From assembly GCF_000499205.1 (NCBI RefSeq), contig NZ_AWUK01000032.1, positions 1 through 64,000 on the forward strand: a DNA stretch of 64,000 nucleotides, written 5' to 3'. Source of the DNA: Paenibacillus sp. MAEPY2 (GTDB taxonomy: Bacteria > Bacillota > Bacilli > Paenibacillales > Paenibacillaceae). How positions within the stretch are numbered: position 1 is the stretch's first letter; each line of letters starts with the position of its first letter. The position numbers and the translations under genes were made by a program. The notes under the pieces were generated by a model, which worked only from the letters and a program-made list of their open reading frames with translations, was not told the origin of the DNA and did no database searches. Below are positions 1-64,000 of the stretch, piece after piece.

Positions 1-17
1 GAATCCCTCCTGGGACG
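1..17 (+). tRNA. 3' end of a tRNA, probably tRNA-Arg(UCU), cut by the window edge
   Basis: The first 17 bases are identical to the 3' end (T-arm plus acceptor strand and G discriminator) of the complete tRNA-Arg(UCU) at 7466-7539 on the other strand. A rho-independent terminator follows directly. No CCA is encoded. Only the tail is visible, so the anticodon is inferred from the shared acceptor sequence. Confidence 0.7.
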
Positions 18-25
18 TAATAAAG

Positions 26-51
26 ATAGCTTCCTTCGGGGAGCTTTTTTT
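26..51 (+). terminator. terminator of the first tRNA
   Basis: Stem 28-34 pairs with 39-45 around a TTCG tetraloop and is followed by a run of T to position 51. It resembles the terminator behind the tRNA copy at 7434-7461. Confidence 0.85.
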
Positions 52-172
52 GCGTTCTGGGGATAATTGGGTACGTTCATTGCCTCATGTTGACATGGAA
101 TGTTATGCTGGTTTGTGTGTATGTATGTATCAATGCATACATATTAGACAAATAAAACATAGGAGATTTATC

Positions 173-1411
173 ATGCCCTCATCTTTACAACAAAACTCAC
201 CTAACCAGTCTGCAGTCGATAATTCATCGTCAGCATCCATGAAACTTGGACTCTTACTGGCAGGCATTATCGTTATTGCAGCGACAATGCGTTCACCGAT
301 TACGGCAACAGGTCCAATCGTGGATCTGATTCGTACAGATACAGGAATAAGTCATACCATGGCAGGCTTGCTGACCTCTCTTCCTTTGCTTGCCTTTGCG
401 GCAATCTCTCCCTTCGCTCCAAAATTGGCGCGAAGATTTGGACTTGAAACTGCTCTTTTAACAGCCATAATTCTTGTGACCATAGGTGTTGCCCTCCGGT
501 TCATGCCCTCTGTTCCCGTTCTCTTCGCAGGAACAGCGATTCTCGGATGCGGCATTGCCCTGAGCAACGTATTGCTGCCCAGTCTGATCAAGCGGGATTT
601 CCCATTGCGTGTAGGACTTGTTACCGGTCTCTATTCCGTGTCCATGAATATATGGGGCGCTATCGCCTCAGGAATCAGTGTTCCCGCGGCAGGGTTAACC
701 TCCATGGGATGGCATGCCTCACTCGGCATGTGGGCTATACTGTCCATTCTGGCCCTGATTCTCTGGCTGCCTCACGTCCGTTCTGGACGGCGCGGCGAAG
801 TTTACGTGGCTTCGAGAACGGAGACGAAGCCGGTTCGTCTTATTTCATCTTCCTTAGCATGGCATGTCACATTGTTCATGGGACTGCAATCTTTAATTTT
901 TTACACTACAATTACTTGGCTGCCTGAGGTTCTATCTGATCAGGGTTTCAGTTCCTCTTCAGCGGGCTGGATGCTATCCCTAATGCAAATGGTTAGTGTT
1001 CCGGTAACGTTCATCGTTCCGATTCTGGCTGGACGAATGAAAGATCAACGTGGGTTGACAGCAATTACAGGCTCATGTCTGATTCTGGGATACGCATTCC
1101 TTCTAAGCGGTATTTCCTCTCTCGTAACTGTCGGTGTTGCTTTGGCCGGAGTTGGAGCCGGAGCATCGTTCGGACTTGTAACCATGTTTTTCGTACTGCG
1201 TACGGCTGATGCAAGACAGGCTGCAGGACTTTCAGGAATGGCTCAATCCTTTGGGTACATGCTGGCGGCCTTCGGACCTTTGCTGTTCGGGTTAGTCCAT
1301 GAATGGACTCAGGGATGGACGGTTCCATTGCTAATACAAGTTGCCCTGGCCGTTGTGCTATTGTTCATGGGATTGAAAGCAAGTGCAAATCGGATGATTG
1401 GTTCACGTTAA
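173..1411 (+). CDS. MFS transporter, CynX/NimT (cyanate or nitroimidazole type) family
   Basis: A 412-residue integral membrane protein with about twelve hydrophobic segments. The opening TM1 region (ATMRSPITATGPIV) followed by a long run of TM pairs is typical of the CynX/NimT/YycB branch of the major facilitator superfamily. Members export or import small anions or drugs; the substrate here is unknown. The frame is open from position 50, but AGGAG at 161-165 sits 7 bases before the ATG at 173, so that start is chosen. The first ~20 residues are polar and cytoplasmic. A perfect terminator follows at 1434-1467. The gene is monocistronic and convergent with the large protease gene. Confidence 0.85.
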   Translation: MPSSLQQNSPNQSAVDNSSSASMKLGLLLAGIIVIAATMRSPITATGPIVDLIRTDTGISHTMAGLLTSLPLLAFAAISPFAPKLARRFGLETALLTAIILVTIGVALRFMPSVPVLFAGTAILGCGIALSNVLLPSLIKRDFPLRVGLVTGLYSVSMNIWGAIASGISVPAAGLTSMGWHASLGMWAILSILALILWLPHVRSGRRGEVYVASRTETKPVRLISSSLAWHVTLFMGLQSLIFYTTITWLPEVLSDQGFSSSSAGWMLSLMQMVSVPVTFIVPILAGRMKDQRGLTAITGSCLILGYAFLLSGISSLVTVGVALAGVGAGASFGLVTMFFVLRTADARQAAGLSGMAQSFGYMLAAFGPLLFGLVHEWTQGWTVPLLIQVALAVVLLFMGLKASANRMIGSR

Positions 1412-1433
1412 ATTAGAGTTTTTATAACATAAT

Positions 1434-1467
1434 AAAGAGACCTTCTGTGATAGAAGGTCTCTTTTTG
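1434..1467. terminator. terminator between convergent genes
   Basis: An 11-bp stem (1436-1446 with 1452-1461), a short loop and a TTTTT tail on the + strand end the MFS gene. The opposite strand has a weaker T-tract, so the hairpin may also stop the protease transcript. Confidence 0.85.
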
Positions 1468-1508
1468 TAGACTCACGATTTAATAAAGATACATATTTTT
1501 TTTCAACA

Positions 1509-4500
1509 TTAAATTTTATCCAAATGTTCAAGTAGACGGTACAGAATAACAGATACTTGAGCACGAGTCGATGTAGATTTTGGAGCAAATTCGTTACCTG
1601 ACATACCTTTTACCAAACCGTTCTCAACCGCAAAAGCAACAGCTGACTTGGCTTCTTCCGAAATCAGATCTCCATCTTTAAAAGCTACTGATGTTGACCC
1701 TTTTTCCAAATTCAAAGATTCTGCTATCATCATAACCATTTTTTCACGTGTCAATTGATCTTGTGCACCCACTTCTTTACTGCGGGTTTCCCAATCGACT
1801 CCTGTTCCGAAAATACGATCAAGCAAAGTTGCAAATTCTGCATGAGTAATGGTGCTATTCGGTGAGAATGTGCTCGCACTGATGCCCTTAGCAATTTGCT
1901 GAGAGGCTATAACTTCAATTTCATCTTTAGCCCAGTGATTTGTGATGTCTCCAAAAGTTACATCATTCTCCACAACAACATAAGCACCTGGTTGTGTTAC
2001 ATTGAATTCCAATTGCCCTTTTTGAGACACATTAGACAAAGATGCAGGCTGCCATGTTTCTTTTGTTGTCTGATGATAGGCAATAATTTTACGTGTGTCT
2101 TTAACAGAATTCACATCATACTTTAACGTAAGCCCAATATTGTGCTTGAATTTGGCTGATTCAAGATCAATAGTTACAATTTGAGAAACAATATTCAGGT
2201 TTTGTTTGTTATCGCTGCCTCCTGCAACATGCAACTTCAAGCTGAATCCGCTAGCGGTAATGTAATCCGTTAATGAAGCAGCAGGAATGGTCACATTAAA
2301 CGTTTTGCCCTCAATGATTAGAATTTTACCTGAGGCTTGAATCTTATCAGCAAGCGCCTTACTGAATGTCAGATCCACTAGATTATATTTGTCAAACTCT
2401 ACGCTTGATACATCAAGCTTGATTTCTTTCCTATCATCCTGCAATTGTGTGTTGATTACCGTTTCGGAAATTGCAGCTGTAGCATTTGTAGTTCCGTCAG
2501 CATTTTTCTTTTCGGAAACAGATGCATCACCTTTAATAGTAGGAGTTGCTGTAGGTGATGTTGATTGGTTGGAGGAGCTTGATCCGCCTGAAGACCCTGA
2601 ACCAGAGCCCGGTGATGGTGTTTCCGGATTAGGAACCTCTGGACCCGGTACTTCCGGATCAGGATTTTTTTTCACCAACAGTAATGTTGACGCTGTTCCA
2701 GTTAAGCCTTGTAAGTCTTTCACAGACAGTTCCACAGTGTACTCCCCAGCTACCAACTTGCCAAGTTTAACACTGAATGAACCGTCTTCTTCAACTTTAA
2801 AGTCTCCTTCTTTAATCTTCTTACCCGTTGTATCTTTCACACTGTAACCAGCCTTCAATGAAGCTGATACGTCCAGATCAGTATCCCATCCATTTTTAAG
2901 CGCTGGAGCAGCTTCGATATAAAGATCATTAACATTACCTGTCAAAGCTTCTTTGTCCGCCTGCTCCATTTCCAACTTTGCTGGTGCCGTTACAACCGGA
3001 GCAGCTTTTTTTACCAAAAATGGAGAAGTATCTTCAATATATGTTTTGCCATCCACACCGATTGCGGTAATGTCAACCGTGTAAAGACCATCCGGAATTG
3101 TAGTTACCTCGTCAGTAGTGTAGTCTGCATACTCCCCATCCCAAGCCAGATTATATCTTGTGTTAGCAGCGAAATTGTTGTAGCCGCCAAAGATAGATCC
3201 AATATATCCATCTCCATAATAGCCCCCTTCCGGATTAAGGCCATCGAAGATCTCAATAAGTGCAAAATTCATGGGATTATGGAATTCCATAGCTACATTG
3301 AGTGTATCCAGCGTACCATCAGACTTCAATGGATAATGGAACGGGTTCTTCTCTGTACCTTTTACAGTCTCAATGTATTTAACGCCTGCCTGTGTTACGT
3401 TGAAATGTGCAACATAAGGCACCGTGAATGTGTTCGTTCCATCAGACAACTGAAGATATCCTTGCGCTTCTGATACCGCAGTAACCCCTTTTGGAACGGT
3501 AATGGTCACCTGCAACTCTTCCTCACCACTCAGTGTAAAAGAGCTCTTGTCCACCACAACGGATACGCCTGGCACCGTACGTGTTGGATTCACGCTCACT
3601 GTGTAGTTTTCACCGCTGCCATTCAGCGACTCCACTTTAATCGTTTTGCTGACGGTTTTTTCGTCCGTGTTCAGGAAGTTGCCGAAATTGACACTACCTG
3701 TAACATTAGGCTTCTCAACTACCGTCCCATTCTCTGTATATTTCGTTACATCTAATACTTTAACCAGGGCAGCAGGATCAATTGCTTTCACCGCTTGAAT
3801 ACGTCCTGCACCTTGATCAAACACATCATATTTCGTCGTATCGAGAACTTTACCATTGTTCATGAGTGCAACTTTGATATCAAATGGTGTCCAGTCACTG
3901 TGCTTCTCAATCAACAGGGCAACCAGTCCGGCAACATGAGGTGTAGCCATACTTGTACCTGATTTACGATCATAAGCCTGTGAATAATCTGCTCCGGGCT
4001 CATCCTTGCCATAGGCAGGAACAGTAGACAAAATGCTGGTACCCGGCGCAACTACATCCGGTTTGATATCCAGAGTCACCTTGGCTGGTCCGCGGGAACT
4101 GGATGTATTCATTTCATCGCCAGCCGTTTGGCCTTTAACAAAGTCATTGAAGCTCACTTCAACACGTTGGCCGGCATCCAGCTCAGCTTTGATACTTTCT
4201 CCATCTTCCTTCGACATGCTCAAGGTTGGAATGAGTTCAAAATTATCTCCCAAGCTCACACCGATCGGACCTGGAATATTGTTATATACGATAATCGCAA
4301 CAGCACCAGCTGCTTTGGCATTGGCTACTTTCTCCACAAATGCCAGCTCACCACGCTGTACAAAAGCCACTTTACCCGTGAAATCCTTGCCTTCAAAATC
4401 GGTCGGTTTACCCAACCCGGCAAATACAAGCCCATATTGATCTGTCAAAACAGATTCCGGATCTGCTGAAAGGCTCCAGCCCATTACATCAAGACGGTAC

Positions 4501-6053
4501 ACCGACTCAGTAACAGCCAATGGACTTTGCTCTGTTTTCGTTGGAGCAATCGCAGGCTCTTCTTTTGCAGGTGCAACCTCTGGAGATGTTTCGATCGGCG
4601 CAGATGGAGAGGCTGGTTGAGTAGGATCTTCTGATTCACTGATCTCGGCAGTAGGTGATGCAGCATCGGCAGGTGTTTCGGATGATACTCCACCTTGCTC
4701 CGATTCGGACAAAGCAGCTTCACCAACTGCATCTTCCGGTGTTGGTGATGGTTCGCCTTGAGCCGGAATTTCAGAAGTATCCTTTCCCGGTGCTGTTCCC
4801 AACTCAGGAGATGGCTCTACCTCAGGGACAGGTTTTTCCTCCGGAAGCACACCTTCACCTTCCTCACCAATCCAGAAATGAGTGTTGGCTGTAATCGTTT
4901 GACTAGGGCCTGTGGAGTTACCTACAGTAATCGCCATAGCCGATGCTCCTGGGGAGCCCAATGTATAGCGGTTAGGACCACTGTTACCACTCGCCACAAC
5001 AGCTGTTACGCCAGCTAACATGGCATTGTTAAGAGCAACCGAGGTAATATAACTTGGATCATTGGCAGCATTACCCAGTGAGAGATTGATCACGTCCATA
5101 CCATCAGCAACGGAACGATCAATTCCCCCCAGTACCCATGAGGTCTGTCCACTGCCATAAGGTCCAAGAACACGATAGGCATAGATATCCGCTTCAGGAG
5201 CAACTCCGACAATGCCGTAGTCCCCTGCTTCACGAGCAGCAATGGTACCTGCTACGTGAGTACCATGGGAAGTATAATAGGAGCTTCCCGTGTCATTGAA
5301 TTCCGGTTGACCAGAAACCTTCCACTCTTCATGTGTTGTTTCGTAAGGATCATTGTCATTTCCCACGAAATCCCATCCACCTTTGTAGGCATCTTGCAAA
5401 TTAGGATGCTCATAATCAATTCCTGTATCAATAACACCCACTTTGACGCCTTTTCCTTTGTATCCCAGATTCCATACTTCAGGGGCGCCAATAAATGGTG
5501 CGGTATCTTTCATATAAGGATTCACTTCATCTGTTTCCGGGGCTACGGTAATTTCAAGGTCAGGATATACACTGACAACACCCGGTATGCGAAGCAACTG
5601 TCCCAATTGGTTGCCCTTAAGTTCGATGGCTACACCATTCAGGGCGTATGCGTAATTTTCCAATACTTCATGTTTGATTTTATTCTGAGTGAGGCTTTGT
5701 GCAAATGACTCTTGTTGTTGCTCCACTTGAGTCACAGCCTTTGTTTCCATAGAGGAGGTAAAAGATTTACCTGAGAGGGTAGATTCGCCTTGCGCCACAG
5801 CAACTGGCTTATTGGAGAGCTCAACAATTACTCGTGTTTTCTCTGCCCCGAGACCTTCCAAGCTCTTGTCCAAAAATGGATCTGCTGCAAGCTGTTCTTC
5901 CCGCTGGGCAAGAATCTCTCTCCATTGTGTGGCTTCAGCCTTACTTAGCGAGTTCTCAAACTGAACACCTACAGGAGCGGCTCCGGCCACTGGCATGATG
6001 ATAGAAAAAGTCATTAGAATACTTAACAATATGGATATCAATCTTTTATTCAA
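1509..6053 (-). CDS. S8 subtilisin-like serine protease with PA domain and C-terminal SLH modules
   Basis: A secreted cell-surface protease of 1514 residues. The longest frame begins at a TTG at 6074, but that stretch contains the ribosome-binding site AGGAGGGG. The TTG at 6053, eight bases after it, is therefore taken as start and opens directly into a signal peptide ending near GAA. Order of parts: signal peptide; I9-type propeptide (~65-165); S8 catalytic domain with Asp209 (VIDTGID), His263 (HGTHVAG), oxyanion Asn357 (ASGNSG) and Ser701 (GTSMATPH); a Pro/Glu/Ser-rich insert ~397-513; a PA domain ~540-640 within the catalytic fold; Fn3-like domains; a Gly/Ser/Pro linker; and C-terminal SLH repeats (one clear, two degenerate) that should bind secondary cell-wall polymer. 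It resembles Vpr/C5a-peptidase-type subtilases. All catalytic residues are present. Confidence 0.95.
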   Translation of the reverse strand: MNKRLISILLSILMTFSIIMPVAGAAPVGVQFENSLSKAEATQWREILAQREEQLAADPFLDKSLEGLGAEKTRVIVELSNKPVAVAQGESTLSGKSFTSSMETKAVTQVEQQQESFAQSLTQNKIKHEVLENYAYALNGVAIELKGNQLGQLLRIPGVVSVYPDLEITVAPETDEVNPYMKDTAPFIGAPEVWNLGYKGKGVKVGVIDTGIDYEHPNLQDAYKGGWDFVGNDNDPYETTHEEWKVSGQPEFNDTGSSYYTSHGTHVAGTIAAREAGDYGIVGVAPEADIYAYRVLGPYGSGQTSWVLGGIDRSVADGMDVINLSLGNAANDPSYITSVALNNAMLAGVTAVVASGNSGPNRYTLGSPGASAMAITVGNSTGPSQTITANTHFWIGEEGEGVLPEEKPVPEVEPSPELGTAPGKDTSEIPAQGEPSPTPEDAVGEAALSESEQGGVSSETPADAASPTAEISESEDPTQPASPSAPIETSPEVAPAKEEPAIAPTKTEQSPLAVTESVYRLDVMGWSLSADPESVLTDQYGLVFAGLGKPTDFEGKDFTGKVAFVQRGELAFVEKVANAKAAGAVAIIVYNNIPGPIGVSLGDNFELIPTLSMSKEDGESIKAELDAGQRVEVSFNDFVKGQTAGDEMNTSSSRGPAKVTLDIKPDVVAPGTSILSTVPAYGKDEPGADYSQAYDRKSGTSMATPHVAGLVALLIEKHSDWTPFDIKVALMNNGKVLDTTKYDVFDQGAGRIQAVKAIDPAALVKVLDVTKYTENGTVVEKPNVTGSVNFGNFLNTDEKTVSKTIKVESLNGSGENYTVSVNPTRTVPGVSVVVDKSSFTLSGEEELQVTITVPKGVTAVSEAQGYLQLSDGTNTFTVPYVAHFNVTQAGVKYIETVKGTEKNPFHYPLKSDGTLDTLNVAMEFHNPMNFALIEIFDGLNPEGGYYGDGYIGSIFGGYNNFAANTRYNLAWDGEYADYTTDEVTTIPDGLYTVDITAIGVDGKTYIEDTSPFLVKKAAPVVTAPAKLEMEQADKEALTGNVNDLYIEAAPALKNGWDTDLDVSASLKAGYSVKDTTGKKIKEGDFKVEEDGSFSVKLGKLVAGEYTVELSVKDLQGLTGTASTLLLVKKNPDPEVPGPEVPNPETPSPGSGSGSSGGSSSSNQSTSPTATPTIKGDASVSEKKNADGTTNATAAISETVINTQLQDDRKEIKLDVSSVEFDKYNLVDLTFSKALADKIQASGKILIIEGKTFNVTIPAASLTDYITASGFSLKLHVAGGSDNKQNLNIVSQIVTIDLESAKFKHNIGLTLKYDVNSVKDTRKIIAYHQTTKETWQPASLSNVSQKGQLEFNVTQPGAYVVVENDVTFGDITNHWAKDEIEVIASQQIAKGISASTFSPNSTITHAEFATLLDRIFGTGVDWETRSKEVGAQDQLTREKMVMMIAESLNLEKGSTSVAFKDGDLISEEAKSAVAFAVENGLVKGMSGNEFAPKSTSTRAQVSVILYRLLEHLDKI

Positions 6054-6434
6054 GGCTATGCCCCTCCTTCTCAATATGAAAGTACCTCACCAATCACCTG
6101 GGTCCTGCTATGACAAGTACTGCAATACCTGTGACAACTCACCGCCCTATCTGCAAGAAGATTGACCCTTGGTAAATTATTCTACTAAAATAACACATTC
6201 ACCTTCTAAATAATTACAGTTATGATATAAAAATTACTTATATGGTTCTTGAGTAAGAGAAACGTGTAAAATTGTATTTATTTGTCGATTGAATATTTCA
6301 ATTTTTAATTACTGCATAGGAAAAAAGGCCAAGAGCCTCTTCATCTGAAAGAGATTCTCAGCCTTTATGTGATCGGAGATTTTGATAGAAAAACAGGATA
6401 TGAGTTCATTTAACAAAGATATTCATTTGATTAG
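6054..6434. other. intergenic region, protease promoter side and methyltransferase terminator
   Basis: About 380 AT-rich bases with no supported gene. It must hold the promoter of the protease (minus strand); I cannot single out a convincing -35/-10 pair. Its distal part holds the terminator at 6321-6366. Confidence 0.6.
6321..6366 (-). terminator. terminator of the methyltransferase gene
   Basis: Read on the minus strand, AAAGGC and GAGA arms pair with CTC and GGCCTTTTTT in an interrupted stem ending in a T-run, about 70 bases after the stop codon at 6435. Confidence 0.75.
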
Positions 6435-7208
6435 TTAACGTCCTGGCTTCACGGCTTCAATACGAAGACGCTTGTAATCGGCATAGATTGCATCATCTTT
6501 CCAGAGTTTTGGCACAACCATTTGGCTGGTTTCACGACAGATTTTCTGAATCTGCTCCTGATTCAAACCCTCAAAATAGTCCCCACCAAAATGAGACAAC
6601 CAGCCCTCTATACCCTGTTCACCATCCGCTAGTCTGGTAGGGCGGTCATAATGGTAGGCCTGTCGTACCAAAAATCCGCCTTGTTCCAGAATGTTGCTAT
6701 ATTGCCCAATCGTCGGGAAATACCAGGGATTGCGCTCTGATCCACGAATGCCAGTGTTTCGTTCAAACACTTCCTCTAATGCATCTACAATGATCTGCAC
6801 ATTTCCTTTGCCGCCGAACTCCGCTACAAAACGTCCTCCGGGCTTCAAAGACCTCCATATACTGTCCACTACAAGTCGCGGACTTCGCATCCAATGCAGT
6901 GCTGCATTGGAAAAGACTGCATCATAGAGCCTGCTCGTCTCAAACTGATGTCCATCACCTTCCACGAACTCGATATCGGGAAACTTCTCCCTCGCACGAC
7001 GAATCATGTCTGGTGATGCATCCATGCCAATCACCTCAGCCTGCGCTACAGAAATTTCGTACGTCAAATCCCCCGTCCCGCATCCTAAGTCGAGAATAAC
7101 CTCCCCCTTTTGAGGTTGAAGCCATGAGATCAGACTTTTACCGTAACCCGATACAAAAGCCAGTTTGTTATCATATTCATCCGCTTGCCATTGATTCATT
7201 GATTGCAT
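6435..7208 (-). CDS. class I SAM-dependent methyltransferase
   Basis: A soluble Rossmann-fold methyltransferase, 257 residues from the chosen start. Motif I is VILDLGCGTGDLTY, followed by an acidic motif II (VIGMDASPDMI) and a motif IV-like segment (YDAVFSNAALHWM). The ALHW stretch and overall layout resemble trans-aconitate methyltransferase and related small-molecule methylases; the substrate is not predictable. The frame is open to 7244, where no ribosome-binding site is seen. The ATG at 7208 follows a GGTGG and is preferred; the ATG at 7199 (MNQWQA) is equally possible. Single gene with its own terminator. Confidence 0.85.
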   Translation of the reverse strand: MQSMNQWQADEYDNKLAFVSGYGKSLISWLQPQKGEVILDLGCGTGDLTYEISVAQAEVIGMDASPDMIRRAREKFPDIEFVEGDGHQFETSRLYDAVFSNAALHWMRSPRLVVDSIWRSLKPGGRFVAEFGGKGNVQIIVDALEEVFERNTGIRGSERNPWYFPTIGQYSNILEQGGFLVRQAYHYDRPTRLADGEQGIEGWLSHFGGDYFEGLNQEQIQKICRETSQMVVPKLWKDDAIYADYKRLRIEAVKPGR

Positions 7209-7433
7209 GGATACCACCATCGCTTTCATGATTGATATCTTCATTGTGTCATAAGATGGTTTATTATTTAAATATATAAATTCTATACACTTAATAGGTT
7301 ATACCTATATACTTTCGACTCTTTCCATGAAAAGCAGATTCCCTCACTCTTGCCGTATTCAGTCGAGACTGCGAAGTATTCCTCCCGAAGCTTATCCTCC
7401 GACGAACCTTTGGGGTTCTCATCCCCTGGACGC

Positions 7434-7461
7434 AAAAAAGCTTCCCGAAGGAAGCTTTTTT
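7434..7461 (-). terminator. terminator of tRNA-Arg
   Basis: A perfect 12-bp stem (7434-7445 with 7450-7461) with a four-base loop, TTTTTT at the 3' side, lying five bases after the tRNA discriminator. Confidence 0.9.
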
Positions 7462-7465
7462 CTTA

Positions 7466-7539
<74 letters not shown>

Positions 7540-7820
7540 AAATATGTATAAAAAATACGGCGCGATTCCTATTATACTCCGTTTTCTAAATTTTTCAATA
7601 GTTTTATAAAAAAATTAATAATTGCATCTTTCCACATGACTTGAACGTATTATTTTCATACTCAACACAGGTACAGAATATGAATGCTTTAAGCAGGCAA
7701 TATTGAGGATATTAAGCTCAGATGCATATAGAAAATGGGCAAACATATTCACGATGAGTATTGCTGGGTAATCTTTTGCATACATACATTTCACTGAATT
7801 AGATAAAGGAGAGAAACGCT

Positions 7821-8114
7821 ATGAGACAACTGTTATCAGCATTATCCTATTTTAGTATTTTCTTCGCCCCGTTCCTGTTTCCCATCATTATTTGGATTGT
7901 TGCCAAAGACAACTATATTGAGGGACATGCTAAACGGGCCCTATTTTCGCATATATTCCCGTTTCTTGCGGCAATTCCGCTACTTTATTTCTTCGTTACC
8001 GCCCACAGTCTCGGTTCCGCTGTCGGATTTATAATTCTGTTCTTTGTCATTTATGCATTAAGTTTTGTATACAATATCGTTAAAGGGATTCAAGTGCTGC
8101 GTGAATATGCCTAA
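7821..8114 (+). CDS. small membrane protein, DUF4870-like
   Basis: 97 residues, mostly hydrophobic with three predicted membrane helices. The N-terminal pattern LSYFSIFFAPFLFPIIIW followed by a short polar loop and HAKRAL resembles DUF4870 (Tic20-like) small integral membrane proteins, whose function is not established. The start ATG at 7821 follows AAGGAGAG at a good distance. It is a single gene; a bidirectional hairpin lies 37 bases downstream. Confidence 0.75.
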   Translation: MRQLLSALSYFSIFFAPFLFPIIIWIVAKDNYIEGHAKRALFSHIFPFLAAIPLLYFFVTAHSLGSAVGFIILFFVIYALSFVYNIVKGIQVLREYA

Positions 8115-8150
8115 CCACAAGTTTTCACAATCAAGTTAAATTAAACATTC

Positions 8151-8182
8151 AAAAACCCGCCTTTCGGAAGAAGGGCGGGTTT
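8151..8182. terminator. bidirectional terminator
   Basis: The AAACCCGCC arm (8153-8161) pairs with GGCGGGTTT (8174-8182). On the minus strand it ends in TTTTT, directly behind the 42-residue gene at 8194; it can also stop the + strand gene. Confidence 0.85.
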
Positions 8183-8193
8183 CAGCATTCCGG

Positions 8194-8322
8194 TTACTTG
8201 TTTCCCTGACGCCACGGATTTTTCTGGGCAGGACGCTTGCTGTTTATGGCTAGCACTTCCTCGGCAAACTCGGTATGATGCGCGTAAAGGTTTCCTTTGT
8301 TTTTCTTGAACTTGGAAGCCAT
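8194..8322 (-). CDS. 42-residue basic protein, unknown function
   Basis: A short gene: MASKFKKNKGNLYAHHTEF is the N-terminus, and the protein ends RQGNK. It is rich in Lys, Asn and His with no hydrophobic segment. Support for a real gene: a near-perfect ribosome-binding site (GGGGAGGTGA, five bases before the ATG) and a rho-independent terminator 12 bases after the stop. The composition recalls small spore-associated or stress proteins of Bacillales, but I do not recognise the family. It lies 91 bases downstream of the hypothetical gene ending at 8414 on the same strand and may share its transcript. Confidence 0.75.
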   Translation of the reverse strand: MASKFKKNKGNLYAHHTEFAEEVLAINSKRPAQKNPWRQGNK

Positions 8323-8413
8323 TGCTATCACCTCCCCGGAACTTGTATTTAGTATGGCTCCGGGTAATTCCGCTTATCCTTTGCCCCAATCGGCATATGT
8401 TGGAACACTCTCC

Positions 8414-8770
8414 TTACGCCTGCCCCACTAAATAGCGCTGAAGAGTCGGCCCCAGTAAGCCAAAAGCAAGCAGTTCACTCTGAAACCGGGCTTTATCCTC
8501 TCCTGCTGTAATGCCTTCACTGTTCTCAAACGCCGTTTCCGTGGCATCTTCAAACGCTGTGTGCATATTGTTATTGTACCAGTCCAGGACAGCATCCGAA
8601 TGATTGCGTACAATTCGAACAACTTCTAGCGAGTTCCCTGGCTGGGTTGCCGTAACGTATACAAGCAAAGACGGGTCCCCCGTATTTCCAGGCTGCACCT
8701 CAACTTCTGCACAAGACAATCCATCCACTTCGGTTAATCTGCGTATTTTGGCATCCTGAATAGCATACAT
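8414..8770 (-). CDS. hypothetical protein, 118 residues
   Basis: No family recognised. The protein is acidic, soluble and without signal peptide. The N-terminal half looks like mixed strands (ending near VRIVRN) and the C-terminal half is helical and Glu/Ala-rich (AFEDATETAFENSEG). The ATG at 8770 has AAGGAGC upstream. It lies 25 bases behind the hypothetical gene 8796-9095 on the same strand, so the two probably form an operon. Confidence 0.7.
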   Translation of the reverse strand: MYAIQDAKIRRLTEVDGLSCAEVEVQPGNTGDPSLLVYVTATQPGNSLEVVRIVRNHSDAVLDWYNNNMHTAFEDATETAFENSEGITAGEDKARFQSELLAFGLLGPTLQRYLVGQA

Positions 8771-8795
8771 TTGTTATCGCGCTCCTTTGTCCATT

Positions 8796-9095
8796 TCATG
8801 TACTTTGTTCGATCTGGTATCGGGTCTCCGGTGTTCCCAAGCGATATATCTCCCGATACACCTGCTGTAATACAGTTTCATATGCACGGTTTACAGTCTC
8901 CTCCGGCGTATCCGGCCAAGGAAATACCATTCCTGGAAAGGCTTCTTCCTCTTTTTCCTGCATTAGATTAAGCAGTCCCAGTAATTGTTCCGCCTCTTGA
9001 GGCGTCGCATGGATAACCCATTCATACGACGTTGCGTACGGGTCCGGAATAACGGAGCGCCCCATGACAGATACATAATAGGTCATACTGTCCAT
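8796..9095 (-). CDS. hypothetical protein, ~99 residues
   Basis: No family recognised. Soluble; begins MDSMTYYVSVMGRS and contains a probable helical core around ATPQEAEQLLGLLNLMQE followed by a Trp/Pro stretch. AAGGAG lies 11 bases before the ATG at 9095. An in-frame TTG at 9101 is closer to the site and is the alternative start. First gene of the small minus-strand operon with 8414-8770; it is divergent from the asparagine synthetase gene, with ~195 bases between them for both promoters. Confidence 0.7.
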   Translation of the reverse strand: MDSMTYYVSVMGRSVIPDPYATSYEWVIHATPQEAEQLLGLLNLMQEKEEEAFPGMVFPWPDTPEETVNRAYETVLQQVYREIYRLGTPETRYQIEQST

Positions 9096-9290
9096 TTGCA
9101 AGTTCTCTCCTTCACAGGCATGTTGAGGCCGTTGTCCCTAGAACTAGTTTCCGAAGAGGACAGACATTTTATGCCTGCTTTCGGCATATATTTGTTACGA
9201 CTTCTGACGAAAAAGACAACATTTGCTGGCTGTTAGCAACTTAAGCAGCCATTCGGATGAATGACTCGACTAAGAAAGGATGAACAAACC

Positions 9291-11135
9291 ATGTGCGGTA
9301 TAACCGGCTTCATACAGTGGAATCGGGACTTGACCCAGGAATCAGAGCTGCTGGTCCGGATGACGGACAGCTTGTCGAACCGGGGGCCCGACGCTTCAGG
9401 TACATGGATCTCCAATCCTTGTGCGTTCGGACATCGGCGTCTCAGCGTTATGGACCCGGAGAACGGGGCACAGCCCATGCATGCGTTACAGGGAGACACC
9501 TCCTATACCGTCGTGTATAACGGAGAACTATACAATGCCCCCGAGTTGAAAAAGGAATTGCTCCAGCGGGGACACCATTTCCGCACACAATGTGATACGG
9601 AAGTGCTTCTCGCCTCTTATATTGAGTGGGGACCGGCCTGTGTTGACCGGTTTAACGGAATATTTGCTTTTGCCATATGGGATGGGGGACGTGAACAGGT
9701 TTTTATCGCACGTGACCGCCTGGGGGTCAAACCTCTGTTCTACAGTAATGCAAAAGATACCCTTGTATTCGGCTCAGAGCCCAAAGCACTTCTCCTCCAT
9801 CCGGATGTTGAAGCTGCTGTTGGCCCTGAAGGATTGGCAGAGGTATTTATTGTCGGTCCTGCCCGGACACCTGGACACGGCGTATATTCCTCTCTTAACG
9901 AGCTCAAACCTGCCCATGCGCTTATCTACAACCGAAACGGTATCAAAACCTATGCCTACTGGAAGCTGGAAAGTCAGCATCACGAACATAATCTGGAAGA
10001 AACAGCTGCTGAGGTGCGCAGCCTGTTACAGGATACATTAGAACGGCAGCTTGCCTCGGACGTTCCGGTCTGCTCCCTGTTGTCAGGAGGACTGGATTCC
10101 AGCGCTTTGTCTGCTTTAGCGGTGGATTATTACAACCGTACCGGTCAGGGCCAAGTCAGCACGTATTCGGTCGACTATGTGGATAATGCAAAGCATTTTC
10201 AGGCCCATTCCTTCCAGCCTGGTGCTGATGGCCCCTGGATTAAGCGAATGGTGGATGAACTGAAGACGGATCATCACTGGATTGAGATTGAAAATGGTGA
10301 ACTGGTTCATGCCCTGACTCAGGCCATGCTCGTGCGTGATTTGCCGGGCATGGCAGATGTGGATTCCTCCCTCTATCTCTTCTGTAAAGAAATCAAAAAA
10401 GGGGCCACGGTTGCCATTTCAGGCGAAGCGGCAGATGAAGTATTTGGCGGTTATCCCTGGTTCCATCGGGAAGAGATGCTGAACTCCGGTACATTCCCAT
10501 GGTCTGTAGCGCCTGACATGCGAGCAGGATTGTTATCCCCGGACATTCGGGAATGGATCAAGCCGCTGGAATATCTCGCGGATCGTTATTCAGATGCTGT
10601 AGCTGAAGTGCCGTTACTCGATGGAGAAACTGGTAAGGCAGCCCAAATGCGAGTCATGTCCTATCTGAACATCACCCGGTTCATGCCTACACTCCTGGAT
10701 CGTAAAGATCGGATGAGTATGGGGGCCGGGCTTGAAGTTCGGGTGCCTTACTGTGATCATCGTTTAATTCAATATGCGTTTAACGTGCCTTGGGAAATGA
10801 AAATGACAGGCGGACGGGAAAAAGGAATTCTGCGTAAAGCGCTGGAAGGTGTATTGCCTGACGATGTGTTATATCGAAAAAAGAGTCCGTATCCGAAAAC
10901 ACATAACCCGCAATACCTGGCGGCCGTTAAACAGCAGGTGCTTGATATTTTGGATGACGCAAGCTCTCCGATCTTGCCATTAATCGATAAAGCTCAAATT
11001 CGCAAATTGGCCTCCTCATCGGATGCTTCATCGAATTTGCCCTGGTTTGGACAGTTAATGTCGGGTCCACAGCTGTTTGCTTATCTGACACAGATCAACT
11101 CGTGGCTCCGTACGTACAAAGTGGCCATTCGGTAA
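9291..11135 (+). CDS. asnB: asparagine synthase (glutamine-hydrolysing)
   Basis: Makes asparagine from aspartate, ATP and glutamine in the cytoplasm. 614 residues, the length of the Bacillus subtilis AsnO/YisO type. The start is fixed by biology: MCGITGF must begin at 9291 because Cys2 becomes the N-terminal nucleophile of the class II glutaminase domain; AAAGGATG lies just upstream. The frame open from 9261 adds residues that would block it. The C-terminal synthetase domain has the PPi-loop SGGLDSS at 265-271 and the conserved ISGEAADEVFGGY. It is a single gene ending at a strong bidirectional terminator, convergent with the STM4011-4015 operon. No T-box or other riboswitch is visible in the short leader. 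Confidence 0.95.
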   Translation: MCGITGFIQWNRDLTQESELLVRMTDSLSNRGPDASGTWISNPCAFGHRRLSVMDPENGAQPMHALQGDTSYTVVYNGELYNAPELKKELLQRGHHFRTQCDTEVLLASYIEWGPACVDRFNGIFAFAIWDGGREQVFIARDRLGVKPLFYSNAKDTLVFGSEPKALLLHPDVEAAVGPEGLAEVFIVGPARTPGHGVYSSLNELKPAHALIYNRNGIKTYAYWKLESQHHEHNLEETAAEVRSLLQDTLERQLASDVPVCSLLSGGLDSSALSALAVDYYNRTGQGQVSTYSVDYVDNAKHFQAHSFQPGADGPWIKRMVDELKTDHHWIEIENGELVHALTQAMLVRDLPGMADVDSSLYLFCKEIKKGATVAISGEAADEVFGGYPWFHREEMLNSGTFPWSVAPDMRAGLLSPDIREWIKPLEYLADRYSDAVAEVPLLDGETGKAAQMRVMSYLNITRFMPTLLDRKDRMSMGAGLEVRVPYCDHRLIQYAFNVPWEMKMTGGREKGILRKALEGVLPDDVLYRKKSPYPKTHNPQYLAAVKQQVLDILDDASSPILPLIDKAQIRKLASSSDASSNLPWFGQLMSGPQLFAYLTQINSWLRTYKVAIR

Positions 11136-11168
11136 GTTATACTAAGGTTCACATGTATGGGGCAATAT

Positions 11169-11224
11169 TAAAAAGGGGTGTTTGGTGAACAGCTAGCTGT
11201 TCTTACCAAGCACCCTTTTAATAT
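11169..11224. terminator. bidirectional terminator between asnB and the STM4011-4015 operon
   Basis: A long stem: AAAAGGGGTGTTTGGT pairs with ACCAAGCACCCTTTT around an inner AACAGCT/AGCTGTT hairpin. T-rich tails exist on both strands. Confidence 0.9.
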
Positions 11225-11281
11225 ATAAAATATAAAACCAAAATAATATTCACTTTGAAATTTTGGTTGGAGGCCTTCCGC

Positions 11282-12145
11282 CTATCCATGGATTGCAGCT
11301 GGATTTCGTTCAAGCAATCCACTGCCAAAGATATCTCTGAACGGTGTATCCTCCATATGAATATAACCGATGTAACAGCCACACTTCTTCATGCCACAAG
11401 GGCGATCTGCTGCTAAAGCTTCCAAACCATCGCGGTATAAATGTCCTAAGATCCGACGATCTTTATAACATCTTTTTACATGCCCTGACCCTTGCACATA
11501 AAATACCTGCGAACCAGCGGAACAGCGCTTGCCCAAGCTATCGTAATCCTGCAAATTCCCTTCAAACAGCGGGTCAATCGACCGTAAAAAGGCGACCTCA
11601 TCTACGGTGTAATACTTCGGTCGATCTTTAAAGGCATTGATCCACATATACACATCTTCGGGTAAAGCCTGCCTCATCGATTCAATGGCCGGAAATGCAC
11701 TGCGCAATCCAACCGTCCCCACACTAAAAGCAAGCCCCATCTCACGTAAAGTCAAACATTGTTTGACAAAGGAAGACTCCTTCGTCTCACGTGGGTGATA
11801 GGTCGCCCAAAATGCCGCTTTCTGATGATTCAATTCACGGGCCCAGTCCAGTTTGACAGATAAATTGGTTTGGACTGCAATTTTGTCCACATGCGGCATA
11901 TGTGACAGCTCTATCATGGCGTCCCGGTACCAGCGACGTACCAGGGCTTCTCCATACGGGTTAAAGAAAATCGAAAATTGATGTCCTGCGTTCTCCTGTT
12001 CACCCACCCAATTCACAAATTGACGAAGTTGTTGTTCATCCACTTCCAGCGTCTCCTTGGAATCTACCGTTTTGCTAAACGGGCAGTAGGGGCAGTCGTA
12101 ATTACAGGACGACAGCTTGCCCCGATAATACAAGGTTGCTCTCAT
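11282..12145 (-). CDS. STM4011 family radical SAM protein
   Basis: 287 residues. A CxxxCxxC motif very near the N-terminus (C14, C18, C21; CNYDCPYC) should bind the SAM-cleaving 4Fe-4S cluster. The C-terminal third has a second Cys set (RCSAG, KRCY, PCGMKKCGCY) that looks like a SPASM/twitch-type auxiliary cluster, typical of peptide- or protein-modifying radical SAM enzymes. Length and architecture fit the family named after Salmonella STM4011. Its ATG overlaps the STM4012 stop by four bases (ATGA), so it is translationally coupled. Last gene of a five-gene operon. Reaction and substrate are unknown. Confidence 0.9.
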   Translation of the reverse strand: MRATLYYRGKLSSCNYDCPYCPFSKTVDSKETLEVDEQQLRQFVNWVGEQENAGHQFSIFFNPYGEALVRRWYRDAMIELSHMPHVDKIAVQTNLSVKLDWARELNHQKAAFWATYHPRETKESSFVKQCLTLREMGLAFSVGTVGLRSAFPAIESMRQALPEDVYMWINAFKDRPKYYTVDEVAFLRSIDPLFEGNLQDYDSLGKRCSAGSQVFYVQGSGHVKRCYKDRRILGHLYRDGLEALAADRPCGMKKCGCYIGYIHMEDTPFRDIFGSGLLERNPAAIHG

Positions 12146-13539
12146 GAGAACACAAACCCTTCCATTTGTTCACGAACCTCAGCGGAGATGAGCCAATCTC
12201 CAATGGCATCCGAGTAGCCCAATCCCTCTTCTGTCAGATGCAGCACTTGGTTACCCTCGCTGTCCTGCCCAAGCTCAGCCATGCCTTCAGATAGCAATTC
12301 ACTCAACCATCCGTAGTCTGACATAACTTCCGTCCCGAATCGCTGATCATAATCCGACAGTGCCAATCCTTCCCGATGCAGCAAGGCTTTCAGAATAAAG
12401 CGACGTTTCTGCTCCTCCCGGCTCAAGACAATACCGTAATCGGCCACATCATAGCGCTCGGTCGCCACATAATCAGCAATGATGCTTTGTGTGGCCTTAT
12501 AACTCACACCATACTTGGAAGCATAGTGTACTTCACTGGTATACGAGCGCGCACCGCATCCCAGACCAACCATGCCTTCCTCCTGACAACTGTAGGGCAG
12601 AAGCTCCTTACTGCCAAAAGAAGATTGCTCTTTGGCAAATCTGCGCATGGAATACTGGACATAGCCCCGGCTTTTTAAAGTCTCACGCGCAGCCCTGTAA
12701 AGCTCCATCCGAATATCCGGTCCCTGACGCTGAATATCATCCGGTTTCACAATGGTATTCTCACGGGTGTAGAGCGGATAAATGAAAATCTCACCCGGTT
12801 CATAGGAGAGGACACATTCCAGGGAATACAGCCATGATTCCACCGTTTGTCCCGGCAGCCCATAGATCAGATCCAGATTCAACAAAGGAAATTCAAAACG
12901 CGCAAGTTTCTCAAGCGCGCGTTCCACTTCCTGCGGTTTCTGTGGACGGTAGATCGCAGCGGCTTCCGCTTCAATAAAACTTTGGATGCCCATGCTTACC
13001 CGGTCCACGCTTCGCTCCTTCATGATCGTCAATTTGGCTTCCGTCACGGTATCCGGTGACGTTTCTACCGAGATCGAAGCTTGCGTCGGATCAAGCCCCA
13101 TCACCTGTTCCGCAATATCAAACAAGCGGTTCAACTGAATTTCATTCAATAATGTGGGTGTCCCACCACCGATGGCAAACCTCGAATAGGGTCTGCGTGA
13201 AGTGAGTGGTGCCCACTGCTTGGCTTGCCGTTCCAGCGCATCCACATAACGTACATGGGTGTCATCACGGCGATCCGGCAGCGTAAACAAATTGCAAAAT
13301 CCGCAACGAGCGGCACAAAACGGAATGTGCATATATAAAAAATACGTATCGGTATTCTCACGTTCCCACAACGGACCGAGCGGTAACGGCGGGTTCAAGT
13401 CCCGATATGCGGTCTTGTGGGGATACGAATATAAATAAGAGCGATAGGGTGAAGCAAGCACTTCTCTAAGACTGGTAGCTGTATTAGAGCCGGACTGTGC
13501 GGAATGACCTGCTGTCGTATGTTGAGATTGATCGTCCAT
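12142..13539 (-). CDS. STM4012 family radical SAM protein (HemN/HemW-like)
   Basis: 465 residues. The HemN-like signature MHIPFCAARCGFC places cluster cysteines at C75, C79 and C82; the next-but-one cysteine that defines true coproporphyrinogen dehydrogenase is absent (CNLF follows). Further HemN-type segments are AIGGGTPTLL and DLIYGLPGQTVESW. So it is a HemN-fold enzyme but unlikely to make haem. Start: the frame is open from 13587, but GGGAGGAA lies four bases before the ATG at 13539, which is used. It is preceded by STM4013 with a 53-base gap and coupled to STM4011 by ATGA overlap. Family assignment is from architecture and neighbours; function unknown. Confidence 0.9.
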   Translation of the reverse strand: MDDQSQHTTAGHSAQSGSNTATSLREVLASPYRSYLYSYPHKTAYRDLNPPLPLGPLWERENTDTYFLYMHIPFCAARCGFCNLFTLPDRRDDTHVRYVDALERQAKQWAPLTSRRPYSRFAIGGGTPTLLNEIQLNRLFDIAEQVMGLDPTQASISVETSPDTVTEAKLTIMKERSVDRVSMGIQSFIEAEAAAIYRPQKPQEVERALEKLARFEFPLLNLDLIYGLPGQTVESWLYSLECVLSYEPGEIFIYPLYTRENTIVKPDDIQRQGPDIRMELYRAARETLKSRGYVQYSMRRFAKEQSSFGSKELLPYSCQEEGMVGLGCGARSYTSEVHYASKYGVSYKATQSIIADYVATERYDVADYGIVLSREEQKRRFILKALLHREGLALSDYDQRFGTEVMSDYGWLSELLSEGMAELGQDSEGNQVLHLTEEGLGYSDAIGDWLISAEVREQMEGFVFS

Positions 13540-13592
13540 CAGTTTCCTCCCTGTATCCGGTTTGTAGTTGTTCAAGATATGAACCATTTGTT

Positions 13593-14378
13593 TTATAAAA
13601 TAAATTCACGGTAAGGCACATTCCAGACGACATCATGCGCCAGCCTGTGGCCCTGATAGCCGTCCTCACCATAAGCCGTGCCATGATCGGAAAAAGCAAG
13701 ACAAAACGTAGGCCGTGAACGCTGCCTCATTGCATCAAACAATGGCCCGAGGGCCTCATCCACATACCGAAGCGCTGCACGCTGTGTCTCTACCGAGTCC
13801 TCTCTGGCACCCTCCACAAAATAACGATTGGGTCCATGGATGGCAGACACATTCAGGAACAGAAACAGCTTCTCATCCGGTGCGCTCTGCTCCAGCAGCT
13901 TCAGGGCATGCTGAACCTGATGCTCGGTCGATTTGGGATTGGTTACCCCAAAGTTCATCCGCCAGTAGCTCTGCTGGAAATAACCCGGCAGCACTTTGGC
14001 GAGCGGATTTTTCTTGGTGAAGAAAATGACCCCGCCAATACAGATCGTACGGTACCCTTCAGCAGCGAACCCGGATACGATATCCTGTGTGTCGAACAGC
14101 CAGGTATGCGGATGAGTCTTTAATCCGGTATTCCGGGAATGAAAAAGTCGCACATGGGAGGCTTTGTCCGTATTGGCAGGTGTAGGCATGAAGCCGCCAA
14201 AAAAGGCATGATGTGCCGCATACGTAAAACTTCCCGGTGTATGACGCTGCTCCCAGGAACCCGAGCCGCACAGGTTGGGGCAATTCTGTTCCTCCAGCTT
14301 TGCCACGTCATACCTCAACGTGTCCAGCGTAATCATTAACAGATCATGGGAGCCTACGATGGTGTTCATATCAGGCAT
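13593..14378 (-). CDS. STM4013/SEN3800 family hydrolase (alkaline phosphatase fold)
   Basis: 261 residues. The N-terminal MITLDTLRYDVA carries a metal-ligand Asp19 and a Thr20 in the nucleophile position. The C-terminal SDHGTAYG (D231, H232) and GHRLAH supply the other metal ligands of alkaline-phosphatase/sulfatase-superfamily enzymes. No signal peptide, so it acts in the cytoplasm, presumably on a phospho- or sulfo-ester or phosphonate made or consumed by this pathway. The chosen ATG (14378) overlaps the end of STM4014 by eight bases; GAAAGGGG lies ten bases upstream. An upstream in-frame start at 14429 would overlap STM4014 by ~59 bases and has no ribosome-binding site. Confidence 0.88.
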   Translation of the reverse strand: MPDMNTIVGSHDLLMITLDTLRYDVAKLEEQNCPNLCGSGSWEQRHTPGSFTYAAHHAFFGGFMPTPANTDKASHVRLFHSRNTGLKTHPHTWLFDTQDIVSGFAAEGYRTICIGGVIFFTKKNPLAKVLPGYFQQSYWRMNFGVTNPKSTEHQVQHALKLLEQSAPDEKLFLFLNVSAIHGPNRYFVEGAREDSVETQRAALRYVDEALGPLFDAMRQRSRPTFCLAFSDHGTAYGEDGYQGHRLAHDVVWNVPYREFIL

Positions 14379-15735
14379 GGTTGTAAGGCCCCTTTCGCAA
14401 AAGTTCCATTTCCCATTCATACGTTCCAAGTCCGTTATGCTGTACTCTGTACAACAAATCTCCGAACGGATTCACATCCAGAACATAAGAGCGGGGCTCA
14501 GTGCCACTACTGAGCATCACATCAATACCAGCAGACCATGAGTTGGGAAAGGCAGCCATCGCCGCTTTTGCTGCCGTCTGAACCCGTTCCATCTGCTGTC
14601 CATCCAGCCCCGCTTCTGCGGGCAGCAACCGCTCATTGCGCAAATGCAGATTGGTGATCGGTGTCTGACTAAGCCGTACGACGGCATGACCTGCTTGTCC
14701 GCCCGCCACAAGCTGGCGGATATCAAACACGCTTGAACCCAGGGACGCTTTGGCCATCCAGCGTTCAATCTGGGCACCCTCAGCACACAGCCAATCCATG
14801 AGCGCTGAAATCTCCGAAGTACGTGTGTACCTGCGCATCCGGCCTTCATTGTAAAATATGGTCTTTCCCAGAACTTCTTCCATTCCCACAGTGGTTATGG
14901 CAATTTCAGCACCCGTTCGGGGATTAATTTGATAGGCAACAACGCCTGAAGCCCCGGAACCACACGCTAGCTTCACGAAAACGCGATTCATACCGGCTGT
15001 CTTCATTGCGATACGAAGCTCGGCAGCGTTTCTGTTCGGCTCCGAAGAGGGGAGCATTGGAGGGATCTGAACCCCGTGTGAGTTTAGATGCTGCTGGCAT
15101 TTCCTTTTATCAAACATGATCGCAATGTCATCGGGATCATTCATGAACCGGGCATTGGGCCAATATTCCCGCGCTTCACGGCCGATTCGTTCCAAACATG
15201 CCTTCCAACCACGAAACCATTGACCAGGGGCGTGGATTCGCCCCCAATCCTGTTCAAGAACGAGTGTCTGTTCTGCCGAAATCACGCTTGCAGAAGTACC
15301 ATCCTTTAACTGAGCTGTATCACTCCCAGCTCCAAGAAAGAGCAGCTCACGCTCCACCTCCCATTCCTCACCAGGAGCATCCACTCGAATAAGAGGTATG
15401 TTAATTGCTCCGTGAACTGAATCATGATACGCATATGACATCGAAACTGATGAAGATAGCCACGGCGCTACGTTCGTGTGCGTAGTCCCTCGCCCTCTCA
15501 GACATTGCTGTAAGGCATCCGCTATAGTACCGCCCTGTCTCCAAGTCTGTAGCAACCGAGCATAAGGCAGCACAAGTGCAGGTTGTAAGCCAAGGCGCTG
15601 TCTTGCCTCCTGTAATCCAAGGGTACGACGATTGTTCGGGTTTCCAATTAACAATAACGGCTGCTCCAGAGTTTTATTCGAATCCTTCAATGGGCGTTGC
15701 AAATGATGTTCCATCTCCGTCATGCCTGACATCAT
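14371..15735 (-). CDS. STM4014 family protein, ATP-grasp-like
   Basis: 454 residues, soluble. The C-terminal two-thirds read like an ATP-grasp enzyme: a probable ATP-binding strand-loop FVKLACGSGASGVVAY near the middle and a C-terminal metal-binding DVNPFGDLLYRV (Asp and Asn ligands). ATP-grasp ligases join a carboxylate to an amine or thiol through an acyl phosphate, so a ligase step in the pathway is a reasonable inference. The ATG at 15735 directly abuts the STM4015 stop codon (TAAATG), and the protein's end overlaps STM4013. The start is uncertain: several Met codons (15735, 15732, 15723, 15714) lie close together with only weak ribosome-binding sites, so coupling by re-initiation is likely. 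Confidence 0.85.
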   Translation of the reverse strand: MMSGMTEMEHHLQRPLKDSNKTLEQPLLLIGNPNNRRTLGLQEARQRLGLQPALVLPYARLLQTWRQGGTIADALQQCLRGRGTTHTNVAPWLSSSVSMSYAYHDSVHGAINIPLIRVDAPGEEWEVERELLFLGAGSDTAQLKDGTSASVISAEQTLVLEQDWGRIHAPGQWFRGWKACLERIGREAREYWPNARFMNDPDDIAIMFDKRKCQQHLNSHGVQIPPMLPSSEPNRNAAELRIAMKTAGMNRVFVKLACGSGASGVVAYQINPRTGAEIAITTVGMEEVLGKTIFYNEGRMRRYTRTSEISALMDWLCAEGAQIERWMAKASLGSSVFDIRQLVAGGQAGHAVVRLSQTPITNLHLRNERLLPAEAGLDGQQMERVQTAAKAAMAAFPNSWSAGIDVMLSSGTEPRSYVLDVNPFGDLLYRVQHNGLGTYEWEMELLRKGPYNHA

Positions 15736-16578
15736 TTATTCCGTTAACGACGGGTAACGCCAGTCATCTTCATCACTCTGTTGTTGCTCGCTGACATCTA
15801 CAGATATGCCAGAACGTTTCCAGCGAATGAGCATTTCGTCCGTCATGTAGTGGTAACTAAGATTAAGATGCTTAAGTTTTTTGATCTTGTCACTGGCAAG
15901 CAGCGCTTCGGCCCCTTCATCAGACAACGTGCCCTCCGACAGATCAAGGACTTCCAGTTGATCCAAAATCGGCGCCTCTGCTGCAGCTTTTGCAATCTCA
16001 TCCTGAATCTCACTATCTTTCAGACCCAGGTAGACGAGCTTTGGAAACAAGCCTTGTTCCAAGAATGGAAGTACATCCTGAAGCGAACCATCGAACCCGT
16101 AATCCTCCACACCCAAATATAGTTCAAGTTTGCGCAATTCAGGCAACTTAGCGCGGGCAATTGAAGCTAATACGCCTTGGGGCAGACCACCGCAAATAAT
16201 GATCAATTCTTCAAGTTTGGCATGCTCCATTGGCTCCAGACTTAGTCCGCTGCTGCCCTTTACTGAAAACGACTTCAATTCAGGAAAAGCAACCAGTAGT
16301 GGTGTGAGATCCGTCTGAATAATCCATGATACCTCGCATTCTTCAAAGCCCATATCTCCGATGAACAGTTTCTTCAAGGACGGAAAGCTTGTAGCCAATT
16401 CGGTGAGTGTTCCCAAGAATTCATCCGGCGAATTTTCATAAGCCTGTCCCCAGTCTCCAATAATCAGGCTCTCCAGCGAACCAGCCTCCGGTTTGGCAGC
16501 CAGCTCCCTGATTAACGTTTCCATACGGATACCGTTCTCATAATCATCATAAGACACCGTAAGTTTCACTTCTTGCAT
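15736..16578 (-). CDS. STM4015 family protein, leucine-rich repeats
   Basis: 280 residues. Opens MQEVKLTVSYDDYENG and then shows leucine-rich repeats of the ribonuclease-inhibitor-like type (LESLIIGDWG, LKKLFIGDMG, LEELIIICGG, LEVLDLSEG, LKHLNLSYHYMTDE). No signal peptide or membrane segment. Such a repeat sheet normally binds protein or peptide, so a substrate-recognition or scaffold role in the operon is inferred. Start: the frame is open to 16689, but GGAGGGGAT lies seven bases before the ATG at 16578. First gene of the operon STM4015-4014-4013-4012-4011; the promoter region carries a LexA-like palindrome. Confidence 0.87.
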   Translation of the reverse strand: MQEVKLTVSYDDYENGIRMETLIRELAAKPEAGSLESLIIGDWGQAYENSPDEFLGTLTELATSFPSLKKLFIGDMGFEECEVSWIIQTDLTPLLVAFPELKSFSVKGSSGLSLEPMEHAKLEELIIICGGLPQGVLASIARAKLPELRKLELYLGVEDYGFDGSLQDVLPFLEQGLFPKLVYLGLKDSEIQDEIAKAAAEAPILDQLEVLDLSEGTLSDEGAEALLASDKIKKLKHLNLSYHYMTDEMLIRWKRSGISVDVSEQQQSDEDDWRYPSLTE

Positions 16579-16722
16579 AAGCAAATCCCCTCCGTTTGAG
16601 TTCATTGATGATTCAATTACCTTGAATGTTAACCCATACGGTACAAGACTTGCAACTTCTTCCAACCCCGGTCCTAATGCTCTGCTCAAACGTGAAATCT
16701 TCGTATTTCCTTTATAGGCGAA

Positions 16723-16736
16723 AGAACATACGTTCT
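16723..16736. promoter_or_regulatory. LexA (SOS box)-like palindrome
   Basis: AGAACATACGTTCT is a perfect inverted repeat apart from its central bases. Its core GAACATACGTTC fits the Bacillus LexA consensus (GAAC-RNRY-GTTY); only the outermost C and G are replaced. It lies 145 bases upstream of the STM4015 start, just upstream of a TATAAA. A single match of this length can occur by chance in a window of this size. Confidence 0.45.
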
Positions 16737-16810
16737 GATATTTATCCTGAGAAAATTGGGGGTTATTGGGGGGCTAACGTACTGGCTTTATTAAGTCAGC
16801 TCACTCATTT

Positions 16811-16880
16811 AAAAATAAAAAAACGTTAATGGTCGGTAAACCATCCCACAGGAATGATTCTTACCTTCCACTAACGCTTT
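16811..16880 (-). terminator. terminator behind rdgB
   Basis: On the minus strand GCGTTAGTGG pairs with CCATTAACGT over a loop of ~37 bases and is followed by TTTTTTTATTTTT, 68 bases after the rdgB stop. Confidence 0.8.
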
Positions 16881-16947
16881 GATATTGAAGCAAGGCTATG
16901 AATTCACCTTATACATTCATATTCGTATGAGCCGGTTCGGTTGAAGC

Positions 16948-17571
16948 TCAGCCTTCCAGTGTGGATACGAGCGCTCTCAGCGCATGACCCCGGTGACTGA
17001 TCGCCTGCTTTTGCTCCAACGTAAGCTCAGCCATCGTCATCTCGTATTCAGGCACATAGAAGAGTGGGTCATATCCAAATCCGCCACCACCGGCTGCTTC
17101 AGCTGTGATCCAGCCTTCCACCGTGCCTTCTGATTCATACTTGTCTCCGGTTGCCGGATCATATAACACCAGTGCACAGACGAAACGGGCCGGACTCAGC
17201 AGCGGTTGCTCGGTATCTTCACCGGATTTGAGGGATTCCAGCGTCTCAAGCAGCTTGGCATTGTTCTTCGCATCGGTTGCACCCTCGCCTGCATATCTCG
17301 CAGAATACACTCCTGGGTCACCGTCCAGCAGATCCACGCACAATCCCGAATCGTCAGCCAGGACAGGCAGCCCAAGGGCATCACCCACCGCTTTGGCTTT
17401 CTTCCAGGCATTCTCCGCAAAGGTTACGCCATCCTCAACAACATCCGGCAGCTCCGGATAGTCAAACATGCTTTTGACCTCTTTGCCCAGCGGAGCGAAT
17501 GCATGGGCAAATTCACGTACTTTCCCCGCATTGCGGGTTGCAACAATGATAATTGAGCTATCCAGACTCAT
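16948..17571 (-). CDS. rdgB: XTP/dITP diphosphatase (RdgB/HAM1 family)
   Basis: Hydrolyses non-canonical purine nucleoside triphosphates (XTP, dITP, ITP) to monophosphates and so cleans the nucleotide pool. 207 residues, normal for the family. Signature parts: IIIVATRNAGKVREF at the N-terminus (substrate loop), LADDSGLCVDLLDG with the catalytic and metal-binding acidic residues, GGGFGYDPLF, and the C-terminal SHRGHALR. Start ATG at 17571, one base after the rph stop, with GGAGAA inside the end of rph. It belongs to the gerM-rph-rdgB group known from Bacillus (ysnA is the B. subtilis name), where it was once called a phosphodiesterase-like gene. Confidence 0.95.
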   Translation of the reverse strand: MSLDSSIIIVATRNAGKVREFAHAFAPLGKEVKSMFDYPELPDVVEDGVTFAENAWKKAKAVGDALGLPVLADDSGLCVDLLDGDPGVYSARYAGEGATDAKNNAKLLETLESLKSGEDTEQPLLSPARFVCALVLYDPATGDKYESEGTVEGWITAEAAGGGGFGYDPLFYVPEYEMTMAELTLEQKQAISHRGHALRALVSTLEG

Positions 17572-17572
17572 C

Positions 17573-18331
17573 TTAGGCTTCTCCTAGTCCACGAGCGCCG
17601 ATCTTGAGTGCAATGGGACCAAGAACTTCTTTTTGACGCTCAATCATTTCCAGAATACCCTGTTCACCCAGCTCCAGCATCGCGTTCAGCTCACGGCGGT
17701 CAAATGGTGCTTCTTCGCCTGTTCCCTGAAGCTCCACATATTTCCCGCCGCCTGTCATCACCAAATTCATATCCACTTTGGCTTTGGAATCTTCATCATA
17801 GTTCAGATCCAGCACAGGCTGTTCTCCAACTACACCCACACTTACCGCTGCAATGAAATCTGTAATCGGGAACACTTGCAGTTTATGTTGTTGGGAAATT
17901 TTGTTCACAGCGAGAGCCAGCGCTACAAACGAACCGGTAATGGACGTTGTGCGTGTACCCCCGTCTGCTTGTATAACATCACAGTCCAGTGTAATCGTAC
18001 GCTCACCCAGCGCCTGCAAATTAACGACTGAGCGCAGTGCCCGGCCAATCAGGCGCTGAATTTCCATGGTGCGCCCAGTCAATTTGCCGCGGTTCGCTTC
18101 ACGCTGATTCCGGGTATGTGTTGCACGTGGCAGCATGGAGTATTCAGCCGTTACCCAGCCTTTACCCTGCCCTTTCATAAAGGGAGGAACACGTTCCTCC
18201 ACAGTAGCTGTGCAAATAACCTTGGTATCTCCCACTTCAATCAGTACAGAACCTTCGGCGTATTTATTTGTGTTAATTGTTAAATTCATCGGGCGCAGCT
18301 GGTCGCTTGTTCGTCCGTTAGATCTCATCAT
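17573..18331 (-). CDS. rph: ribonuclease PH
   Basis: A phosphorolytic 3'-5' exoribonuclease that trims tRNA and rRNA 3' ends in the cytoplasm as a hexamer. 252 residues. Clear family signatures: an N-terminal stretch following [20 protein letters not shown], the [20 protein letters not shown] segment, the phosphate-binding [18 protein letters not shown], and a C-terminal Lys/Glu-rich helix. TAGGAGG lies directly before the ATG pair at 18331. The rdgB gene follows after one base; gerM precedes with a 177-base gap that contains three 31-bp direct repeats. Confidence 0.97.
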
Positions 18332-18404
18332 TTCTGCCTCCTACGACTTAAGCATCCTGTAATGTCGAGCTTGTTCACACTTTTACTAATCCCTTCTATA
18401 TTAC

Positions 18405-18490
18405 CAAAGAGTTCAGTTAAAAGCATCCTGTCCCCCAAAGAGTTCTCTTAAAAGCATTCTATCCATCAAAGAGTTCTGTCAACTTTACGC
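18405..18490. repeat. 31-bp direct repeats between gerM and rph
   Basis: Units start at 18405, 18436 and 18467. Each begins CAAAGAGTTC; the first two match at about 25 of 31 positions and the third diverges after ~15 bases. A CTCTTTG at 18498-18504 can pair with any of the three CAAAGAG copies, giving alternative hairpins on the minus-strand transcript between gerM and rph. Confidence 0.7.
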
Positions 18491-18508
18491 TAGAAGGCTC
18501 TTTGTGGC

Positions 18509-19564
18509 TTAAATTGGAATCTCGTTGATATATTCAGGCTTCGATACGGGGGCACTATAATCCCGATTATCATCACTCATGACTGTCTTTTGGCCATTCC
18601 ATTCAATCTGGACTTTAGCTTCCTTGCCTGCTGTATTCTCAGCCGTGGTCAACACGACGGATTGCAGCAGTTCACTTGGCACGACATCTCCCTCGGTGAA
18701 CATGTCGTCTTTGAGTGCAACCGTTACGGTTCCATTCTGGGACGTTTTGACCGATTGCAGCTGGGTTCCGCCTGTCATAACCTCTTCCAGCTCCCCGCCT
18801 TTGGCTGGCCCCTTGATCAGTTCATTCAACGCAGCCTGCACCCGGTCTCCACCTGGTGTCACAAGACGTGTAACCGGAACATAATATTGGATGCCTGCTG
18901 GCGTAGCGGCTGAGAAATAAACCGTCACCGGACTGCTGTTGGTCGTGAATGTATCACCCAAATCGAGATTGATGCCCACCGCCCGGTTCAACGGTTCCGG
19001 CAGCGGTGTGCTGTTTACTGGCATTTGCGTCAGCTTTTTGCCGTCTACCCAGATCTGTACGTTCTGCACATCTGGTGTACCCGTGAGTGTCCAGGTGACA
19101 GCCTCCAGCATTTTGCGCTCGTCCTTGGCATCATACTTGGCGAAGTCGCCCGAGAACTCCACGACTGCCAGCTTGTCATCCGCATGAATCGTTACGTTCT
19201 GAACAACAGTGCCCTGCGGGAGAACGCCCTGAAATCCTTCAGGCAACATCCCTGCATAAGGACCGCCCGTCACGAGTGTATCCAGAGCTGTTTTGGGGCT
19301 GCTAACGTCCGTGCCCGACGGAAGCGTCATGGATACCGGAGCAAGCAAACCTTGCTGGTCCTGCAAATACACGGTTGTAAGCGGCAGCTTGGCGAGTGAT
19401 CCGTTGCCTTCGGCCGCCTGAATCATAGCCGCTTCCTGAATCGGCGGCGGTGGATCGATTGCCTCGGAGGACTGTGCCCCAAACATGCCACATCCGGATA
19501 ACACCACAGGAATACTCAACAGTGCAGCTGCAGAAGCTGTACGCAAATAACGGATCTTACTCAT
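18509..19564 (-). CDS. gerM: spore germination lipoprotein GerM (two GerMN domains)
   Basis: A sporulation and germination lipoprotein of the mother-cell/forespore envelope. 351 residues from the chosen ATG. Lipoprotein signal with lipobox LSGC near residue 25, a Pro-rich linker (DPPPPIQ), then two GerMN domains; the second begins near SPVTVYFSAA and ends before a short acidic tail. The frame opens at 19606, but GAGGGGGAA sits seven bases before the ATG at 19564. Gene order gerM-rph-rdgB matches the Bacillus arrangement, which supports the name. Probably expressed from its own sporulation promoter in the 213-base divergent region shared with pgpA; no clear sigma site is claimed. Confidence 0.93.
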   Translation of the reverse strand: MSKIRYLRTASAAALLSIPVVLSGCGMFGAQSSEAIDPPPPIQEAAMIQAAEGNGSLAKLPLTTVYLQDQQGLLAPVSMTLPSGTDVSSPKTALDTLVTGGPYAGMLPEGFQGVLPQGTVVQNVTIHADDKLAVVEFSGDFAKYDAKDERKMLEAVTWTLTGTPDVQNVQIWVDGKKLTQMPVNSTPLPEPLNRAVGINLDLGDTFTTNSSPVTVYFSAATPAGIQYYVPVTRLVTPGGDRVQAALNELIKGPAKGGELEEVMTGGTQLQSVKTSQNGTVTVALKDDMFTEGDVVPSELLQSVVLTTAENTAGKEAKVQIEWNGQKTVMSDDNRDYSAPVSKPEYINEIPI

Positions 19565-19777
19565 GATCACGTTCCCCCTCATCATTTTTACAGTTTGTAC
19601 TACCATGTATACGAGCCTTTGCCCAAAAAATAACTACTTTTTAAACAAGCGCATCATGCATAAAGTCAAAAACAGGCGTTCCATCCCCATCGAAAGTAGC
19701 AAAGAAACCCAAAACGGTTAATAACGTATTAGGATACAAGCATAAGGACATTGCTAACTTCAGAGGAGGAATCGCCC

Positions 19778-20344
19778 ATGGAACATCCTGAGCAAGAAAA
19801 AATCCCTTACAGCCTGAATAGCCGTAAAGTGGAAGAGGCCACGAGGGAATGGCTGCACAAGCGGGGCGTCAAAATCTCTGAGATCGCGGAACTGGTCATG
19901 ATGCTGCAGAAAAAGTATTATCCAGATCTGACGATGGAAGAATGTATCGACAATGTGGAGAAAGTGTTACGCAAACGTGAGGTCCAGAACGCAGTCCTGA
20001 CAGGCATTCAGCTGGACCTGCTGGCAGAGCAAGGCAAACTCATTTCGCCTTTGCAGGAGATGATTGAGAATGATGAGGGGTTATATGGTGTGGATGAGAT
20101 TCTCGCGTTCTCCATCGTCAACGTATACGGCAGTATCGGATTCACGAATTACGGTTATGTAGACAAGTTAAAACCCGGCGTGCTTGAACGTCTGAACGAC
20201 AAGAGCCTTGGGCCTGTGCATACGTTTCTGGATGATATCGTGGGGGCTATTGCCTCGGCGGCCAGCAGCCGGATTGCACATCGCAAACAATCGGAGCTTG
20301 AAGAAGCTTTGGGACAAAAACCGGTCAGCGATGATATCGTATAA
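19778..20344 (+). CDS. pgpA: phosphatidylglycerophosphatase A family protein (YutG-like)
   Basis: 188 residues. Resembles the Gram-positive YutG branch of phosphatidylglycerophosphatase A, which removes phosphate from phosphatidylglycerol phosphate in phospholipid synthesis. Typical segments are EIAELVMMLQKKYYPDLTMEE and VDEILAFSIVNVYGSIGFTNYG. The YutG branch is soluble or peripheral rather than strongly hydrophobic, as here. AGAGGAGGA lies before the ATG at 19778; an open frame from 19751 is not used. Single gene with a terminator. The name follows the family; some members of this fold may have other phosphatase roles. Confidence 0.85.
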   Translation: MEHPEQEKIPYSLNSRKVEEATREWLHKRGVKISEIAELVMMLQKKYYPDLTMEECIDNVEKVLRKREVQNAVLTGIQLDLLAEQGKLISPLQEMIENDEGLYGVDEILAFSIVNVYGSIGFTNYGYVDKLKPGVLERLNDKSLGPVHTFLDDIVGAIASAASSRIAHRKQSELEEALGQKPVSDDIV

Positions 20345-20365
20345 TTTACGATTCTGATCATGACA

Positions 20366-20396
20366 AAAAGGCGGCCACCAGGCCGCTTCTTTTGTA
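20366..20396. terminator. bidirectional terminator between pgpA and the ferric-reductase-like gene
   Basis: AAGGCGGCC and GGCCGCTT arms around ACCA; TTTTG on the + strand and TTTTTG on the minus strand. Confidence 0.85.
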
Positions 20397-20418
20397 TATC
20401 CACTTATTTCGGTATACG

Positions 20419-21075
20419 TTATTTCATATGCTCCTGTCTTCCCGCTTCCGCCAAACGATACACTTCTCTCCAATTCGGTTCGGCTGAAGCTGGCTTAGCC
20501 TCTACACGACTGGGTCCAATCGTAATTTCCGGGCCTTTGCGTTCTCGCAACAAGCCACGAAGTACAGTAATACCAAGTATGCTCAACCCAGTAAATACAT
20601 ACATCAGGCGCATAATGACGTTGCCGGAATCCGTACCGGTAACCATGCCATGGAACAGTAAACCGATAAATACGGGATAAGACAGCATATGGAACATAAA
20701 CCACCATTTGCGGCCAAGCTTGTTACGCAGGTCACTGGATAACAATACGATCACCAGACCATAAAAGGCTAACGTACCCAGTCCGCTTCCGATTGGATGC
20801 ACTGGAGACGTAAACGGAATGAGCAATTCACTCCAGGTGAACGGACTATAGTGATCAATATATAGGTTTAACGCATGCACAAGTCCAAGTCCGAAGGCGA
20901 GCCAGGTCGTTCGGGTATGCCATGTATACATGGCCGCTTTGGGTTTGCCTTTGGCGATGGGCATTCCTTGGGCAATCCCCAGAAACACACCCGCAAAGAG
21001 CAGCAAATAAGCGGCTATCCCACTAATTCGAATGATATTCCACGTTGGCAGATAATCTACAATCCATTGTGCCAT
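20419..21075 (-). CDS. ferric reductase-like transmembrane protein
   Basis: 218 residues with about six membrane helices. Four histidines in helices (YTWHTRT, LVHALNL, WFMFHMLSY, LLFHGMV) are placed to bind two b haems across the membrane, as in the ferric reductase-like domain of MsrQ/YedZ and NOX-type proteins. Likely moves electrons from the quinone pool or cytoplasm to an extracytoplasmic acceptor. The ATG at 21075 has GGGGGAG six bases upstream; the frame is open to 21090. It follows apbE by 33 bases on the same strand, suggesting that a covalently flavinylated partner takes part in the same electron path. The C-terminal ~45 residues are polar and cytoplasmic. Confidence 0.85.
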   Translation of the reverse strand: MAQWIVDYLPTWNIIRISGIAAYLLLFAGVFLGIAQGMPIAKGKPKAAMYTWHTRTTWLAFGLGLVHALNLYIDHYSPFTWSELLIPFTSPVHPIGSGLGTLAFYGLVIVLLSSDLRNKLGRKWWFMFHMLSYPVFIGLLFHGMVTGTDSGNVIMRLMYVFTGLSILGITVLRGLLRERKGPEITIGPSRVEAKPASAEPNWREVYRLAEAGRQEHMK

Positions 21076-21108
21076 AACCGGCTCCCCCATATCTGATAGA
21101 CTTGGCGT

Positions 21109-22152
21109 TTATATAAGGCTGAAGCGGTGATCCGGATCAAAACCGGGCCAGCGTTCAGCAAGCGTATCGGTATTTCCTCTAAAATAAGTGCTCCCTTCCC
21201 GAGTCATCCACAGGACGTCATGCCGATCATAATGTCGGTTTAACCAGCCCACTGCCTCGGCACTTCCCAAGATACAAACGGTCTTGGCAATAATCTCACA
21301 TTGCGATGTATGCTGGCCCAGAACGGTACACTGCAGCACATCGGTATCTGCCGGCTCCATCGTCCGGGGATCAATCAAATGATGCGAAAGGCTACCGTCC
21401 GTATTCTGCCACTGTCGTCGCACAATACCAGAAGTGGCAACTGCACCTTTCCTCAACTGAATGTTCCCTATCAGATTACGCTCCTCTTGATAAGGATCAG
21501 TGACATGTACGGACCACATCGGTTGATCCATTGTCCCCCATGCCTGAATATCCCCACCTGCGTTAATCAACCCCGCCGGAATATGAAGTGTACGTTGCAG
21601 CCAATCCGCGATACGCTCAACGGCCCAGCCCTTAACAATGCCCCCAAGGTCCAGCTCGGTTCCAGGGTCCTTATGAACCATTCGACTGCCTTCCCTTTGA
21701 ATCCAGCTTGGGCGGCTATAGTCATATTCGTCTCTCAGCATATCTGTTATATCCGATTGTCGGATGTCCAATCTGAGTTCGATTCCTGATGGACGAAGCT
21801 CTCTTTGCTGCAGCTGCTCGAAGCTGACATCGTAACCCGAAGCCCGCAGAGCCTGAGAGATACCTGGCTGAAAAATCCCTTCCGTCTGACCAATATAACC
21901 GTATGCCAAACTTAACACTTCATCCATTGCTGCGGAGATGGGCATCCAGCCTGTGCAACGATTCAGACGATTCAATTCACTATCTGCCACAAATCGGCTG
22001 AAACGCTGTTCCTGCGTTTCGAACCAATTTTTCACCAGCGCTGCCGCATGCTCAGCCTCTTCCCGTCCTGCTGCCAACTGGACTTCCACGTCCGTGTTCA
22101 TCGCTCGGAAGCGGAACCTAAGCAGACGGGAGGCTTGCTTTGTGCGGCTCAT
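21109..22152 (-). CDS. apbE: FAD:protein FMN transferase (ApbE)
   Basis: Attaches FMN covalently to a Thr or Ser of extracytoplasmic or membrane redox proteins. 347 residues. Family marks: FRAMNTDVEV near the N-terminus, FSRFVADSELNRLN, the FAD-binding ELDLGGIVKGWAVER, AGGDIQAWG, and SHHLIDPRT with the metal-binding region near the C-terminus. No classical signal peptide or lipobox is visible in this one, unlike many secreted ApbE proteins, so its side of the membrane is open; some Firmicute forms act inside. The ATG overlaps the stop of the small exported protein upstream (ATGA). Confidence 0.93.
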   Translation of the reverse strand: MSRTKQASRLLRFRFRAMNTDVEVQLAAGREEAEHAAALVKNWFETQEQRFSRFVADSELNRLNRCTGWMPISAAMDEVLSLAYGYIGQTEGIFQPGISQALRASGYDVSFEQLQQRELRPSGIELRLDIRQSDITDMLRDEYDYSRPSWIQREGSRMVHKDPGTELDLGGIVKGWAVERIADWLQRTLHIPAGLINAGGDIQAWGTMDQPMWSVHVTDPYQEERNLIGNIQLRKGAVATSGIVRRQWQNTDGSLSHHLIDPRTMEPADTDVLQCTVLGQHTSQCEIIAKTVCILGSAEAVGWLNRHYDRHDVLWMTREGSTYFRGNTDTLAERWPGFDPDHRFSLI

Positions 22153-22544
22153 GATGCACCTGTGCGTGACTGATAGTTGCCACGGCTATAACCGGAGTCT
22201 GTATCCTGATTGCTGCTCTGATCTGACATCCAGCCATCCGACGATCTGCCTTGATTCGGAACGATGGCGTTGGTTCCATCGGCTGTCCCCTCATCCAGGC
22301 TATAGCCCTCATTGGACGGTGCATTGGAAATGCTATCAGTGTTATCTGTCCATTCGTCCATGACATCATCCTGGGTATCCACCCGGGTAGAGGCTGTACT
22401 GCTTATATCGTTACCATTAGCCGCCGCATAAGCGATATCAAAGGCATCAGAAGTTCTTACATATTGAAAGAGTGCAGCCACGGTCAACGTTGCTGCCGCC
22501 GAGGCTTGCCATTTTCTCCATTGGTTTCGTTTTTTTCTAGTCAT
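22149..22544 (-). CDS. small exported or membrane-anchored protein linked to ApbE
   Basis: 131 residues, family not recognised. A very basic N-terminus (MTRKKRNQWRKW) precedes one hydrophobic segment (~13-29); the remainder is acidic, Asn/Ser/Asp-rich and probably disordered outside the membrane. Residues 46-52, DISSTAS, loosely match the ApbE flavinylation pattern (Asp-x-x-Ser/Thr-x-Ala-Ser/Thr), although no folded FMN-binding domain is apparent. GGGAAGA precedes the ATG at 22544. First gene of the operon with apbE and the ferric-reductase-like protein; its stop overlaps the apbE start by four bases, so it is very likely their functional partner. Confidence 0.75.
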   Translation of the reverse strand: MTRKKRNQWRKWQASAAATLTVAALFQYVRTSDAFDIAYAAANGNDISSTASTRVDTQDDVMDEWTDNTDSISNAPSNEGYSLDEGTADGTNAIVPNQGRSSDGWMSDQSSNQDTDSGYSRGNYQSRTGAS

Positions 22545-22675
22545 CGCTCTTCCCTGCTTTCTATGGCGAAGTTCATGCATTTATCATAGAAGTGCAGGCT
22601 TAAAAGAAGATGAATGAACCGTTAAGAGAGACTAAAGCTTTATTTTATTGAAGTCATTATTTAAGTCGTTACACG

Positions 22676-22720
22676 CAAAAAAGACTCTGACCAGGAAGAT
22701 CCCCTGCCTCAAAGTCTTGT
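22676..22720 (-). terminator. terminator of the MBL/methyltransferase operon
   Basis: On the minus strand AAGACTTTGAG pairs with CTCAGAGTCTT-like arms plus an inner AGG/CCT pairing and ends in TTTTTTG, 18 bases after the stop at 22738. Confidence 0.8.
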
Positions 22721-22737
22721 AATCCCAAGTATAACCC

Positions 22738-23727
22738 CTAACCATGCTCCCTAAAGAAGAATTCTCCGTCCAACCGCTGCTCCTGTACAATAACCTCACG
22801 CCGGATCAATTCCTGCAGATGCGCCAACGTCTCACTCATCGCAAAGCGAAGCTGATGTGCTCCCAAGCGGTCGCCGAACATAAATACACACATATCATAT
22901 GCACTCGTCGGTGCTTCCCGGATTCGCTCACCCATCTTCTGAAGGCGTTCCTCATGATGAGTAAGCAGATGGACGGTTCGATCGGCAAAATGGTTAAACG
23001 GATTCCGGTGACCTGGATATGCCACCTCTACATCCAAAGCCCCCAGTCGATGCAACCCTTCCATATAAGACAATAAAGGCTGATCGTCACTTCCCGGCTG
23101 CAGGCTGATATTCGGTGAAATCTGCGGCAATACCGCATCTCCACACAGGATCTCCCCGGAGTCGGGCGCATAGAAGGATAGATGTCCCGGCGCGTGACCC
23201 CCTGTTTCCACTGCAAGCCACTTTTTCCCGCCCATAAGCAGCCATTCGCCATCTTCAATCGGTGTCACAACCGGAAGTGGTGTAATCTGTGAGTGAAATC
23301 CCTCCATATGTTCGCGGATCTGCTGCGTCTTGTCTCCCGGCATCCCATGGCGGCCATAGTATTCCGTTAGCACTGTGTTAATGGTCGCCTCAGGACCCCA
23401 CATATAATCTGCCTCCTGGCGGGATCGTGTGGACATTCGGACAGGCGCACCCGTTTGCTGCTGTATCCGGCCAGATAACCCCAGATGATCGGGATGATGG
23501 TGGGTCAGTACAACTTGCTTAATATCCTGAAAAGTTAAATTGAAATCGGCAAGCGCTTCGTGCCACTCCTGTTCCGTCTCAGCACTGCGTGGTCCCGGGT
23601 CAACAATCGTTATTGTTCCGTCCGGTTCATGAAGTACATAGCTGTTCACCCAGCGCAGTGGAAAAGCCATCGTAATCTTGACCCGATGCATGCCTGCTGG
23701 CATGGATATGGATTCCGTTTGCTTCAT
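22738..23727 (-). CDS. MBL-fold metallo-hydrolase
   Basis: 329 residues. A metallo-beta-lactamase fold with the zinc motif LTHHHPDHLG, a further ligand region ETGGHAPGHLS, the bridging aspartate in CGDAVLP and the last histidine in YPGHRNPF. The extra C-terminal helical domain (HHEERLQKMGERI onward) is like that of the glyoxalase-II/LACTB2-type and other thioesterase or hydrolase subgroups; substrate not predictable. TTGGAGGAG lies before the ATG at 23727. It follows the methyltransferase gene by 18 bases, forming a two-gene operon ending at the terminator at 22676-22720. Confidence 0.88.
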   Translation of the reverse strand: MKQTESISMPAGMHRVKITMAFPLRWVNSYVLHEPDGTITIVDPGPRSAETEQEWHEALADFNLTFQDIKQVVLTHHHPDHLGLSGRIQQQTGAPVRMSTRSRQEADYMWGPEATINTVLTEYYGRHGMPGDKTQQIREHMEGFHSQITPLPVVTPIEDGEWLLMGGKKWLAVETGGHAPGHLSFYAPDSGEILCGDAVLPQISPNISLQPGSDDQPLLSYMEGLHRLGALDVEVAYPGHRNPFNHFADRTVHLLTHHEERLQKMGERIREAPTSAYDMCVFMFGDRLGAHQLRFAMSETLAHLQELIRREVIVQEQRLDGEFFFREHG

Positions 23728-23745
23728 TAATATTCTCCTCCAACT

Positions 23746-24489
23746 CTACTGCACAGGCCGATGACCGACAAAAATCATCCGCGGCGATGTCTGCTCATCG
23801 TACTTTTCTTCATCATAACCGCCATGTACCTGATCCACCACGAGTCCTGCCTCGTGAAGCAGATCACGTAGTTGTTCGCGGGTGTACAATTTGACGCGTT
23901 CCTGATAGATTCGCGGTTTCTGCCCGGATGCGATATCGGTGATGTGTATTTCTTTTTGCACAAATCCATCCTGGATCTTGCGAAACTCTTCAATATACTG
24001 TCCTTCGCTTTCACGTGTTGAATGCTGCACCAGATGACGAGTCACGTAAGCCGTGTTCATAAAATCAATAATATAACTGCCTCCCGGCTTCAGCATCCGA
24101 TGAATGGCGCGTAATACTCGAAGTTGCTCTCCATCCTCTCGGAAATAACCAAATGAGGTAAACAGATTGACCACGGCGTCAAATCCGCCTTTCAGTGGAA
24201 GCTCGCGCATATCGGCGTGATACCACTCTACACGATGTTCGGTATCCATTTCACGTGCTTCACGCAAAAGCACATCAGAAAGGTCGATACCGGTCACCTG
24301 GAAACCAGCGTCAGCAAGGGCCAAAGAATGTCGGCCCATACCGCAGCACAGATCCAGTACCTTGGATTTTGGCTGAAGCTTTAACCAGCTTATCATTTTA
24401 TGTACTTCCTGGTATGCACCCTGCACATCCCTATGTTTATACACAAGAAGATAGTCTTCTCCAAAACTCTTTTCATACCATTCCGTCAT
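23746..24489 (-). CDS. class I SAM-dependent methyltransferase
   Basis: 247 residues. A Rossmann-type methyltransferase with motif I VLDLCCGMGRHSLALA, motif II VTGIDLSD and motif IV FDAVVNLFTSFGYF. The combination CCGMGRHS and FTSFGYF is common in a widespread bacterial group annotated only as methyltransferase; the substrate is unknown. GGAGGGC precedes the ATG at 24489. First gene of the operon with the MBL hydrolase. The ~317-base region upstream is shared with the divergent DUF72 gene. Confidence 0.88.
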   Translation of the reverse strand: MTEWYEKSFGEDYLLVYKHRDVQGAYQEVHKMISWLKLQPKSKVLDLCCGMGRHSLALADAGFQVTGIDLSDVLLREAREMDTEHRVEWYHADMRELPLKGGFDAVVNLFTSFGYFREDGEQLRVLRAIHRMLKPGGSYIIDFMNTAYVTRHLVQHSTRESEGQYIEEFRKIQDGFVQKEIHITDIASGQKPRIYQERVKLYTREQLRDLLHEAGLVVDQVHGGYDEEKYDEQTSPRMIFVGHRPVQ

Positions 24490-24806
24490 TACGTATCGCC
24501 CTCCACATGGTCACTGGCCCAACTATCCGTAATACGCTGTTATACCAGCCGGATCATTTCTCTATAGCTTTTAGTCATTGTACCGTCTTTATCCTTCAAA
24601 CTCAAAAATTCCCACGAATCGTCCGCGTTGAACGGCCGGAAACCACACGATATAATGTTAAACATAGTCAGGCCCTCGCGAATCGGTTAACTATACATAG
24701 AGGATTGATATCAAACCAGTATGGCATTTTCACATCATGAACGACAGATGACGACTGAAACATAACGCTAACATAAGATATGCAGCAGCAACAGGAGGTG
24801 TTATTG
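24490..24806. other. divergent promoter region
   Basis: Holds the clear + strand sigma-A promoter at 24628-24656 for the DUF72 gene, leaving an untranslated leader of ~145 bases with no obvious riboswitch. No equally clear minus-strand promoter for the methyltransferase could be identified. Confidence 0.6.
24628..24656 (+). promoter_or_regulatory. sigma-A promoter of the DUF72 gene
   Basis: TTGAAC at 24628-24633, a 17-base spacer and a perfect TATAAT at 24651-24656. It is the best-matching vegetative promoter I found in the window. Confidence 0.8.
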
Positions 24807-25682
24807 ATGATTCGGATTGGACTTACGGGCTGGGGAGATCAGGAAGATTTATACCCCAATCGTACCAAAGCGAAAGACAAGCTCCGTCTGTATGGACAAT
24901 ATTTTACGACCGTAGAGGTAGACAGTTCCTTCTACGCCGTTCAGCCTCGGGACCGGATGGCACGCTGGGCAGAGGAGACGCCGGAATCCTTTGCTTTTAT
25001 CGTCAAAGCCTATCAAGGGATGACAGGACATCTGCGAGGAAAGCCCTATTTCACCAGCACCTCGGAGATGTATAAGGCTTTTCGCGAATCGCTGGAGCCT
25101 GTCATGGAAGCAGGCAAGATGCAAGCGGCCTTGTTCCAATACCCGCCGTGGTTTGAGTGCAATCGGGACAATGTCAATGAGCTGCGTGAAGTAAAGCTGA
25201 GAATGGAAGGCATCCCGTGCGCTCTCGAATTTCGTCATCGCAGCTGGTATGAAGAAGGCATGCGCGAGCGAACGCTGGCTTTTATGAAGGAGCAAGGCTG
25301 GATTCACAGTGTCTGTGATGAACCTCAGGCAGGTCAGGGATCTATTCCCATCGTTCCCGAGGCTACCGATGCCGAGATGACGCTGGTACGCATGCACGGA
25401 CGCAATGTATCAGGCTGGCACCAGAATGGTGCACCTAATTGGCGCGAGACCCGTTATCTGTATCGCTACAACCAGGAAGAGCTGCTGGAGTGGAAGGGTT
25501 ATCTGGAGCAATTGCAGGAGCAGAGCAAGGATGTTTATGTGATTTTCAACAACAACTCAGGCGGCGACGCCGCTGCGAATGCACAGATGATGATGGAGCT
25601 GCTGGAGCAGCCTGTGAAGCCCTTTCCTGACCGTACGGAGCCGGAGGAGGAAGAGGGACCGGAGCAATTGGAGCTGTTTTAA
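24807..25682 (+). CDS. DUF72 domain-containing protein (YecE/YunF-like)
   Basis: 291 residues. A TIM-barrel-like DUF72 protein with N-terminal MIRIGLTGWGDQEDLY, EVDSSFYAVQPRDRMARW, AYQGMTGHLRG, ALFQYPPWF, ALEFRHRSWYEE, VRMHGRN and IFNNNSGGDAAANA. The family is widespread and its activity is unestablished. AGGAGGTG six bases before the ATG at 24807 fixes the start; the frame is open from 24780. The C-terminus is a low-complexity acidic tail (TEPEEEEGPEQLELF). Expressed from the sigma-A promoter at 24628; single gene with a terminator. Confidence 0.9.
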   Translation: MIRIGLTGWGDQEDLYPNRTKAKDKLRLYGQYFTTVEVDSSFYAVQPRDRMARWAEETPESFAFIVKAYQGMTGHLRGKPYFTSTSEMYKAFRESLEPVMEAGKMQAALFQYPPWFECNRDNVNELREVKLRMEGIPCALEFRHRSWYEEGMRERTLAFMKEQGWIHSVCDEPQAGQGSIPIVPEATDAEMTLVRMHGRNVSGWHQNGAPNWRETRYLYRYNQEELLEWKGYLEQLQEQSKDVYVIFNNNSGGDAAANAQMMMELLEQPVKPFPDRTEPEEEEGPEQLELF

Positions 25683-25730
25683 CCCCCTCAGTGCAATTCA
25701 GAATATAAACGGAATATTTCCATCCATAAA

Positions 25731-25767
25731 GATAAAGCGGCAAGCCTAAGGGCTATGCCGCTTTATT
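25731..25767. terminator. bidirectional terminator
   Basis: GATAAAGCGGC and GCCGCTTTAT arms with an inner AGCC/GGCT pairing, between the convergent DUF72 and GH105 genes. Confidence 0.85.
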
Positions 25768-25806
25768 GGTCATTAGGCTATATGTGATGAATTCATGGTT
25801 GCTGCA

Positions 25807-28035
25807 CTAGCGTTGTGCGGCTGTAATTGAAGAGTCGAGCGAAAAAATGCCGCTCAGCTGCTGGTTCATTTTATACGCCTCAATTCCTGCCAGGAGCACT
25901 ATGCCGATACCGTGGGTATCGTTCAGAATCCACCCCAGATCATCCCGGTAATAGAGTGCGGTAAAGGAATAACCGGAACCCCGGCATACACCGTACACAT
26001 TGCCTTTATAATCGATGGACAGACGGGTTATGCCTTCCCATCCTTTGCGCACCGCATCCAGATAGGCTTCTGGCTGCTCCAGCCAGCCTTCACGAATACC
26101 GCGGGCATAGGCGTAGATGAACATCGATGTGCAGGAGGTTTCCTCATACGAATCCGTGCGATTCAGCACCTGATGCCAGAGTCCATTTTCACCTTGCAGG
26201 ACCAGATATCCCTGACATAAATCCCGGTAGAAGCTCAGCAGTTCCGGCCGTTTGACGTGATCACTTGGCAGAATCGATAGCAGTTCGGTTAGCGAAAAGA
26301 GAACCCATCCATTTCCGCGCCCCCATGGAATGCCTGTCGCCCGCCCACGTACAAAATCATACACATGGGACATGATCTGTTGTTCGGGAATATAGAGATA
26401 TTTGCGGAACATGAGGAACTGGTTGATCGCATCATCCCAATAAGAAGTATCTCCCGTCAACTGACCGTAACGCATCAGGAATGGCGTGCTCATATACAGA
26501 TCATCGCACCACATCGTTTCCTGACGCATCTCGCCGCTGCCACGAACACGGTAAAAGGCCCCGTCCTCCAGACGTTCCTGTTCATCCGTGATGTAGTCTG
26601 CAATACGATCTGCGGTATCCCGGCCTCCACGAATGTCGCCTAGTTCCATTGCTGCGAGCAGCGTAGAGCCAAATGAACCGCAATCATCCAGACTGTCGAT
26701 GGCAGACAACTGATTATTGATTCCCGCGGCGCCGTACCCTTCCCGATCCCATAGACCGTAACGGTCAAACGACGTACTCAGGCCGATATGGTCCCGAACA
26801 TACTGAACATAGTCGTCGCGCCCCAACTCCTGTCCAATCTGCAGAAGGCCAAGCAGGGTAACACCAAGTGGATAATTCCATTTCCCGTAATGGGTATTTT
26901 CCAAATAGGGACGAACACTGGTTTCGGGAAGATCTACATGCCAGTACACGCCTTGGGCTCCATCATCAAATACGGTATCTGTTACCACGATGTCTTCGGG
27001 AGACGGTTCAGAGCCTGGCGAAAATAAACCTGTGTACAGCCACGCATCGGAACATCCTGCAACCGGATGAGGTGGTCTCAATCTCCAGCCACTTGAACCT
27101 GAAGTCTCTGCATTATCCAGCGTGAATCCCCAGGGAACAGCTGTAGCTTTCGTTTCGCCTTTGACTACGAGATCACAAGCACCATAACGACGAGGCAGCT
27201 CAACATGGAAATTTCCGGTAGCCCCAGCAGTGTACACTTCCCTGCCGTCCACATATAAAGTCAGTGCACCGTCATGCGTTCCTTGTAAAATTACTGGTGA
27301 CGATCCAGGCTGGATTACATCCAGCTTGGACCAAGCATAAGCCACCAGCGGCGGTTCTGTGTCGGAAGAATTTGCTGAATCTGATTTATTTATCGGATCT
27401 GCGGCATCTGTCAGAATTCTGTTAAAACAACCCGCTCCCAATTCCTCCTCTGTCCAGTCCCTGCGTGGGTACCAGGAGAGACCCGTTTCTGCTTCAGTCA
27501 TATCATCACGAGGGAGTATTGATAGAAGTTCATCGACTGGTTCGGAGTACAGCCAGCCCTCCTGACCTTGGCGATCGACGCCTGGCGTGAGGAAGTGAAG
27601 CGAAAAATTTTTAAATGAAGCCGTGCCGTAAATACCACCGAATCCCACCTCTGTTTTTACAAAACAAAGCAGCACATCGTTCCAGCCATATTTCACGGAG
27701 ATTGGAATCTGGGTTCTGCGCTCGGGAAATAACTCCTGCAACAGCTCGGATTTGAAGATTTCTTCTCCGTTCACGTAGACCGTCACCGGACTATAACAGT
27801 TCAGTCCCGTACTTAATGTAGCCTCCTGCTGACTCCACAGCTTGCCCCACACGTACACATACTGTCCTGCACGAGCCTCTTTCCACTTGGCATCCAGATT
27901 CAGATCATACCGGTAATCCCCAAGCCTGCGAAAACCTCCCCGATGGTACGCCCGGAAAAAAAAGGAGTGTTTCGGATGATCCCCAATATATCGCTGGGCC
28001 ACCGTGGTCAAAATATCCGGAATTGAATCATACAC
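25807..28035 (-). CDS. glycoside hydrolase family 88/105 (unsaturated rhamnogalacturonyl hydrolase type)
   Basis: At least 742 residues. N-terminal beta-sandwich-like domains (sugar or carbohydrate binding) precede a C-terminal alpha/alpha-barrel with GH105 marks: KWNYPLGVTLLGLLQIG, MWCDDLYMSTPFL with the likely catalytic Asp, IPWGRGNGWVLFSL and ETSCTSMFIYAYARGI. GH105 enzymes such as YteR remove the unsaturated galacturonate left by rhamnogalacturonan lyases. No signal peptide, so it acts on imported oligosaccharides. The GTG at 28035 has no ribosome-binding site. The site GGAAGGGAG lies right after the upstream stop, followed in frame by non-standard codons (CTG 28083, ATC 28077, ATT 28074), so the true N-terminus is probably ~13-16 residues longer. 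Confidence 0.87.
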   Translation of the reverse strand: MYDSIPDILTTVAQRYIGDHPKHSFFFRAYHRGGFRRLGDYRYDLNLDAKWKEARAGQYVYVWGKLWSQQEATLSTGLNCYSPVTVYVNGEEIFKSELLQELFPERRTQIPISVKYGWNDVLLCFVKTEVGFGGIYGTASFKNFSLHFLTPGVDRQGQEGWLYSEPVDELLSILPRDDMTEAETGLSWYPRRDWTEEELGAGCFNRILTDAADPINKSDSANSSDTEPPLVAYAWSKLDVIQPGSSPVILQGTHDGALTLYVDGREVYTAGATGNFHVELPRRYGACDLVVKGETKATAVPWGFTLDNAETSGSSGWRLRPPHPVAGCSDAWLYTGLFSPGSEPSPEDIVVTDTVFDDGAQGVYWHVDLPETSVRPYLENTHYGKWNYPLGVTLLGLLQIGQELGRDDYVQYVRDHIGLSTSFDRYGLWDREGYGAAGINNQLSAIDSLDDCGSFGSTLLAAMELGDIRGGRDTADRIADYITDEQERLEDGAFYRVRGSGEMRQETMWCDDLYMSTPFLMRYGQLTGDTSYWDDAINQFLMFRKYLYIPEQQIMSHVYDFVRGRATGIPWGRGNGWVLFSLTELLSILPSDHVKRPELLSFYRDLCQGYLVLQGENGLWHQVLNRTDSYEETSCTSMFIYAYARGIREGWLEQPEAYLDAVRKGWEGITRLSIDYKGNVYGVCRGSGYSFTALYYRDDLGWILNDTHGIGIVLLAGIEAYKMNQQLSGIFSLDSSITAAQR

Positions 28036-28091
28036 CTTGCCTGCAATCGCCTCGTTCTCATGAAAATAACGAATGATCGTCAGCTCCCTTC

Positions 28092-28913
28092 CTATACCTT
28101 GATTCGTTCGGTTAGTCGCAATGTCTCTCCAGCCTTCACTTCAACCACCTGCTGATCCACCGTTAACCAGACGGAGATGGCCGATGGATTATGAATGATG
28201 GACCGATCTGCTGAACATTCCAGACGTTTGACTGCTCTCCAGTAACCCATCACTTCAATGTTCGTTGCGTACCAGATGTCCTCCCGGCCGCCAATGTGCT
28301 CAGCAAACTGTTCGATAATCTCCCAGTTGTCGTTATCATTGAATTCGTAGCTGTGGCCCCATACATATAACAAGAGTGGCGTACCTGTCTTCGTATGCTG
28401 GATATAACGTTCAGCATGAGCCGCCAAATCATGGTTATGGTGGCAGGTTGGATGCCATTCGAGCGGTCGCTCAGGCAGTGTGTACCTGCCATGGGATTCA
28501 ACCGTACGTGCATAATCGATACCAAGCCACTCCAGCTTGGTGCTAAGTGAACGGTCATAGCCCCCATTCGGGTAGGCCATACCTCGTACCGGATAACCGA
28601 CAAGCTGCTCCAGCGCTCTCCGATCCTCCATAATCTCTTCGGTCAGCAGCTCATCCGGAACGTAAGGCAATGTAGGATGGGTGACCGTATGTACAGCCAC
28701 TTCATGCCCGGCATACAATTCCGCTACTTCTGCCGTCTCGATCCGACCAGGCTTGCCCAGCGTACCGGAGTTCAGATTGAATGTGCCCCTCAGCCCATGT
28801 CGATTGAAAAGTTCCACCAGTCTGCGGTCATGTATCACCCCGTCGTCATAACTGAACGTCAAGGCTTTCATCACGCCACCCGGATACCGGTCGAATTGAA
28901 TGCGATGTCCCAT
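28092..28913 (-). CDS. polysaccharide deacetylase family protein
   Basis: 273 residues. A NodB-homology (CE4) fold: motif 1 ALTFSYDDGVIHDR, motif 2 HTVTHP (HxxxH metal ligands), motif 3 RGMAYPNGGYD. The C-terminal ~60 residues form an extra strand-rich domain. No signal peptide, so it would deacetylate an imported acetylated pectin fragment, or another small acetylated sugar, in the cytoplasm. GGAGGAGGA lies before the ATG at 28913. It sits between the GH106-like and GH105 genes with a ~100-base gap upstream and is part of the same locus. No ribosome-binding-site ambiguity. Confidence 0.88.
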   Translation of the reverse strand: MGHRIQFDRYPGGVMKALTFSYDDGVIHDRRLVELFNRHGLRGTFNLNSGTLGKPGRIETAEVAELYAGHEVAVHTVTHPTLPYVPDELLTEEIMEDRRALEQLVGYPVRGMAYPNGGYDRSLSTKLEWLGIDYARTVESHGRYTLPERPLEWHPTCHHNHDLAAHAERYIQHTKTGTPLLLYVWGHSYEFNDNDNWEIIEQFAEHIGGREDIWYATNIEVMGYWRAVKRLECSADRSIIHNPSAISVWLTVDQQVVEVKAGETLRLTERIKV

Positions 28914-29016
28914 CTTGTTCCTCCTCCTCTTGAGTAGCCAGAATCTCCAGATGAGAAAATGGTAGAGCGTAATCCCGACATACCCTTTTCTCTCGTAATG
29001 TTAATTTTTCAGCGGA

Positions 29017-32000
29017 TCACTGACCCGCTTCACGCAAGCTATGACTGGCTGAGTCAAAATACGTACCTTCCAGCAATCCAATCAATGTATTGGTAACACG
29101 AACTTCAATATCGTTATCCCCTGCTCGAAGCCAGGAGGGTTCTCCCGTCCAGCGATATGGAGACCAGCATCGAACGCCCAGACTATGACCATTCACCCGT
29201 ACCTCTACCACATCCTGTACCCGCCAGTCGATGAATTCCAGGTCGAATGATGCCCTCTCTTCAGCAGGCTCATCCAGCCAAAAGTTACGTTTATAACTCA
29301 TCTCTCCTGCAAAGTAGGGATAAAGCGGTTGGGGTTCTGGTTGAATCCGAATCGCTGTATCCGGTTCAGGAACAAGAGAGATCATCCCCTCATGATGGAA
29401 TTCCACACCAAATCTCCCTTGCAGATACAGCGGATCAACGATACCTTCTTTATCCCTCGTGACCTGTACAGTAACGGTCATTTCATTCAAACCACTTTGT
29501 AACAACTCTGTTATATCGATGCCAATATTATGGTGATCGGTAATTTCAATCGACTCGAATTGATCCAGTCCAATCTGTAGTCCGTTGATTTCTATGCTCC
29601 ATTCACCCGCTATAGCCGCCCTGTCCATGAATAACAGACATTCTGTCAATGCCGTCCTCAGCTCAAATGAAGTCGTATATTTGCACTGGATTGGATAGGC
29701 AACGGATGCTTTCTTTGGTGTGCCAAATACCTGATTAAACTGGAGCGGCAGATGATGTTGCTCCGATAATTCTGCCGCCTGGTCAATAAAAGGTTTGACT
29801 GCAACAGGATTACGTTCAAAAATTACACCGTTGTCATTGGAAGCCGTTAGGTTGAACTGTCCCATTCGAAGTGTGTTGCATTGCACCGTTTCCAGTCGCC
29901 ATGGTCCCTCCGAAGGAAGCTGAATGGTATAGGGTGCGTTTTCAGTCTCAGTAACTAAACGGCCCGCGCCAGACTTCATCCCTGTTTGGTTCAGAGCAAA
30001 AGGATCCCCCTCAGATGCTTTTTGGGCATGTTGTAAAGTGAGCTTCACAGCATGGGCTTCATAGGGAGCAAGCTTTAGCGTAATGCACCACTCCCCACCA
30101 CTGCTGGTATATGGTAATGGATCAAACTGCCCCGTCTCCAGATCGAGCCGTTCAGCCAGCAGACGTGTACCCGCCGATAGATCCACACTCGACCATAACC
30201 GCTTGGCTACTATTTTCAACTGCCCATCAAGGTGTTGACCCTCCTGGTTGGACAAAAAGATCATAAATTCTCCGTCCGATAATTGACGGGTCTGCATAAG
30301 CAGCGACGCACTTTCTTCTTCCATGATCCAACAGATCGGTTCGGGCAGTACCTGATCCAGCAGCAGGGAGATCAATTCCAAGGAGAAGTCATCCCCGCGA
30401 CCTGTTCCCGCAGGTAGAAAATAGGCATTTCCCTGCCCCCGTCGCCACATGGATTCTCCGCTGTCGTGATCTGTTTCTTCCGTATTGCCCCAATATGCCT
30501 CGTGCGGCTGGTTGCCTGCACCAAAGAACTGAGCGGCCTCATCTCCCACAGGGCTCTTCGGCTGGATGGCTACATGTGGTGGCATGCCTACGGAAATGAC
30601 CGTTCCTCCCTGTTCCACGAACTGTTTCACCTGCTGCCAGGCTGCTGCCTCCAGGTTCAGCATCGGTGGAAGAATCAGTACCTCGTAACGTGCAACGCCA
30701 ATCTGAATTGTGCCATCGGCCAGCACGGCTTCGGCCAACAGCTCAGGGTCCAGATGGTCATAGTCACGTCTGTTTTCGAGCAGGTGAGAACTGATGCGCA
30801 TCCAGTCGTTCGTGAGACGATCCAGCTTGGTCCGTTCTACTTCGTCCTCTCCACCATATTCAAATCCGTGTAACGGATTACCCATCAGGCTCCAGAACGT
30901 AGTCGTTGGATCAAGCACAGCAATTCGGATATCCGCTGTTCCGGTGCTCATCAAATAGCTTAAACGTCCCGTGTAATCTCCCAACTGTCGGAAATGACGC
31001 CAATACGGGTTCTGTATGAACTGGGATGGTGGCGCATCATGCTTGGCAAGTCCGCCAATCGTATAGAAAAAGGCATGGAAGTTAAAAAAGTTTGTGCCCA
31101 TGGCTGCCATCCGATCAATCATCCACTTGGCATCCTGCAACGTCATCGACCAGCCTACACTGTGAAAACACTCCATCAGATTACGGTTACGTCCCAGCTG
31201 TCGGGCAAGCGAGCTGACCATCTTCGGATTGTCGCGCATTTTTTTGCCATACCGTTCCAGAATCCAGGATAAGGGGCGTCCGATTTTCTCATGCGCCGAG
31301 TCTCCCCCTGGCATGTGGCTGAACAACTGCGTGGTCATCCGAACCCCGGGCACTTCTGCCGCATATTGAATCCCGGCCTTTTCGCACCAGTCATGTACCT
31401 GCTTGTGGTACGACTCCCTGAGCAGCAGATGCAGCGACTGGTAATAGTCATACCGGATACGTTCTGCATCTGGAACATCGCCATGTAGCAAAGCGGGCAG
31501 GGACTCAATCAGACTGTAACCGCAGCGTTCACTAAAATACCGGGGAAGCTGTGGAGACCACGGGATACGCCCAAGCGGCGCGATTTCATCGGAGAACATG
31601 CCTTTGATTACGCTTTCAAATTGTTCTCCAACTGCCTCCCTATATCGATCATGGGTCAGTTCAATAAAACGGCTCATCGCTGCCTTGTGACACGGGTCAA
31701 CAAAGTTGCCGTAATATTTGAAATCATCCAATTCTTCTTCCTGAAATATAATCACGTCCCATTCCCCAGCGGGAGCTTCCCACAATAGTCGAAAAGCCGT
31801 TCGATATGTAAAAAACCGCTTGCGATTATACGACGTGAGTCCTGTCTCCTGATATACCTGCTCCATCTGAATATTGCCGATATTGCTGCGCAAATCAATG
31901 GATTCATGCCACACTCGTTTGCCGTGCGCATCCTTGGGTATTGCCTTTGCGACTAGAACTCTTCCCCATGGCAATTCATGCTCCACAGCTTCTCCTCCAG

Positions 32001-32352
32001 GAACATGGAATTGATGATGTACAAGCTGGCGCTGCTTCGCCTCGGGAAAATCAAGTGTCACTTCACCGCCGGCCATTCCGCTTGGATAAGGGTACTCGTC
32101 ATATAACCAGACCTGCATGCCGCAGGCAGCCGCCGCTTCCACCGCAATTCGTACCTTGTCAAACCACGCTTCAGACAGATAGGGAATCTCCAGCCCCTGA
32201 CGTGGACAGATGAAAAAACCGCCTACGCCCTGTGCAGACATTTCGGCGATTTGCCGTTTGATTTGCCCTTCTTGCATATCCCCATTCCAAAACCAAAAGG
32301 GATGAACCCGGTATTGCACTTCAGGATTTTCAAATGCATCCTCGTTCCACAT
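29017..32352 (-). CDS. large glycosyl hydrolase, GH106-like (alpha-L-rhamnosidase type)
   Basis: 1111 residues from the ATG at 32352, which has GGGAGGAA five bases upstream; the frame is open to 32376. N-terminal barrel features RVHPFWFWNGDM and GVGGFFICPRQGLE followed by WLYDEYPYPSGMAGG are characteristic of the rhamnosidase-type proteins annotated as GH106 or as glycosyl hydrolase. The C-terminal ~350 residues are beta-sandwich domains that end in sugar-binding-like folds (EVRVNGHSLGVRCWSPYRW). No signal peptide. It fits a role in removing rhamnose from rhamnogalacturonan oligomers taken up by the neighbouring ABC transporter. Family number is by resemblance, so confidence in exact specificity is moderate. 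Confidence 0.78.
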   Translation of the reverse strand: MWNEDAFENPEVQYRVHPFWFWNGDMQEGQIKRQIAEMSAQGVGGFFICPRQGLEIPYLSEAWFDKVRIAVEAAAACGMQVWLYDEYPYPSGMAGGEVTLDFPEAKQRQLVHHQFHVPGGEAVEHELPWGRVLVAKAIPKDAHGKRVWHESIDLRSNIGNIQMEQVYQETGLTSYNRKRFFTYRTAFRLLWEAPAGEWDVIIFQEEELDDFKYYGNFVDPCHKAAMSRFIELTHDRYREAVGEQFESVIKGMFSDEIAPLGRIPWSPQLPRYFSERCGYSLIESLPALLHGDVPDAERIRYDYYQSLHLLLRESYHKQVHDWCEKAGIQYAAEVPGVRMTTQLFSHMPGGDSAHEKIGRPLSWILERYGKKMRDNPKMVSSLARQLGRNRNLMECFHSVGWSMTLQDAKWMIDRMAAMGTNFFNFHAFFYTIGGLAKHDAPPSQFIQNPYWRHFRQLGDYTGRLSYLMSTGTADIRIAVLDPTTTFWSLMGNPLHGFEYGGEDEVERTKLDRLTNDWMRISSHLLENRRDYDHLDPELLAEAVLADGTIQIGVARYEVLILPPMLNLEAAAWQQVKQFVEQGGTVISVGMPPHVAIQPKSPVGDEAAQFFGAGNQPHEAYWGNTEETDHDSGESMWRRGQGNAYFLPAGTGRGDDFSLELISLLLDQVLPEPICWIMEEESASLLMQTRQLSDGEFMIFLSNQEGQHLDGQLKIVAKRLWSSVDLSAGTRLLAERLDLETGQFDPLPYTSSGGEWCITLKLAPYEAHAVKLTLQHAQKASEGDPFALNQTGMKSGAGRLVTETENAPYTIQLPSEGPWRLETVQCNTLRMGQFNLTASNDNGVIFERNPVAVKPFIDQAAELSEQHHLPLQFNQVFGTPKKASVAYPIQCKYTTSFELRTALTECLLFMDRAAIAGEWSIEINGLQIGLDQFESIEITDHHNIGIDITELLQSGLNEMTVTVQVTRDKEGIVDPLYLQGRFGVEFHHEGMISLVPEPDTAIRIQPEPQPLYPYFAGEMSYKRNFWLDEPAEERASFDLEFIDWRVQDVVEVRVNGHSLGVRCWSPYRWTGEPSWLRAGDNDIEVRVTNTLIGLLEGTYFDSASHSLREAGQ

Positions 32353-32529
32353 GTCGCTTCCTCCCTGTATGTTCAAGAGTGGCTATTCGTCTACCAATAC
32401 CGTTCATTTAAGTTCAAATCAGTTTGTTTTGCATTGATTATACATCAAAATCCAAAGACTGGAAGCCATATTTCACAAAAAGAGATGAAGCTGGTTTTCA
32501 GATGGCCTGAGCAATGCATATACGGAAAT

Positions 32530-32570
32530 GCCCGGCTGCCGCCCTTACACTGCGAGCAAGGCTGCCGGGC
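32530..32570. promoter_or_regulatory. intercistronic hairpin behind the solute-binding protein gene
   Basis: GCCCGGCTGCC (32530-32540) and GGCTGCCGGGC (32560-32570) form an 11-bp stem with one mismatch and no T-run, 15 bases after the lipoprotein stop. Such hairpins often protect the binding-protein message and lower expression of genes behind it. Confidence 0.7.
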
Positions 32571-32584
32571 TCTGGAACATCAAT

Positions 32585-34090
32585 CTACTTCAGTGCAGCG
32601 TACAGCTCATTCACTTCTTTGACATAGTCATCACCACCACTGCTTTTCCACAGTGCTACGGCATCCTGGAAGCCTTTTTCATCAATTTGCCCTACGATGA
32701 ATTTGATACGCGCATCATTAATGATGTTATCCAGCTGTGGTCCTTTCTGGGCATACACGTCAGAGATCAGCGGTTCGCCAGGATTGGCTATGACGATCTC
32801 CTCATTGGCTTTCTGCACCTGTGCAACCTTTTGGCGAACAGGTGTCTGCTGCACACGCAGCGTTTTGTCCTCTGGAATAAACATCAGGATCTGGTTAAGA
32901 CCCTGTACGTCTCGCAGCGCCAGTTTATCGGTCGTAGGAATGATGTAATCCTCTTTTTTCTCATACTGCTTACCTTCCAGACCGTTCCCCAACAGCGCCT
33001 GAAGCTCAGGTTCATTCAACTGATCCAGGAAACTCAGCACCTTTTTCAGGTCTTCTTCCGTTTTGACACTGCTTTTGGAAATGGCAATCATACCGGAATA
33101 ACCGGATGTTGGCATGTCACGAAGGCCCTTTGGACCTTCCATTGCTTGAAGCACATCCACGTGTCCAGTTGCTGCCGGATCCTTCTCCAAAATTTTCTGA
33201 TCCATGCGCTGTGCGTTATCTGCCACATCCACCATCACGCCTGCTTGCCCGTTCACAAAAGGATCGGACAACTTGGTTGCATCCATCACGGCAAAGTCCT
33301 TGTTAACCAGACCCTCGCTATAGATTTGACGGAAAAATTTCAGCGCTTCCATATACTCCGGTGTCTCATGCGCCGGTATCAAACCTCCGTTTCCATCTTC
33401 GCCCCATTTGTTGGGTGCACCGAACCAGATCTGCATATTATCCCATGGACCTGTGAATTTGCTCGCCACCAGACCGTAAGTGTCATCCTTACCGTTGCCG
33501 TCCGGATCATCCTTCGTGAACGCTTTCAATACATTGTAGAACTCGTCAATGGTCTTTGGCTCTTCCAGGCCAAGCTTCTCCAGCCAATCCTTGCGGATCG
33601 TGACACCGTTACGTCCAAGGGCACGTGCGCGGTAGATGCCATAGGTTTTGCCATCGATGGAAGCATTGTTGGTGATAATTTCATTCATCTTGCTCAGGTT
33701 CGGGTAGTCTTTCAGATAAGGCCCAAGCTCCCAGAACGCTCCGGTACGAGCCGCATTAATGAAACTCGGAGATTTGCCAAGCACAACCATAACATCGGGC
33801 AGCTTGCCCGAAGCCAGCGTAATATTAAATTTGTCTTCATAGGAGCTGCTCGGTACCCATTGCAGATTCACATCCAGCTTGGTCAATTCCTCAAGCTTCT
33901 GAATCACAGGGCTGTTATCTGGCGGATTCTCCGCTTCAAAGTTCGGAAGCATGATCGTAATCTGATCCGTGCCCCCCGCAGCGGTTCCAGAACCTGCTTT
34001 CTCTGTGGAGCAAGCCCCCAGAACCGTACTCAGTACTAATAATGCAGAGAGTAGTAATGCACCTTTTTTGAATCCCGTCTTTTGTCCCAT
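32585..34090 (-). CDS. extracellular solute-binding lipoprotein of a sugar ABC transporter
   Basis: 501 residues. Signal sequence with lipobox (STVLGAC) near residue 27; a Ser/Gly/Thr-rich linker then a large two-lobed binding protein of the LplA/YtcQ type seen with oligosaccharide importers in Paenibacillus. Captures oligosaccharides outside the membrane and feeds the two permeases immediately upstream in the operon (gap 18 bases to 34109). The ATPase (MsmX-type) is not encoded here, as is usual in this group, where one shared ATPase serves many importers. Substrate is inferred from the flanking pectin enzymes. Its stop is followed by an intercistronic hairpin. Confidence 0.92.
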   Translation of the reverse strand: MGQKTGFKKGALLLSALLVLSTVLGACSTEKAGSGTAAGGTDQITIMLPNFEAENPPDNSPVIQKLEELTKLDVNLQWVPSSSYEDKFNITLASGKLPDVMVVLGKSPSFINAARTGAFWELGPYLKDYPNLSKMNEIITNNASIDGKTYGIYRARALGRNGVTIRKDWLEKLGLEEPKTIDEFYNVLKAFTKDDPDGNGKDDTYGLVASKFTGPWDNMQIWFGAPNKWGEDGNGGLIPAHETPEYMEALKFFRQIYSEGLVNKDFAVMDATKLSDPFVNGQAGVMVDVADNAQRMDQKILEKDPAATGHVDVLQAMEGPKGLRDMPTSGYSGMIAISKSSVKTEEDLKKVLSFLDQLNEPELQALLGNGLEGKQYEKKEDYIIPTTDKLALRDVQGLNQILMFIPEDKTLRVQQTPVRQKVAQVQKANEEIVIANPGEPLISDVYAQKGPQLDNIINDARIKFIVGQIDEKGFQDAVALWKSSGGDDYVKEVNELYAALK

Positions 34091-34108
34091 ACGTTCTCCC
34101 CCTTGGCT

Positions 34109-34996
34109 TTAGCCTTTGATTGAACCTAACATGACACCTTTGGCAAAATGTTTCTGCAAAAACGGATACACCAGCAAAATCGGAATGGTACCGACCACAA
34201 TCACCGCCATCTTAATGGACTGCTCCGGTGGCTGTACAAAGTTGGGGTCCATATTCGCCATATCGCCGACACTGGCCTGCGAGAGCAGAACGATCTGTCT
34301 CAGCATGACTTGCAATGGCCATTTGTCACTGTCGGAAATGTACAGGAGGGCCGAGAAAAAGTTATTCCAGTGCCCTACGGCGTAAAATAACGCAAACGTG
34401 GCAATCACCGGTTTGGATAATGGCAGAACAATGCGCCACAGCACCCCAAGATCCGAACAGCCGTCGATGCGGGCCGCTTCCTCCAGCCCGGGCGGCATTT
34501 GCTGAAAAAAGTTTTTGACAACAATTAAGTTAAAAGCGCTGATCGCGCCAGGAAGCATGAGGGCCCAATAGGAATCCAAAAGTCCAAGTCCACGAATGAC
34601 GAGATAGGTTGGAATCATCCCGCCACCGAACAGCATAGAGAAAATCACCATGTTCATCATGACATTACGCCCCCAAAAATCACTTCGGGACAGCGGGTAA
34701 GCCATCGTCAGCGTGAAGAAGAGATTGACCAATGTACCTGCAACCGTTACAAATATGGAAACCCCTATGCTGCGGAAGATGGTGGACGAGGAGAAAATAT
34801 ACTCATATGCACTGAATGAAAATACCTTCGGGATAAGAAAAAAACTGCGTTCGGTTATCTCGGCTTCGGTCGCGAATGAATTTCCTATAATATACAGGAA
34901 AGGAAGGACGGTTAATATGCCCAGAATCCCCAGCATGACGTAATTGAAAATATCGAATACTCTGCCGGCAGGGCTGTTGTATAGACGGCTGTTCAT
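34109..34996 (-). CDS. carbohydrate ABC transporter permease (LplC/YtcP type)
   Basis: 295 residues with six predicted membrane helices. Binding-protein-dependent transport permease with the cytoplasmic EAA loop (EEAARIDGCSDLGVLWRIVLP) that contacts the ATPase. Pairs with the permease upstream to import oligosaccharides. AAAGGAGGAAA lies before the ATG at 34996. The gene lies between permease B and the binding protein in one transcript. Order permease B, permease C, binding protein is the usual one for this CUT1-type subgroup. Confidence 0.93.
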   Translation of the reverse strand: MNSRLYNSPAGRVFDIFNYVMLGILGILTVLPFLYIIGNSFATEAEITERSFFLIPKVFSFSAYEYIFSSSTIFRSIGVSIFVTVAGTLVNLFFTLTMAYPLSRSDFWGRNVMMNMVIFSMLFGGGMIPTYLVIRGLGLLDSYWALMLPGAISAFNLIVVKNFFQQMPPGLEEAARIDGCSDLGVLWRIVLPLSKPVIATFALFYAVGHWNNFFSALLYISDSDKWPLQVMLRQIVLLSQASVGDMANMDPNFVQPPEQSIKMAVIVVGTIPILLVYPFLQKHFAKGVMLGSIKG

Positions 34997-35044
34997 GGGC
35001 GATTTCCTCCTTTATGAATGGATGGCAATGGATGGCAACACACC

Positions 35045-36028
35045 TTAATAGATTCCGGGATGACCGAATTTCTTGGCCAGTTTGTTACTGCCGAGCACCA
35101 GAATGATCCCGACCACAGACTTGAATAATCCGACAGCCGTACTGTAACTGAATGCACCTTGCGTAATCCCGACGGTGTATACATACGTATCAAAAACGTC
35201 TGCCACATCACGATTCAGCGAGTTGGTCATCAGATAGATCTGTTCGAAGCCGGTATCCAGGAAGTTCCCCAGTCTGAGAATGAGCAAGATCACAATGGTT
35301 GTGCGAATGGCTGGAAGCGTGATATGCCACATACGCCGCAATCGTCCTGCACCATCCACAATTGAAGCCTCATATTGCTCTGTATCGACACCTGCCAGTG
35401 CCGCCAGAAAGATAATCGTTCCCCAGCCCATCTCTTTCCACATCATCTGAACAATAATGAGCGGACGGAATGATCCCGGACTCGCCAATACATCGATCGG
35501 TTTGCCTGTGATCCAGGAGATCAGGTCATACAGTACCCCGCCTTGCGGAGTCAGGAATACATAAGTGATACTCGCGATAATAACCATGGATACAAAGTGA
35601 GGTACATAAACGAGCGTCTGAATGGTTCTTTTGAAGAAAGCGACCCTGATTTCATTTAACAATAACGCGATAATAATCGGCGCCGGGAAAAAGAATATAA
35701 GATCATATAAGGCAAGGACGAGTGTATTCCTCAGCAATCGGAAGAAGTCCGGATTGGAGAAGAAATTCGTAAAGTTCTCCATGCCCACCCATTGACTGTC
35801 GCGGATGCCTAGAAAAGGCTGATAATCCTGGAAGGCAATAACGATCCCCCACATGGGCAAGTATTTAAAGATGACAAAGTACAAAAATCCGGGAAGCACA
35901 AGCACGTACAGCCATTTATTTCGTTTGATCTGCCTCTTCCAGTTGGACTCCCGCTTCATCGGCAATGCGGCCATTTCCACTTGAGCTGCTGTAGCGCCAT
36001 TTCCATTCCAGTCCGTCTTCCCGCTCAT
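35045..36028 (-). CDS. carbohydrate ABC transporter permease (LplB type)
   Basis: 327 residues. A polar N-terminus of ~45 residues precedes six membrane helices; EAA loop EASIVDGAGRLRRMWHITLP. Partner of the permease at 34109-34996. The frame is open to 36106, but GGGGGGAG five bases before the ATG at 36028 fixes the start. A perfect cre (CcpA site) lies 21-34 bases upstream of the ATG, behind a weak -35/-10 pair (TTGCCG at 36101-36106, TATAGT at 36080-36085, spacer 15). First gene of the transporter-enzyme operon; activated presumably by the AraC-type regulator encoded upstream. Confidence 0.93.
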   Translation of the reverse strand: MSGKTDWNGNGATAAQVEMAALPMKRESNWKRQIKRNKWLYVLVLPGFLYFVIFKYLPMWGIVIAFQDYQPFLGIRDSQWVGMENFTNFFSNPDFFRLLRNTLVLALYDLIFFFPAPIIIALLLNEIRVAFFKRTIQTLVYVPHFVSMVIIASITYVFLTPQGGVLYDLISWITGKPIDVLASPGSFRPLIIVQMMWKEMGWGTIIFLAALAGVDTEQYEASIVDGAGRLRRMWHITLPAIRTTIVILLILRLGNFLDTGFEQIYLMTNSLNRDVADVFDTYVYTVGITQGAFSYSTAVGLFKSVVGIILVLGSNKLAKKFGHPGIY

Positions 36029-36048
36029 AATGTCTCCCCCCTTATTTA

Positions 36049-36062
36049 TGTAAACGTTATCA
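36049..36062. promoter_or_regulatory. cre (CcpA) site
   Basis: TGTAAACGTTATCA matches the Gram-positive cre consensus TGWAANCGNTNWCA at every position. It sits between the possible -10 and the permease start, the position of a repressing site, and implies glucose repression of the locus. Confidence 0.75.
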
Positions 36063-36261
36063 AATGACTTGTTATTCAGACTATACAGCTGCCCTGTTTC
36101 CGGCAACCTTCATTTTTTGCATGGTTACGCAAAGTGGCCCGAAAGCCCTCTATAACGCCATTTCTACTTAGACTTGAACCTATTTTGGCAGTGGAGATTG
36201 CACATTTTTGCAGCATTATCCTTCTTTGCTTCCAAGGTGTTTCCGAGGTAAAACATGAATA

Positions 36262-36290
36262 ACCGGAGTCCCATGAAGCGGGATTCCGGT
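36262..36290 (-). terminator. weak terminator behind the AraC-type regulator
   Basis: ACCGGAATCCC pairs with GGGACTCCGGT on the minus strand; the T-tract (TTATTCATGTTTT) is imperfect, so read-through into the transporter operon is possible. Confidence 0.6.
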
Positions 36291-36315
36291 CAGCGTTGAA
36301 GTCTTATGCACAGGT

Positions 36316-38718
36316 TTATTTACCCAGCCATTGATCCCGATACTGGCTTGGCGTTAAGCCTTCCTGTTTCTTGAAAATCCGATTAAAGTAACTGTGTTGG
36401 TATCCAACAGCGCCTGCGATATCATTGATTTTCATCGTGGTCTCACGCAGCAATTGCTTCGCCGCATCCATTCGTACCCGTGTTAAATAATCAATGAAAT
36501 TCATACCGGATACCTGCTTGAATGCTTTGCTTAATGCGTAAGGAGTCATCTGCTCCACATCTGCACAGCCTTCCAGGGAAAGCTCATTTTGATAATTCTC
36601 ATCGATAAACAACATCGTGCGTTCCACCACCTGCTTCAGCGGCTCCTGGGATCGGATCTCGATCTCCTGTATATAAGGAAGCAATACTTCTCCGGTCATC
36701 CATTTCATCATTTGGGCAGGTTCGCGAATGGTGGACAAGCGCTCATACATGTTGCAGCCCCCGAACAGCTTGTAGGGCGTTACCCCGGTCTGCAGCATCA
36801 TATGCTGAATACTTCCCAGCAATTGAAGCATCATCTGCTGCACCTGGAATTCGGAACTACCTGCTCGGGTGACCTCGATCATAAATTGCTCCAGTACGCG
36901 CTCCGACTCATCCTTCTTCCCAAGCCTGATCGCCTGAAGAATCTCACGTTCCAGCCCCAGTGGATACGAGGCTTCTTCCGTCCTGCGGAAACATTGCTCA
37001 TCCTCCAGATCGAGAATCTGGCTCCCAGCTTCCACGCTTCGATAAGCAACCGCCTGCTCCATCTCTACGAATAATCCCGGCAATTCCTGCAGGGAAGCAG
37101 CCGGACGGCTTACCATCACCGTCACGTTCATTTTCAATGTCTGACCAATAACTTCCACCAGTTCCCGTCCCCATAACAACGCTTGTGACTTTACAGGCTC
37201 GTCCTCGGGAGCAATCACGAGCATGGCTGAAGACAGGTCGTGAAAGTTCATCACGCTAATTTGACTGAAAACATTTTTGGCAACTTCTTCAATAATATTG
37301 ACTGCCGCAAAGGTAACCAGCCCCGTATCCTGGCTCCCAAATCGACCCTGCAGTTGAGCATATCCCGTAAAATACATCTGAAGCAGCAAAAACTGCTGGC
37401 CTTCCACCTCGAAGCCAAGATTCCTCATTCGCTGCTGGAGATCCTGCTCGTTATAGGCATACAGATGCCCTTGCACCAGTTGTAATACAAAACTGTCCCG
37501 CAAGTGGGGCAGCTGCTCCTGCAGTTGCCGATGCGCCGTTAAACTCTGCGAAGTCAACTCGTTCCACTGCTGCTCCAGCAGCTGGAATTCATCCAGCTTG
37601 GTGTCTGGTGTCGCTTCATTCCTGCCCGGCGTCAACAAGTGGAGCATCCTGGCTACGGGAGAGTATATCCTGCGTGAAGCAAACCAGGATAACACCAGCC
37701 CCAGGAGAAGACTGCCTGCGCTCGCAATAACAATAATTTTGGATACAAGCTTCACCGGCGAGGTCACCGATGTCAGCGGAGCTGCAGAGACATACGTCCA
37801 GTCCGAATCAATCCGGCTTAAAGATCCATAGGATACGGAATAGGTCTCATCCTCATATTTGAACAGGAAGGAATGGCTGTCTGCATGCAGGACGACTTCT
37901 TCTTTGAGCTGCTGCTCAAAAGCATGGTCTCCCTTCCCAGCTGCCGGATTCCCGGTAACGAGCGTATTTCCCTCCTGGTCCATGAGAAACGTTAACCCTT
38001 CGTCATAAGGAGTAAGCGTTTTCAATAAGCTGGCGACTTTCTCATTATCCAGCGTAATGATCAGCGCACCGAATGGATTAATGCTTTCTCCCGGAATCTT
38101 ATGTACAAGAACCAGTGCATCACCTGAATCGGTATGCAATATACTATCCTTTGCTTGGACTGCCTGATCGCTGCCCTGGCTCGCAACCCAATCTGTCCAA
38201 TACACATGGTTGCCCATCGTCAGATAGCGATCATAGGCCTCTATTTTCGCATCATCCTTCAACTCGTTATAATCCCGGTTAAACAAAATCGATTTCGGTT
38301 CCTGTAAATATAGCTGTGCGGTTTTGATGAGCGGATGGGAGCCTTGCAACACATAAAGAGTGGTGACAATCTCCTGTGTTTCGTTGAAATAATACACAAA
38401 ATCCAGCGTTCGCAGCGCGTTGCCAAATCTAGGTTCAAAAGCCCAATGGGACAAGGTCATCTCCAGATATGCGAGTTGGTCGTCCACGTTGCGTGCCCGA
38501 TTCTCAATCTGGCTTTGGTGCATCTGATTAAATTCATTTTCCATCCGGCCAACGACCAACTGGTACATCACGATGCCTGTAATCAGTCCGGGAATGCTGG
38601 CAATGAGCAAAATAAGCATTAGACTGTTTCGGTAAAAACGCCCTTTATGCCGTCCTGTCGTGAACCCTGGCCAACGCGTGAGTCTACCGGATAGCCTTAC
38701 CTTCCTAGCTGGTTCCAT
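36316..38718 (-). CDS. membrane-bound AraC-family transcriptional regulator (YesN/YtdP-like)
   Basis: 800 residues. One membrane helix near 33-55, a large extracytoplasmic sensor (Cache-like) to about residue 300, a second helix (AGSLLLGLVLSWFASR), a HAMP-like joint, a long cytoplasmic region and a C-terminal AraC double helix-turn-helix (VGYQHSYFNRIFKKQEGLTPSQYR). Such one-component regulators sense an extracellular oligosaccharide or its binding protein and activate an adjacent ABC-enzyme operon. AGGTGAGC lies before the ATG at 38718. Head gene of the 25.8-38.7 kb pectin locus; a 287-base gap with cre and hairpin separates it from the permeases. No response-regulator or kinase domain is present. 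Confidence 0.92.
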   Translation of the reverse strand: MEPARKVRLSGRLTRWPGFTTGRHKGRFYRNSLMLILLIASIPGLITGIVMYQLVVGRMENEFNQMHQSQIENRARNVDDQLAYLEMTLSHWAFEPRFGNALRTLDFVYYFNETQEIVTTLYVLQGSHPLIKTAQLYLQEPKSILFNRDYNELKDDAKIEAYDRYLTMGNHVYWTDWVASQGSDQAVQAKDSILHTDSGDALVLVHKIPGESINPFGALIITLDNEKVASLLKTLTPYDEGLTFLMDQEGNTLVTGNPAAGKGDHAFEQQLKEEVVLHADSHSFLFKYEDETYSVSYGSLSRIDSDWTYVSAAPLTSVTSPVKLVSKIIVIASAGSLLLGLVLSWFASRRIYSPVARMLHLLTPGRNEATPDTKLDEFQLLEQQWNELTSQSLTAHRQLQEQLPHLRDSFVLQLVQGHLYAYNEQDLQQRMRNLGFEVEGQQFLLLQMYFTGYAQLQGRFGSQDTGLVTFAAVNIIEEVAKNVFSQISVMNFHDLSSAMLVIAPEDEPVKSQALLWGRELVEVIGQTLKMNVTVMVSRPAASLQELPGLFVEMEQAVAYRSVEAGSQILDLEDEQCFRRTEEASYPLGLEREILQAIRLGKKDESERVLEQFMIEVTRAGSSEFQVQQMMLQLLGSIQHMMLQTGVTPYKLFGGCNMYERLSTIREPAQMMKWMTGEVLLPYIQEIEIRSQEPLKQVVERTMLFIDENYQNELSLEGCADVEQMTPYALSKAFKQVSGMNFIDYLTRVRMDAAKQLLRETTMKINDIAGAVGYQHSYFNRIFKKQEGLTPSQYRDQWLGK

Positions 38719-38946
38719 CAGCGCTCACCTGCCTGCTTGCGTATGGTCTGACTGTCATGGGAACTCCCTCAACTCCCCTGCAAAATACATCTGAGAATAT
38801 ATGGATGAAATCCGTTTCTTGTATTATACGCATAATTTCCAGGGGAATGAAACGGTACGTAGCAGATCATTTTTTAACCAATGTTTTATTAACACATCAA
38901 AATGGATTACAATAAGGTAAAGCAAAACATGAAGGAGGCCCTTTTA

Positions 38947-40302
38947 ATGAAGGAACAAGCTTATTTTCAAGAAAATAGAGAGAAACACCTGGCAGAATTG
39001 AATGAATGGTTATCCATTCCAAGTATTTCAGCCATTTCAGCGCATAAAGAGGACATTAACCGTGCGGCACAATGGGCTGCGGATGCACTCACACGTGCAG
39101 GCATGGAAAATGTAGAGGTTATTCCAACGGCGGGACATCCGATTGTCTATGCAGACCACCTGCATGCACCCGGCAAACCAACCGCACTGATCTATGGGCA
39201 CTATGATGTACAGCCTGTCGATCCGCTAAACCTGTGGGATACACCTCCATTCGAACCTACCGTGCGGGACGGCAAACTGTTTGCACGTGGTGCCACGGAT
39301 GACAAAGGACAAATCTTCATACATATTAAGGCGGTTGAAGCTCTGCTTGCCGAAAACAAGGAACTTCCCGTGAATGTAAAATTCTGCATCGAAGGGGAAG
39401 AAGAAATCTCCAGCCCGAACCTGCCGATCTATCTGAATGACAATACGGACAAGCTGCGTGCAGATATGATACTGATCTCGGATACGTCCCTGCTCGAAAA
39501 AGGAAAACCGGCGATCTCCACGGGTCTGCGTGGCCTTTGCTCGCTCGAAGTGGATCTGAACACAGCCAATACGGACCTGCACTCCGGTTCATTCGGAGGC
39601 GGTGTACCGAACGCACTGCACGCATTGGTATCCCTGCTCGCTTCGCTGCATGATGAGCAAGGTCGCGTAAGTGTTGATGGTTTCTATGATGGTGTTCTGC
39701 CACTTTCTCCTGAGATGAGAGAAGAATTCGTGAAGCAGGGCTTCAATGAAGAACAGCTTCGTCAAGACCTGGGACTGGAGCAATTGTACGGGGAAGAAGG
39801 CTACTCATTCGTGGAACGTGTTGGCGCACGTCCAACGCTGGAACTGAATGGGGTATGGGGCGGTTTCCAAGGGGAAGGCACCAAAACCGTTATTCCGAAG
39901 GAAGCTCATGCCAAAATCACATGCCGCCTTGTTGCGGACCAAGATCCACAACATGTGCTGGATCGTATCGAAGCACATCTGCGCGCTCACCTTCAGCCAG
40001 GGGCGACGCTGCAGGTGAAGCAGATTGAGAAAGCCTTTGCGTTCAATACCGATCCTTCCGATCCGGTAATGCAAAAAGCAGCCGATGCGTATGAGCAAGT
40101 GTACGGCGTTCGTGCTCTGTTTACGAAAGACGGCGGCTCCATTCCGATCGTGGAGAAACTTTCACGCGTGCTCGGTATTCCGGCTGTCATGATGGGCTTC
40201 GGTTTGCCAGATGAGAATCTGCATGCACCGAATGAGCATTTCAACCTGGAGAACTTTGATAAAGGGTTGTTGACGATTGTTCAGTTTATGAAGAGTTTGT
40301 AA
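38947..40302 (+). CDS. M20-family dipeptidase (metallopeptidase)
   Basis: 451 residues. A zinc exopeptidase of the M20 dipeptidase/CNDP-like branch. Metal-binding and catalytic elements: ALIYGHYDVQPVD (His and Asp ligands), ARGATDDKGQ, CIEGEEEISSPN (catalytic and bridging Glu), DTSLLEKG and a C-terminal GLPDENLHAPNEHFNLE with the last His ligand; a dimerisation domain (~180-340) is inserted. Cytoplasmic. AAGGAGG lies nine bases before the ATG at 38947; the open frame from 38902 is not used. Its last codons and TAA lie inside the left terminal inverted repeat of the 271-bp element downstream, so the element supplies the stop codon. Confidence 0.92.
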   Translation: MKEQAYFQENREKHLAELNEWLSIPSISAISAHKEDINRAAQWAADALTRAGMENVEVIPTAGHPIVYADHLHAPGKPTALIYGHYDVQPVDPLNLWDTPPFEPTVRDGKLFARGATDDKGQIFIHIKAVEALLAENKELPVNVKFCIEGEEEISSPNLPIYLNDNTDKLRADMILISDTSLLEKGKPAISTGLRGLCSLEVDLNTANTDLHSGSFGGGVPNALHALVSLLASLHDEQGRVSVDGFYDGVLPLSPEMREEFVKQGFNEEQLRQDLGLEQLYGEEGYSFVERVGARPTLELNGVWGGFQGEGTKTVIPKEAHAKITCRLVADQDPQHVLDRIEAHLRAHLQPGATLQVKQIEKAFAFNTDPSDPVMQKAADAYEQVYGVRALFTKDGGSIPIVEKLSRVLGIPAVMMGFGLPDENLHAPNEHFNLENFDKGLLTIVQFMKSL

Positions 40303-40566
40303 AGTAGAGTTCATGTGAAAAATAAGTGCTGGAAAGCGTGCTGAGTGGCCGTTCCGGTGCCGAATCGTTCTTTCGATCGCTGTTATCCCCGGATTTCTTT
40401 GATTCCCTTTTGAAAAGGTGAAATCCGGGTATAGCATATGCTTCCGAAGTAGCTTTCTTGCAGAAAGCTTTTAGGCGAACGCTTCGCTTCTACAGAATCG
40501 ATTTCGTCCCCTGCACTACTTTGCAGCTTTTCCATAACTTATTTTACGATTGAACTACTTTACAAA
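40296..40566. mobile_element. MITE-like element with ~40-bp terminal inverted repeats
   Basis: The left end (40296 on) and the inverted right end (back from 40566) share TTTGTAAAGT, AGTTCA, AAAATAAGT and TGGAAA, about 32 of 38 aligned bases with one 2-base gap. Inside are further perfect hairpins: CCCGGATTTC (40388-40397) with GAAATCCGGG (40420-40429), and AGCTTTC/GAAAGCT (40451-40469). There is no coding capacity. A target duplication is not evident. It could be a transposon-derived MITE or another repetitive intergenic hairpin; copies elsewhere cannot be checked here. Confidence 0.6.
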
Positions 40567-40593
40567 TGATGGGTAGTAGGTAGGTATATAAAT

Positions 40594-40634
40594 AGGGGTG
40601 TGCCGTCCATATTCAAGACGGCACACCCCTTTTG
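40594..40634. terminator. bidirectional terminator
   Basis: A perfect 14-bp stem AGGGGTGTGCCGTC with GACGGCACACCCCT (40617-40630), followed by TTTTG on the + strand. It ends the dipeptidase transcript beyond the element and the convergent gene at 40690. Confidence 0.9.
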
Positions 40635-40689
40635 TAATTGGTAGATCTAAAAACAATACCTTCCGGTAAAGATACTTGTCATCCTCCAC

Positions 40690-41061
40690 CTATGAGCGGA
40701 AGGTTGTGAAATTTAACATATGCACAAGCTGCATCATGTGCGTGATTTCCTGCTGGACTTCGGTAGTATCCGTACCTGCCATCGCCAGATTGGCCCGCAG
40801 CGTTCTGCGGGTGTTCAGCATTCCGTCGATTAATTTCATAACCGTGTTGCGTCCACGATGATCGACAATCATGTACTTTTTACGTGCATCCAGCTCCACC
40901 CATACGATATTGCTAAATGAGGTGAACAGGTGTCTGCGATACTGCTCCATATCGGTCTCATTGTAGTGCTCACCATAAAAGGCATAATATCCGTGTACGT
41001 GCAGCTTTTCCGCCAGCTCTGTGATGAACGGGTCGAATTCGAGCATAGCGTTACGTTCCAT
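40690..41061 (-). CDS. hypothetical protein, 123 residues
   Basis: Family not recognised. A soluble protein with an alpha/beta look, no signal peptide, containing HVHGYYAFYGEHYNETD and VWVELDARKKYMIVDHRG. The pattern of a short strand ending in KKYMIVDHRGRN followed by helices suggests a small ligand-binding or regulatory fold. GGAGGCG lies before the ATG at 41061. It is a single gene, ends near the terminator at 40594-40634 and precedes no obvious partner; nagA lies upstream in the same direction with ~115 bases between. Confidence 0.75.
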   Translation of the reverse strand: MERNAMLEFDPFITELAEKLHVHGYYAFYGEHYNETDMEQYRRHLFTSFSNIVWVELDARKKYMIVDHRGRNTVMKLIDGMLNTRRTLRANLAMAGTDTTEVQQEITHMMQLVHMLNFTTFRS

Positions 41062-41175
41062 GTTTCACGCCTCCGTAATGCGTGATCCGCAGATCCCGGC
41101 TTTTTTGAGATCTATTTTAACACATTACGCAAGCTATTGCCTGTTGAGGCACACAACAACTCTACAGATGTAGAA

Positions 41176-42390
41176 TTAACCGCCGATTCGTCTTCCCTTC
41201 ACCCACACTTCCTCAATTTTCAAATCACCATTCAGCAAAACGACGTCCGCCTGTTTGCCTTTAGCAAAGGAACCCGTTCGGTGATCAATGCCGAGCAGAC
41301 GTGCTGGAGTCAGGCTGGCTGCACGTGAAGCTGCATTCAGACTCATACCTACTTCCTGTACCAGATAGCGGAAACCACGAATCATCGTGAGCGTGCTTCC
41401 TGCCAGTGCACCGCCATCTTTCAATCTGGCTACGCCTTCCTTAACAATTACAGGCAGGTCGCCAATTTTGTATTCCCCATCCTCCAGCCCGGCAGCAGAC
41501 ATGGCATCCGTAATTAGCACGATTTGATCGGTAGCTTGCTTCAATTGTGCGATGAGTGAGATTGCCGCTGGATGCACATGAATACCGTCTGCAATGACCT
41601 CTGCACTAATCCGGGGATCACTGAGCACCGCTCCGGCAGCCCCGGGATTCCGGTGATGCAGCGGTGTCATCGCATTGAATGTATGCACTGCATGATGCAG
41701 TCCGGCTTCAACAGCCCGCTCTACTTCTTCATAAGTTGCATCCGTATGTCCTAATGCCGCCGTAATTCGCTGCTCGCGCAGCCACGAAATGACTTCCAGC
41801 GCTCCCTCACGTTCTGGCGCCAGTGTGACTTGACGAATCAGGCCCGGATATTGTTTTTCCCACGCCTCAAGCCAAGACACATTAGGCAATACGATATGAT
41901 CTGGGTTTTGTGCGCCAGGCCATTTGGGACTGAAAAAGGGACCCTCCAGATGTACACCTTCCAGCTGTGCATAAAGCATTTCACCGGAACGGTAGCTGTC
42001 CACTTCAGACAATACCCGATCCAGGCTATCTTTGGGCGCTGTCATGGACGTAGCCAGCATTGCAGTGGTCCCCTGTGTGCTGTGGAATGAAGTGATCTTA
42101 TCCAACACTTCCTTACTCGCGTCCATGAAGTCCTCTCCGTTACCACCATGTACATGGATATCTATAAACCCAGGGACAATGACACCATGCTTGGAAACAG
42201 GTACAGATAAGGCTTCACGACGAATCTTTTCTGTTAGTCCCTCGGGTGCACCAGCATATAGGATTTTCCCTTCTGTCCAGACGAGTACACCATCCTCCAT
42301 TACACCATCAGGCAATACGAGTTTGCCTCGAAGAAGGGAAATGGTTTTTTCACTCTCTTGCTCCTGGTTTTCCATAGGTTCTACGTTCAT
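41176..42390 (-). CDS. nagA: N-acetylglucosamine-6-phosphate deacetylase
   Basis: Removes acetate from GlcNAc-6-phosphate, giving glucosamine-6-phosphate for NagB. 404 residues. Amidohydrolase motifs: PGFIDIHVHGGNGEDFMD, LEGVHLEGPFFSP (metal-binding Glu), ALGHTDATYEE, HAVHTFNAM, TDAMSAAG and the closing GKQADVVLLNGD. GGGAGG lies seven bases before the ATG at 42390, and this start overlaps the nagB stop by four bases (ATGA); the frame open to 42465 would overlap nagB far more. Third gene of the operon regulator-nagB-nagA. A 14-bp palindrome (41161-41174) sits just after the stop codon. Confidence 0.96.
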   Translation of the reverse strand: MNVEPMENQEQESEKTISLLRGKLVLPDGVMEDGVLVWTEGKILYAGAPEGLTEKIRREALSVPVSKHGVIVPGFIDIHVHGGNGEDFMDASKEVLDKITSFHSTQGTTAMLATSMTAPKDSLDRVLSEVDSYRSGEMLYAQLEGVHLEGPFFSPKWPGAQNPDHIVLPNVSWLEAWEKQYPGLIRQVTLAPEREGALEVISWLREQRITAALGHTDATYEEVERAVEAGLHHAVHTFNAMTPLHHRNPGAAGAVLSDPRISAEVIADGIHVHPAAISLIAQLKQATDQIVLITDAMSAAGLEDGEYKIGDLPVIVKEGVARLKDGGALAGSTLTMIRGFRYLVQEVGMSLNAASRAASLTPARLLGIDHRTGSFAKGKQADVVLLNGDLKIEEVWVKGRRIGG

Positions 42391-43115
42391 TTCACCAACC
42401 TCCCAGCAGCACGGTCCAGCAATACGACCACATTGGGATGACATTGCAGCAGCGAAGCGGGACATTGTGTCGTAATCGGCCCCATAAAGGCTTCACGAAT
42501 AATTTCGGCTTTCTCCTCACCACGAGCGATCAGCAGAATTTGTTTGGCTTTTAGAATCGTACCTACTCCCATCGTAATGGCCTGAGTCGGAACTTCATCA
42601 ATGCTATTAAAAAAGCGGGCGTTTGCTTTTCTTGTCTCTTCTTTGAGATCCACCACATGTGTCCGCCCTGTCAGCTCGGTTCCAGGTTCATTGAAGCCAA
42701 TATGACCATTATGTCCGATTCCCAACAGCTGCAGGTCTACAGGGCCGCGATCATCAATCCGTTGTTCATAGGAAACACATTCTTGGCCCAAATCCGAAGC
42801 CTGCCCATCCGGCACATGCGTTCTGGCAAGATCAATATCAATATGGGAAAACAATTGTTCATTCATAAAGCTGCGGTAACTTTCGCGATGATCTACAGGG
42901 AGACCGACATATTCATCCAAATTGAAGGACGATGCCTGCGCAAAGCTGACCAGACCTTTCTGATACAAAGCAATAAGCGATTTATAGATACCCACAGGAG
43001 AACTTCCAGTCGCAAGTCCCAGTACAGCCCGGGGTTTCGTCTGCAGCAGGCTGGCAATCACACCTGCACCCGTTGCGTTCAAATCTTCCTCATTTTCAAA
43101 AATACGTATATTCAT
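42387..43115 (-). CDS. nagB: glucosamine-6-phosphate deaminase
   Basis: Converts glucosamine-6-phosphate to fructose-6-phosphate and ammonia, linking amino-sugar use to glycolysis. 242 residues. Family marks: LGLATGSSPVGIY (phosphate loop), FNLDEYVGLP with catalytic Asp, IGHNGHIGFNEPG (catalytic His and general base), and a C-terminal segment CPASLLQCHPNVVVLLD. ATG at 43115 (MNIRIFENEED); the ribosome-binding site GGAGGT is formed by the last codons of the upstream regulator. The frame open to 43208 is not used. Coupled to nagA by ATGA overlap. Confidence 0.96.
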   Translation of the reverse strand: MNIRIFENEEDLNATGAGVIASLLQTKPRAVLGLATGSSPVGIYKSLIALYQKGLVSFAQASSFNLDEYVGLPVDHRESYRSFMNEQLFSHIDIDLARTHVPDGQASDLGQECVSYEQRIDDRGPVDLQLLGIGHNGHIGFNEPGTELTGRTHVVDLKEETRKANARFFNSIDEVPTQAITMGVGTILKAKQILLIARGEEKAEIIREAFMGPITTQCPASLLQCHPNVVVLLDRAAGRLVK

Positions 43116-43119
43116 CTTC

Positions 43120-43983
43120 TTAGGCACCTCCGTTATGTTGAACTCGATAAGACTGTACATTGTGATACGATTGTTCCAATTTGGGGATAAAACGATCAAA
43201 GTCTGCACTCACCATGCCCGTGAACAAAATATCAACGACATGCAGCAGTGCTATACGTGAAGCCATATCTCCCCGCCTCATGCCTTCTTCCAGTGAAGAA
43301 GTAAACAGCGGAATATCCGACACCCCCGCAAGCTTGTTATTCCCATAGGAAGTTAGCGAAATCGTTGAAGCTCCAGCCTGTTTGGCACAATGCAAAGCAT
43401 CGATCGTCTCCGGTGTTTCACCCGAATAGGATACTGCCATCGCCACATCTCCCTCACTCAGTGAAGAGGCCGACGTAATTTGCATATGTGAATCCGAGAA
43501 GGCGGTACAGCTTTTGCCGATCCGCACAAGTTTCTGGTAAAAATCCTGCGTAACAATGGAAGAGGTTGCGACACCGTAGAGATCAATGCGACGTGCATGA
43601 CATAACAGCTGAACCGCATGCTCCAGCCTGCCCAAATCCAGCAAACGGGTAGTATCCGCAATGGAGGCCAGATGATTGGCTTCAATGGCTTCCACAATTT
43701 TGGATAATGGATTGCCCGCCACGATATCCTGATATGCTGTTTCATTGGTGGAATGAGACAATTCTGCGGCAAGCTTCATTTTGAAATCGGGAAAACCTTT
43801 GAAATGGAATGATTTGCAAAAGCGGGTTACCGTAGCCGCACTCGTTCCGCTTTGCTGCGCAAGATGATTAATGGTCCAGCCAGGAATATCGGAAGGAGAC
43901 TGTAAAATCACCTCTGCAATTCGTCGTTCCTGAGACGGAAGGTCATTCAGTTCTTGCTGCAACGCATGTAGTATGGCTGCCAT
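43120..43983 (-). CDS. MurR/RpiR family transcriptional regulator
   Basis: 287 residues. An N-terminal RpiR-type helix-turn-helix (~1-77; TINHLAQQSGTSAATVTRFC) and a C-terminal SIS sugar-isomerase-like sensor domain (ATSSIVTQDFYQKLVRIG, AVSYSGETPETIDAL) that binds a phosphosugar, here most likely GlcNAc-6-phosphate or glucosamine-6-phosphate because nagB and nagA follow. AAGGAG lies before the ATG at 43983. Its last codons encode the ribosome-binding site for nagB four bases later. A pair of 24-bp direct repeats upstream of its start suggests autoregulation of the whole operon. Confidence 0.92.
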   Translation of the reverse strand: MAAILHALQQELNDLPSQERRIAEVILQSPSDIPGWTINHLAQQSGTSAATVTRFCKSFHFKGFPDFKMKLAAELSHSTNETAYQDIVAGNPLSKIVEAIEANHLASIADTTRLLDLGRLEHAVQLLCHARRIDLYGVATSSIVTQDFYQKLVRIGKSCTAFSDSHMQITSASSLSEGDVAMAVSYSGETPETIDALHCAKQAGASTISLTSYGNNKLAGVSDIPLFTSSLEEGMRRGDMASRIALLHVVDILFTGMVSADFDRFIPKLEQSYHNVQSYRVQHNGGA

Positions 43984-43999
43984 GAGTACTCCTTTTTTT

Positions 44000-44056
44000 G
44001 AAAATTATTTTTATAAATTCATTATAAATAAAGAAAATCATTTTTATATTTTCATT
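44000..44056. promoter_or_regulatory. duplicated 24-bp operator-like repeats
   Basis: Two direct repeats at 44000-44023 and 44033-44056, 33 bases apart, match at 21 of 24 positions (consensus GAAAATnATTTTTATAnnTTC). Each contains inverted GAAAAT/ATTTTC halves. They overlap a TATAAT on the minus strand just upstream of the RpiR-type regulator gene, the expected place for its operators. Local AT-richness lowers certainty. Confidence 0.55.
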
Positions 44057-44109
44057 TTAATCAATACGTTGCCGCAAATCAAGAGGATTCTCACCATAAA
44101 ATCACAAAC

Positions 44110-44158
44110 AAAAAAGTCTTTCCCCATTCTTCATGATGAAGAATAGAAAAAGACTTTC
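44110..44158 (-). terminator. terminator of gerE
   Basis: AAAGTCTTTTTC pairs with GGAAAGACTTT around an inner ATTCTTCAT/ATGAAGAAT hairpin, ending in TTTTTTG on the minus strand, ~32 bases after the gerE stop. Confidence 0.85.
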
Positions 44159-44189
44159 ATGCTGCTTCAATCAACTGTGCAGTATCGCG

Positions 44190-44414
44190 TCAGATCTTCA
44201 GTTCTCCGAGCTTAATCAGCTCTACAACTGCTTGCGAACGACCCTTAACATTGAGTTTTTGCATCACATTCGAAATATGGTTACGCACCGTTTTCTCGCT
44301 GATGAATAACTGCCCTGCGATGTCACGCGTTGTTTTGTCCTGAACCAGTAATTCGAATACTTCGCGTTCACGGTGGGTCAACAGAAATTTGCTTTTATGA
44401 TCGATACCCTTCAA
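44190..44414 (-). CDS. gerE: spore germination/coat transcriptional regulator GerE
   Basis: A DNA-binding protein of 74 residues, exactly the length of B. subtilis GerE, consisting of only a LuxR-type helix-turn-helix (LTHREREVFELLVQDKTT, ISEKTVRNHISNVMQKL, GRSQAVVELIKLGEL). It acts in the late mother cell with sigma-K and controls coat and crust genes. The ATG at 44414 follows GGAGGGG. Upstream near 44490-44510 on the minus strand is a CATAAGATG that resembles a sigma-K -10, which would fit but is weak. The presence of CgeB-type genes ~18 kb away is of interest because cge genes are GerE targets in Bacillus. Confidence 0.97.
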   Translation of the reverse strand: MKGIDHKSKFLLTHREREVFELLVQDKTTRDIAGQLFISEKTVRNHISNVMQKLNVKGRSQAVVELIKLGELKI

Positions 44415-44610
44415 TGTTCACCCCTCCTTGCTCGGGTTGTGTTGGTGTAACAAGGTTAAGGGGATACAGTCAACTCATCTTATGTAAGGTCAAGGGCGTT
44501 GGTTCAGTTTTATCAAAAAAATGGGCAGTAAATTGGGGTTTTAAGAATAAGCTCAGTCTTATATAAGCATTCTATTTCATTTTCTTAAAAACGTTATTCT
44601 CACTCAGAAA

Positions 44611-44658
44611 CAAGCATGCCTTTGCTGCTGATGTAACCATCTGCGCAAAGGCAACTTG
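44611..44658 (-). terminator. terminator of the YhcN-type lipoprotein gene
   Basis: CAAGTTGCCTTTG and CAAAGGCATGCTTG arms on the minus strand with GTTTCT downstream; short T-tract, so moderate strength. Confidence 0.65.
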
Positions 44659-44674
44659 TTCTTCTGACTATTGG

Positions 44675-45643
44675 TTATCGATGATTCATGCGGTTCATCA
44701 TGCCATCGTTGTTGTTACGATTCATGATGCCATCATCGAGCACGCCGTCACGGTGCTTGGTGTTCAACGCATTTGTTGGGAAAATACGTTCAACCATCGA
44801 TTGGAACGTGTTAATCATGCCTCTAACCGGTTTACCATTACGAATATCCGTGGCATAGCTCTCCACATGCTGGACAAATTCCGGGTTAGCCGACACGTAT
44901 ACGTTCTCTACGTTAGGTGCAAACTGTTTGATCTTGGCCGAGATTTTGGATTTAATCTCTTCCGGTGTGTTGTCATCTGTGCTGTCAATTCGCGAGGTTT
45001 CACTCTTCATGCCATAATGACCATCGCTCATTGAACGTGAAGTGCCATTGCCACTGTTGGTCAGACCACGCATCATGCCATAAGATCCAGTACCCATGGT
45101 TCCATAGATGCTGCGGTCATTGCCCATGTGGCTGCGATCCGTAGCTGCATTGGTGTTCAGTCCTGGTGCAATGCCACTTGTGCTGTATGGAGACATCGTT
45201 CCATTACCACCATTTACACGCAAACCGCCCATTTCCTGACCCATGCTTTCAGTACGCATTGTACCATTTGCACGGTTACGCAAAGATTTGCTTTCCAATT
45301 TGCCAGTGTGACCATCTGTCAAGCGGACTGCAACATACGCGTTACGATCGGTCAGCATAACATGTGCTGACTTCACTTCCTTCATTTCCGTAATACGTTT
45401 AGCCAGCTCGTCACTTGATTTCAGGTCAGTGACGTTATGCGTCCGATAGCTTTTCGCACGAATACCATCCATCCCATTGGACTCAACACCATAACGGTTA
45501 ATGCCTTTCACTTCATGACGAACACTTTGGGTGTGCAGATTGTTATCTTTTGTGCTGGTTCCACAACCCGTCAATCCGGCCATTACGAAGATTGCAGTAG
45601 ACAAAGATAAGCTGATTGCTGTCGCCTTTTTGGCTGCTGGCAT
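44675..45643 (-). CDS. YhcN/YlaJ family sporulation lipoprotein
   Basis: 322 residues. Lipoprotein signal with lipobox GLTGC near residue 27, then the YhcN/YlaJ domain: ELAKRITEMKEVKSAHVMLTDRNAYVAV and the C-terminal IKQFAPNVENVYVSANPEF. These lipoproteins are found in the spore inner membrane of Bacillales. Between the two halves is a ~100-residue insert rich in Gly, Met, Asn and Ser, and the C-terminus is also Met/Asn-rich (IMNRNNNDGMMNRM). GGAGGATGAG lies before the ATG at 45643. Single gene with a weak terminator, downstream of gerE in the map but transcribed the same way from its own promoter. Confidence 0.9.
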   Translation of the reverse strand: MPAAKKATAISLSLSTAIFVMAGLTGCGTSTKDNNLHTQSVRHEVKGINRYGVESNGMDGIRAKSYRTHNVTDLKSSDELAKRITEMKEVKSAHVMLTDRNAYVAVRLTDGHTGKLESKSLRNRANGTMRTESMGQEMGGLRVNGGNGTMSPYSTSGIAPGLNTNAATDRSHMGNDRSIYGTMGTGSYGMMRGLTNSGNGTSRSMSDGHYGMKSETSRIDSTDDNTPEEIKSKISAKIKQFAPNVENVYVSANPEFVQHVESYATDIRNGKPVRGMINTFQSMVERIFPTNALNTKHRDGVLDDGIMNRNNNDGMMNRMNHR

Positions 45644-45778
45644 GTCTCATCCTCCAATTATGTTGGTTTTGGTCACAAGGATAGGATGCTCTTCTGTACG
45701 GACCGATATGCTGAAAGGATATGGAACATCAACCTCTATTTATCTGGGCTCAACGGGAATTCTTTCAAGGTTCAAAAA

Positions 45779-45818
45779 AACAAAAAAAGCGGTGCATGCA
45801 CAAAGTGCAGCACCACTC
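45779..45818 (-). terminator. terminator of the Gld-type ABC operon
   Basis: GGTGCTGCAC pairs with GTGCATGCACC on the minus strand (one bulge), followed by TTTTTTTG, ~65 bases after the stop at 45884. Confidence 0.85.
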
Positions 45819-45883
45819 TTCATTACCTTCGTATTCCCTGTTTCAGTTAGCTCCTCAATTGTATGTTGAAGCAGCCACTTCAC

Positions 45884-46882
45884 TTATTTGGATGAGGAAG
45901 TTCCATCAGCGTCCTTCTCCGTTGAAAATGACGCATCTGATTTTTGAATCGAAGTCGGAAATTGCTCTGCTTCCTTCAGACTAGCTGCATCCATGGGATA
46001 AGCCCACTGACCGTCTGGTGTGACTACCCAGATCTGATCCGGTTTCGATGGAATAATAAGCCCACGGTACACATCCGTAACAGCTTCTCCATTAACCGTC
46101 TGTTCAACGGATAAAGAAAAGCGTGGCACGGTGCCTTTCAGTTCAGAAGCTTTGCGTACATCGTCTGCTGTGGACAGGTTTTTAATTTTGCCAATCAGCG
46201 ATACAGCATCTGTAGCTTCAACCGCTTCACCATTAAGCGTCCACGTCTGCTCTGCTGCACCCTCCTCAGAGGCTGATTTGAGCATCCATGTGGCTGCTTC
46301 ACCTTCCCACTCCAGCGTAGTCACATTACTTTCATCCAGATTAAAGGGAGTCGTGTCCAACAGATCGTGCCGTGATTTTTCTATATTGCTGATGGATTCC
46401 GTCTGTACGGCTACGATAGGCCCGGAGTCTACCCGAACATAACGAGCGTCATCAGCCGGTAGCTGGCCACCGATGCTCAGTTTGATCTTACGGTTATCCT
46501 TCAGTTGGATATCCAGTAGCGTTGCATCTGCACCCAATCCATACTTGTCGAGATCTTTCGGCTCTTCCTCTACAATCAGTTCCTGATCCGCGCCACTCAA
46601 GGCATCAAGCCAACTGCTAACCGCATAACCATTCAGAGGATAAGCCTTTGGTTCCACCATACTCCATACGCCATTGTTTAGTTCCAATTGTGAGGGCTTT
46701 GAGGCACCTGATGTGTCTGCATTGTTGTCATGAATCGTGATGGACTGAATGTCGGCAGACTTAATACCAAGCAACTTGACCTTCTCCGCTTCCTCTTCAC
46801 GAAAATAATTTTGACTGGCCGCATAGACCCAGCCGATAATCAAAACCAATACGACCAGAATCGTTGGGAGCCATTTTTTCAT
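45884..46882 (-). CDS. DUF4340 domain-containing protein
   Basis: 332 residues. One N-terminal membrane helix (LPTILVVLVLIIGWVYA), the remainder extracytoplasmic with repeated beta motifs typical of DUF4340 (SWLDALSGADQEL, DKYGLGADATLLDIQL, ARYVRVDSGPIVAV). The C-terminus is Ser/Asp-rich. The ATG at 46882 overlaps the stop of the GldG-like gene by four bases (ATGA); GGAGG lies ten bases upstream. Last gene of the four-gene ABC operon, an arrangement repeated across Firmicutes and Bacteroidetes, but the exported or sensed molecule is not known. Confidence 0.88.
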   Translation of the reverse strand: MKKWLPTILVVLVLIIGWVYAASQNYFREEEAEKVKLLGIKSADIQSITIHDNNADTSGASKPSQLELNNGVWSMVEPKAYPLNGYAVSSWLDALSGADQELIVEEEPKDLDKYGLGADATLLDIQLKDNRKIKLSIGGQLPADDARYVRVDSGPIVAVQTESISNIEKSRHDLLDTTPFNLDESNVTTLEWEGEAATWMLKSASEEGAAEQTWTLNGEAVEATDAVSLIGKIKNLSTADDVRKASELKGTVPRFSLSVEQTVNGEAVTDVYRGLIIPSKPDQIWVVTPDGQWAYPMDAASLKEAEQFPTSIQKSDASFSTEKDADGTSSSK

Positions 46883-48273
46883 ACCCGTCTGCGCCTCCAC
46901 CATAAGAGTACACCTATCATAACAAAGATGAGCGGGAATGCGACGATTGCCACGAAGAAAATGGTTCTGGCCTGCTCACCGTCCAGGTACGCCGTTTGAT
47001 AACCGGATTGCACCCGCGGACGGATGGTTACCCCGTCTTCTTTTTCACTTAAATAATTAACGGTGTTCAGAATAAAATCCCGGTTTCCGCCGTTCGCTAT
47101 TTCCGAGTCCTGCATGAAAATGGATGAACCCAGAATAACAGCCTTCGGTTTGCCATCCGTTGTATCAGCTGCATATCCAAGCTCAACAGGACCTTGTACA
47201 TCCTGATCTGGATCATTGGATGTCTCGTTTTGCAATAATCCCCCAATGTTCGTCTCACCATAACTGTCATTCGATGAATGAATGAGCGGCGACAACGTGT
47301 ATTTATCTTGCTCTTTGCTTGTCAAAGCAATGGACAAGGATAACATTGGATACAGCTTGCTTTCTGCTAGTTTATCCGTGATGGCATGTGTGCCATACTC
47401 CGGCACGACCCAAAGTGGTCCCATTGTGCTGGCCTGCTGATTATCCACCATGACTGCATGCTCATCCACCACGCCATAATCCGTCATGAGTGCATCAATA
47501 TTTTTCCATGTCAATTTCATGTCTTCGTGAAAACCGAGGGATAACAGCAATTTTCCTCCGTTACTCAAATAAGTCCGTATAGCCTTCAGTTCCGCATCAC
47601 TGATGTCGCGCTGTGGACCGATGATCGCAAGCACATCCGCATCTTCGGGAACCTGACCTGCCTGATTCAGTTGAAGTTCTTCTGTTGAGATATTATTCTG
47701 TTCCAGAGATGAACGCAGCGTAGTCAGTTGATCCACCCCAAGCTCCTCATGCCCTGTCAGGAAGACCATCTTGTGCATCTCCGTTGAAGACAGGTTCATT
47801 AGGGCTTGTGTCAGCTTCTCCTCACCTGTGAACTGGTACGATCCATCGCTGCCATCCCCGACAGCGGTGAACAGACTGGCGATATCAATGACTTTATGCT
47901 GATCGCCCTGTTCCAATACAATGGAGCTGCCTGTGATGCCGTATTTAGAAGCCAGCGTAGGCTCCTGTGTCAGATTGTACTGCTTCATTTTCAGTTTGCT
48001 GTTGCGTTTCGTGTATTCCTGAACCATATCGGTAACTTCGCGGTTCAAGACTGTATTATTCGCATTTTCGACAGTTAACACCAAGACGTTGACGTCTTCT
48101 TTTACGTTTTTGATCGCGGTTAGAGACTGGTCTGACAAGGTATATTGTTTGTTCGAGGTCAGATCCAATTGGAAACCGCCCAGCGAATTCAGAAACAGGG
48201 TCAGCAAAATAAAGATGCCAATCACCGCTACAGACAGCACGGTACTGTTGGTATGACTCAACCATTTTTTCAT
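46879..48273 (-). CDS. GldG-like ABC transporter auxiliary protein
   Basis: 464 residues. N-terminal membrane helix, a long extracytoplasmic ABC-transporter auxiliary domain (LDLTSNKQYTLSDQS start, VFLTGHEELGVDQL, LSNGGKLLLSLG) and a C-terminal membrane helix with a tail of arginines (LLWWRRRRV). Similar in layout to GldG of gliding bacteria and to eukaryotic-like IFT52-related domains. In Firmicutes it is always next to an ABC-2 permease and an ATPase, as here. GGAGGTG five bases before the ATG at 48273 fixes the start. The gap to the permease is four bases. Confidence 0.88.
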   Translation of the reverse strand: MKKWLSHTNSTVLSVAVIGIFILLTLFLNSLGGFQLDLTSNKQYTLSDQSLTAIKNVKEDVNVLVLTVENANNTVLNREVTDMVQEYTKRNSKLKMKQYNLTQEPTLASKYGITGSSIVLEQGDQHKVIDIASLFTAVGDGSDGSYQFTGEEKLTQALMNLSSTEMHKMVFLTGHEELGVDQLTTLRSSLEQNNISTEELQLNQAGQVPEDADVLAIIGPQRDISDAELKAIRTYLSNGGKLLLSLGFHEDMKLTWKNIDALMTDYGVVDEHAVMVDNQQASTMGPLWVVPEYGTHAITDKLAESKLYPMLSLSIALTSKEQDKYTLSPLIHSSNDSYGETNIGGLLQNETSNDPDQDVQGPVELGYAADTTDGKPKAVILGSSIFMQDSEIANGGNRDFILNTVNYLSEKEDGVTIRPRVQSGYQTAYLDGEQARTIFFVAIVAFPLIFVMIGVLLWWRRRRV

Positions 48274-48277
48274 CTTC

Positions 48278-48994
48278 TCACCTCCACCGCTTCCGTTCCA
48301 CAATTTGAATACTTAACAGGAGAAACACACCTGAGAGCGTCACGTAATACAATATATCCGGGCCACTAAGTACACCCTTTGTAAAGCTGTCAAACCGGTT
48401 CGTCAGTGCAAATGGGTCAAGCCATTGCTGTAGGGCAGATCCGGAATTGCCAGCAAATGAATCAAGCATCCAGAATACGAGCAAAATAATAAAACCGGCT
48501 ACCGCAGAGACCATCTGGTGTTGAGATAGCGTGGAAGCAAACAGTCCAATCGCCATCATGCTTCCGCCCAGGAAGAAGAGACCCAGTGCAGACAACCATA
48601 CCGAGGTCAGATCCAGTTCACCAAAGAAGGACATAATAAACGGATAAACGAGACTGCACAGAATAAGTACGGCAAGAATGGCCAGTGATGCCAGATATTT
48701 GCCGAAAATAATCTCGGTCACCCGTGCAGGTGAAGTCAACAACAGTTCGTCCGTCCCCTGTCTAAATTCCTCTGCCACCAGTCTCATCGTTAGCAGCGGC
48801 ACTACAAACAGCAGCATGGATAACGTGTCGCCCAGTACCAGGCGATAATCCACAATACTTGGCTGATAGTACACAAAGCTGGAATAGAACAGCAAACTTG
48901 TCATCAGTACATATACAGCAAACGCGAAATACGACGTCGGTGACAGGAAGTATGCTTGCAATTCTTTGTTGCAAACCGCCATCATTCTTCTCAT
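48278..48994 (-). CDS. ABC-2 type transporter permease (GldF-like)
   Basis: 238 residues with six membrane helices and the opening MRRMMAVCNKELQAYFLSPTSY, a hallmark of the GldF/ABC-2 subfamily. It forms the membrane channel of the operon. The start ATG at 48994 overlaps the ATPase stop by four bases. Charged loops RLVAEEFRQGTDELLL and RVTEIIFGKYLASL lie on the cytoplasmic side and contact the ATPase. Confidence 0.9.
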   Translation of the reverse strand: MRRMMAVCNKELQAYFLSPTSYFAFAVYVLMTSLLFYSSFVYYQPSIVDYRLVLGDTLSMLLFVVPLLTMRLVAEEFRQGTDELLLTSPARVTEIIFGKYLASLAILAVLILCSLVYPFIMSFFGELDLTSVWLSALGLFFLGGSMMAIGLFASTLSQHQMVSAVAGFIILLVFWMLDSFAGNSGSALQQWLDPFALTNRFDSFTKGVLSGPDILYYVTLSGVFLLLSIQIVERKRWR

Positions 48995-50115
48995 TTGGAC
49001 TCCTCCCCTGTGCGGGATTCAGATGAAGCGCTCTCGGACATTGCCGATGGCTCTTGATCTGAAGCGATATCCGATTGGGTCTCTGCTTCCGTCGCCGCGA
49101 CTTGCACGATATCCGCTTGAGGAGCCTTCGTTGACAGTTCCATTTCGGATTCCGTTTCCGTTGTCGTAAGCTTCAGGAATATCTGTTCCAGACTGAGGTT
49201 TTCTTTCCTCATCTCCAGGATCGGCAAGCCTGCCCCAGACAAAAGGTAAAACAGTTCTTCCCGGAAATCGTCCGACGATTCACCCGTAAGCAGCATTTTA
49301 ACTGTATCGGAAGAATCGTTGGACGCATGTCCATCAGGTGTTTGAACGAGTTCACTCCGCACCTTCTCCCAAGGTGTCAGCAAGTTATGTAATTGCTGCT
49401 CTGTTGCCTTCACTTCAATGGATACTTTGAACTGATCACCCATCGCTGAGCCAAAATGCTGAGGTGAACCATCCAATACAAGCTGTCCCTGATTAATGAT
49501 TAACATGCGATTACAAATTGCGCTTACTTCAGGCAAAATATGTGTACTAAGCAGCACGGTATGATTCTCACCCAGTTCACGAATCAGATCCCGTATTTCT
49601 ATAATCTGATTCGGATCCAGTCCTGAAGTGGGTTCATCCAGCACAAGCAAATCCGGTTTGTGAATAATGGCTCCAGCCAGACCCAGACGTTGCTTGTACC
49701 CTTTGGATAGTCCACGAACCAGTTGCTTCTCCCGATCCTGGAGACCCAGTCTGCTCACCATCTCACTGACCCGTAACTTTACTTCACGTGTTGGGACATC
49801 TCTTAGATTAGCGACGAATTTGAGATACGACTGAACCGTCATATCTGGATAAAGCGGTGGCGTCTCCGGCAGATAACCAATCTTGGAACGAACGCTCCGC
49901 CCCTGATCGTGCACGGATATGCCATCTACCGTTATGGAACCTTCTGTTGGATGCAAATAGCCTGTGATCATTCGCATCGTCGTTGTTTTCCCGGCACCAT
50001 TTGGTCCCAAAAATCCAACAATCTCACCGCGCTCCATTGTGAAATCCAGTTGATGCACGCCACGCCGTCCATCAAATACTTTGCTTACCTGTTTCACTTC
50101 GAGCACATTATTCAT
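48991..50115 (-). CDS. ABC transporter ATP-binding protein (GldA-like)
   Basis: 374 residues. ATPase of the Gld-type operon: Walker A GPNGAGKTTT, Q-loop region GYLPETPPLYPDMTV, signature LSKGYKQRLGLA, Walker B LLVLDEPTSGLD and H-loop STHILPEV. After residue ~230 a regulatory region follows, then a C-terminal ~50-residue tail rich in Glu, Ser, Thr and Ala (ESEMELSTKAPQADIVQ), longer than usual and probably unstructured. First gene of the operon; the start ATG at 50115 has GGAAAGGATG upstream. About 240 bases separate it from the divergent glycosyltransferase. Confidence 0.93.
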   Translation of the reverse strand: MNNVLEVKQVSKVFDGRRGVHQLDFTMERGEIVGFLGPNGAGKTTTMRMITGYLHPTEGSITVDGISVHDQGRSVRSKIGYLPETPPLYPDMTVQSYLKFVANLRDVPTREVKLRVSEMVSRLGLQDREKQLVRGLSKGYKQRLGLAGAIIHKPDLLVLDEPTSGLDPNQIIEIRDLIRELGENHTVLLSTHILPEVSAICNRMLIINQGQLVLDGSPQHFGSAMGDQFKVSIEVKATEQQLHNLLTPWEKVRSELVQTPDGHASNDSSDTVKMLLTGESSDDFREELFYLLSGAGLPILEMRKENLSLEQIFLKLTTTETESEMELSTKAPQADIVQVAATEAETQSDIASDQEPSAMSESASSESRTGEESK

Positions 50116-50354
50116 CCTTTCCCGTTAAAATACCCGTGTGCCATCGTCGCTTTCTTCGGATGGTCAACACGGGAAGTTCCTTGTATCTTACGTGTTGTAT
50201 CCTAAATGCAGCTTAAAGTCACTTAAAAGAGAGCTTAAAAATATGTGTCTAAAATGTGAACAACTCTTCATTCACCCACACCCTGTACTCTGGGGCAACG
50301 TACCATACAGTACGGGAGCATGAGCTCCTTCACAAAAGTCAGAGGGTGAACCGT

Positions 50355-51428
50355 GTGAAAGTACTATTCACATTTTTTGTTCCAAGCGGTGGTGTGAATA
50401 CATTAAACCGACTTCGTACAGCCGTTCTGCAACGCCATGGCATCGAAGCGCATGTATTGTATCTGTACCCTGGCTCGGGAATGCAGAACAATAACAGCAC
50501 GCCGGTCTTCACAGCTTCCAGTGATGAGGAGATACACAGCTTGATCCATCATCATCATTATGATGCCATTATTGTCACTTCGGATATTTCCATGCCGGGT
50601 AGATTAAGGTCCCTCGGGTATAATGGGCGCATTATCTTTGAAGCACAGGGACTAGGGACGCGTGAACATGCTATGGAAACCATTCAGATGGGAGTACCTT
50701 ATCTGCAAGCCCACTGTAATGCCGCGGTCATTCCTCCTACGGATCATTTACTGGAGCTGTTCATCCATATGTGTCCATGGCTTCATCGGTTTGTCATTCC
50801 CAATATGTTGGATACCACTACCTTTGCCCCCATCTCGGTGGATATCCCACCCTATCCGGTACTTGCATGGGTGGGAAGGCTCGAACACAACAAAAACTGG
50901 CGGGAATATTTGATGATATCCAGCGAAATTATTAAAAGTGTTCCAGAAGCCAGGCTATGGATGTTCCATGATCCAACCTTGGCCAATCCAGAGGATGAGG
51001 TCATGTTCCGACACATGCTTGCGGAGTACGGGCTAGAAGATCGGATTGGCATCTTTATCAATGTCCCCCATTCCCAGATGCCCACATTCTACTCCATGAT
51101 TGCAGCTTCGGGGGGAATCATGCTGTCTACATCACTGCTTGAAGGCTTTGGATACGCTGTTGCTGAAGCCATCAGCTGCGGCTGTCCTGTACTCAGTACC
51201 GATTCGGATGGCGTACGTTCCTTCATTACACATAACCGAACGGGAAAATTCTATCCGATTGGAAACGTGAATGCCGCTGTATCTGAAGCAGTAGAACTGA
51301 TGCACAACATACAACTGCGGGATTATATACGCATTCAGGGTAGACAGCATATGGCCGTTTCCTTCTCACCTGACCGATATGCCATTTCATTCCGTGAAAT
51401 GATGACAGCCTTGAGCATTTTCTTTTGA
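50355..51428 (+). CDS. glycosyltransferase family 4 (group 1)
   Basis: 357 residues from a GTG at 50355. Two Rossmann domains: N-terminal VKVLFTFFVPSGGVNTLNR and C-terminal VLAWVGRLEHNKNWREYL, IMLSTSLLEGFGYAVAEAISCGCPVLSTDSDG (the EGFG-type E-x7-E donor-binding region, Glu pairs present). Transfers a sugar from an activated donor; the acceptor is unknown. Start: frame open from 50256, but AGAGG seven bases before the GTG at 50355 and the conserved N-terminal strand support the shorter form. It is divergent from the ABC operon and convergent with the DHA2 exporter; a strong terminator follows. Confidence 0.88.
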   Translation: MKVLFTFFVPSGGVNTLNRLRTAVLQRHGIEAHVLYLYPGSGMQNNNSTPVFTASSDEEIHSLIHHHHYDAIIVTSDISMPGRLRSLGYNGRIIFEAQGLGTREHAMETIQMGVPYLQAHCNAAVIPPTDHLLELFIHMCPWLHRFVIPNMLDTTTFAPISVDIPPYPVLAWVGRLEHNKNWREYLMISSEIIKSVPEARLWMFHDPTLANPEDEVMFRHMLAEYGLEDRIGIFINVPHSQMPTFYSMIAASGGIMLSTSLLEGFGYAVAEAISCGCPVLSTDSDGVRSFITHNRTGKFYPIGNVNAAVSEAVELMHNIQLRDYIRIQGRQHMAVSFSPDRYAISFREMMTALSIFF

Positions 51429-51436
51429 ACAAAACA

Positions 51437-51472
51437 AAAAGGCAGTTCAGAAACATCTCTGAACTGCCTTAA
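51437..51472. terminator. bidirectional terminator
   Basis: A perfect 13-bp stem AAGGCAGTTCAGA (51439-51451) with TCTGAACTGCCTT (51458-51470); TTTTTG on the minus strand. Confidence 0.9.
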
Positions 51473-51511
51473 ATTCAAGTGAAGTGTTACCTTAATCTCA
51501 GCTTATTTGAA

Positions 51512-53008
51512 TTAGTGTCCCATCATCATCGCTGGATCGGGTTTATCCCCTGTTTGAAGGGAATCTTCTTCCACCCGTTTCGGTTTGCGCAGGATCAGAC
51601 TGAGCAGACATCCAAACAGGGCAATGCAAGCGGCCAGGAAGAAGGTGTCGTTAAAACCAGCCACTAATCCATTCACCATACCTGCAGCATCAGTAGCTCC
51701 AGCTGTATTGCTTGCAATATGGGAGGTCAGGAATCCGGTCAGGCCGGCAACGGCAAAGGATACGACTACTTGTTGTGCAGCCGCAGTAAGCGGGGTGACC
51801 CGACCTACCAGCTTACGTGGAGCAGCATTCAGTACATGCGTATTAAGAGGCATCATGGAGAAGCCCATACCCAAGCCCATCATGACAAGACTAAGAATGA
51901 TTAGACCCAGACCGGTATCCGCCGTAATAGAAGACAGAATAAACAGTGCACCCGAGATGATACCCAGACCCACAAAGGCCAGTGGTCTTGCACCGATTTT
52001 ATCAAACAATCGTCCACCAAGTGGCATACCCACACCCGAAGCCAGGGCCTGCGGAAGCAGAATGAGTCCTGTTTCCAGTGCAGTGTAGCCTTTAATCTGC
52101 TGCAAATACAGTGGGATCAAAATCATCGCTCCGAACAGAGCAACCTGTGATACCCATGCCAGAATAATACCACGTGTGAAATCCGAGGATCTGAATACCC
52201 GAAGTTCCAGCAGTGGATTTTTGTGACGAAGTTCCACGATAATGAACAGAATCAGTGCCACGCCCCCGACAATCACACCCGTCAGTGCTGTTGCAGAACT
52301 CCAGCTTGTTCCACCCTCACTTACACCGTATGCAAGCATCGAGAATGCAATTGGCGCCAGAATCATGCCGAGCAGATCTAGTGCAGGTGTGCGTCCACGA
52401 TCCGTATCCGGCAGGAACTTGATACATAGAATAAAAGCGGCAATACCAATCGGCAGATTGATCAGGAAAATCCAGTGCCAGCTGAGTGATTCAATGAACC
52501 ATCCGGATAATACGGGACCCAGTGCAGGGGCCAGCAACATCGGAATTCCAAGCATCCCCATAATGGAGCCTCTTCTTTCAGGAGGAGCCAGACGGAACAC
52601 CATCGCCATACCAATCGGAGCAACCATGCCTCCGCCAAGTCCCTGGATGATCCGGTAAATAATTAATTGTTCAGGAGATTGCGCAATTGAGCATAATACC
52701 GAACCCAAGGTAAACATCGCAATCGTGAACAGAAATACTCTTTTGGCTCCAAATCGGTCGGTCAACCATCCCGCCAGCGGAATGACAGCTGACAAGGCCA
52801 ACGTATAACCTGTAACGGTCCATTGAATGGTCTTCAGATCCGTCTCAAAATATTGAACCAGATTCGGAATCGCCACGTTAACCACCGTGCTGTCCAAGAT
52901 GACCATAATCATCCCGACGATAATAGCCAGTAGCGGCAAAATAATCGTTTTAATCGAAAACTCCGCCGGGTCCTGGGGCACTGCTGTTTGTTGTTTCACT
53001 CTCTCCAC
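51512..53008 (-). CDS. DHA2-type MFS multidrug exporter (EmrB/QacA family)
   Basis: 498 residues with fourteen predicted membrane helices. Motif A (GWLTDRFGAKRVFL), the motif-C-like GIPMLLAPALGPVLSGWF, and LDSTVVNVAIPN in TM1 are diagnostic of the DHA2 drug/H+ antiporters. Exports lipophilic drugs or similar compounds. The start is GTG: the frame's first codon at 53008, or the GTG at 52999; the sequence GGAAAAGAGAGTGGAGAG gives both a purine-rich site. A pair of 21-bp direct repeats lies 60-105 bases upstream and is likely a repressor-binding region. C-terminus polar (DPAMMMGH). No repressor gene sits beside it. Confidence 0.92.
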   Translation of the reverse strand: MERVKQQTAVPQDPAEFSIKTIILPLLAIIVGMIMVILDSTVVNVAIPNLVQYFETDLKTIQWTVTGYTLALSAVIPLAGWLTDRFGAKRVFLFTIAMFTLGSVLCSIAQSPEQLIIYRIIQGLGGGMVAPIGMAMVFRLAPPERRGSIMGMLGIPMLLAPALGPVLSGWFIESLSWHWIFLINLPIGIAAFILCIKFLPDTDRGRTPALDLLGMILAPIAFSMLAYGVSEGGTSWSSATALTGVIVGGVALILFIIVELRHKNPLLELRVFRSSDFTRGIILAWVSQVALFGAMILIPLYLQQIKGYTALETGLILLPQALASGVGMPLGGRLFDKIGARPLAFVGLGIISGALFILSSITADTGLGLIILSLVMMGLGMGFSMMPLNTHVLNAAPRKLVGRVTPLTAAAQQVVVSFAVAGLTGFLTSHIASNTAGATDAAGMVNGLVAGFNDTFFLAACIALFGCLLSLILRKPKRVEEDSLQTGDKPDPAMMMGH

Positions 53009-53068
53009 TCTCTTTTCCGGCCTGGAGGCGTTATCTCTGTATCTGCCTCTCCATCGGCCTTATATTCA

Positions 53069-53115
53069 CGACGTTTCAAACTTTTGTTTTAAACCGTCGT
53101 TTTAAACTTTTGTTT
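53069..53115. promoter_or_regulatory. duplicated 21-bp operator-like repeats upstream of the drug exporter
   Basis: Direct repeats CGACGTTTCAAACTTTTGTTT (53069-53089) and its near-copy at 53095-53115 are 26 bases apart and match at 19 of 21 positions. Each contains the palindrome AAACTTTTGTTT. Placement 60-105 bases before the exporter start fits a TetR- or MarR-type operator. Confidence 0.6.
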
Positions 53116-53258
53116 AAGCATAGGTTAATTCTAATGAAAATACCTTTGCTGTCAAGCTATTTTTATTGGGCAACGAATTAAGTGTGCATGCCAAAAAATG
53201 GACCAGGTCTTCTCCTGCTCCATCCGTTTGGATAAACTCGTTCTCGATGTGAGCTTTA

Positions 53259-53606
53259 CTAATCTGCCATCTTGATCATCTGATGCTCCGAAAGTATTCC
53301 CAGGGTCTGACCCTGGTCACTTCTGCAGTATATGCGAATAACCAGATGGCTTGGTGAAGAACTGTTGCTAATGATACGCAGCTCGCACGGATCGGATGAG
53401 ACTGCCAGATTATGAATAATATAGTTTCCTGTATCTGCCCCTATCCGAAAAAGGTATCGATATAGCTCCCCCCGGGTAGGACTTACTCCTCCAACAAATA
53501 TATCCACATCGTTGTTCCCTGCAAATGCCAATTCAATGTCCATGTATCTCACCGGAACAACGGTTTGCAGCAGGTTTTCGTGAATCTCCAACACAAATGC
53601 GACCAC
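53259..53606 (-). CDS. hypothetical protein, 115 residues
   Basis: Family not recognised. Predominantly beta-strand pattern (EIHENLLQTVVPVRYMDIELAF, NNDVDIFVGGVSPTRG, ELRIISNSSSPSHLVIRIYC), no signal peptide, no Cys pairs. The frame is open to 53672, but AGGAGGGG seven bases before a GTG at 53606 sets the start. Divergent from the glycosyltransferase at 53794, about 190 bases away, and placed among surface-glycan genes. Confidence 0.72.
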   Translation of the reverse strand: MVAFVLEIHENLLQTVVPVRYMDIELAFAGNNDVDIFVGGVSPTRGELYRYLFRIGADTGNYIIHNLAVSSDPCELRIISNSSSPSHLVIRIYCRSDQGQTLGILSEHQMIKMAD

Positions 53607-53793
53607 TGTACATCCCCTCCTGTAAAGCGAGTTGAACCTTTCTCCAGATATGTTATGCCTTCTCTCGTCCATTGCTATTTAAAATCACCCATTTTAACCA
53701 ATTCCACGGAAACGCCCACCCTTTCGTCTGCCTTTTTTCATAGACTGGATAGATAGAAGCTCGGCCTGTGCAGGCCGAGACAAGGGGGTACCT

Positions 53794-55032
53794 ATGAGAG
53801 TTCTGCTCGTGACCTATTGGGAGCTTACACAGATGGGTGGAATATGGACATATGTGAAGCAGCTGGCTGACAGGCTGATGGCACTTGGCGTAGAGGTGGA
53901 TATTATGGGCACCAACGGAGCCAAAAATGAAGTGTACATTCGCAATCTAAATCGTTCCTTCTCAAAGGATAAGGTATGGCCTATGCTTCAAGCCAAGCTT
54001 AATCCGACAGATTTTCCTCAATTCACTGCCGATTCTCTCGTGGCTTATTATGAGTTGAACAGATATGCCTTTGAAATGGGTGCTGCCTATCTAGGCGTTG
54101 ATCATTACGACGTCATCCATGCGCAGGATCCGGTCGCTGCCGTTGCGATGAAACGCATATTGAACCGCAATACACCGCTGGTCACAAGTTACCACGGAGC
54201 GCTTGCGCGCGAAGCCTTTTACGATGCTCAAAACTCTAACGCGAAGCTTACACTTCCCGAATATATGCAATCCAAACGCGGACGTTACTTCCTGTCATTA
54301 GAAGAGCGAAGCGCTGAACAATCCGAACTTATTCTGGTCTCCAGCCATTGGATTAAGAGCACACTTACGGACCTCCGGGTTCCCGAGTCCAAATTCCGAA
54401 TTATTCCTTATGCTGTTGATATTCCAGCCTACCGTGCACAAGCAGGGGTTAAGTTCCGTCAGCGCAAGCCAGCGGGCAAAAAAGTGATCGCCTTTACAGG
54501 CAGACTGGAGCACATCAAAGGGGTGCACATTCTGGTCAAAGCACTCTCCAGCCTGAAAAAGACCCGATCCGATTGGGTCTGCTGGATTGCTGGAGAAGGC
54601 AACCTGATGGAGGATTTGCGTTCCCTGGCCAATGATCTTGGCGTAGGTGGTGACATCGTTTTCTGGGGTAAACTCGACAACATTCCTTCATTCCTGCGTC
54701 GTGCCGATATTTATGTGCAGCCCAGCTTGCAGGATACGCAGCCTTTCTCGGTCACAGAGGCTCAGCTCGCCGGATTGCCTGTCATCGTAAGCGGGACGGC
54801 AGGTATGCCTGAGATGGTGCAGCCTGAACATACCGGCTGGGTCGTGCCACCGCAGGATGTCGAGGCCCTTAGTGAACTGTTAAACGCTCTTCTGCAGGAT
54901 AATGCCACCCGTGCGAAGGTAGGAGCAGCAGCTAAAGCATGGGCTGAACAACATCGATCACTGGAGGAGATGGGATTGCGTACGCTGCATGTTTATCAGG
55001 AAGCCATTTATTTAGGAGGTCAGAGAATATGA
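53794..55032 (+). CDS. glycosyltransferase family 4 (group 1)
   Basis: 412 residues. GT-B fold glycosyltransferase: N-terminal MRVLLVTYWELTQMGGIWTYV with the acceptor-side region, C-terminal VIAFTGRLEHIKGVHILVKAL and DTQPFSVTEAQLAGLPVIVSGTAGMPEMV, matching the nucleotide-sugar pocket of family 4 (the usual first Glu is Gln/Phe-shifted: TQPFSVTEAQ has the second Glu). Acceptor and donor unknown. AAGGGGGT precedes the ATG at 53794. Stop TGA overlaps the ATG of the 57-residue gene (ATGA), so the two are translationally coupled. Confidence 0.9.
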   Translation: MRVLLVTYWELTQMGGIWTYVKQLADRLMALGVEVDIMGTNGAKNEVYIRNLNRSFSKDKVWPMLQAKLNPTDFPQFTADSLVAYYELNRYAFEMGAAYLGVDHYDVIHAQDPVAAVAMKRILNRNTPLVTSYHGALAREAFYDAQNSNAKLTLPEYMQSKRGRYFLSLEERSAEQSELILVSSHWIKSTLTDLRVPESKFRIIPYAVDIPAYRAQAGVKFRQRKPAGKKVIAFTGRLEHIKGVHILVKALSSLKKTRSDWVCWIAGEGNLMEDLRSLANDLGVGGDIVFWGKLDNIPSFLRRADIYVQPSLQDTQPFSVTEAQLAGLPVIVSGTAGMPEMVQPEHTGWVVPPQDVEALSELLNALLQDNATRAKVGAAAKAWAEQHRSLEEMGLRTLHVYQEAIYLGGQRI

Positions 55033-55202
55033 CATTGCTTGTCCCCAGTGATTTGTATAACCGTTGGTTCTCCATCCCAGTGTCGACGACACATATTGAG
55101 GTGGATTACGCTGTAATGAACGAATTAATGAGGAAGCTGCCCAAAGGATATGTTTTCCCTGATCCGGAAACCATGATCATTCTGACTTTTGAGAATAACT
55201 AG
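55029..55202 (+). CDS. 57-residue protein coupled to the glycosyltransferase
   Basis: A short gene whose ATG overlaps the stop of the glycosyltransferase upstream by four bases; AGGAGGTCAGAG provides a strong ribosome-binding site. It begins MTLLVPSDLYNRWFSIPVST and ends TMIILTFENN. The protein has mixed hydrophobic and charged residues and no signal peptide. No family is recognised. Coupled translation and the terminator 30 bases downstream argue that it is expressed together with the glycosyltransferase and may be a small partner or regulatory subunit. Confidence 0.75.
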   Translation: MTLLVPSDLYNRWFSIPVSTTHIEVDYAVMNELMRKLPKGYVFPDPETMIILTFENN

Positions 55203-55232
55203 ATTCAAGACACTTTACTAACAGGAACAAAC

Positions 55233-55287
55233 AAGAGGATATTCGTTCATGCCGCCCCACTTCACGGCAATCGAATACCCTCTTTTT
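55233..55287 (+). terminator. terminator of the glycosyltransferase/57-residue gene pair
   Basis: AAGAGGATATTCG pairs with CGAATACCCTCTT around a GCCG/CGGC inner hairpin, followed by TTTTTCTC, 31 bases after the stop. Confidence 0.85.
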
Positions 55288-55364
55288 CTCTCTTTATCTT
55301 ACGTTTCACTATCTAGCCTAGGATTCGCATTTGTGGCTCCCACGACTTTAGCTTTTGCTTCATT

Positions 55365-56081
55365 CTACTTCCAATAACCGCCTACCTGCAGCAGATTAAG
55401 CAGCACAGGCCGATGCTTCGCTTGAACCAGCTCCATTTCTGCTTTCAATGCCTCGAAGTGTTTCTTGGTTCCCATGGATTCGTGAACCCGATAACACATC
55501 AGAGGCTCATTGTAATAGAACAGCTCATAGAGCGGAAACAGTCTCAGCCACATCTCATAGTCATGCGTGTAACGAAAATCGGTGTCAAACATGCCAAACT
55601 TTCGAAACGCATCCATCTCTAGCATCACGGTACAGCCGTTAATTGGGCAACCTTCGGTCAATACCTGAAGCATCTCCAGACGACTTCCTACCTCCGGTCT
55701 CACCGTGTCCATCCACTCGCTGTTTGCATCTACATAATGATAGGCCCCGTGACAGAATGATGCCTTGACGTCGAGCATGAATTTCAGTTGTTTCTCTACC
55801 CGGTCGAGCAGCATCACATCATCGGAGCTGAGCCACACAAAGTAATCTCCTGTCGCCTGCTTGATACCTTCATTTAACGCCGTTGCCGTTCCCCCATTCT
55901 CTTTTCGAATATAGCGAATGCGATCCATGAAGGGCTGCAGCCGCTCCACATGCTTCGTAGAGCCATCATCTACCACTATGACCTCAATATTCTGATACGT
56001 CTGGTGAACGGCGCTGTGAACAGCCTGCTCGATGTACGCGCAATTATAAAAAGGAATAACAATTGATACTTTCGGCTCCAT
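55365..56081 (-). CDS. glycosyltransferase family 2 (GT-A)
   Basis: 238 residues. Opens MEPKVSIVIPFYNCAYIEQA, then VIVVDDGSTKHVERL, NGGTATALNEGI, WLSSDDVMLLDRV (DxD-type metal site), and YTHDYEMWLRLFPLYELFY, typical of the SpsA-like GT2 fold. It adds a sugar to a glycan or protein; specificity unknown. GGGGAGG five bases before the ATG at 56081 fixes the start; the frame is open to 56117. A clear paralogue lies 300 bases upstream at 56377-57093, with matching motifs throughout. Confidence 0.92.
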   Translation of the reverse strand: MEPKVSIVIPFYNCAYIEQAVHSAVHQTYQNIEVIVVDDGSTKHVERLQPFMDRIRYIRKENGGTATALNEGIKQATGDYFVWLSSDDVMLLDRVEKQLKFMLDVKASFCHGAYHYVDANSEWMDTVRPEVGSRLEMLQVLTEGCPINGCTVMLEMDAFRKFGMFDTDFRYTHDYEMWLRLFPLYELFYYNEPLMCYRVHESMGTKKHFEALKAEMELVQAKHRPVLLNLLQVGGYWK

Positions 56082-56376
56082 TCGGTCCTCCCCTTTCTCC
56101 GCGTAAATAATCCCCATTCCCCCCTATTATATGAGGACAGATCCGATAGGTATCAGGCATCTGTTGGCATAGCTACGGATAAATTATCCACATCTAAATA
56201 AGCATTATCCATAAATCCAAAGAGCATCTTTCAAGCCGTAGGATACAGCTCAAAATTCTTCTATTCGTCTATATCTTGTTCCCGGAGCGAGTTTAGTGAA
56301 TTATGAAAAATGCTTACAAAAAAAGAGGACGTTATTCGGCCACCCTGCGGCCTCCATAACCCCCACCAAGTTTTTT
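56082..56376. other. gap between tandem glycosyltransferase genes
   Basis: Nearly 300 AT-rich bases holding the terminator at 56318-56360. A separate promoter for the downstream glycosyltransferase is expected here but no clear -35/-10 pair was identified. No gene seen. Confidence 0.6.
56318..56360 (-). terminator. terminator of the surface-glycan operon
   Basis: GTTATGGAGGCC pairs with GGCCGAATAAC on the minus strand and is followed by GTCCTCTTTTTTTG, 17 bases after the stop at 56377. Confidence 0.8.
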
Positions 56377-57093
56377 TTATCCTCCCATCACAGCAATTCG
56401 CTGTAACAAAGACTCCCGATATCTGGACCACACCATGGAGGCCTCCCGGCCGATGGAATCCGCATGACGTACCGTTCCCATTCCTCCGTGCCGTCGATAT
56501 GCTGTGAGTGACTCGTTCAGATATGGAAAACGATATCCGTTCAGCAGGATACGCATCCATAGATCCAGATCATGCGTATAAGGCAACAGTTCATCGAACA
56601 ATCCCACCGCACTGAACAGATCCTTGCGGATCATCACGGTACAACCGTTCACCGGATTACCATTAACGAAGAGGCGCAGCCAATCTGGCTCAGGTACCGG
56701 GTCAGCCCCTCCGTTCAGCTTGGTCACCGCAGAATGTTCATTAATGTAATTAAAGTTGGTATGTGAGATGAGCACATTCTCCCGTTGCATAAATTCAACC
56801 TGATGACGAATCTTATCCGGATATAAAAGATCATCCGAACTTAACCATGCGATATAGTCCCCGGAGGCATGACGGATGCCGTGATTCAGAGCCGAAGCTG
56901 TGCCGCCGTTGCTTTTGCCAAGCACATAAATGTATGGAAGATACGGCTGAAGCAGCTCCGCATGCCGTGTAGAACCATCGTTGACGATAATGATCTCCAC
57001 ATCGGTATATGTCTGGTTCAGTGCACTCTGGATCGCTTGAGGCACATAGGGACAATTGTAAAATGGAATGACGATGGACACTCTCGGATTCAT
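56377..57093 (-). CDS. glycosyltransferase family 2 (GT-A)
   Basis: 238 residues, paralogue of the gene at 55365. Motifs: MNPRVSIVIPFYNCPYVPQA, EIIIVNDGSTRHAELLQPY, NGGTASALNHGI, WLSSDDLLYPDKI, NPVNGCTVMIRKDLF, YTHDLDLWMRI. The ATG at 57093 overlaps the epimerase stop by four bases; GGGAGG lies eight bases upstream. Last gene of the operon that runs from the CgeB-type genes (63.7 kb) through nucleotide-sugar enzymes to here. The substrates are unknown. Confidence 0.92.
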   Translation of the reverse strand: MNPRVSIVIPFYNCPYVPQAIQSALNQTYTDVEIIIVNDGSTRHAELLQPYLPYIYVLGKSNGGTASALNHGIRHASGDYIAWLSSDDLLYPDKIRHQVEFMQRENVLISHTNFNYINEHSAVTKLNGGADPVPEPDWLRLFVNGNPVNGCTVMIRKDLFSAVGLFDELLPYTHDLDLWMRILLNGYRFPYLNESLTAYRRHGGMGTVRHADSIGREASMVWSRYRESLLQRIAVMGG

Positions 57094-58031
57094 TCAGTCG
57101 ACCTCCCTTGCTGGGTACGAACATCACTCAGAATGTCCTGAAGAGATTGGGTAAATGGAATCAGTGGCTGCCAGCCCAACTTGCGCAGCGCCGAGAATTC
57201 CTGCTGATCTCCAGCCCCGTCCGGACCGGAAGAAGCGCCGTCCCATCGTACAGGCACCTCCGCTTCGGTCATGGTTAGCAGCGTATCCGCAATCTCTCCG
57301 AGGCTGCGCTCCGTGCCTGACACAACCGGGTATACATTCCCCGTGTTGCCTTGAACAAGCAGTGTTGCATAGGCTCTGACCGCATCCCGCACATCCAGAA
57401 AATCACGGGTATTATCCCGGCCGGATAGACGAAAGGCTTCCGTCTTGCCTTCCAGTTCACAGGCAACAATATGACGTGCCAGCAGCGAACATATGCCCGT
57501 CGAAGGGCCTGCCCCGATCAGATTCCCCGGCTCGGCCAGCATAATCTGCTGTCCAAAGAGAGACATCCAGGATAGAGATACCATTTCCTCCAGTGCTTTG
57601 CTGAGACTGTAGGGATGAGGGGGCTGCGGTGCATGACCGGGTTCGGCGGTATATTTTAATCGGGAACCTACAATAACGGTCCGTGCCGCCGGACAGCTTC
57701 TCAGCGCATCCAGTAAATACAGAACAGCCATCACATTGGTCTCCAGTACGAGCAACGGATCAGCCCATGAATCGGGTACGGAATTTTTGCCTGCAAGATG
57801 CAGTACAAAATCCGGTTTTACCTCATCAATCAGATGACGGACTTGCTGTTTATCATTAAGATCACAGACATGTACAGCCACGTCAATGCCAAACGAATGT
57901 ATGCCTACCCGCCTGACCACCGCTGCCACCTCCGCACCGACTGCCCTGAAGTAAGCAACCGCATGCCGTCCAGTGAAGCCGGAGGCACCCGTGATCAGTA
58001 CCTTTTTGCCTGTTAGCTCTGTTCCATCCAT
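57090..58031 (-). CDS. NAD(P)-dependent sugar-nucleotide epimerase/reductase (extended SDR)
   Basis: 313 residues. Rossmann start VLITGASGFTGRHAVAYF, NNAG-like LHLAGKNSVPDSW, and active-site Tyr and Lys in PYSLSKALEE. The C-terminal NTRDFLDVRDAVRAYATLL segment resembles GDP-4-dehydro-6-deoxy-mannose reductase (RMD)-type proteins, so a 4-keto-sugar reductase role is possible; other nucleotide-sugar epimerases cannot be excluded. Starts 19 bases inside the preceding reductase gene (overlap 58013-58031) and ends overlapping the GT2 gene by four bases. Confidence 0.87.
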   Translation of the reverse strand: MDGTELTGKKVLITGASGFTGRHAVAYFRAVGAEVAAVVRRVGIHSFGIDVAVHVCDLNDKQQVRHLIDEVKPDFVLHLAGKNSVPDSWADPLLVLETNVMAVLYLLDALRSCPAARTVIVGSRLKYTAEPGHAPQPPHPYSLSKALEEMVSLSWMSLFGQQIMLAEPGNLIGAGPSTGICSLLARHIVACELEGKTEAFRLSGRDNTRDFLDVRDAVRAYATLLVQGNTGNVYPVVSGTERSLGEIADTLLTMTEAEVPVRWDGASSGPDGAGDQQEFSALRKLGWQPLIPFTQSLQDILSDVRTQQGRSTE

Positions 58032-58840
58032 AATGCCAGCTCCTTCAGCATCGTAGAATAATCCGGAAGGTCTGTCTTCACATCCTCACGTGTGGATACT
58101 AACGTGCGGTCCTGCACAACGCTATCATCAGGTACGATAACAACATCCTGTTTATCCCATGTCTGTTTGAACAGCACAAGCAGATCGTGCTTGCTGACAG
58201 GCACCGGATGCGCCAGATGGATGAGACCACTGACCGGCGACGCCAGATAATGATCTACCCATTTGGCCAGTTCTAGGGTGGTCACTCCATTCCAGAAGAC
58301 ACGTGTATACCCGCCAACCTCTCCTGTGCAGGACATGAACCAGTGCATCAAACCGATGCCGCCTTTTCGAATTTCAGGTCCTATAATGGACGTACGGATC
58401 GTCAGATGCCCGGCATCCTGAACTTCACCCAGTGCTTTCGTGATGGCATAGGCAGATGTTCCATCCGTTACATCATCCTCCCGGTATGCTCCCCGGTCCC
58501 CACTAAACACACAATCTGTACTGATGTGAATCAGACGTGCACCGATCGTATCGGCGATCCGCCGCAGACGATGTGGCAGAAATCCGTTAATATGATAAGC
58601 GGTAATTTTGTCTTCATCCGCAAAGCTGTTCAATACACCTACTGCATTAACGATGACATCCGGGTGCACAGCCTCCACCAGACGATCGACCATGAAGCAG
58701 TCGTTTACATCCAGCAGCAGACCGTTAGGATCTGATACATCCCGGGTCGTGTAGAAAACGCTATGCACGCCTTGACGGCGGAAATAGTCGACCAAGATAT
58801 GGCCGGCCATTCCGTTTCCCCCAAGTATCAGAAGTTTCAT
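58013..58840 (-). CDS. RmlD-like sugar-nucleotide reductase
   Basis: 275 residues. NAD(P)-binding GGNGMAGHILVDYFRRQG, a serine/threonine region ISTDCVFSGDRGAYREDD and the Tyr/Lys pair in AYAITKALGEV, then a substrate-binding C-terminus (FWNGVTTLELAKWVDHYL) as in RmlD and CapF-type reductases. CapF/FnlB-type proteins of the UDP-FucNAc pathway carry an extra cupin domain and are ~370 residues; here it is missing. It probably reduces the 4-keto group made by the upstream dehydratase (stop and start overlap ATGA, 58837-58840). Confidence 0.87.
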   Translation of the reverse strand: MKLLILGGNGMAGHILVDYFRRQGVHSVFYTTRDVSDPNGLLLDVNDCFMVDRLVEAVHPDVIVNAVGVLNSFADEDKITAYHINGFLPHRLRRIADTIGARLIHISTDCVFSGDRGAYREDDVTDGTSAYAITKALGEVQDAGHLTIRTSIIGPEIRKGGIGLMHWFMSCTGEVGGYTRVFWNGVTTLELAKWVDHYLASPVSGLIHLAHPVPVSKHDLLVLFKQTWDKQDVVIVPDDSVVQDRTLVSTREDVKTDLPDYSTMLKELALWMEQS

Positions 58841-59823
58841 GACAGGAATCCTCCGCGTTGCAAAATTTCACGAATCTCTGCTTTGCTCATCAGTTGATGC
58901 TCGGAACTGAAGCTGCTGAAGGAGACCGGAGGACAGTTCGTGTAATGCTCTTTCAATCCCGGAATACCCAGTGTAGGCAAAATCACCAAGTATTGCTCAT
59001 CGTATACCACAGTGGTCATGCTCTCGAATTCACTCATCAAAATCTCGTGAATCTTCTCACCAGGACGGGTACCGCGCTCCACAATGGATACATTCTCCAC
59101 ACCTGAATCCTCAATCAGTACTTCTGCGAGATCTACAATTTTGCAGGTTGGCATCGTCATGACAAAAATCTCACCACCGACACTTTCCACTGAAGCCTTG
59201 AACAGCAATGTGATCGCATCTTTCAGGGTGAGAAAGAATCGGGTCATCTTCATATCCGTGATGGATACTTGACCTTTGGAACGAATCTGATTCTTGAATA
59301 AGTGTACGACACTGCCGTTCGTTCCGAGTACATTCCCTCCACGTACAGTGACAAACCGTGTATTGCTGTGCAGCAGATTGGCATATACGATTAACTTCTC
59401 GCCGATTGCCTTCGTCATGCCATAGAAATTGGATGGATTCGCGGCCTTGTCAGTCGAAATATAAATGACTTTTTCCACATTATTTTCAATCGCAGCCTCA
59501 ATGACATTCTGTGTGCCGATCACATTGGTTTTGAGTGCTTCATACGGTTGGTCTTCACACACCGGCACATGCTTGAGCGCTGCGAGATGAAATACATAGT
59601 CCACATGCTGACAGGCAACGGTTAGGGCATCCTTATCTCGAATATCACCAATGCGAAAATGAAGACGAGGGTCTTCGAATTCACGACTCATCGCCACTTG
59701 GCTGGACTCATTCCGGGAGTAAACAATAATCTCCTTGGGCTGCTGGGGCAGCAGTTGAGCCACAAGTTCATAACCCCATGATCCCGTACCGCCAGTCACG
59801 AGTATACGCTTATTTTCAAACAT
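58837..59823 (-). CDS. UDP-N-acetylglucosamine 4,6-dehydratase-type SDR (CapD/PseB-like)
   Basis: 328 residues. Extended SDR with ILVTGGTGSWGYELV, HLAALKHVPVCE, TDKAANPSNFYGMTKAIGEK and RGGNVLGTNGSVVHLF. The active-site pair is Tyr-Gly-Met-Thr-Lys, i.e. a standard Tyr-x-x-x-Lys as in PseB, where some CapD/FlaA1 relatives carry Met instead of Tyr. Likely converts UDP-GlcNAc to a 4-keto-6-deoxy sugar, possibly with C5 inversion. ATG at 59823 (MFENKRIL) has GGAGG eight bases upstream and overlaps the wecB stop by eight bases; the frame open to 59868 is not used. Confidence 0.88.
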   Translation of the reverse strand: MFENKRILVTGGTGSWGYELVAQLLPQQPKEIIVYSRNESSQVAMSREFEDPRLHFRIGDIRDKDALTVACQHVDYVFHLAALKHVPVCEDQPYEALKTNVIGTQNVIEAAIENNVEKVIYISTDKAANPSNFYGMTKAIGEKLIVYANLLHSNTRFVTVRGGNVLGTNGSVVHLFKNQIRSKGQVSITDMKMTRFFLTLKDAITLLFKASVESVGGEIFVMTMPTCKIVDLAEVLIEDSGVENVSIVERGTRPGEKIHEILMSEFESMTTVVYDEQYLVILPTLGIPGLKEHYTNCPPVSFSSFSSEHQLMSKAEIREILQRGGFLS

Positions 59824-60907
59824 GCATTTTCCCTCCAAGCAGAAATTTGACCACTTTACTGGATACATCGGTTGCTTTGTAACCTTGTGGGCAATCCCAG
59901 TCGTTTGACATTTCAGTCATTATTTTCACACAGCCCGCAATACGCTCCGCATCCAGACCGGAGACCACGTTACTGCCGCAATCCACGGTCTCCGGACGTT
60001 CTGTCGTTCGACGCATAGTTACCGTAGGCACTCCCATGATGCAGCACTCCTCCTGTACGGTTCCACTATCCGTAAGTGCACAGCGTGCATGTCGTTCCAA
60101 CATTACGAAGTCGAAAAAACCGAATGGCTCGTGAAATTCCACCAGCGGGTGCATCTCCAGCTGCAGATGTTCGGCGATTCGAATGGCCGTTCGAGGGTGA
60201 ATGCTGCATATGACTCGCATCGCATGTTCTTCAGCAACCTTGTTCAAGGCTTTCATGATTTCCAGCAAATGTGGAGGGTGGTCGACATTCTCCGCCCGAT
60301 GGGCCGTAACCAAGAAATATTGCCCGGACTTCAGCTTCAATTTCTTTAGTATTTTGCTGGAACTCACTTGTGCGTCGTAGTGTTGCATCACTTCATAGAT
60401 TGGGTTACCTGTCAGCACGATTCGGCGACTGGGCACCCCTTCACTAACCAGATGTTTCTTACTCTGTTCGGTATACGGCATATTAATGGTAGAAATAGCG
60501 TCGATAACCCTGCGATTTTTCTCCTCGGGTACATCCAGATCAAAGCATCGATTTCCTGCTTCCATATGAATGACGGGTATGCCCATCCGTTCTGCCAGAA
60601 CGGCACATAATGCACTGTTCGTATCCCCGAGCAGCAGTACTTTATCCGGTTTCTCCTGATGTAATAGATCTTCTATTTGCGTAAACATCGAGGATAACTG
60701 TCGACCCAACGAAGCCGCTTCATCCTGAAGGACGTAGTCCGGCGCCCGCAGGCCCATTTCCTTGAAGAAAAGACCGCTGAGACTTTCCGTGAAGTTCTGT
60801 CCCGTGTGTACCAGAATATGTTTGGACGCGTACTGGTCCAGCTTGGAAATGATCAGGCTGAGCCGTATAATTTCAGGTCGCGTACCCAGCACCGTCATGA
60901 TCTTCAT
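59816..60907 (-). CDS. wecB: non-hydrolysing UDP-N-acetylglucosamine 2-epimerase
   Basis: 363 residues from the ATG at 60907. Interconverts UDP-GlcNAc and UDP-ManNAc or acts on a 6-deoxy analogue (WbjD/CapG-like role). Signatures: IMTVLGTRPEIIRLSLII at the N-terminus, VHTGQNFTESLSG, LGDTNSALCAVLAER, MEAGNRCFDLDVPEEKNRR (active-site Glu and Asp region), VTAHRAENVDHPPHL, and DSGTVQEECCIMGVP. AGGGG lies five bases before the start. The longer frame (60925) begins at an ATG overlapping the upstream stop. Linked with a 4,6-dehydratase and a reductase, a set that makes UDP-activated 6-deoxy-N-acetyl-hexosamines. Confidence 0.92.
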   Translation of the reverse strand: MKIMTVLGTRPEIIRLSLIISKLDQYASKHILVHTGQNFTESLSGLFFKEMGLRAPDYVLQDEAASLGRQLSSMFTQIEDLLHQEKPDKVLLLGDTNSALCAVLAERMGIPVIHMEAGNRCFDLDVPEEKNRRVIDAISTINMPYTEQSKKHLVSEGVPSRRIVLTGNPIYEVMQHYDAQVSSSKILKKLKLKSGQYFLVTAHRAENVDHPPHLLEIMKALNKVAEEHAMRVICSIHPRTAIRIAEHLQLEMHPLVEFHEPFGFFDFVMLERHARCALTDSGTVQEECCIMGVPTVTMRRTTERPETVDCGSNVVSGLDAERIAGCVKIMTEMSNDWDCPQGYKATDVSSKVVKFLLGGKMHV

Positions 60908-60921
60908 CGTAACCCCTGCCT

Positions 60922-62523
60922 TCATCGTCTATTGGATATTCTCCGGCGAACCCGGCTTCGTTTGGCTTTGCCAGGCACATGTTTGCGAACAGTCGGTTGC
61001 ATCACACGCACACGCTGTTTCTTCTTTTTGCTTGGCTTCAGTTTTCTCCCGCCTGTTCCCGTTCCTCGTTTCAACCGGTCACGTCCCCTCCTGCGGTGAG
61101 GCGATTTCGGGTAACGACTTCGACCTGTTCTGTGGATTGAGCGAGGTTCTGTTTGTTCATGAACAGGCTGACCGATGGCAAGCGGAGGCAGGGGAGAGAG
61201 CGGCAAGGCCTGCATCACACTCAATGGGAACAATCGTGCCCGAACCGAAGCCGGATCCAGAATCAGCATGGTTCGCAAACGGCCCTCACCCCAAGCGTAC
61301 ACCGGCCCATTCGGAGGCTGAATGTAAGGAAACCATCCGGGAAAACGCATCAACCACTGTGTCACCATCGTATGCAGCATTGCCCTGTAGGTTTCAATAC
61401 CGTACAGCTTTTCCGCTTCTGTCCGATTACGCCAACCAGTGTCGGAGGCCAGTTCAGGATCATTTAACAGGGTTGTTGCCAAAGTAACTAACGCCTGGTA
61501 ATCCCCGGGCGGGGCCAAAAATGCACCACTGCCTACCGATTCCAGCAATTCCTTGAGTCCGCCCTGGGCAAAAGCAATAACCGGTTTGGCGAAATAAAGC
61601 CCCTCCAGCGCGGTCATGCCGAATCCTTCTTTGACCATGCTCGGAATAACCACCATATCCATGGCCGTATAGGCCAGAGATACGTTCTCTTCAAACGGCG
61701 TAAAGGTAAATCTGCGATAATAACCGGATTTTTTCACCCGTGATACACATTCGTCATAATACTTTTTGTCGGCTGATGTACCAATGATCCAGAAACGGCA
61801 GCGTGGATGGGTTTCACACAATTGCAGAGCCATATCTACAAAAGGTTTCAGACCTTTGGCATCATATATGAAGGAAGAGATGTAACCGATACAGATCTGC
61901 GATGACTTGAAACCAAGCTCTTTACGTTTGCGTTCCCTCAAATGAACCCATCGTTCCGGGTCCGGCAAGGCCGGGTCCCAGGTTGGGGAAATCACGGTCA
62001 ATTTGGAACTCATGCCGGCTTGCTTGAATGGCGCTACGGCACTTTCGGATATGCCTATGATCCAATCCGAGTAACGTCCAATCATCTGAACAGCTTCGTT
62101 TGTATGCTCATTCATCTGAATAATTTCGGTAATCTTCCAGATCACCGGAATTTGCAGAGACTTCGCTGCTACGGCAGGCATCACATTGACACAGGTATTC
62201 GTCAACACCAGATCAGGTGCAGTCTCCCGTATAAGGGAGACCACGTCCTGGTAAGCCGACTTATGTCGAAGCTGTTCTGCATCCGTTGCAATCCCCCGGT
62301 AAGGTGTGTACACACCGTGAAGCATCGGCAGGAAGCATACTTTGACCTGAATATCGAATCTCCGTGCAAGCCCGGCAAGCTTACCTTCCTGAGGAACCAC
62401 GAGTACACAATCGAAGATGGAACCCATCTCCCTCATAAAATGAAGCAACAGCTTCTCCGCCCCCGTAATGCTGCGGGTGTTGCACACATGGGAAAACAAC
62501 ATGAGTTTGGGTTTAGTCGCCAT
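60922..62523 (-). CDS. glycosyltransferase family 4 with a strongly basic C-terminal tail
   Basis: 533 residues. Residues ~1-390 form a normal GT-B protein (HVCNTRSITGAEKLLLHFMR, GYISSFIYDAKGLKPFVDMAL, VKEGFGMTALEGLYFAKPVIAFAQGG, with both donor-binding Glu). The last ~75 residues are dominated by Arg and Lys (RRRGRDRLKRGTGTGGRK, SRVRRRISNRR). Such a tail could bind nucleic acid, an acidic polymer or the spore surface; it is not part of the family. Start uncertain: ATG at 62523 has no good site, while the best ribosome-binding site (GGAAGGAGGTG, ~62565-62575) is followed in this frame only by GTG at 62568, too close. The next gene wecB begins one base before this stop. Confidence 0.85.
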   Translation of the reverse strand: MATKPKLMLFSHVCNTRSITGAEKLLLHFMREMGSIFDCVLVVPQEGKLAGLARRFDIQVKVCFLPMLHGVYTPYRGIATDAEQLRHKSAYQDVVSLIRETAPDLVLTNTCVNVMPAVAAKSLQIPVIWKITEIIQMNEHTNEAVQMIGRYSDWIIGISESAVAPFKQAGMSSKLTVISPTWDPALPDPERWVHLRERKRKELGFKSSQICIGYISSFIYDAKGLKPFVDMALQLCETHPRCRFWIIGTSADKKYYDECVSRVKKSGYYRRFTFTPFEENVSLAYTAMDMVVIPSMVKEGFGMTALEGLYFAKPVIAFAQGGLKELLESVGSGAFLAPPGDYQALVTLATTLLNDPELASDTGWRNRTEAEKLYGIETYRAMLHTMVTQWLMRFPGWFPYIQPPNGPVYAWGEGRLRTMLILDPASVRARLFPLSVMQALPLSPLPPLAIGQPVHEQTEPRSIHRTGRSRYPKSPHRRRGRDRLKRGTGTGGRKLKPSKKKKQRVRVMQPTVRKHVPGKAKRSRVRRRISNRR

Positions 62524-62584
62524 GGCTGCACGGACCCTGAATACGAATATGCAGGGTTCTGTGCACACCTCCTTCCGGACAGGA

Positions 62585-63724
62585 TTAAGGGAATATAATA
62601 CTCAGCAATTCGTTAATTCTTTTGCCATACGTGTGATCCTTCAATGTCCGTTCCAGTCCTCGAAGTGCAATCTCACGGCGCTCTTTCTCATGATGGAGAT
62701 AGTATTCAACCTTATCGAGCAGCTCCTGAGGGGAAGAGTAGGTCTCGATTTCCACACCCGGTTTATAGAAACGTGCCAGGTCATCCCGCGCATCGGTCAA
62801 TTGAAGGGTTGTGGAAGCTGCGATTTCAAAAGTTCTCGGATTCGGGGAGGCTGGTGGAATTTTAACATGGTTGTTATTGACAGAATCGTCTTCGTGGGAG
62901 CGGTGAAGGTTGATGACAATTTTGGTGCCGTTATAGACATCGTTCGTTTCCTGCGGACTCATCCAGCGACCCAGTTCAATCTTCTCGCCGTAAGCGGCAT
63001 AGTCAGGCAAGCGATCCCACCAGATGCCATTAAATACGGTATTATGCGACATCAGCTGTGCCATGATCGGATTGAAGAAATACACCCGGTTCCAGTAAGC
63101 CGAACCGATAAAGCTGACTTCCCGGTGCAATGGAGATGGAGTAGTGATCGGGAAGTAATGATTGGTGAATGCAGCAAAGGGCAGGTAGTGAACAGAAGGG
63201 CAGCCATTTTGTCGATACAACTCGACACAGTTCAGTTCCAAGGTGAACACATGGTCAAAATGCTGTACTGTCTCAAGTGTCATATCCGTATAGTACGGAT
63301 CATCCGTGAGCCAAATTGCCGTCTGAATGCCTGCTTGACGAATCGCATCCAGATGTTCCAGTGGAATATCCATGCCATCCAGCACAAGCACCAGGTCAGG
63401 GCGGGTTTGCAGCGCAATTTCAGATACAGGCTGACGCGGATCGGAAAGAGTTACCTGGGCAACCATACCCTGCAATGTTGCCATGATGGCTTCGTCCAGT
63501 GGGGAATATGGGAATCCCTTACCCGAAGATACATACAGCACGTGAAGCTGCCGGAACGGCAATGGCTCCTGTGCACAATTGACAATATAGTTGGCACGGC
63601 CGCGCAGATATCCTTCTTCCTTGCCCGCATCATATCCGGCATGTTGCCCGTTTTTGCGTGCTTGGTCAGCCAGACTGAGCACTGGTGCATGAAACTTTCT
63701 CGTTTTACGGTGTTTGAGAGACAT
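62585..63724 (-). CDS. CgeB-family glycosyltransferase
   Basis: 379 residues. N-terminus basic (MSLKHRKTRKFHAPVL), then VLYVSSGKGFPYSPLDEAI and AIWLTDDPYYTDMTLETV, and C-terminal glycosyltransferase domain with ARFYKPGVEIETYSSPQELLDKV typical of CgeB, which modifies the spore crust with sugars in Bacillus. No signal peptide. AAAGGAGTGG precedes the ATG at 63724. It is followed in the same orientation by the GT4 gene with a ~60-base gap. A second, closely related gene begins upstream outside the window (63787-64000). Confidence 0.85.
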   Translation of the reverse strand: MSLKHRKTRKFHAPVLSLADQARKNGQHAGYDAGKEEGYLRGRANYIVNCAQEPLPFRQLHVLYVSSGKGFPYSPLDEAIMATLQGMVAQVTLSDPRQPVSEIALQTRPDLVLVLDGMDIPLEHLDAIRQAGIQTAIWLTDDPYYTDMTLETVQHFDHVFTLELNCVELYRQNGCPSVHYLPFAAFTNHYFPITTPSPLHREVSFIGSAYWNRVYFFNPIMAQLMSHNTVFNGIWWDRLPDYAAYGEKIELGRWMSPQETNDVYNGTKIVINLHRSHEDDSVNNNHVKIPPASPNPRTFEIAASTTLQLTDARDDLARFYKPGVEIETYSSPQELLDKVEYYLHHEKERREIALRGLERTLKDHTYGKRINELLSIIFP

Positions 63725-63786
63725 ACCGCCACTCCTTTTATTTTTGGGATAGGGTTCTCTAACTCTGCTGTCCGGCAGAAAGAGAT

Positions 63787-64000
63787 TTACACGTGCTCCA
63801 GCAGCTGAGCGATACGACGGGTGAACGTATGCTGGTTCAACGTGGTGAGCAGCCCACGCCAGGCTAGCGCTTGCCGTTCCTTTTCATGGTGCAGATAATA
63901 TTTGATTTTGTGCTGAAGTTCATCCGCCGTTGTAAAGGTTTCGATGTCATACCCGGGTCGGTAGTAGCGTGGCAGATCCTGGCGTGCATCCGTAATCTGC
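63787..64000 (-). CDS. CgeB-family glycosyltransferase, C-terminal part only
   Basis: The last 70 codons of a gene that continues past the right window edge. It starts inside the codon for a Gln (QITDARQDLPRYYRPG) and ends in LLEHV. It aligns along its whole visible length with the C-terminus of the neighbouring CgeB protein (TDAR, RxYxPG, ELxxKxxYYLHHEKERR-like), so the two genes are tandem paralogues. The stop TAA is at 63787-63789; ~60 bases separate it from the next gene start. Confidence 0.8.
   Translation of the reverse strand, partial: QITDARQDLPRYYRPGYDIETFTTADELQHKIKYYLHHEKERQALAWRGLLTTLNQHTFTRRIAQLLEHV

Follow-up and report, generated by a model that had tools for sequence, protein, structure and literature searches.

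A glutamate-ended tail on a leucine-rich-repeat protein as the putative substrate of the STM4011–STM4015 operon

Layout and distribution of the operon

The window analysed here, a 64,000-nucleotide stretch of a Paenibacillus genome, carries five consecutive open genes on its minus strand between positions 11282 and 16578, in the order STM4015, STM4014, STM4013, STM4012 and STM4011 (Table 1). All five products exceed their NCBIfam cut-offs (401 bits for STM4014 and 353 bits for STM4015; the others are listed in the table), which supports the parts list given in a preliminary description of this locus. The window therefore holds the complete cassette, defined as adjacent genes of the five families above the curated cut-off. 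The close coupling of the genes is also confirmed. The TAA stop codon of STM4015 (15738–15736) directly abuts the ATG of STM4014 at 15735, STM4014 and STM4013 (ATG at 14378) overlap by 8 bases, and STM4012 and STM4011 share a 4-base ATGA. The most likely start of STM4012 is the ATG at 13539, behind a GGAGG, with an alternative in-frame ATG at 13587. A hairpin in U-rich surroundings 3' of STM4011 is a likely intrinsic terminator; none of 200 shuffled sequences is equally stable, and the hairpin is not among the hits of a consensus terminator scan.

Table 1. Features of the STM4011–STM4015 locus in window coordinates
Feature	Position	Strand	Score
STM4015 family leucine-rich-repeat (LRR) protein, 280 aa, proposed carrier/substrate	15736..16578	-	
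Codons of the STM4015 C-terminal tail DDWRYPSLTE-COOH, Glu280 last	15739..15768	-	
STM4014 ATP-grasp ligase, probably RimK/LysX/ArgX-like, putative tail loader	14371..15735	-	
STM4013 alkaline-phosphatase-superfamily phosphodiesterase/phosphotransferase, Thr52 at nucleophile position	13593..14378	-	NF038075, 398 bits
STM4012 HemN-like radical SAM enzyme, CxxxCxxC without fourth Cys	12142..13539	-	NF006067, 585 bits
STM4011 radical SAM enzyme, C-terminal auxiliary-cluster-type cysteines	11282..12145	-	NF038073, 398 bits
Likely intrinsic operon terminator	11160..11226	-	hairpin -25.2 kcal/mol, z -5.4

The cassette is present in at least ten bacterial phyla, judging by the titles and taxonomy lines of the records, yet its families bear locus names only. 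The canonical order on one strand is found in 71 of 80 named loci, which are the best-scoring of at least 537 and include 56 from Paenibacillus, Saccharibacillus or Paenibacillaceae. Outside the Paenibacillus/Saccharibacillus group the order is canonical in 15 of 24. In two of the 71 canonical loci, L101 and L117, one gene is fragmented. The remaining loci are either clustered but rearranged (L099, L106, L107 and L113), cut off by a contig end (L104, L108, L112 and L116) or, in L109, without STM4015 and STM4014 in the stretch examined. Across 99 genomes, the present one included, STM4013, STM4014 and STM4015 are all-or-none and occur in the same 56, one of which (G058) has broken frames in STM4013 and STM4015. 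Exceptions to linkage are G112, the genome of L109, where no STM4014 is recognisable, and the draft genome G107, where STM4014 lies on a separate contig. The preliminary description had asked for this co-occurrence and had staked its pathway on linkage and on catalytic residues; the genes are generally clustered rather than scattered, in the 71 canonical and four rearranged loci, and the cluster cysteines and metal-site residues are kept. The protein sets used consist of the best 120 of 475, 2081 and 854 matches.

The cassette also occurs on plasmids. Among 26 plasmid records with an STM4013-like match, nine were inspected, and five of these carry the full cassette (L031–L034 and L037). One from Bacteroides (L039) is without an intact STM4013, two (L035 and L038) hold a stand-alone STM4013 cluster, and one, a Ti plasmid (L036), holds a distant relative. 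Three records of a phage collection carry a Salmonella-type STM4013; two are unannotated and 2–6 kb long, and the third is a serovar Infantis assembly record. A search of viral contigs with STM4012 alone gave five pattern matches, none of them a relative.

The C-terminal tail of STM4015

A feature newly described here is that the C-terminus of STM4015 is conserved and nearly always closed by glutamate. The consensus is (W/Y)R(Y/F)xx(V/L/I)(G/S/T)E. Glu is the final residue in all 25 sequences of a set below 60% identity, with Y/F at position -6 in 23 and V/L/I at -3 in 24; this set predates the addition of the Streptomycetales and planctomycete genomes. Over all loci the final E is found in 188 of 196 distinct STM4015 ORFs, counting those with a stop codon and a score above threshold, overlong ORFs being trimmed to the start codon closest to the profile match. 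Copies with the ends GIGA or GPLTY also exist. The last 25 residues carry a mean net acidic charge of 5.7 (25 sequences), so that the tail is acidic as well as Glu-ended. The partner proteins have no fixed C-terminal end, and a final E is seen in 2 of 35 STM4014, 0 of 13 STM4013, 0 of 23 STM4012 and 0 of 22 STM4011 sequences. Weakly similar LRR ORFs, excluding the operonic gene of L159, close with a residue other than E in 20 of 22 cases. Within arrays, conservation of the tail above that of the body was tested and is not supported.

The terminal Glu is not explained by 4-base translational coupling, the kind of overlap that was covered, because both codons are used (GAG 114, GAA 83) and 112 of 197 STM4015 genes have no such overlap with the next start. 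LysW-type carriers are small globular domains with an EDWGE end, and STM4015, a 280-residue LRR protein ending in WRYPSLTE, is not a carrier domain of that type. In an AF2 model the tail is a fairly confident coil. The alignment of STM4015 with a solved structure, 2RA8 (Q64V53_BACFR), runs to the end of the tail; literature searches found no paper naming this structure. The structural work left out 13 of 47 STM4015 rows and 8 of 42 STM4014 rows.

The Glu end is kept where the LRR family itself is replaced. In one planctomycete order, nine of 14 genomes with STM4014 above cut-off have an adjoining WGR-LRR gene of another family, and the status of a tenth (G195) is unclear. These proteins end in sequences such as YLYEGDYE, and their homologues show a final E in 120 of 120 of the matches listed, with D at -3 in all. 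In a tree of STM4014 the two kinds of tail are split by one fully supported branch. A pattern for the planctomycete tail, which limits the second-last residue to ATN codons (I or M) and misses GDYE/GDFE-type ends, had a single match in 23 genomes, the gene next to STM4014 in G115. Carriers may also be multiplied. Each of four Streptomycetales loci has three or four STM4015 copies in tandem, and G147 has three WGR-LRR genes and a C-terminal fragment. Nine Streptomycetales genomes have a divergent STM4014-like gene next to a tailed STM4015, and the other enzymes are absent from the stretch examined.

The enzymes and their neighbours

STM4014 counts among the relatives of LysX, ArgX and RimK, ligases whose target is a protein's C-terminal Glu. 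In profile searches LysX and RimK rank with its best matches, and the first eight places of the fold search go to ArgX with LysW, LysX/ArgX with loaded LysW, LysX, and RimK alone or with S6. Other ATP-grasp enzymes come as near-ties, and several that act on small molecules (N5-CAIR synthetase, GshB and D-Ala-D-Ala ligase) are nearly as close in fold.

STM4012 was earlier described as a HemN-fold protein without the fourth HemN cysteine, and this holds. Its profile matches include HemN (1OLT) and the methyltransferase NocN (9P2U). It is neither HemW nor HemN by family cut-off (157 against 205.4 and 140.5 against 324.95 bits, respectively), nor by its missing cysteine. Eight cysteines of STM4011 (C14, C18, C21, C208, C226, C250, C255 and C257) are kept in 87 of 87 rows, and its C-terminal region, with five of them, is SkfB-like. 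The SPASM motif reads CX9-15GX4C ... CX2CX5CX3C ... C. STM4011, earlier labelled SPASM-like, has the GX4C part, but its second part is CX4CXC and the full motif is absent.

STM4013 matches nucleotide pyrophosphatase/phosphodiesterases (NPPs) best and conserves D19, T52, H181, D231, H232 and H248, and all 106 rows without a gap at position 52 (of 109 rows) have Thr there. The profile used in scripts was built without the L035 row. The Pfam Sulfatase model also scores (44.2 against a cut-off of 25). Formylglycine sulfatases have a Cys or Ser nucleophile within the sulfatase signature; with Thr at this position STM4013 does not carry that signature, and an NPP-like phosphodiesterase fold describes it better than a sulfatase does.

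A short conserved precursor gene near the loci had been proposed as a search target. When short ORFs lying within 1.5 kb of the genes in 33 loci were compared by BLAST (E 0.01, at which very diverged peptides could escape), none came up repeatedly across phyla except a partner of DUF6745 of ~100 residues (6 of 33 loci). Otherwise the 12 groups listed contained nothing but pairs linking two close relatives, L098 and L100. DUF6745 is itself linked to the operon in 9 of 30 diverse loci, and seven of the eight genomes that have it (23 searched) keep it near the operon or near STM4015-family genes. It is kept out of the core because its conserved end with (E/Q)T is also found in unlinked copies of G121. 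An HAD phosphatase accompanies the operon in some lineages. No recurrent release peptidase was recognised adjoining it. LysW-type carriers have a kinase, a reductase, an aminotransferase and a deacylase as neighbours; these were not recognised among the families recurring within 6 kb of 30 diverse loci, where most unnamed ORFs were grouped by sequence similarity. In PADLOC, STM4012 gives a partial 41-bit match to the candidate system PDC-M51A, and the other four proteins have no match.

Proposed function and comparison with known systems

The earlier idea of a modification pathway is supported by these observations, and the operon seems on balance to be a protein-tail modification system, in which the Glu-ended tail of STM4015 is the substrate and the enzymes elaborate a group on it. 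The LRR protein would be a carrier rather than a bystander. Its earlier casting as a peptide-binding partner is probably wrong, given the Glu end and the WGR-LRR replacement, which make its own tail the likeliest substrate. From its fold, its partner and the tail, STM4014 is predicted to activate the terminal Glu with ATP and join it to an amine-bearing unit. STM4011 and STM4012 may subsequently alter this unit, the neighbouring (W/Y)R(Y/F) residues, or both. STM4013, with the HAD phosphatase in some lineages, would remove or transfer a phosphate-linked part. Since no recurrent release peptidase was recognised, the product may remain attached to the LRR protein, giving an 'armed' or cofactor-bearing recognition protein. 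More tentatively, LRR recognition proteins as a widespread class could be covalently armed, a single enzyme set per genome furnishing several carriers of differing specificity with a group that is made by radical SAM chemistry and sits on their terminal Glu. These carriers would comprise the tandem arrays, unlinked extra copies, the two LRR families and perhaps DUF6745 with its own conserved end. If true, a chemical warhead, cofactor or signal common to all the carriers would be tied to target recognition by the repeats.

Conserved C-terminal peptides also act as docking motifs, and it is conceivable, if clearly less probable than tail modification, that the four enzymes make a free small metabolite while the STM4015 tail serves as a non-covalent latch in STM4014 or another enzyme, with an allosteric or scaffold role. 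The confident coil in the model and the nearly equal closeness of small-molecule ATP-grasp folds to STM4014 are consistent with this. Such docking does not readily explain why a second LRR family, with another tail, should also end in Glu, nor tandem LRR genes beside single enzymes. Stability, whether by protection from C-terminal proteolysis or by folding of the last repeat, is very improbable as the only reason for the terminal Glu. The modelled coil and the extent of the 2RA8 alignment fit it, but most weakly similar LRR ORFs end in other residues, and stability would not obviously favour two unlike motifs, both closed by Glu, next to one and the same ligase.

The closeness of RimK to STM4014 in sequence and fold, together with the nine mini-loci of STM4015 and an STM4014-like gene only, suggests another arrangement, in which STM4014 alone adds one or more amino acids to STM4015 as a regulatory mark, much as RimK does to ribosomal protein S6, and the radical SAM enzymes and phosphodiesterase serve another substrate. 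This is rather unlikely in view of the single order of five genes in most loci and the all-or-none occurrence of three of them across genomes. Even less likely is a RiPP-type pathway close to the earlier view, in which a short precursor is encoded elsewhere and STM4015 binds it or recognises its leader. The parts are RiPP-like (two radical SAM enzymes, one SkfB-like in its C-terminal part, and an ATP-grasp ligase), and SPASM radical SAM enzymes occur in ATP-grasp peptide loci according to PMC8939145. Against this, no short ORF other than the DUF6745 partner recurs across phyla near the loci, and the invariant STM4015 end is left unexplained.

Literature searches found no functional paper on the five families; STM4015 appears as a single table row in PMC2784778, and a table of binding sites in PMC3844500 has a row for STM4013. 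Should the tail be the substrate, a single mass-spectrometry measurement on this 280-residue protein would reveal what chemistry a large orphan pathway performs, and 2RA8 would gain a function.

Several known systems resemble parts of this one. RimK, which adds Glu at the C-terminus of ribosomal protein S6, shares its ligase fold with STM4014. It differs in that the proposed acceptor of STM4014 is an LRR protein of the same operon, which also encodes further tailoring enzymes. SkfB (6EFN), a SPASM radical SAM RiPP maturase, resembles the C-terminal region of STM4011, whereas the full SPASM motif and a short precursor were not found here. Pearlins, for which PMC9303977 describes the carrier peptides TglA and TmoA, are likewise built at the C-terminal end of a carrier that the ribosome makes, with a radical SAM step; however, no PEARL is among the families identified here, an ATP-grasp ligase takes its place, and the carrier is a folded repeat protein. 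The LysW systems with LysX/ArgX, and Vzb22, have an ATP-grasp ligase of the same structural group as STM4014 (3VPB, 5K2M and 3VPD). PMC9303977 also describes amino-group carrier proteins loaded via the γ-carboxylate of their C-terminal Glu, a likeness to the acidic, Glu-ended tail of STM4015, although a small domain is set against a large LRR protein and the tail motif differs. Compared with LysW systems, the STM4015 operon adds radical SAM enzymes, a phosphodiesterase and sometimes an HAD phosphatase, and several carriers per operon are possible. If the proposed function is correct, protein-carrier biosynthesis, known for small (LysW) and peptide carriers, would extend to folded leucine-rich-repeat proteins.

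Operon structure and distribution

The five genes lie on the minus strand of the window in the order STM4015-STM4014-STM4013-STM4012-STM4011, encoding a leucine-rich-repeat (LRR) protein, an ATP-grasp ligase, a protein of NPP-like phosphodiesterase fold and two radical SAM enzymes. Among the junctions are one abutting stop-start and two overlaps, of 8 bases and of ATGA; all five proteins exceed their NCBIfam cut-offs. A stable hairpin, absent from the output of the consensus terminator scan, is found 3' of STM4011, the last gene, and an asparagine synthase gene converges on the operon from the opposite side. The host is a Paenibacillus genome of 7.47 Mb, and the named top relatives of its STM4014 are almost throughout from Paenibacillus.

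Named genomes, scanned using an alignment of STM4011, yielded at least 537 relatives, of which the best 80 were taken. The canonical order on a single strand occurs at 71 of these 80 loci, including 15 of the 24 from outside the Paenibacillus group. The remaining nine comprise four that are clustered but rearranged, four truncated at contig ends and one without STM4015 and STM4014 on the stretch examined. By record titles, the scan loci and plasmid set span Bacillota, Bacteroidota, Acidobacteriota, Pseudomonadota, Cyanobacteriota, Planctomycetota, Lentisphaerota, Verrucomicrobiota, Actinomycetota and Deinococcota. STM4013, STM4014 and STM4015 are present together in the same 56 of 99 genomes and all under cut-off in the same 43, with the exception of G058, where the STM4013 and STM4015 frames are broken and both fall under cut-off. 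Among 147 Streptomycetales genomes STM4015 exceeds its cut-off in 65 and STM4014 in 63. Two have STM4015 with no STM4014 over cut-off: in G359 the sole STM4015 match has no Glu end, while G227, the exception, retains it.

The C-terminal end of STM4015

Glu is the final residue of every sequence in an STM4015 alignment covering five phyla, of all 120 homologues listed (mostly close relatives) and of all 25 sequences below 60% identity. In this last set position -2 is G, S, T or A and position -3 is V, L or I (24/25 each), position -6 is Y or F (23/25), and position -7 is R (19/25). The enzymes rarely end this way (STM4014 2/35, STM4013 0/13, STM4012 0/23, STM4011 0/22). Over all loci, the Glu end is found in 171 of 175 linked STM4015 ORFs (those no more than 6 kb from an enzyme gene on the stretch examined) and 17 of 21 unlinked ones. 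Of the eight exceptions, two are frameshift fragments, three are copies ending in GIGA and three are orphans ending in GPLTY. Weakly similar LRR ORFs from the same genomes, excluding the operonic L159 gene, have a different end in 20 of 22 cases, the two with Glu (GDFE and GDME) both belonging to G107. The terminal Glu is encoded by both Glu codons, and a 4-base overlap with the start that follows is absent in 112 of 197 STM4015 genes.

Several proposed carriers can accompany one enzyme set. At four Streptomycetales loci, three or four tandem STM4015 genes precede a single STM4014-4011 set. The last eight residues of the tandem copies are no more similar than the body; conservation thus lies in the pattern and the Glu. 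Other genomes have extra, unlinked tailed copies, and in nine Streptomycetales genomes a tailed STM4015 adjoins a divergent STM4014-like gene with no other enzyme genes on the stretch examined; the two of these nine STM4014-like genes tried gave no Pfam match. The GIGA-ended copies, one in each of three Streptomycetales arrays, are natural candidates for an unmodified control.

WGR-LRR partners of STM4014

WGR-LRR proteins would form a second carrier family. In the planctomycete G115, STM4014 is flanked by a WGR-LRR protein with a faint likeness to STM4015 and the end YLYMGDME. The best 120 of its 854 homologues all have E last and D at -3. STM4014 exceeds its cut-off in 14 of 102 genomes of this planctomycete order, and in nine of the 14 it adjoins a WGR-LRR gene (ends GDYE, GDIE, GDME, GDPE or ADYE). 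Three others have STM4015 and one is truncated at a contig end; the last, G195, is ambiguous, as the gene overlapping STM4014 ends in DADDS, with a GDIE end immediately before. In G147, STM4014 is preceded by three WGR-LRR genes plus a C-terminal fragment of 71 codons, and all four have the Glu end. An N-terminal WGR domain is also present in some STM4015 proteins.

In a 49-sequence STM4014 tree, the nine ligases assigned a WGR-LRR partner fall on one side of a fully supported branch. This shows that ligase lineage is associated with tail type; recognition of the tail and common descent would both fit the tree.

Proposed chemistry, neighbouring genes and known systems

STM4014 would load the carrier at its terminal Glu, STM4011 and STM4012 would perform a radical reworking step, and STM4013, with a HAD enzyme where present, may carry out phosphate-related trimming. 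Two actinomycete plasmids carry a stand-alone STM4013 with MoaA-like radical SAM, dTMP-kinase-like and NUDIX proteins, a weak hint that the STM4013 substrate is nucleotide-like. The fifth member of this cluster is an unknown protein of ~160 aa; the NUDIX protein is a hydrolase, and the MoaA-like protein has weak viperin matches.

Proteins with DUF6745, most of which end in (E/Q)T, recur beside the operon in several phyla, adjoined by a ~100-aa protein in which GHxH and HEEH/HDEH motifs are visible by eye. In a Bacteroides finegoldii plasmid, where STM4011 runs on into a HAD-like stretch, the STM4013 match is limited to its first fifth. The Salmonella cassette is flanked by sulfoquinovose-type genes and typA/glnA and has a Cof-type HAD gene 3' of STM4011; in the tree, its STM4014 and the Bacteroides STM4014 group together.

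Coordinates of features on the sequence stretches around individual loci
Feature	Stretch	Positions	Source or remark
DUF6745 beside operon	L032	5489-6814	
DUF6745 beside operon	L033	4719-6341	
DUF6745 beside operon	L034	11994-13291	
DUF6745 beside operon	L108, L113, L114, L117		
GIGA-ended STM4015 in tandem array	L253	7713-8612	
GIGA-ended STM4015 in tandem array	L254	7327-8202	
GIGA-ended STM4015 in tandem array	L255	6567-7442	
Stand-alone STM4013 five-gene cluster	L035	6860-10309	Streptomyces albidoflavus plasmid
Stand-alone STM4013 five-gene cluster	L038	6819-10238	Kitasatospora plasmid
STM4011 running on into HAD-like stretch	L039	6322-7887	Bacteroides finegoldii plasmid
Distant STM4013-like sulfatase-fold protein	L036	9118-9864	Agrobacterium Ti plasmids, ~26% identity
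Salmonella cassette	L031	7047-12638	Infantis plasmid record

In the open-licence literature, we found no functional study under the family names in the name forms tried, no paper, among those listed, combining LRR, radical SAM and ATP-grasp proteins in one system, and none naming 2RA8. As a kind of system, protein-carrier chemistry is already known; none of the cases found pairs an LRR carrier with this set of enzymes.
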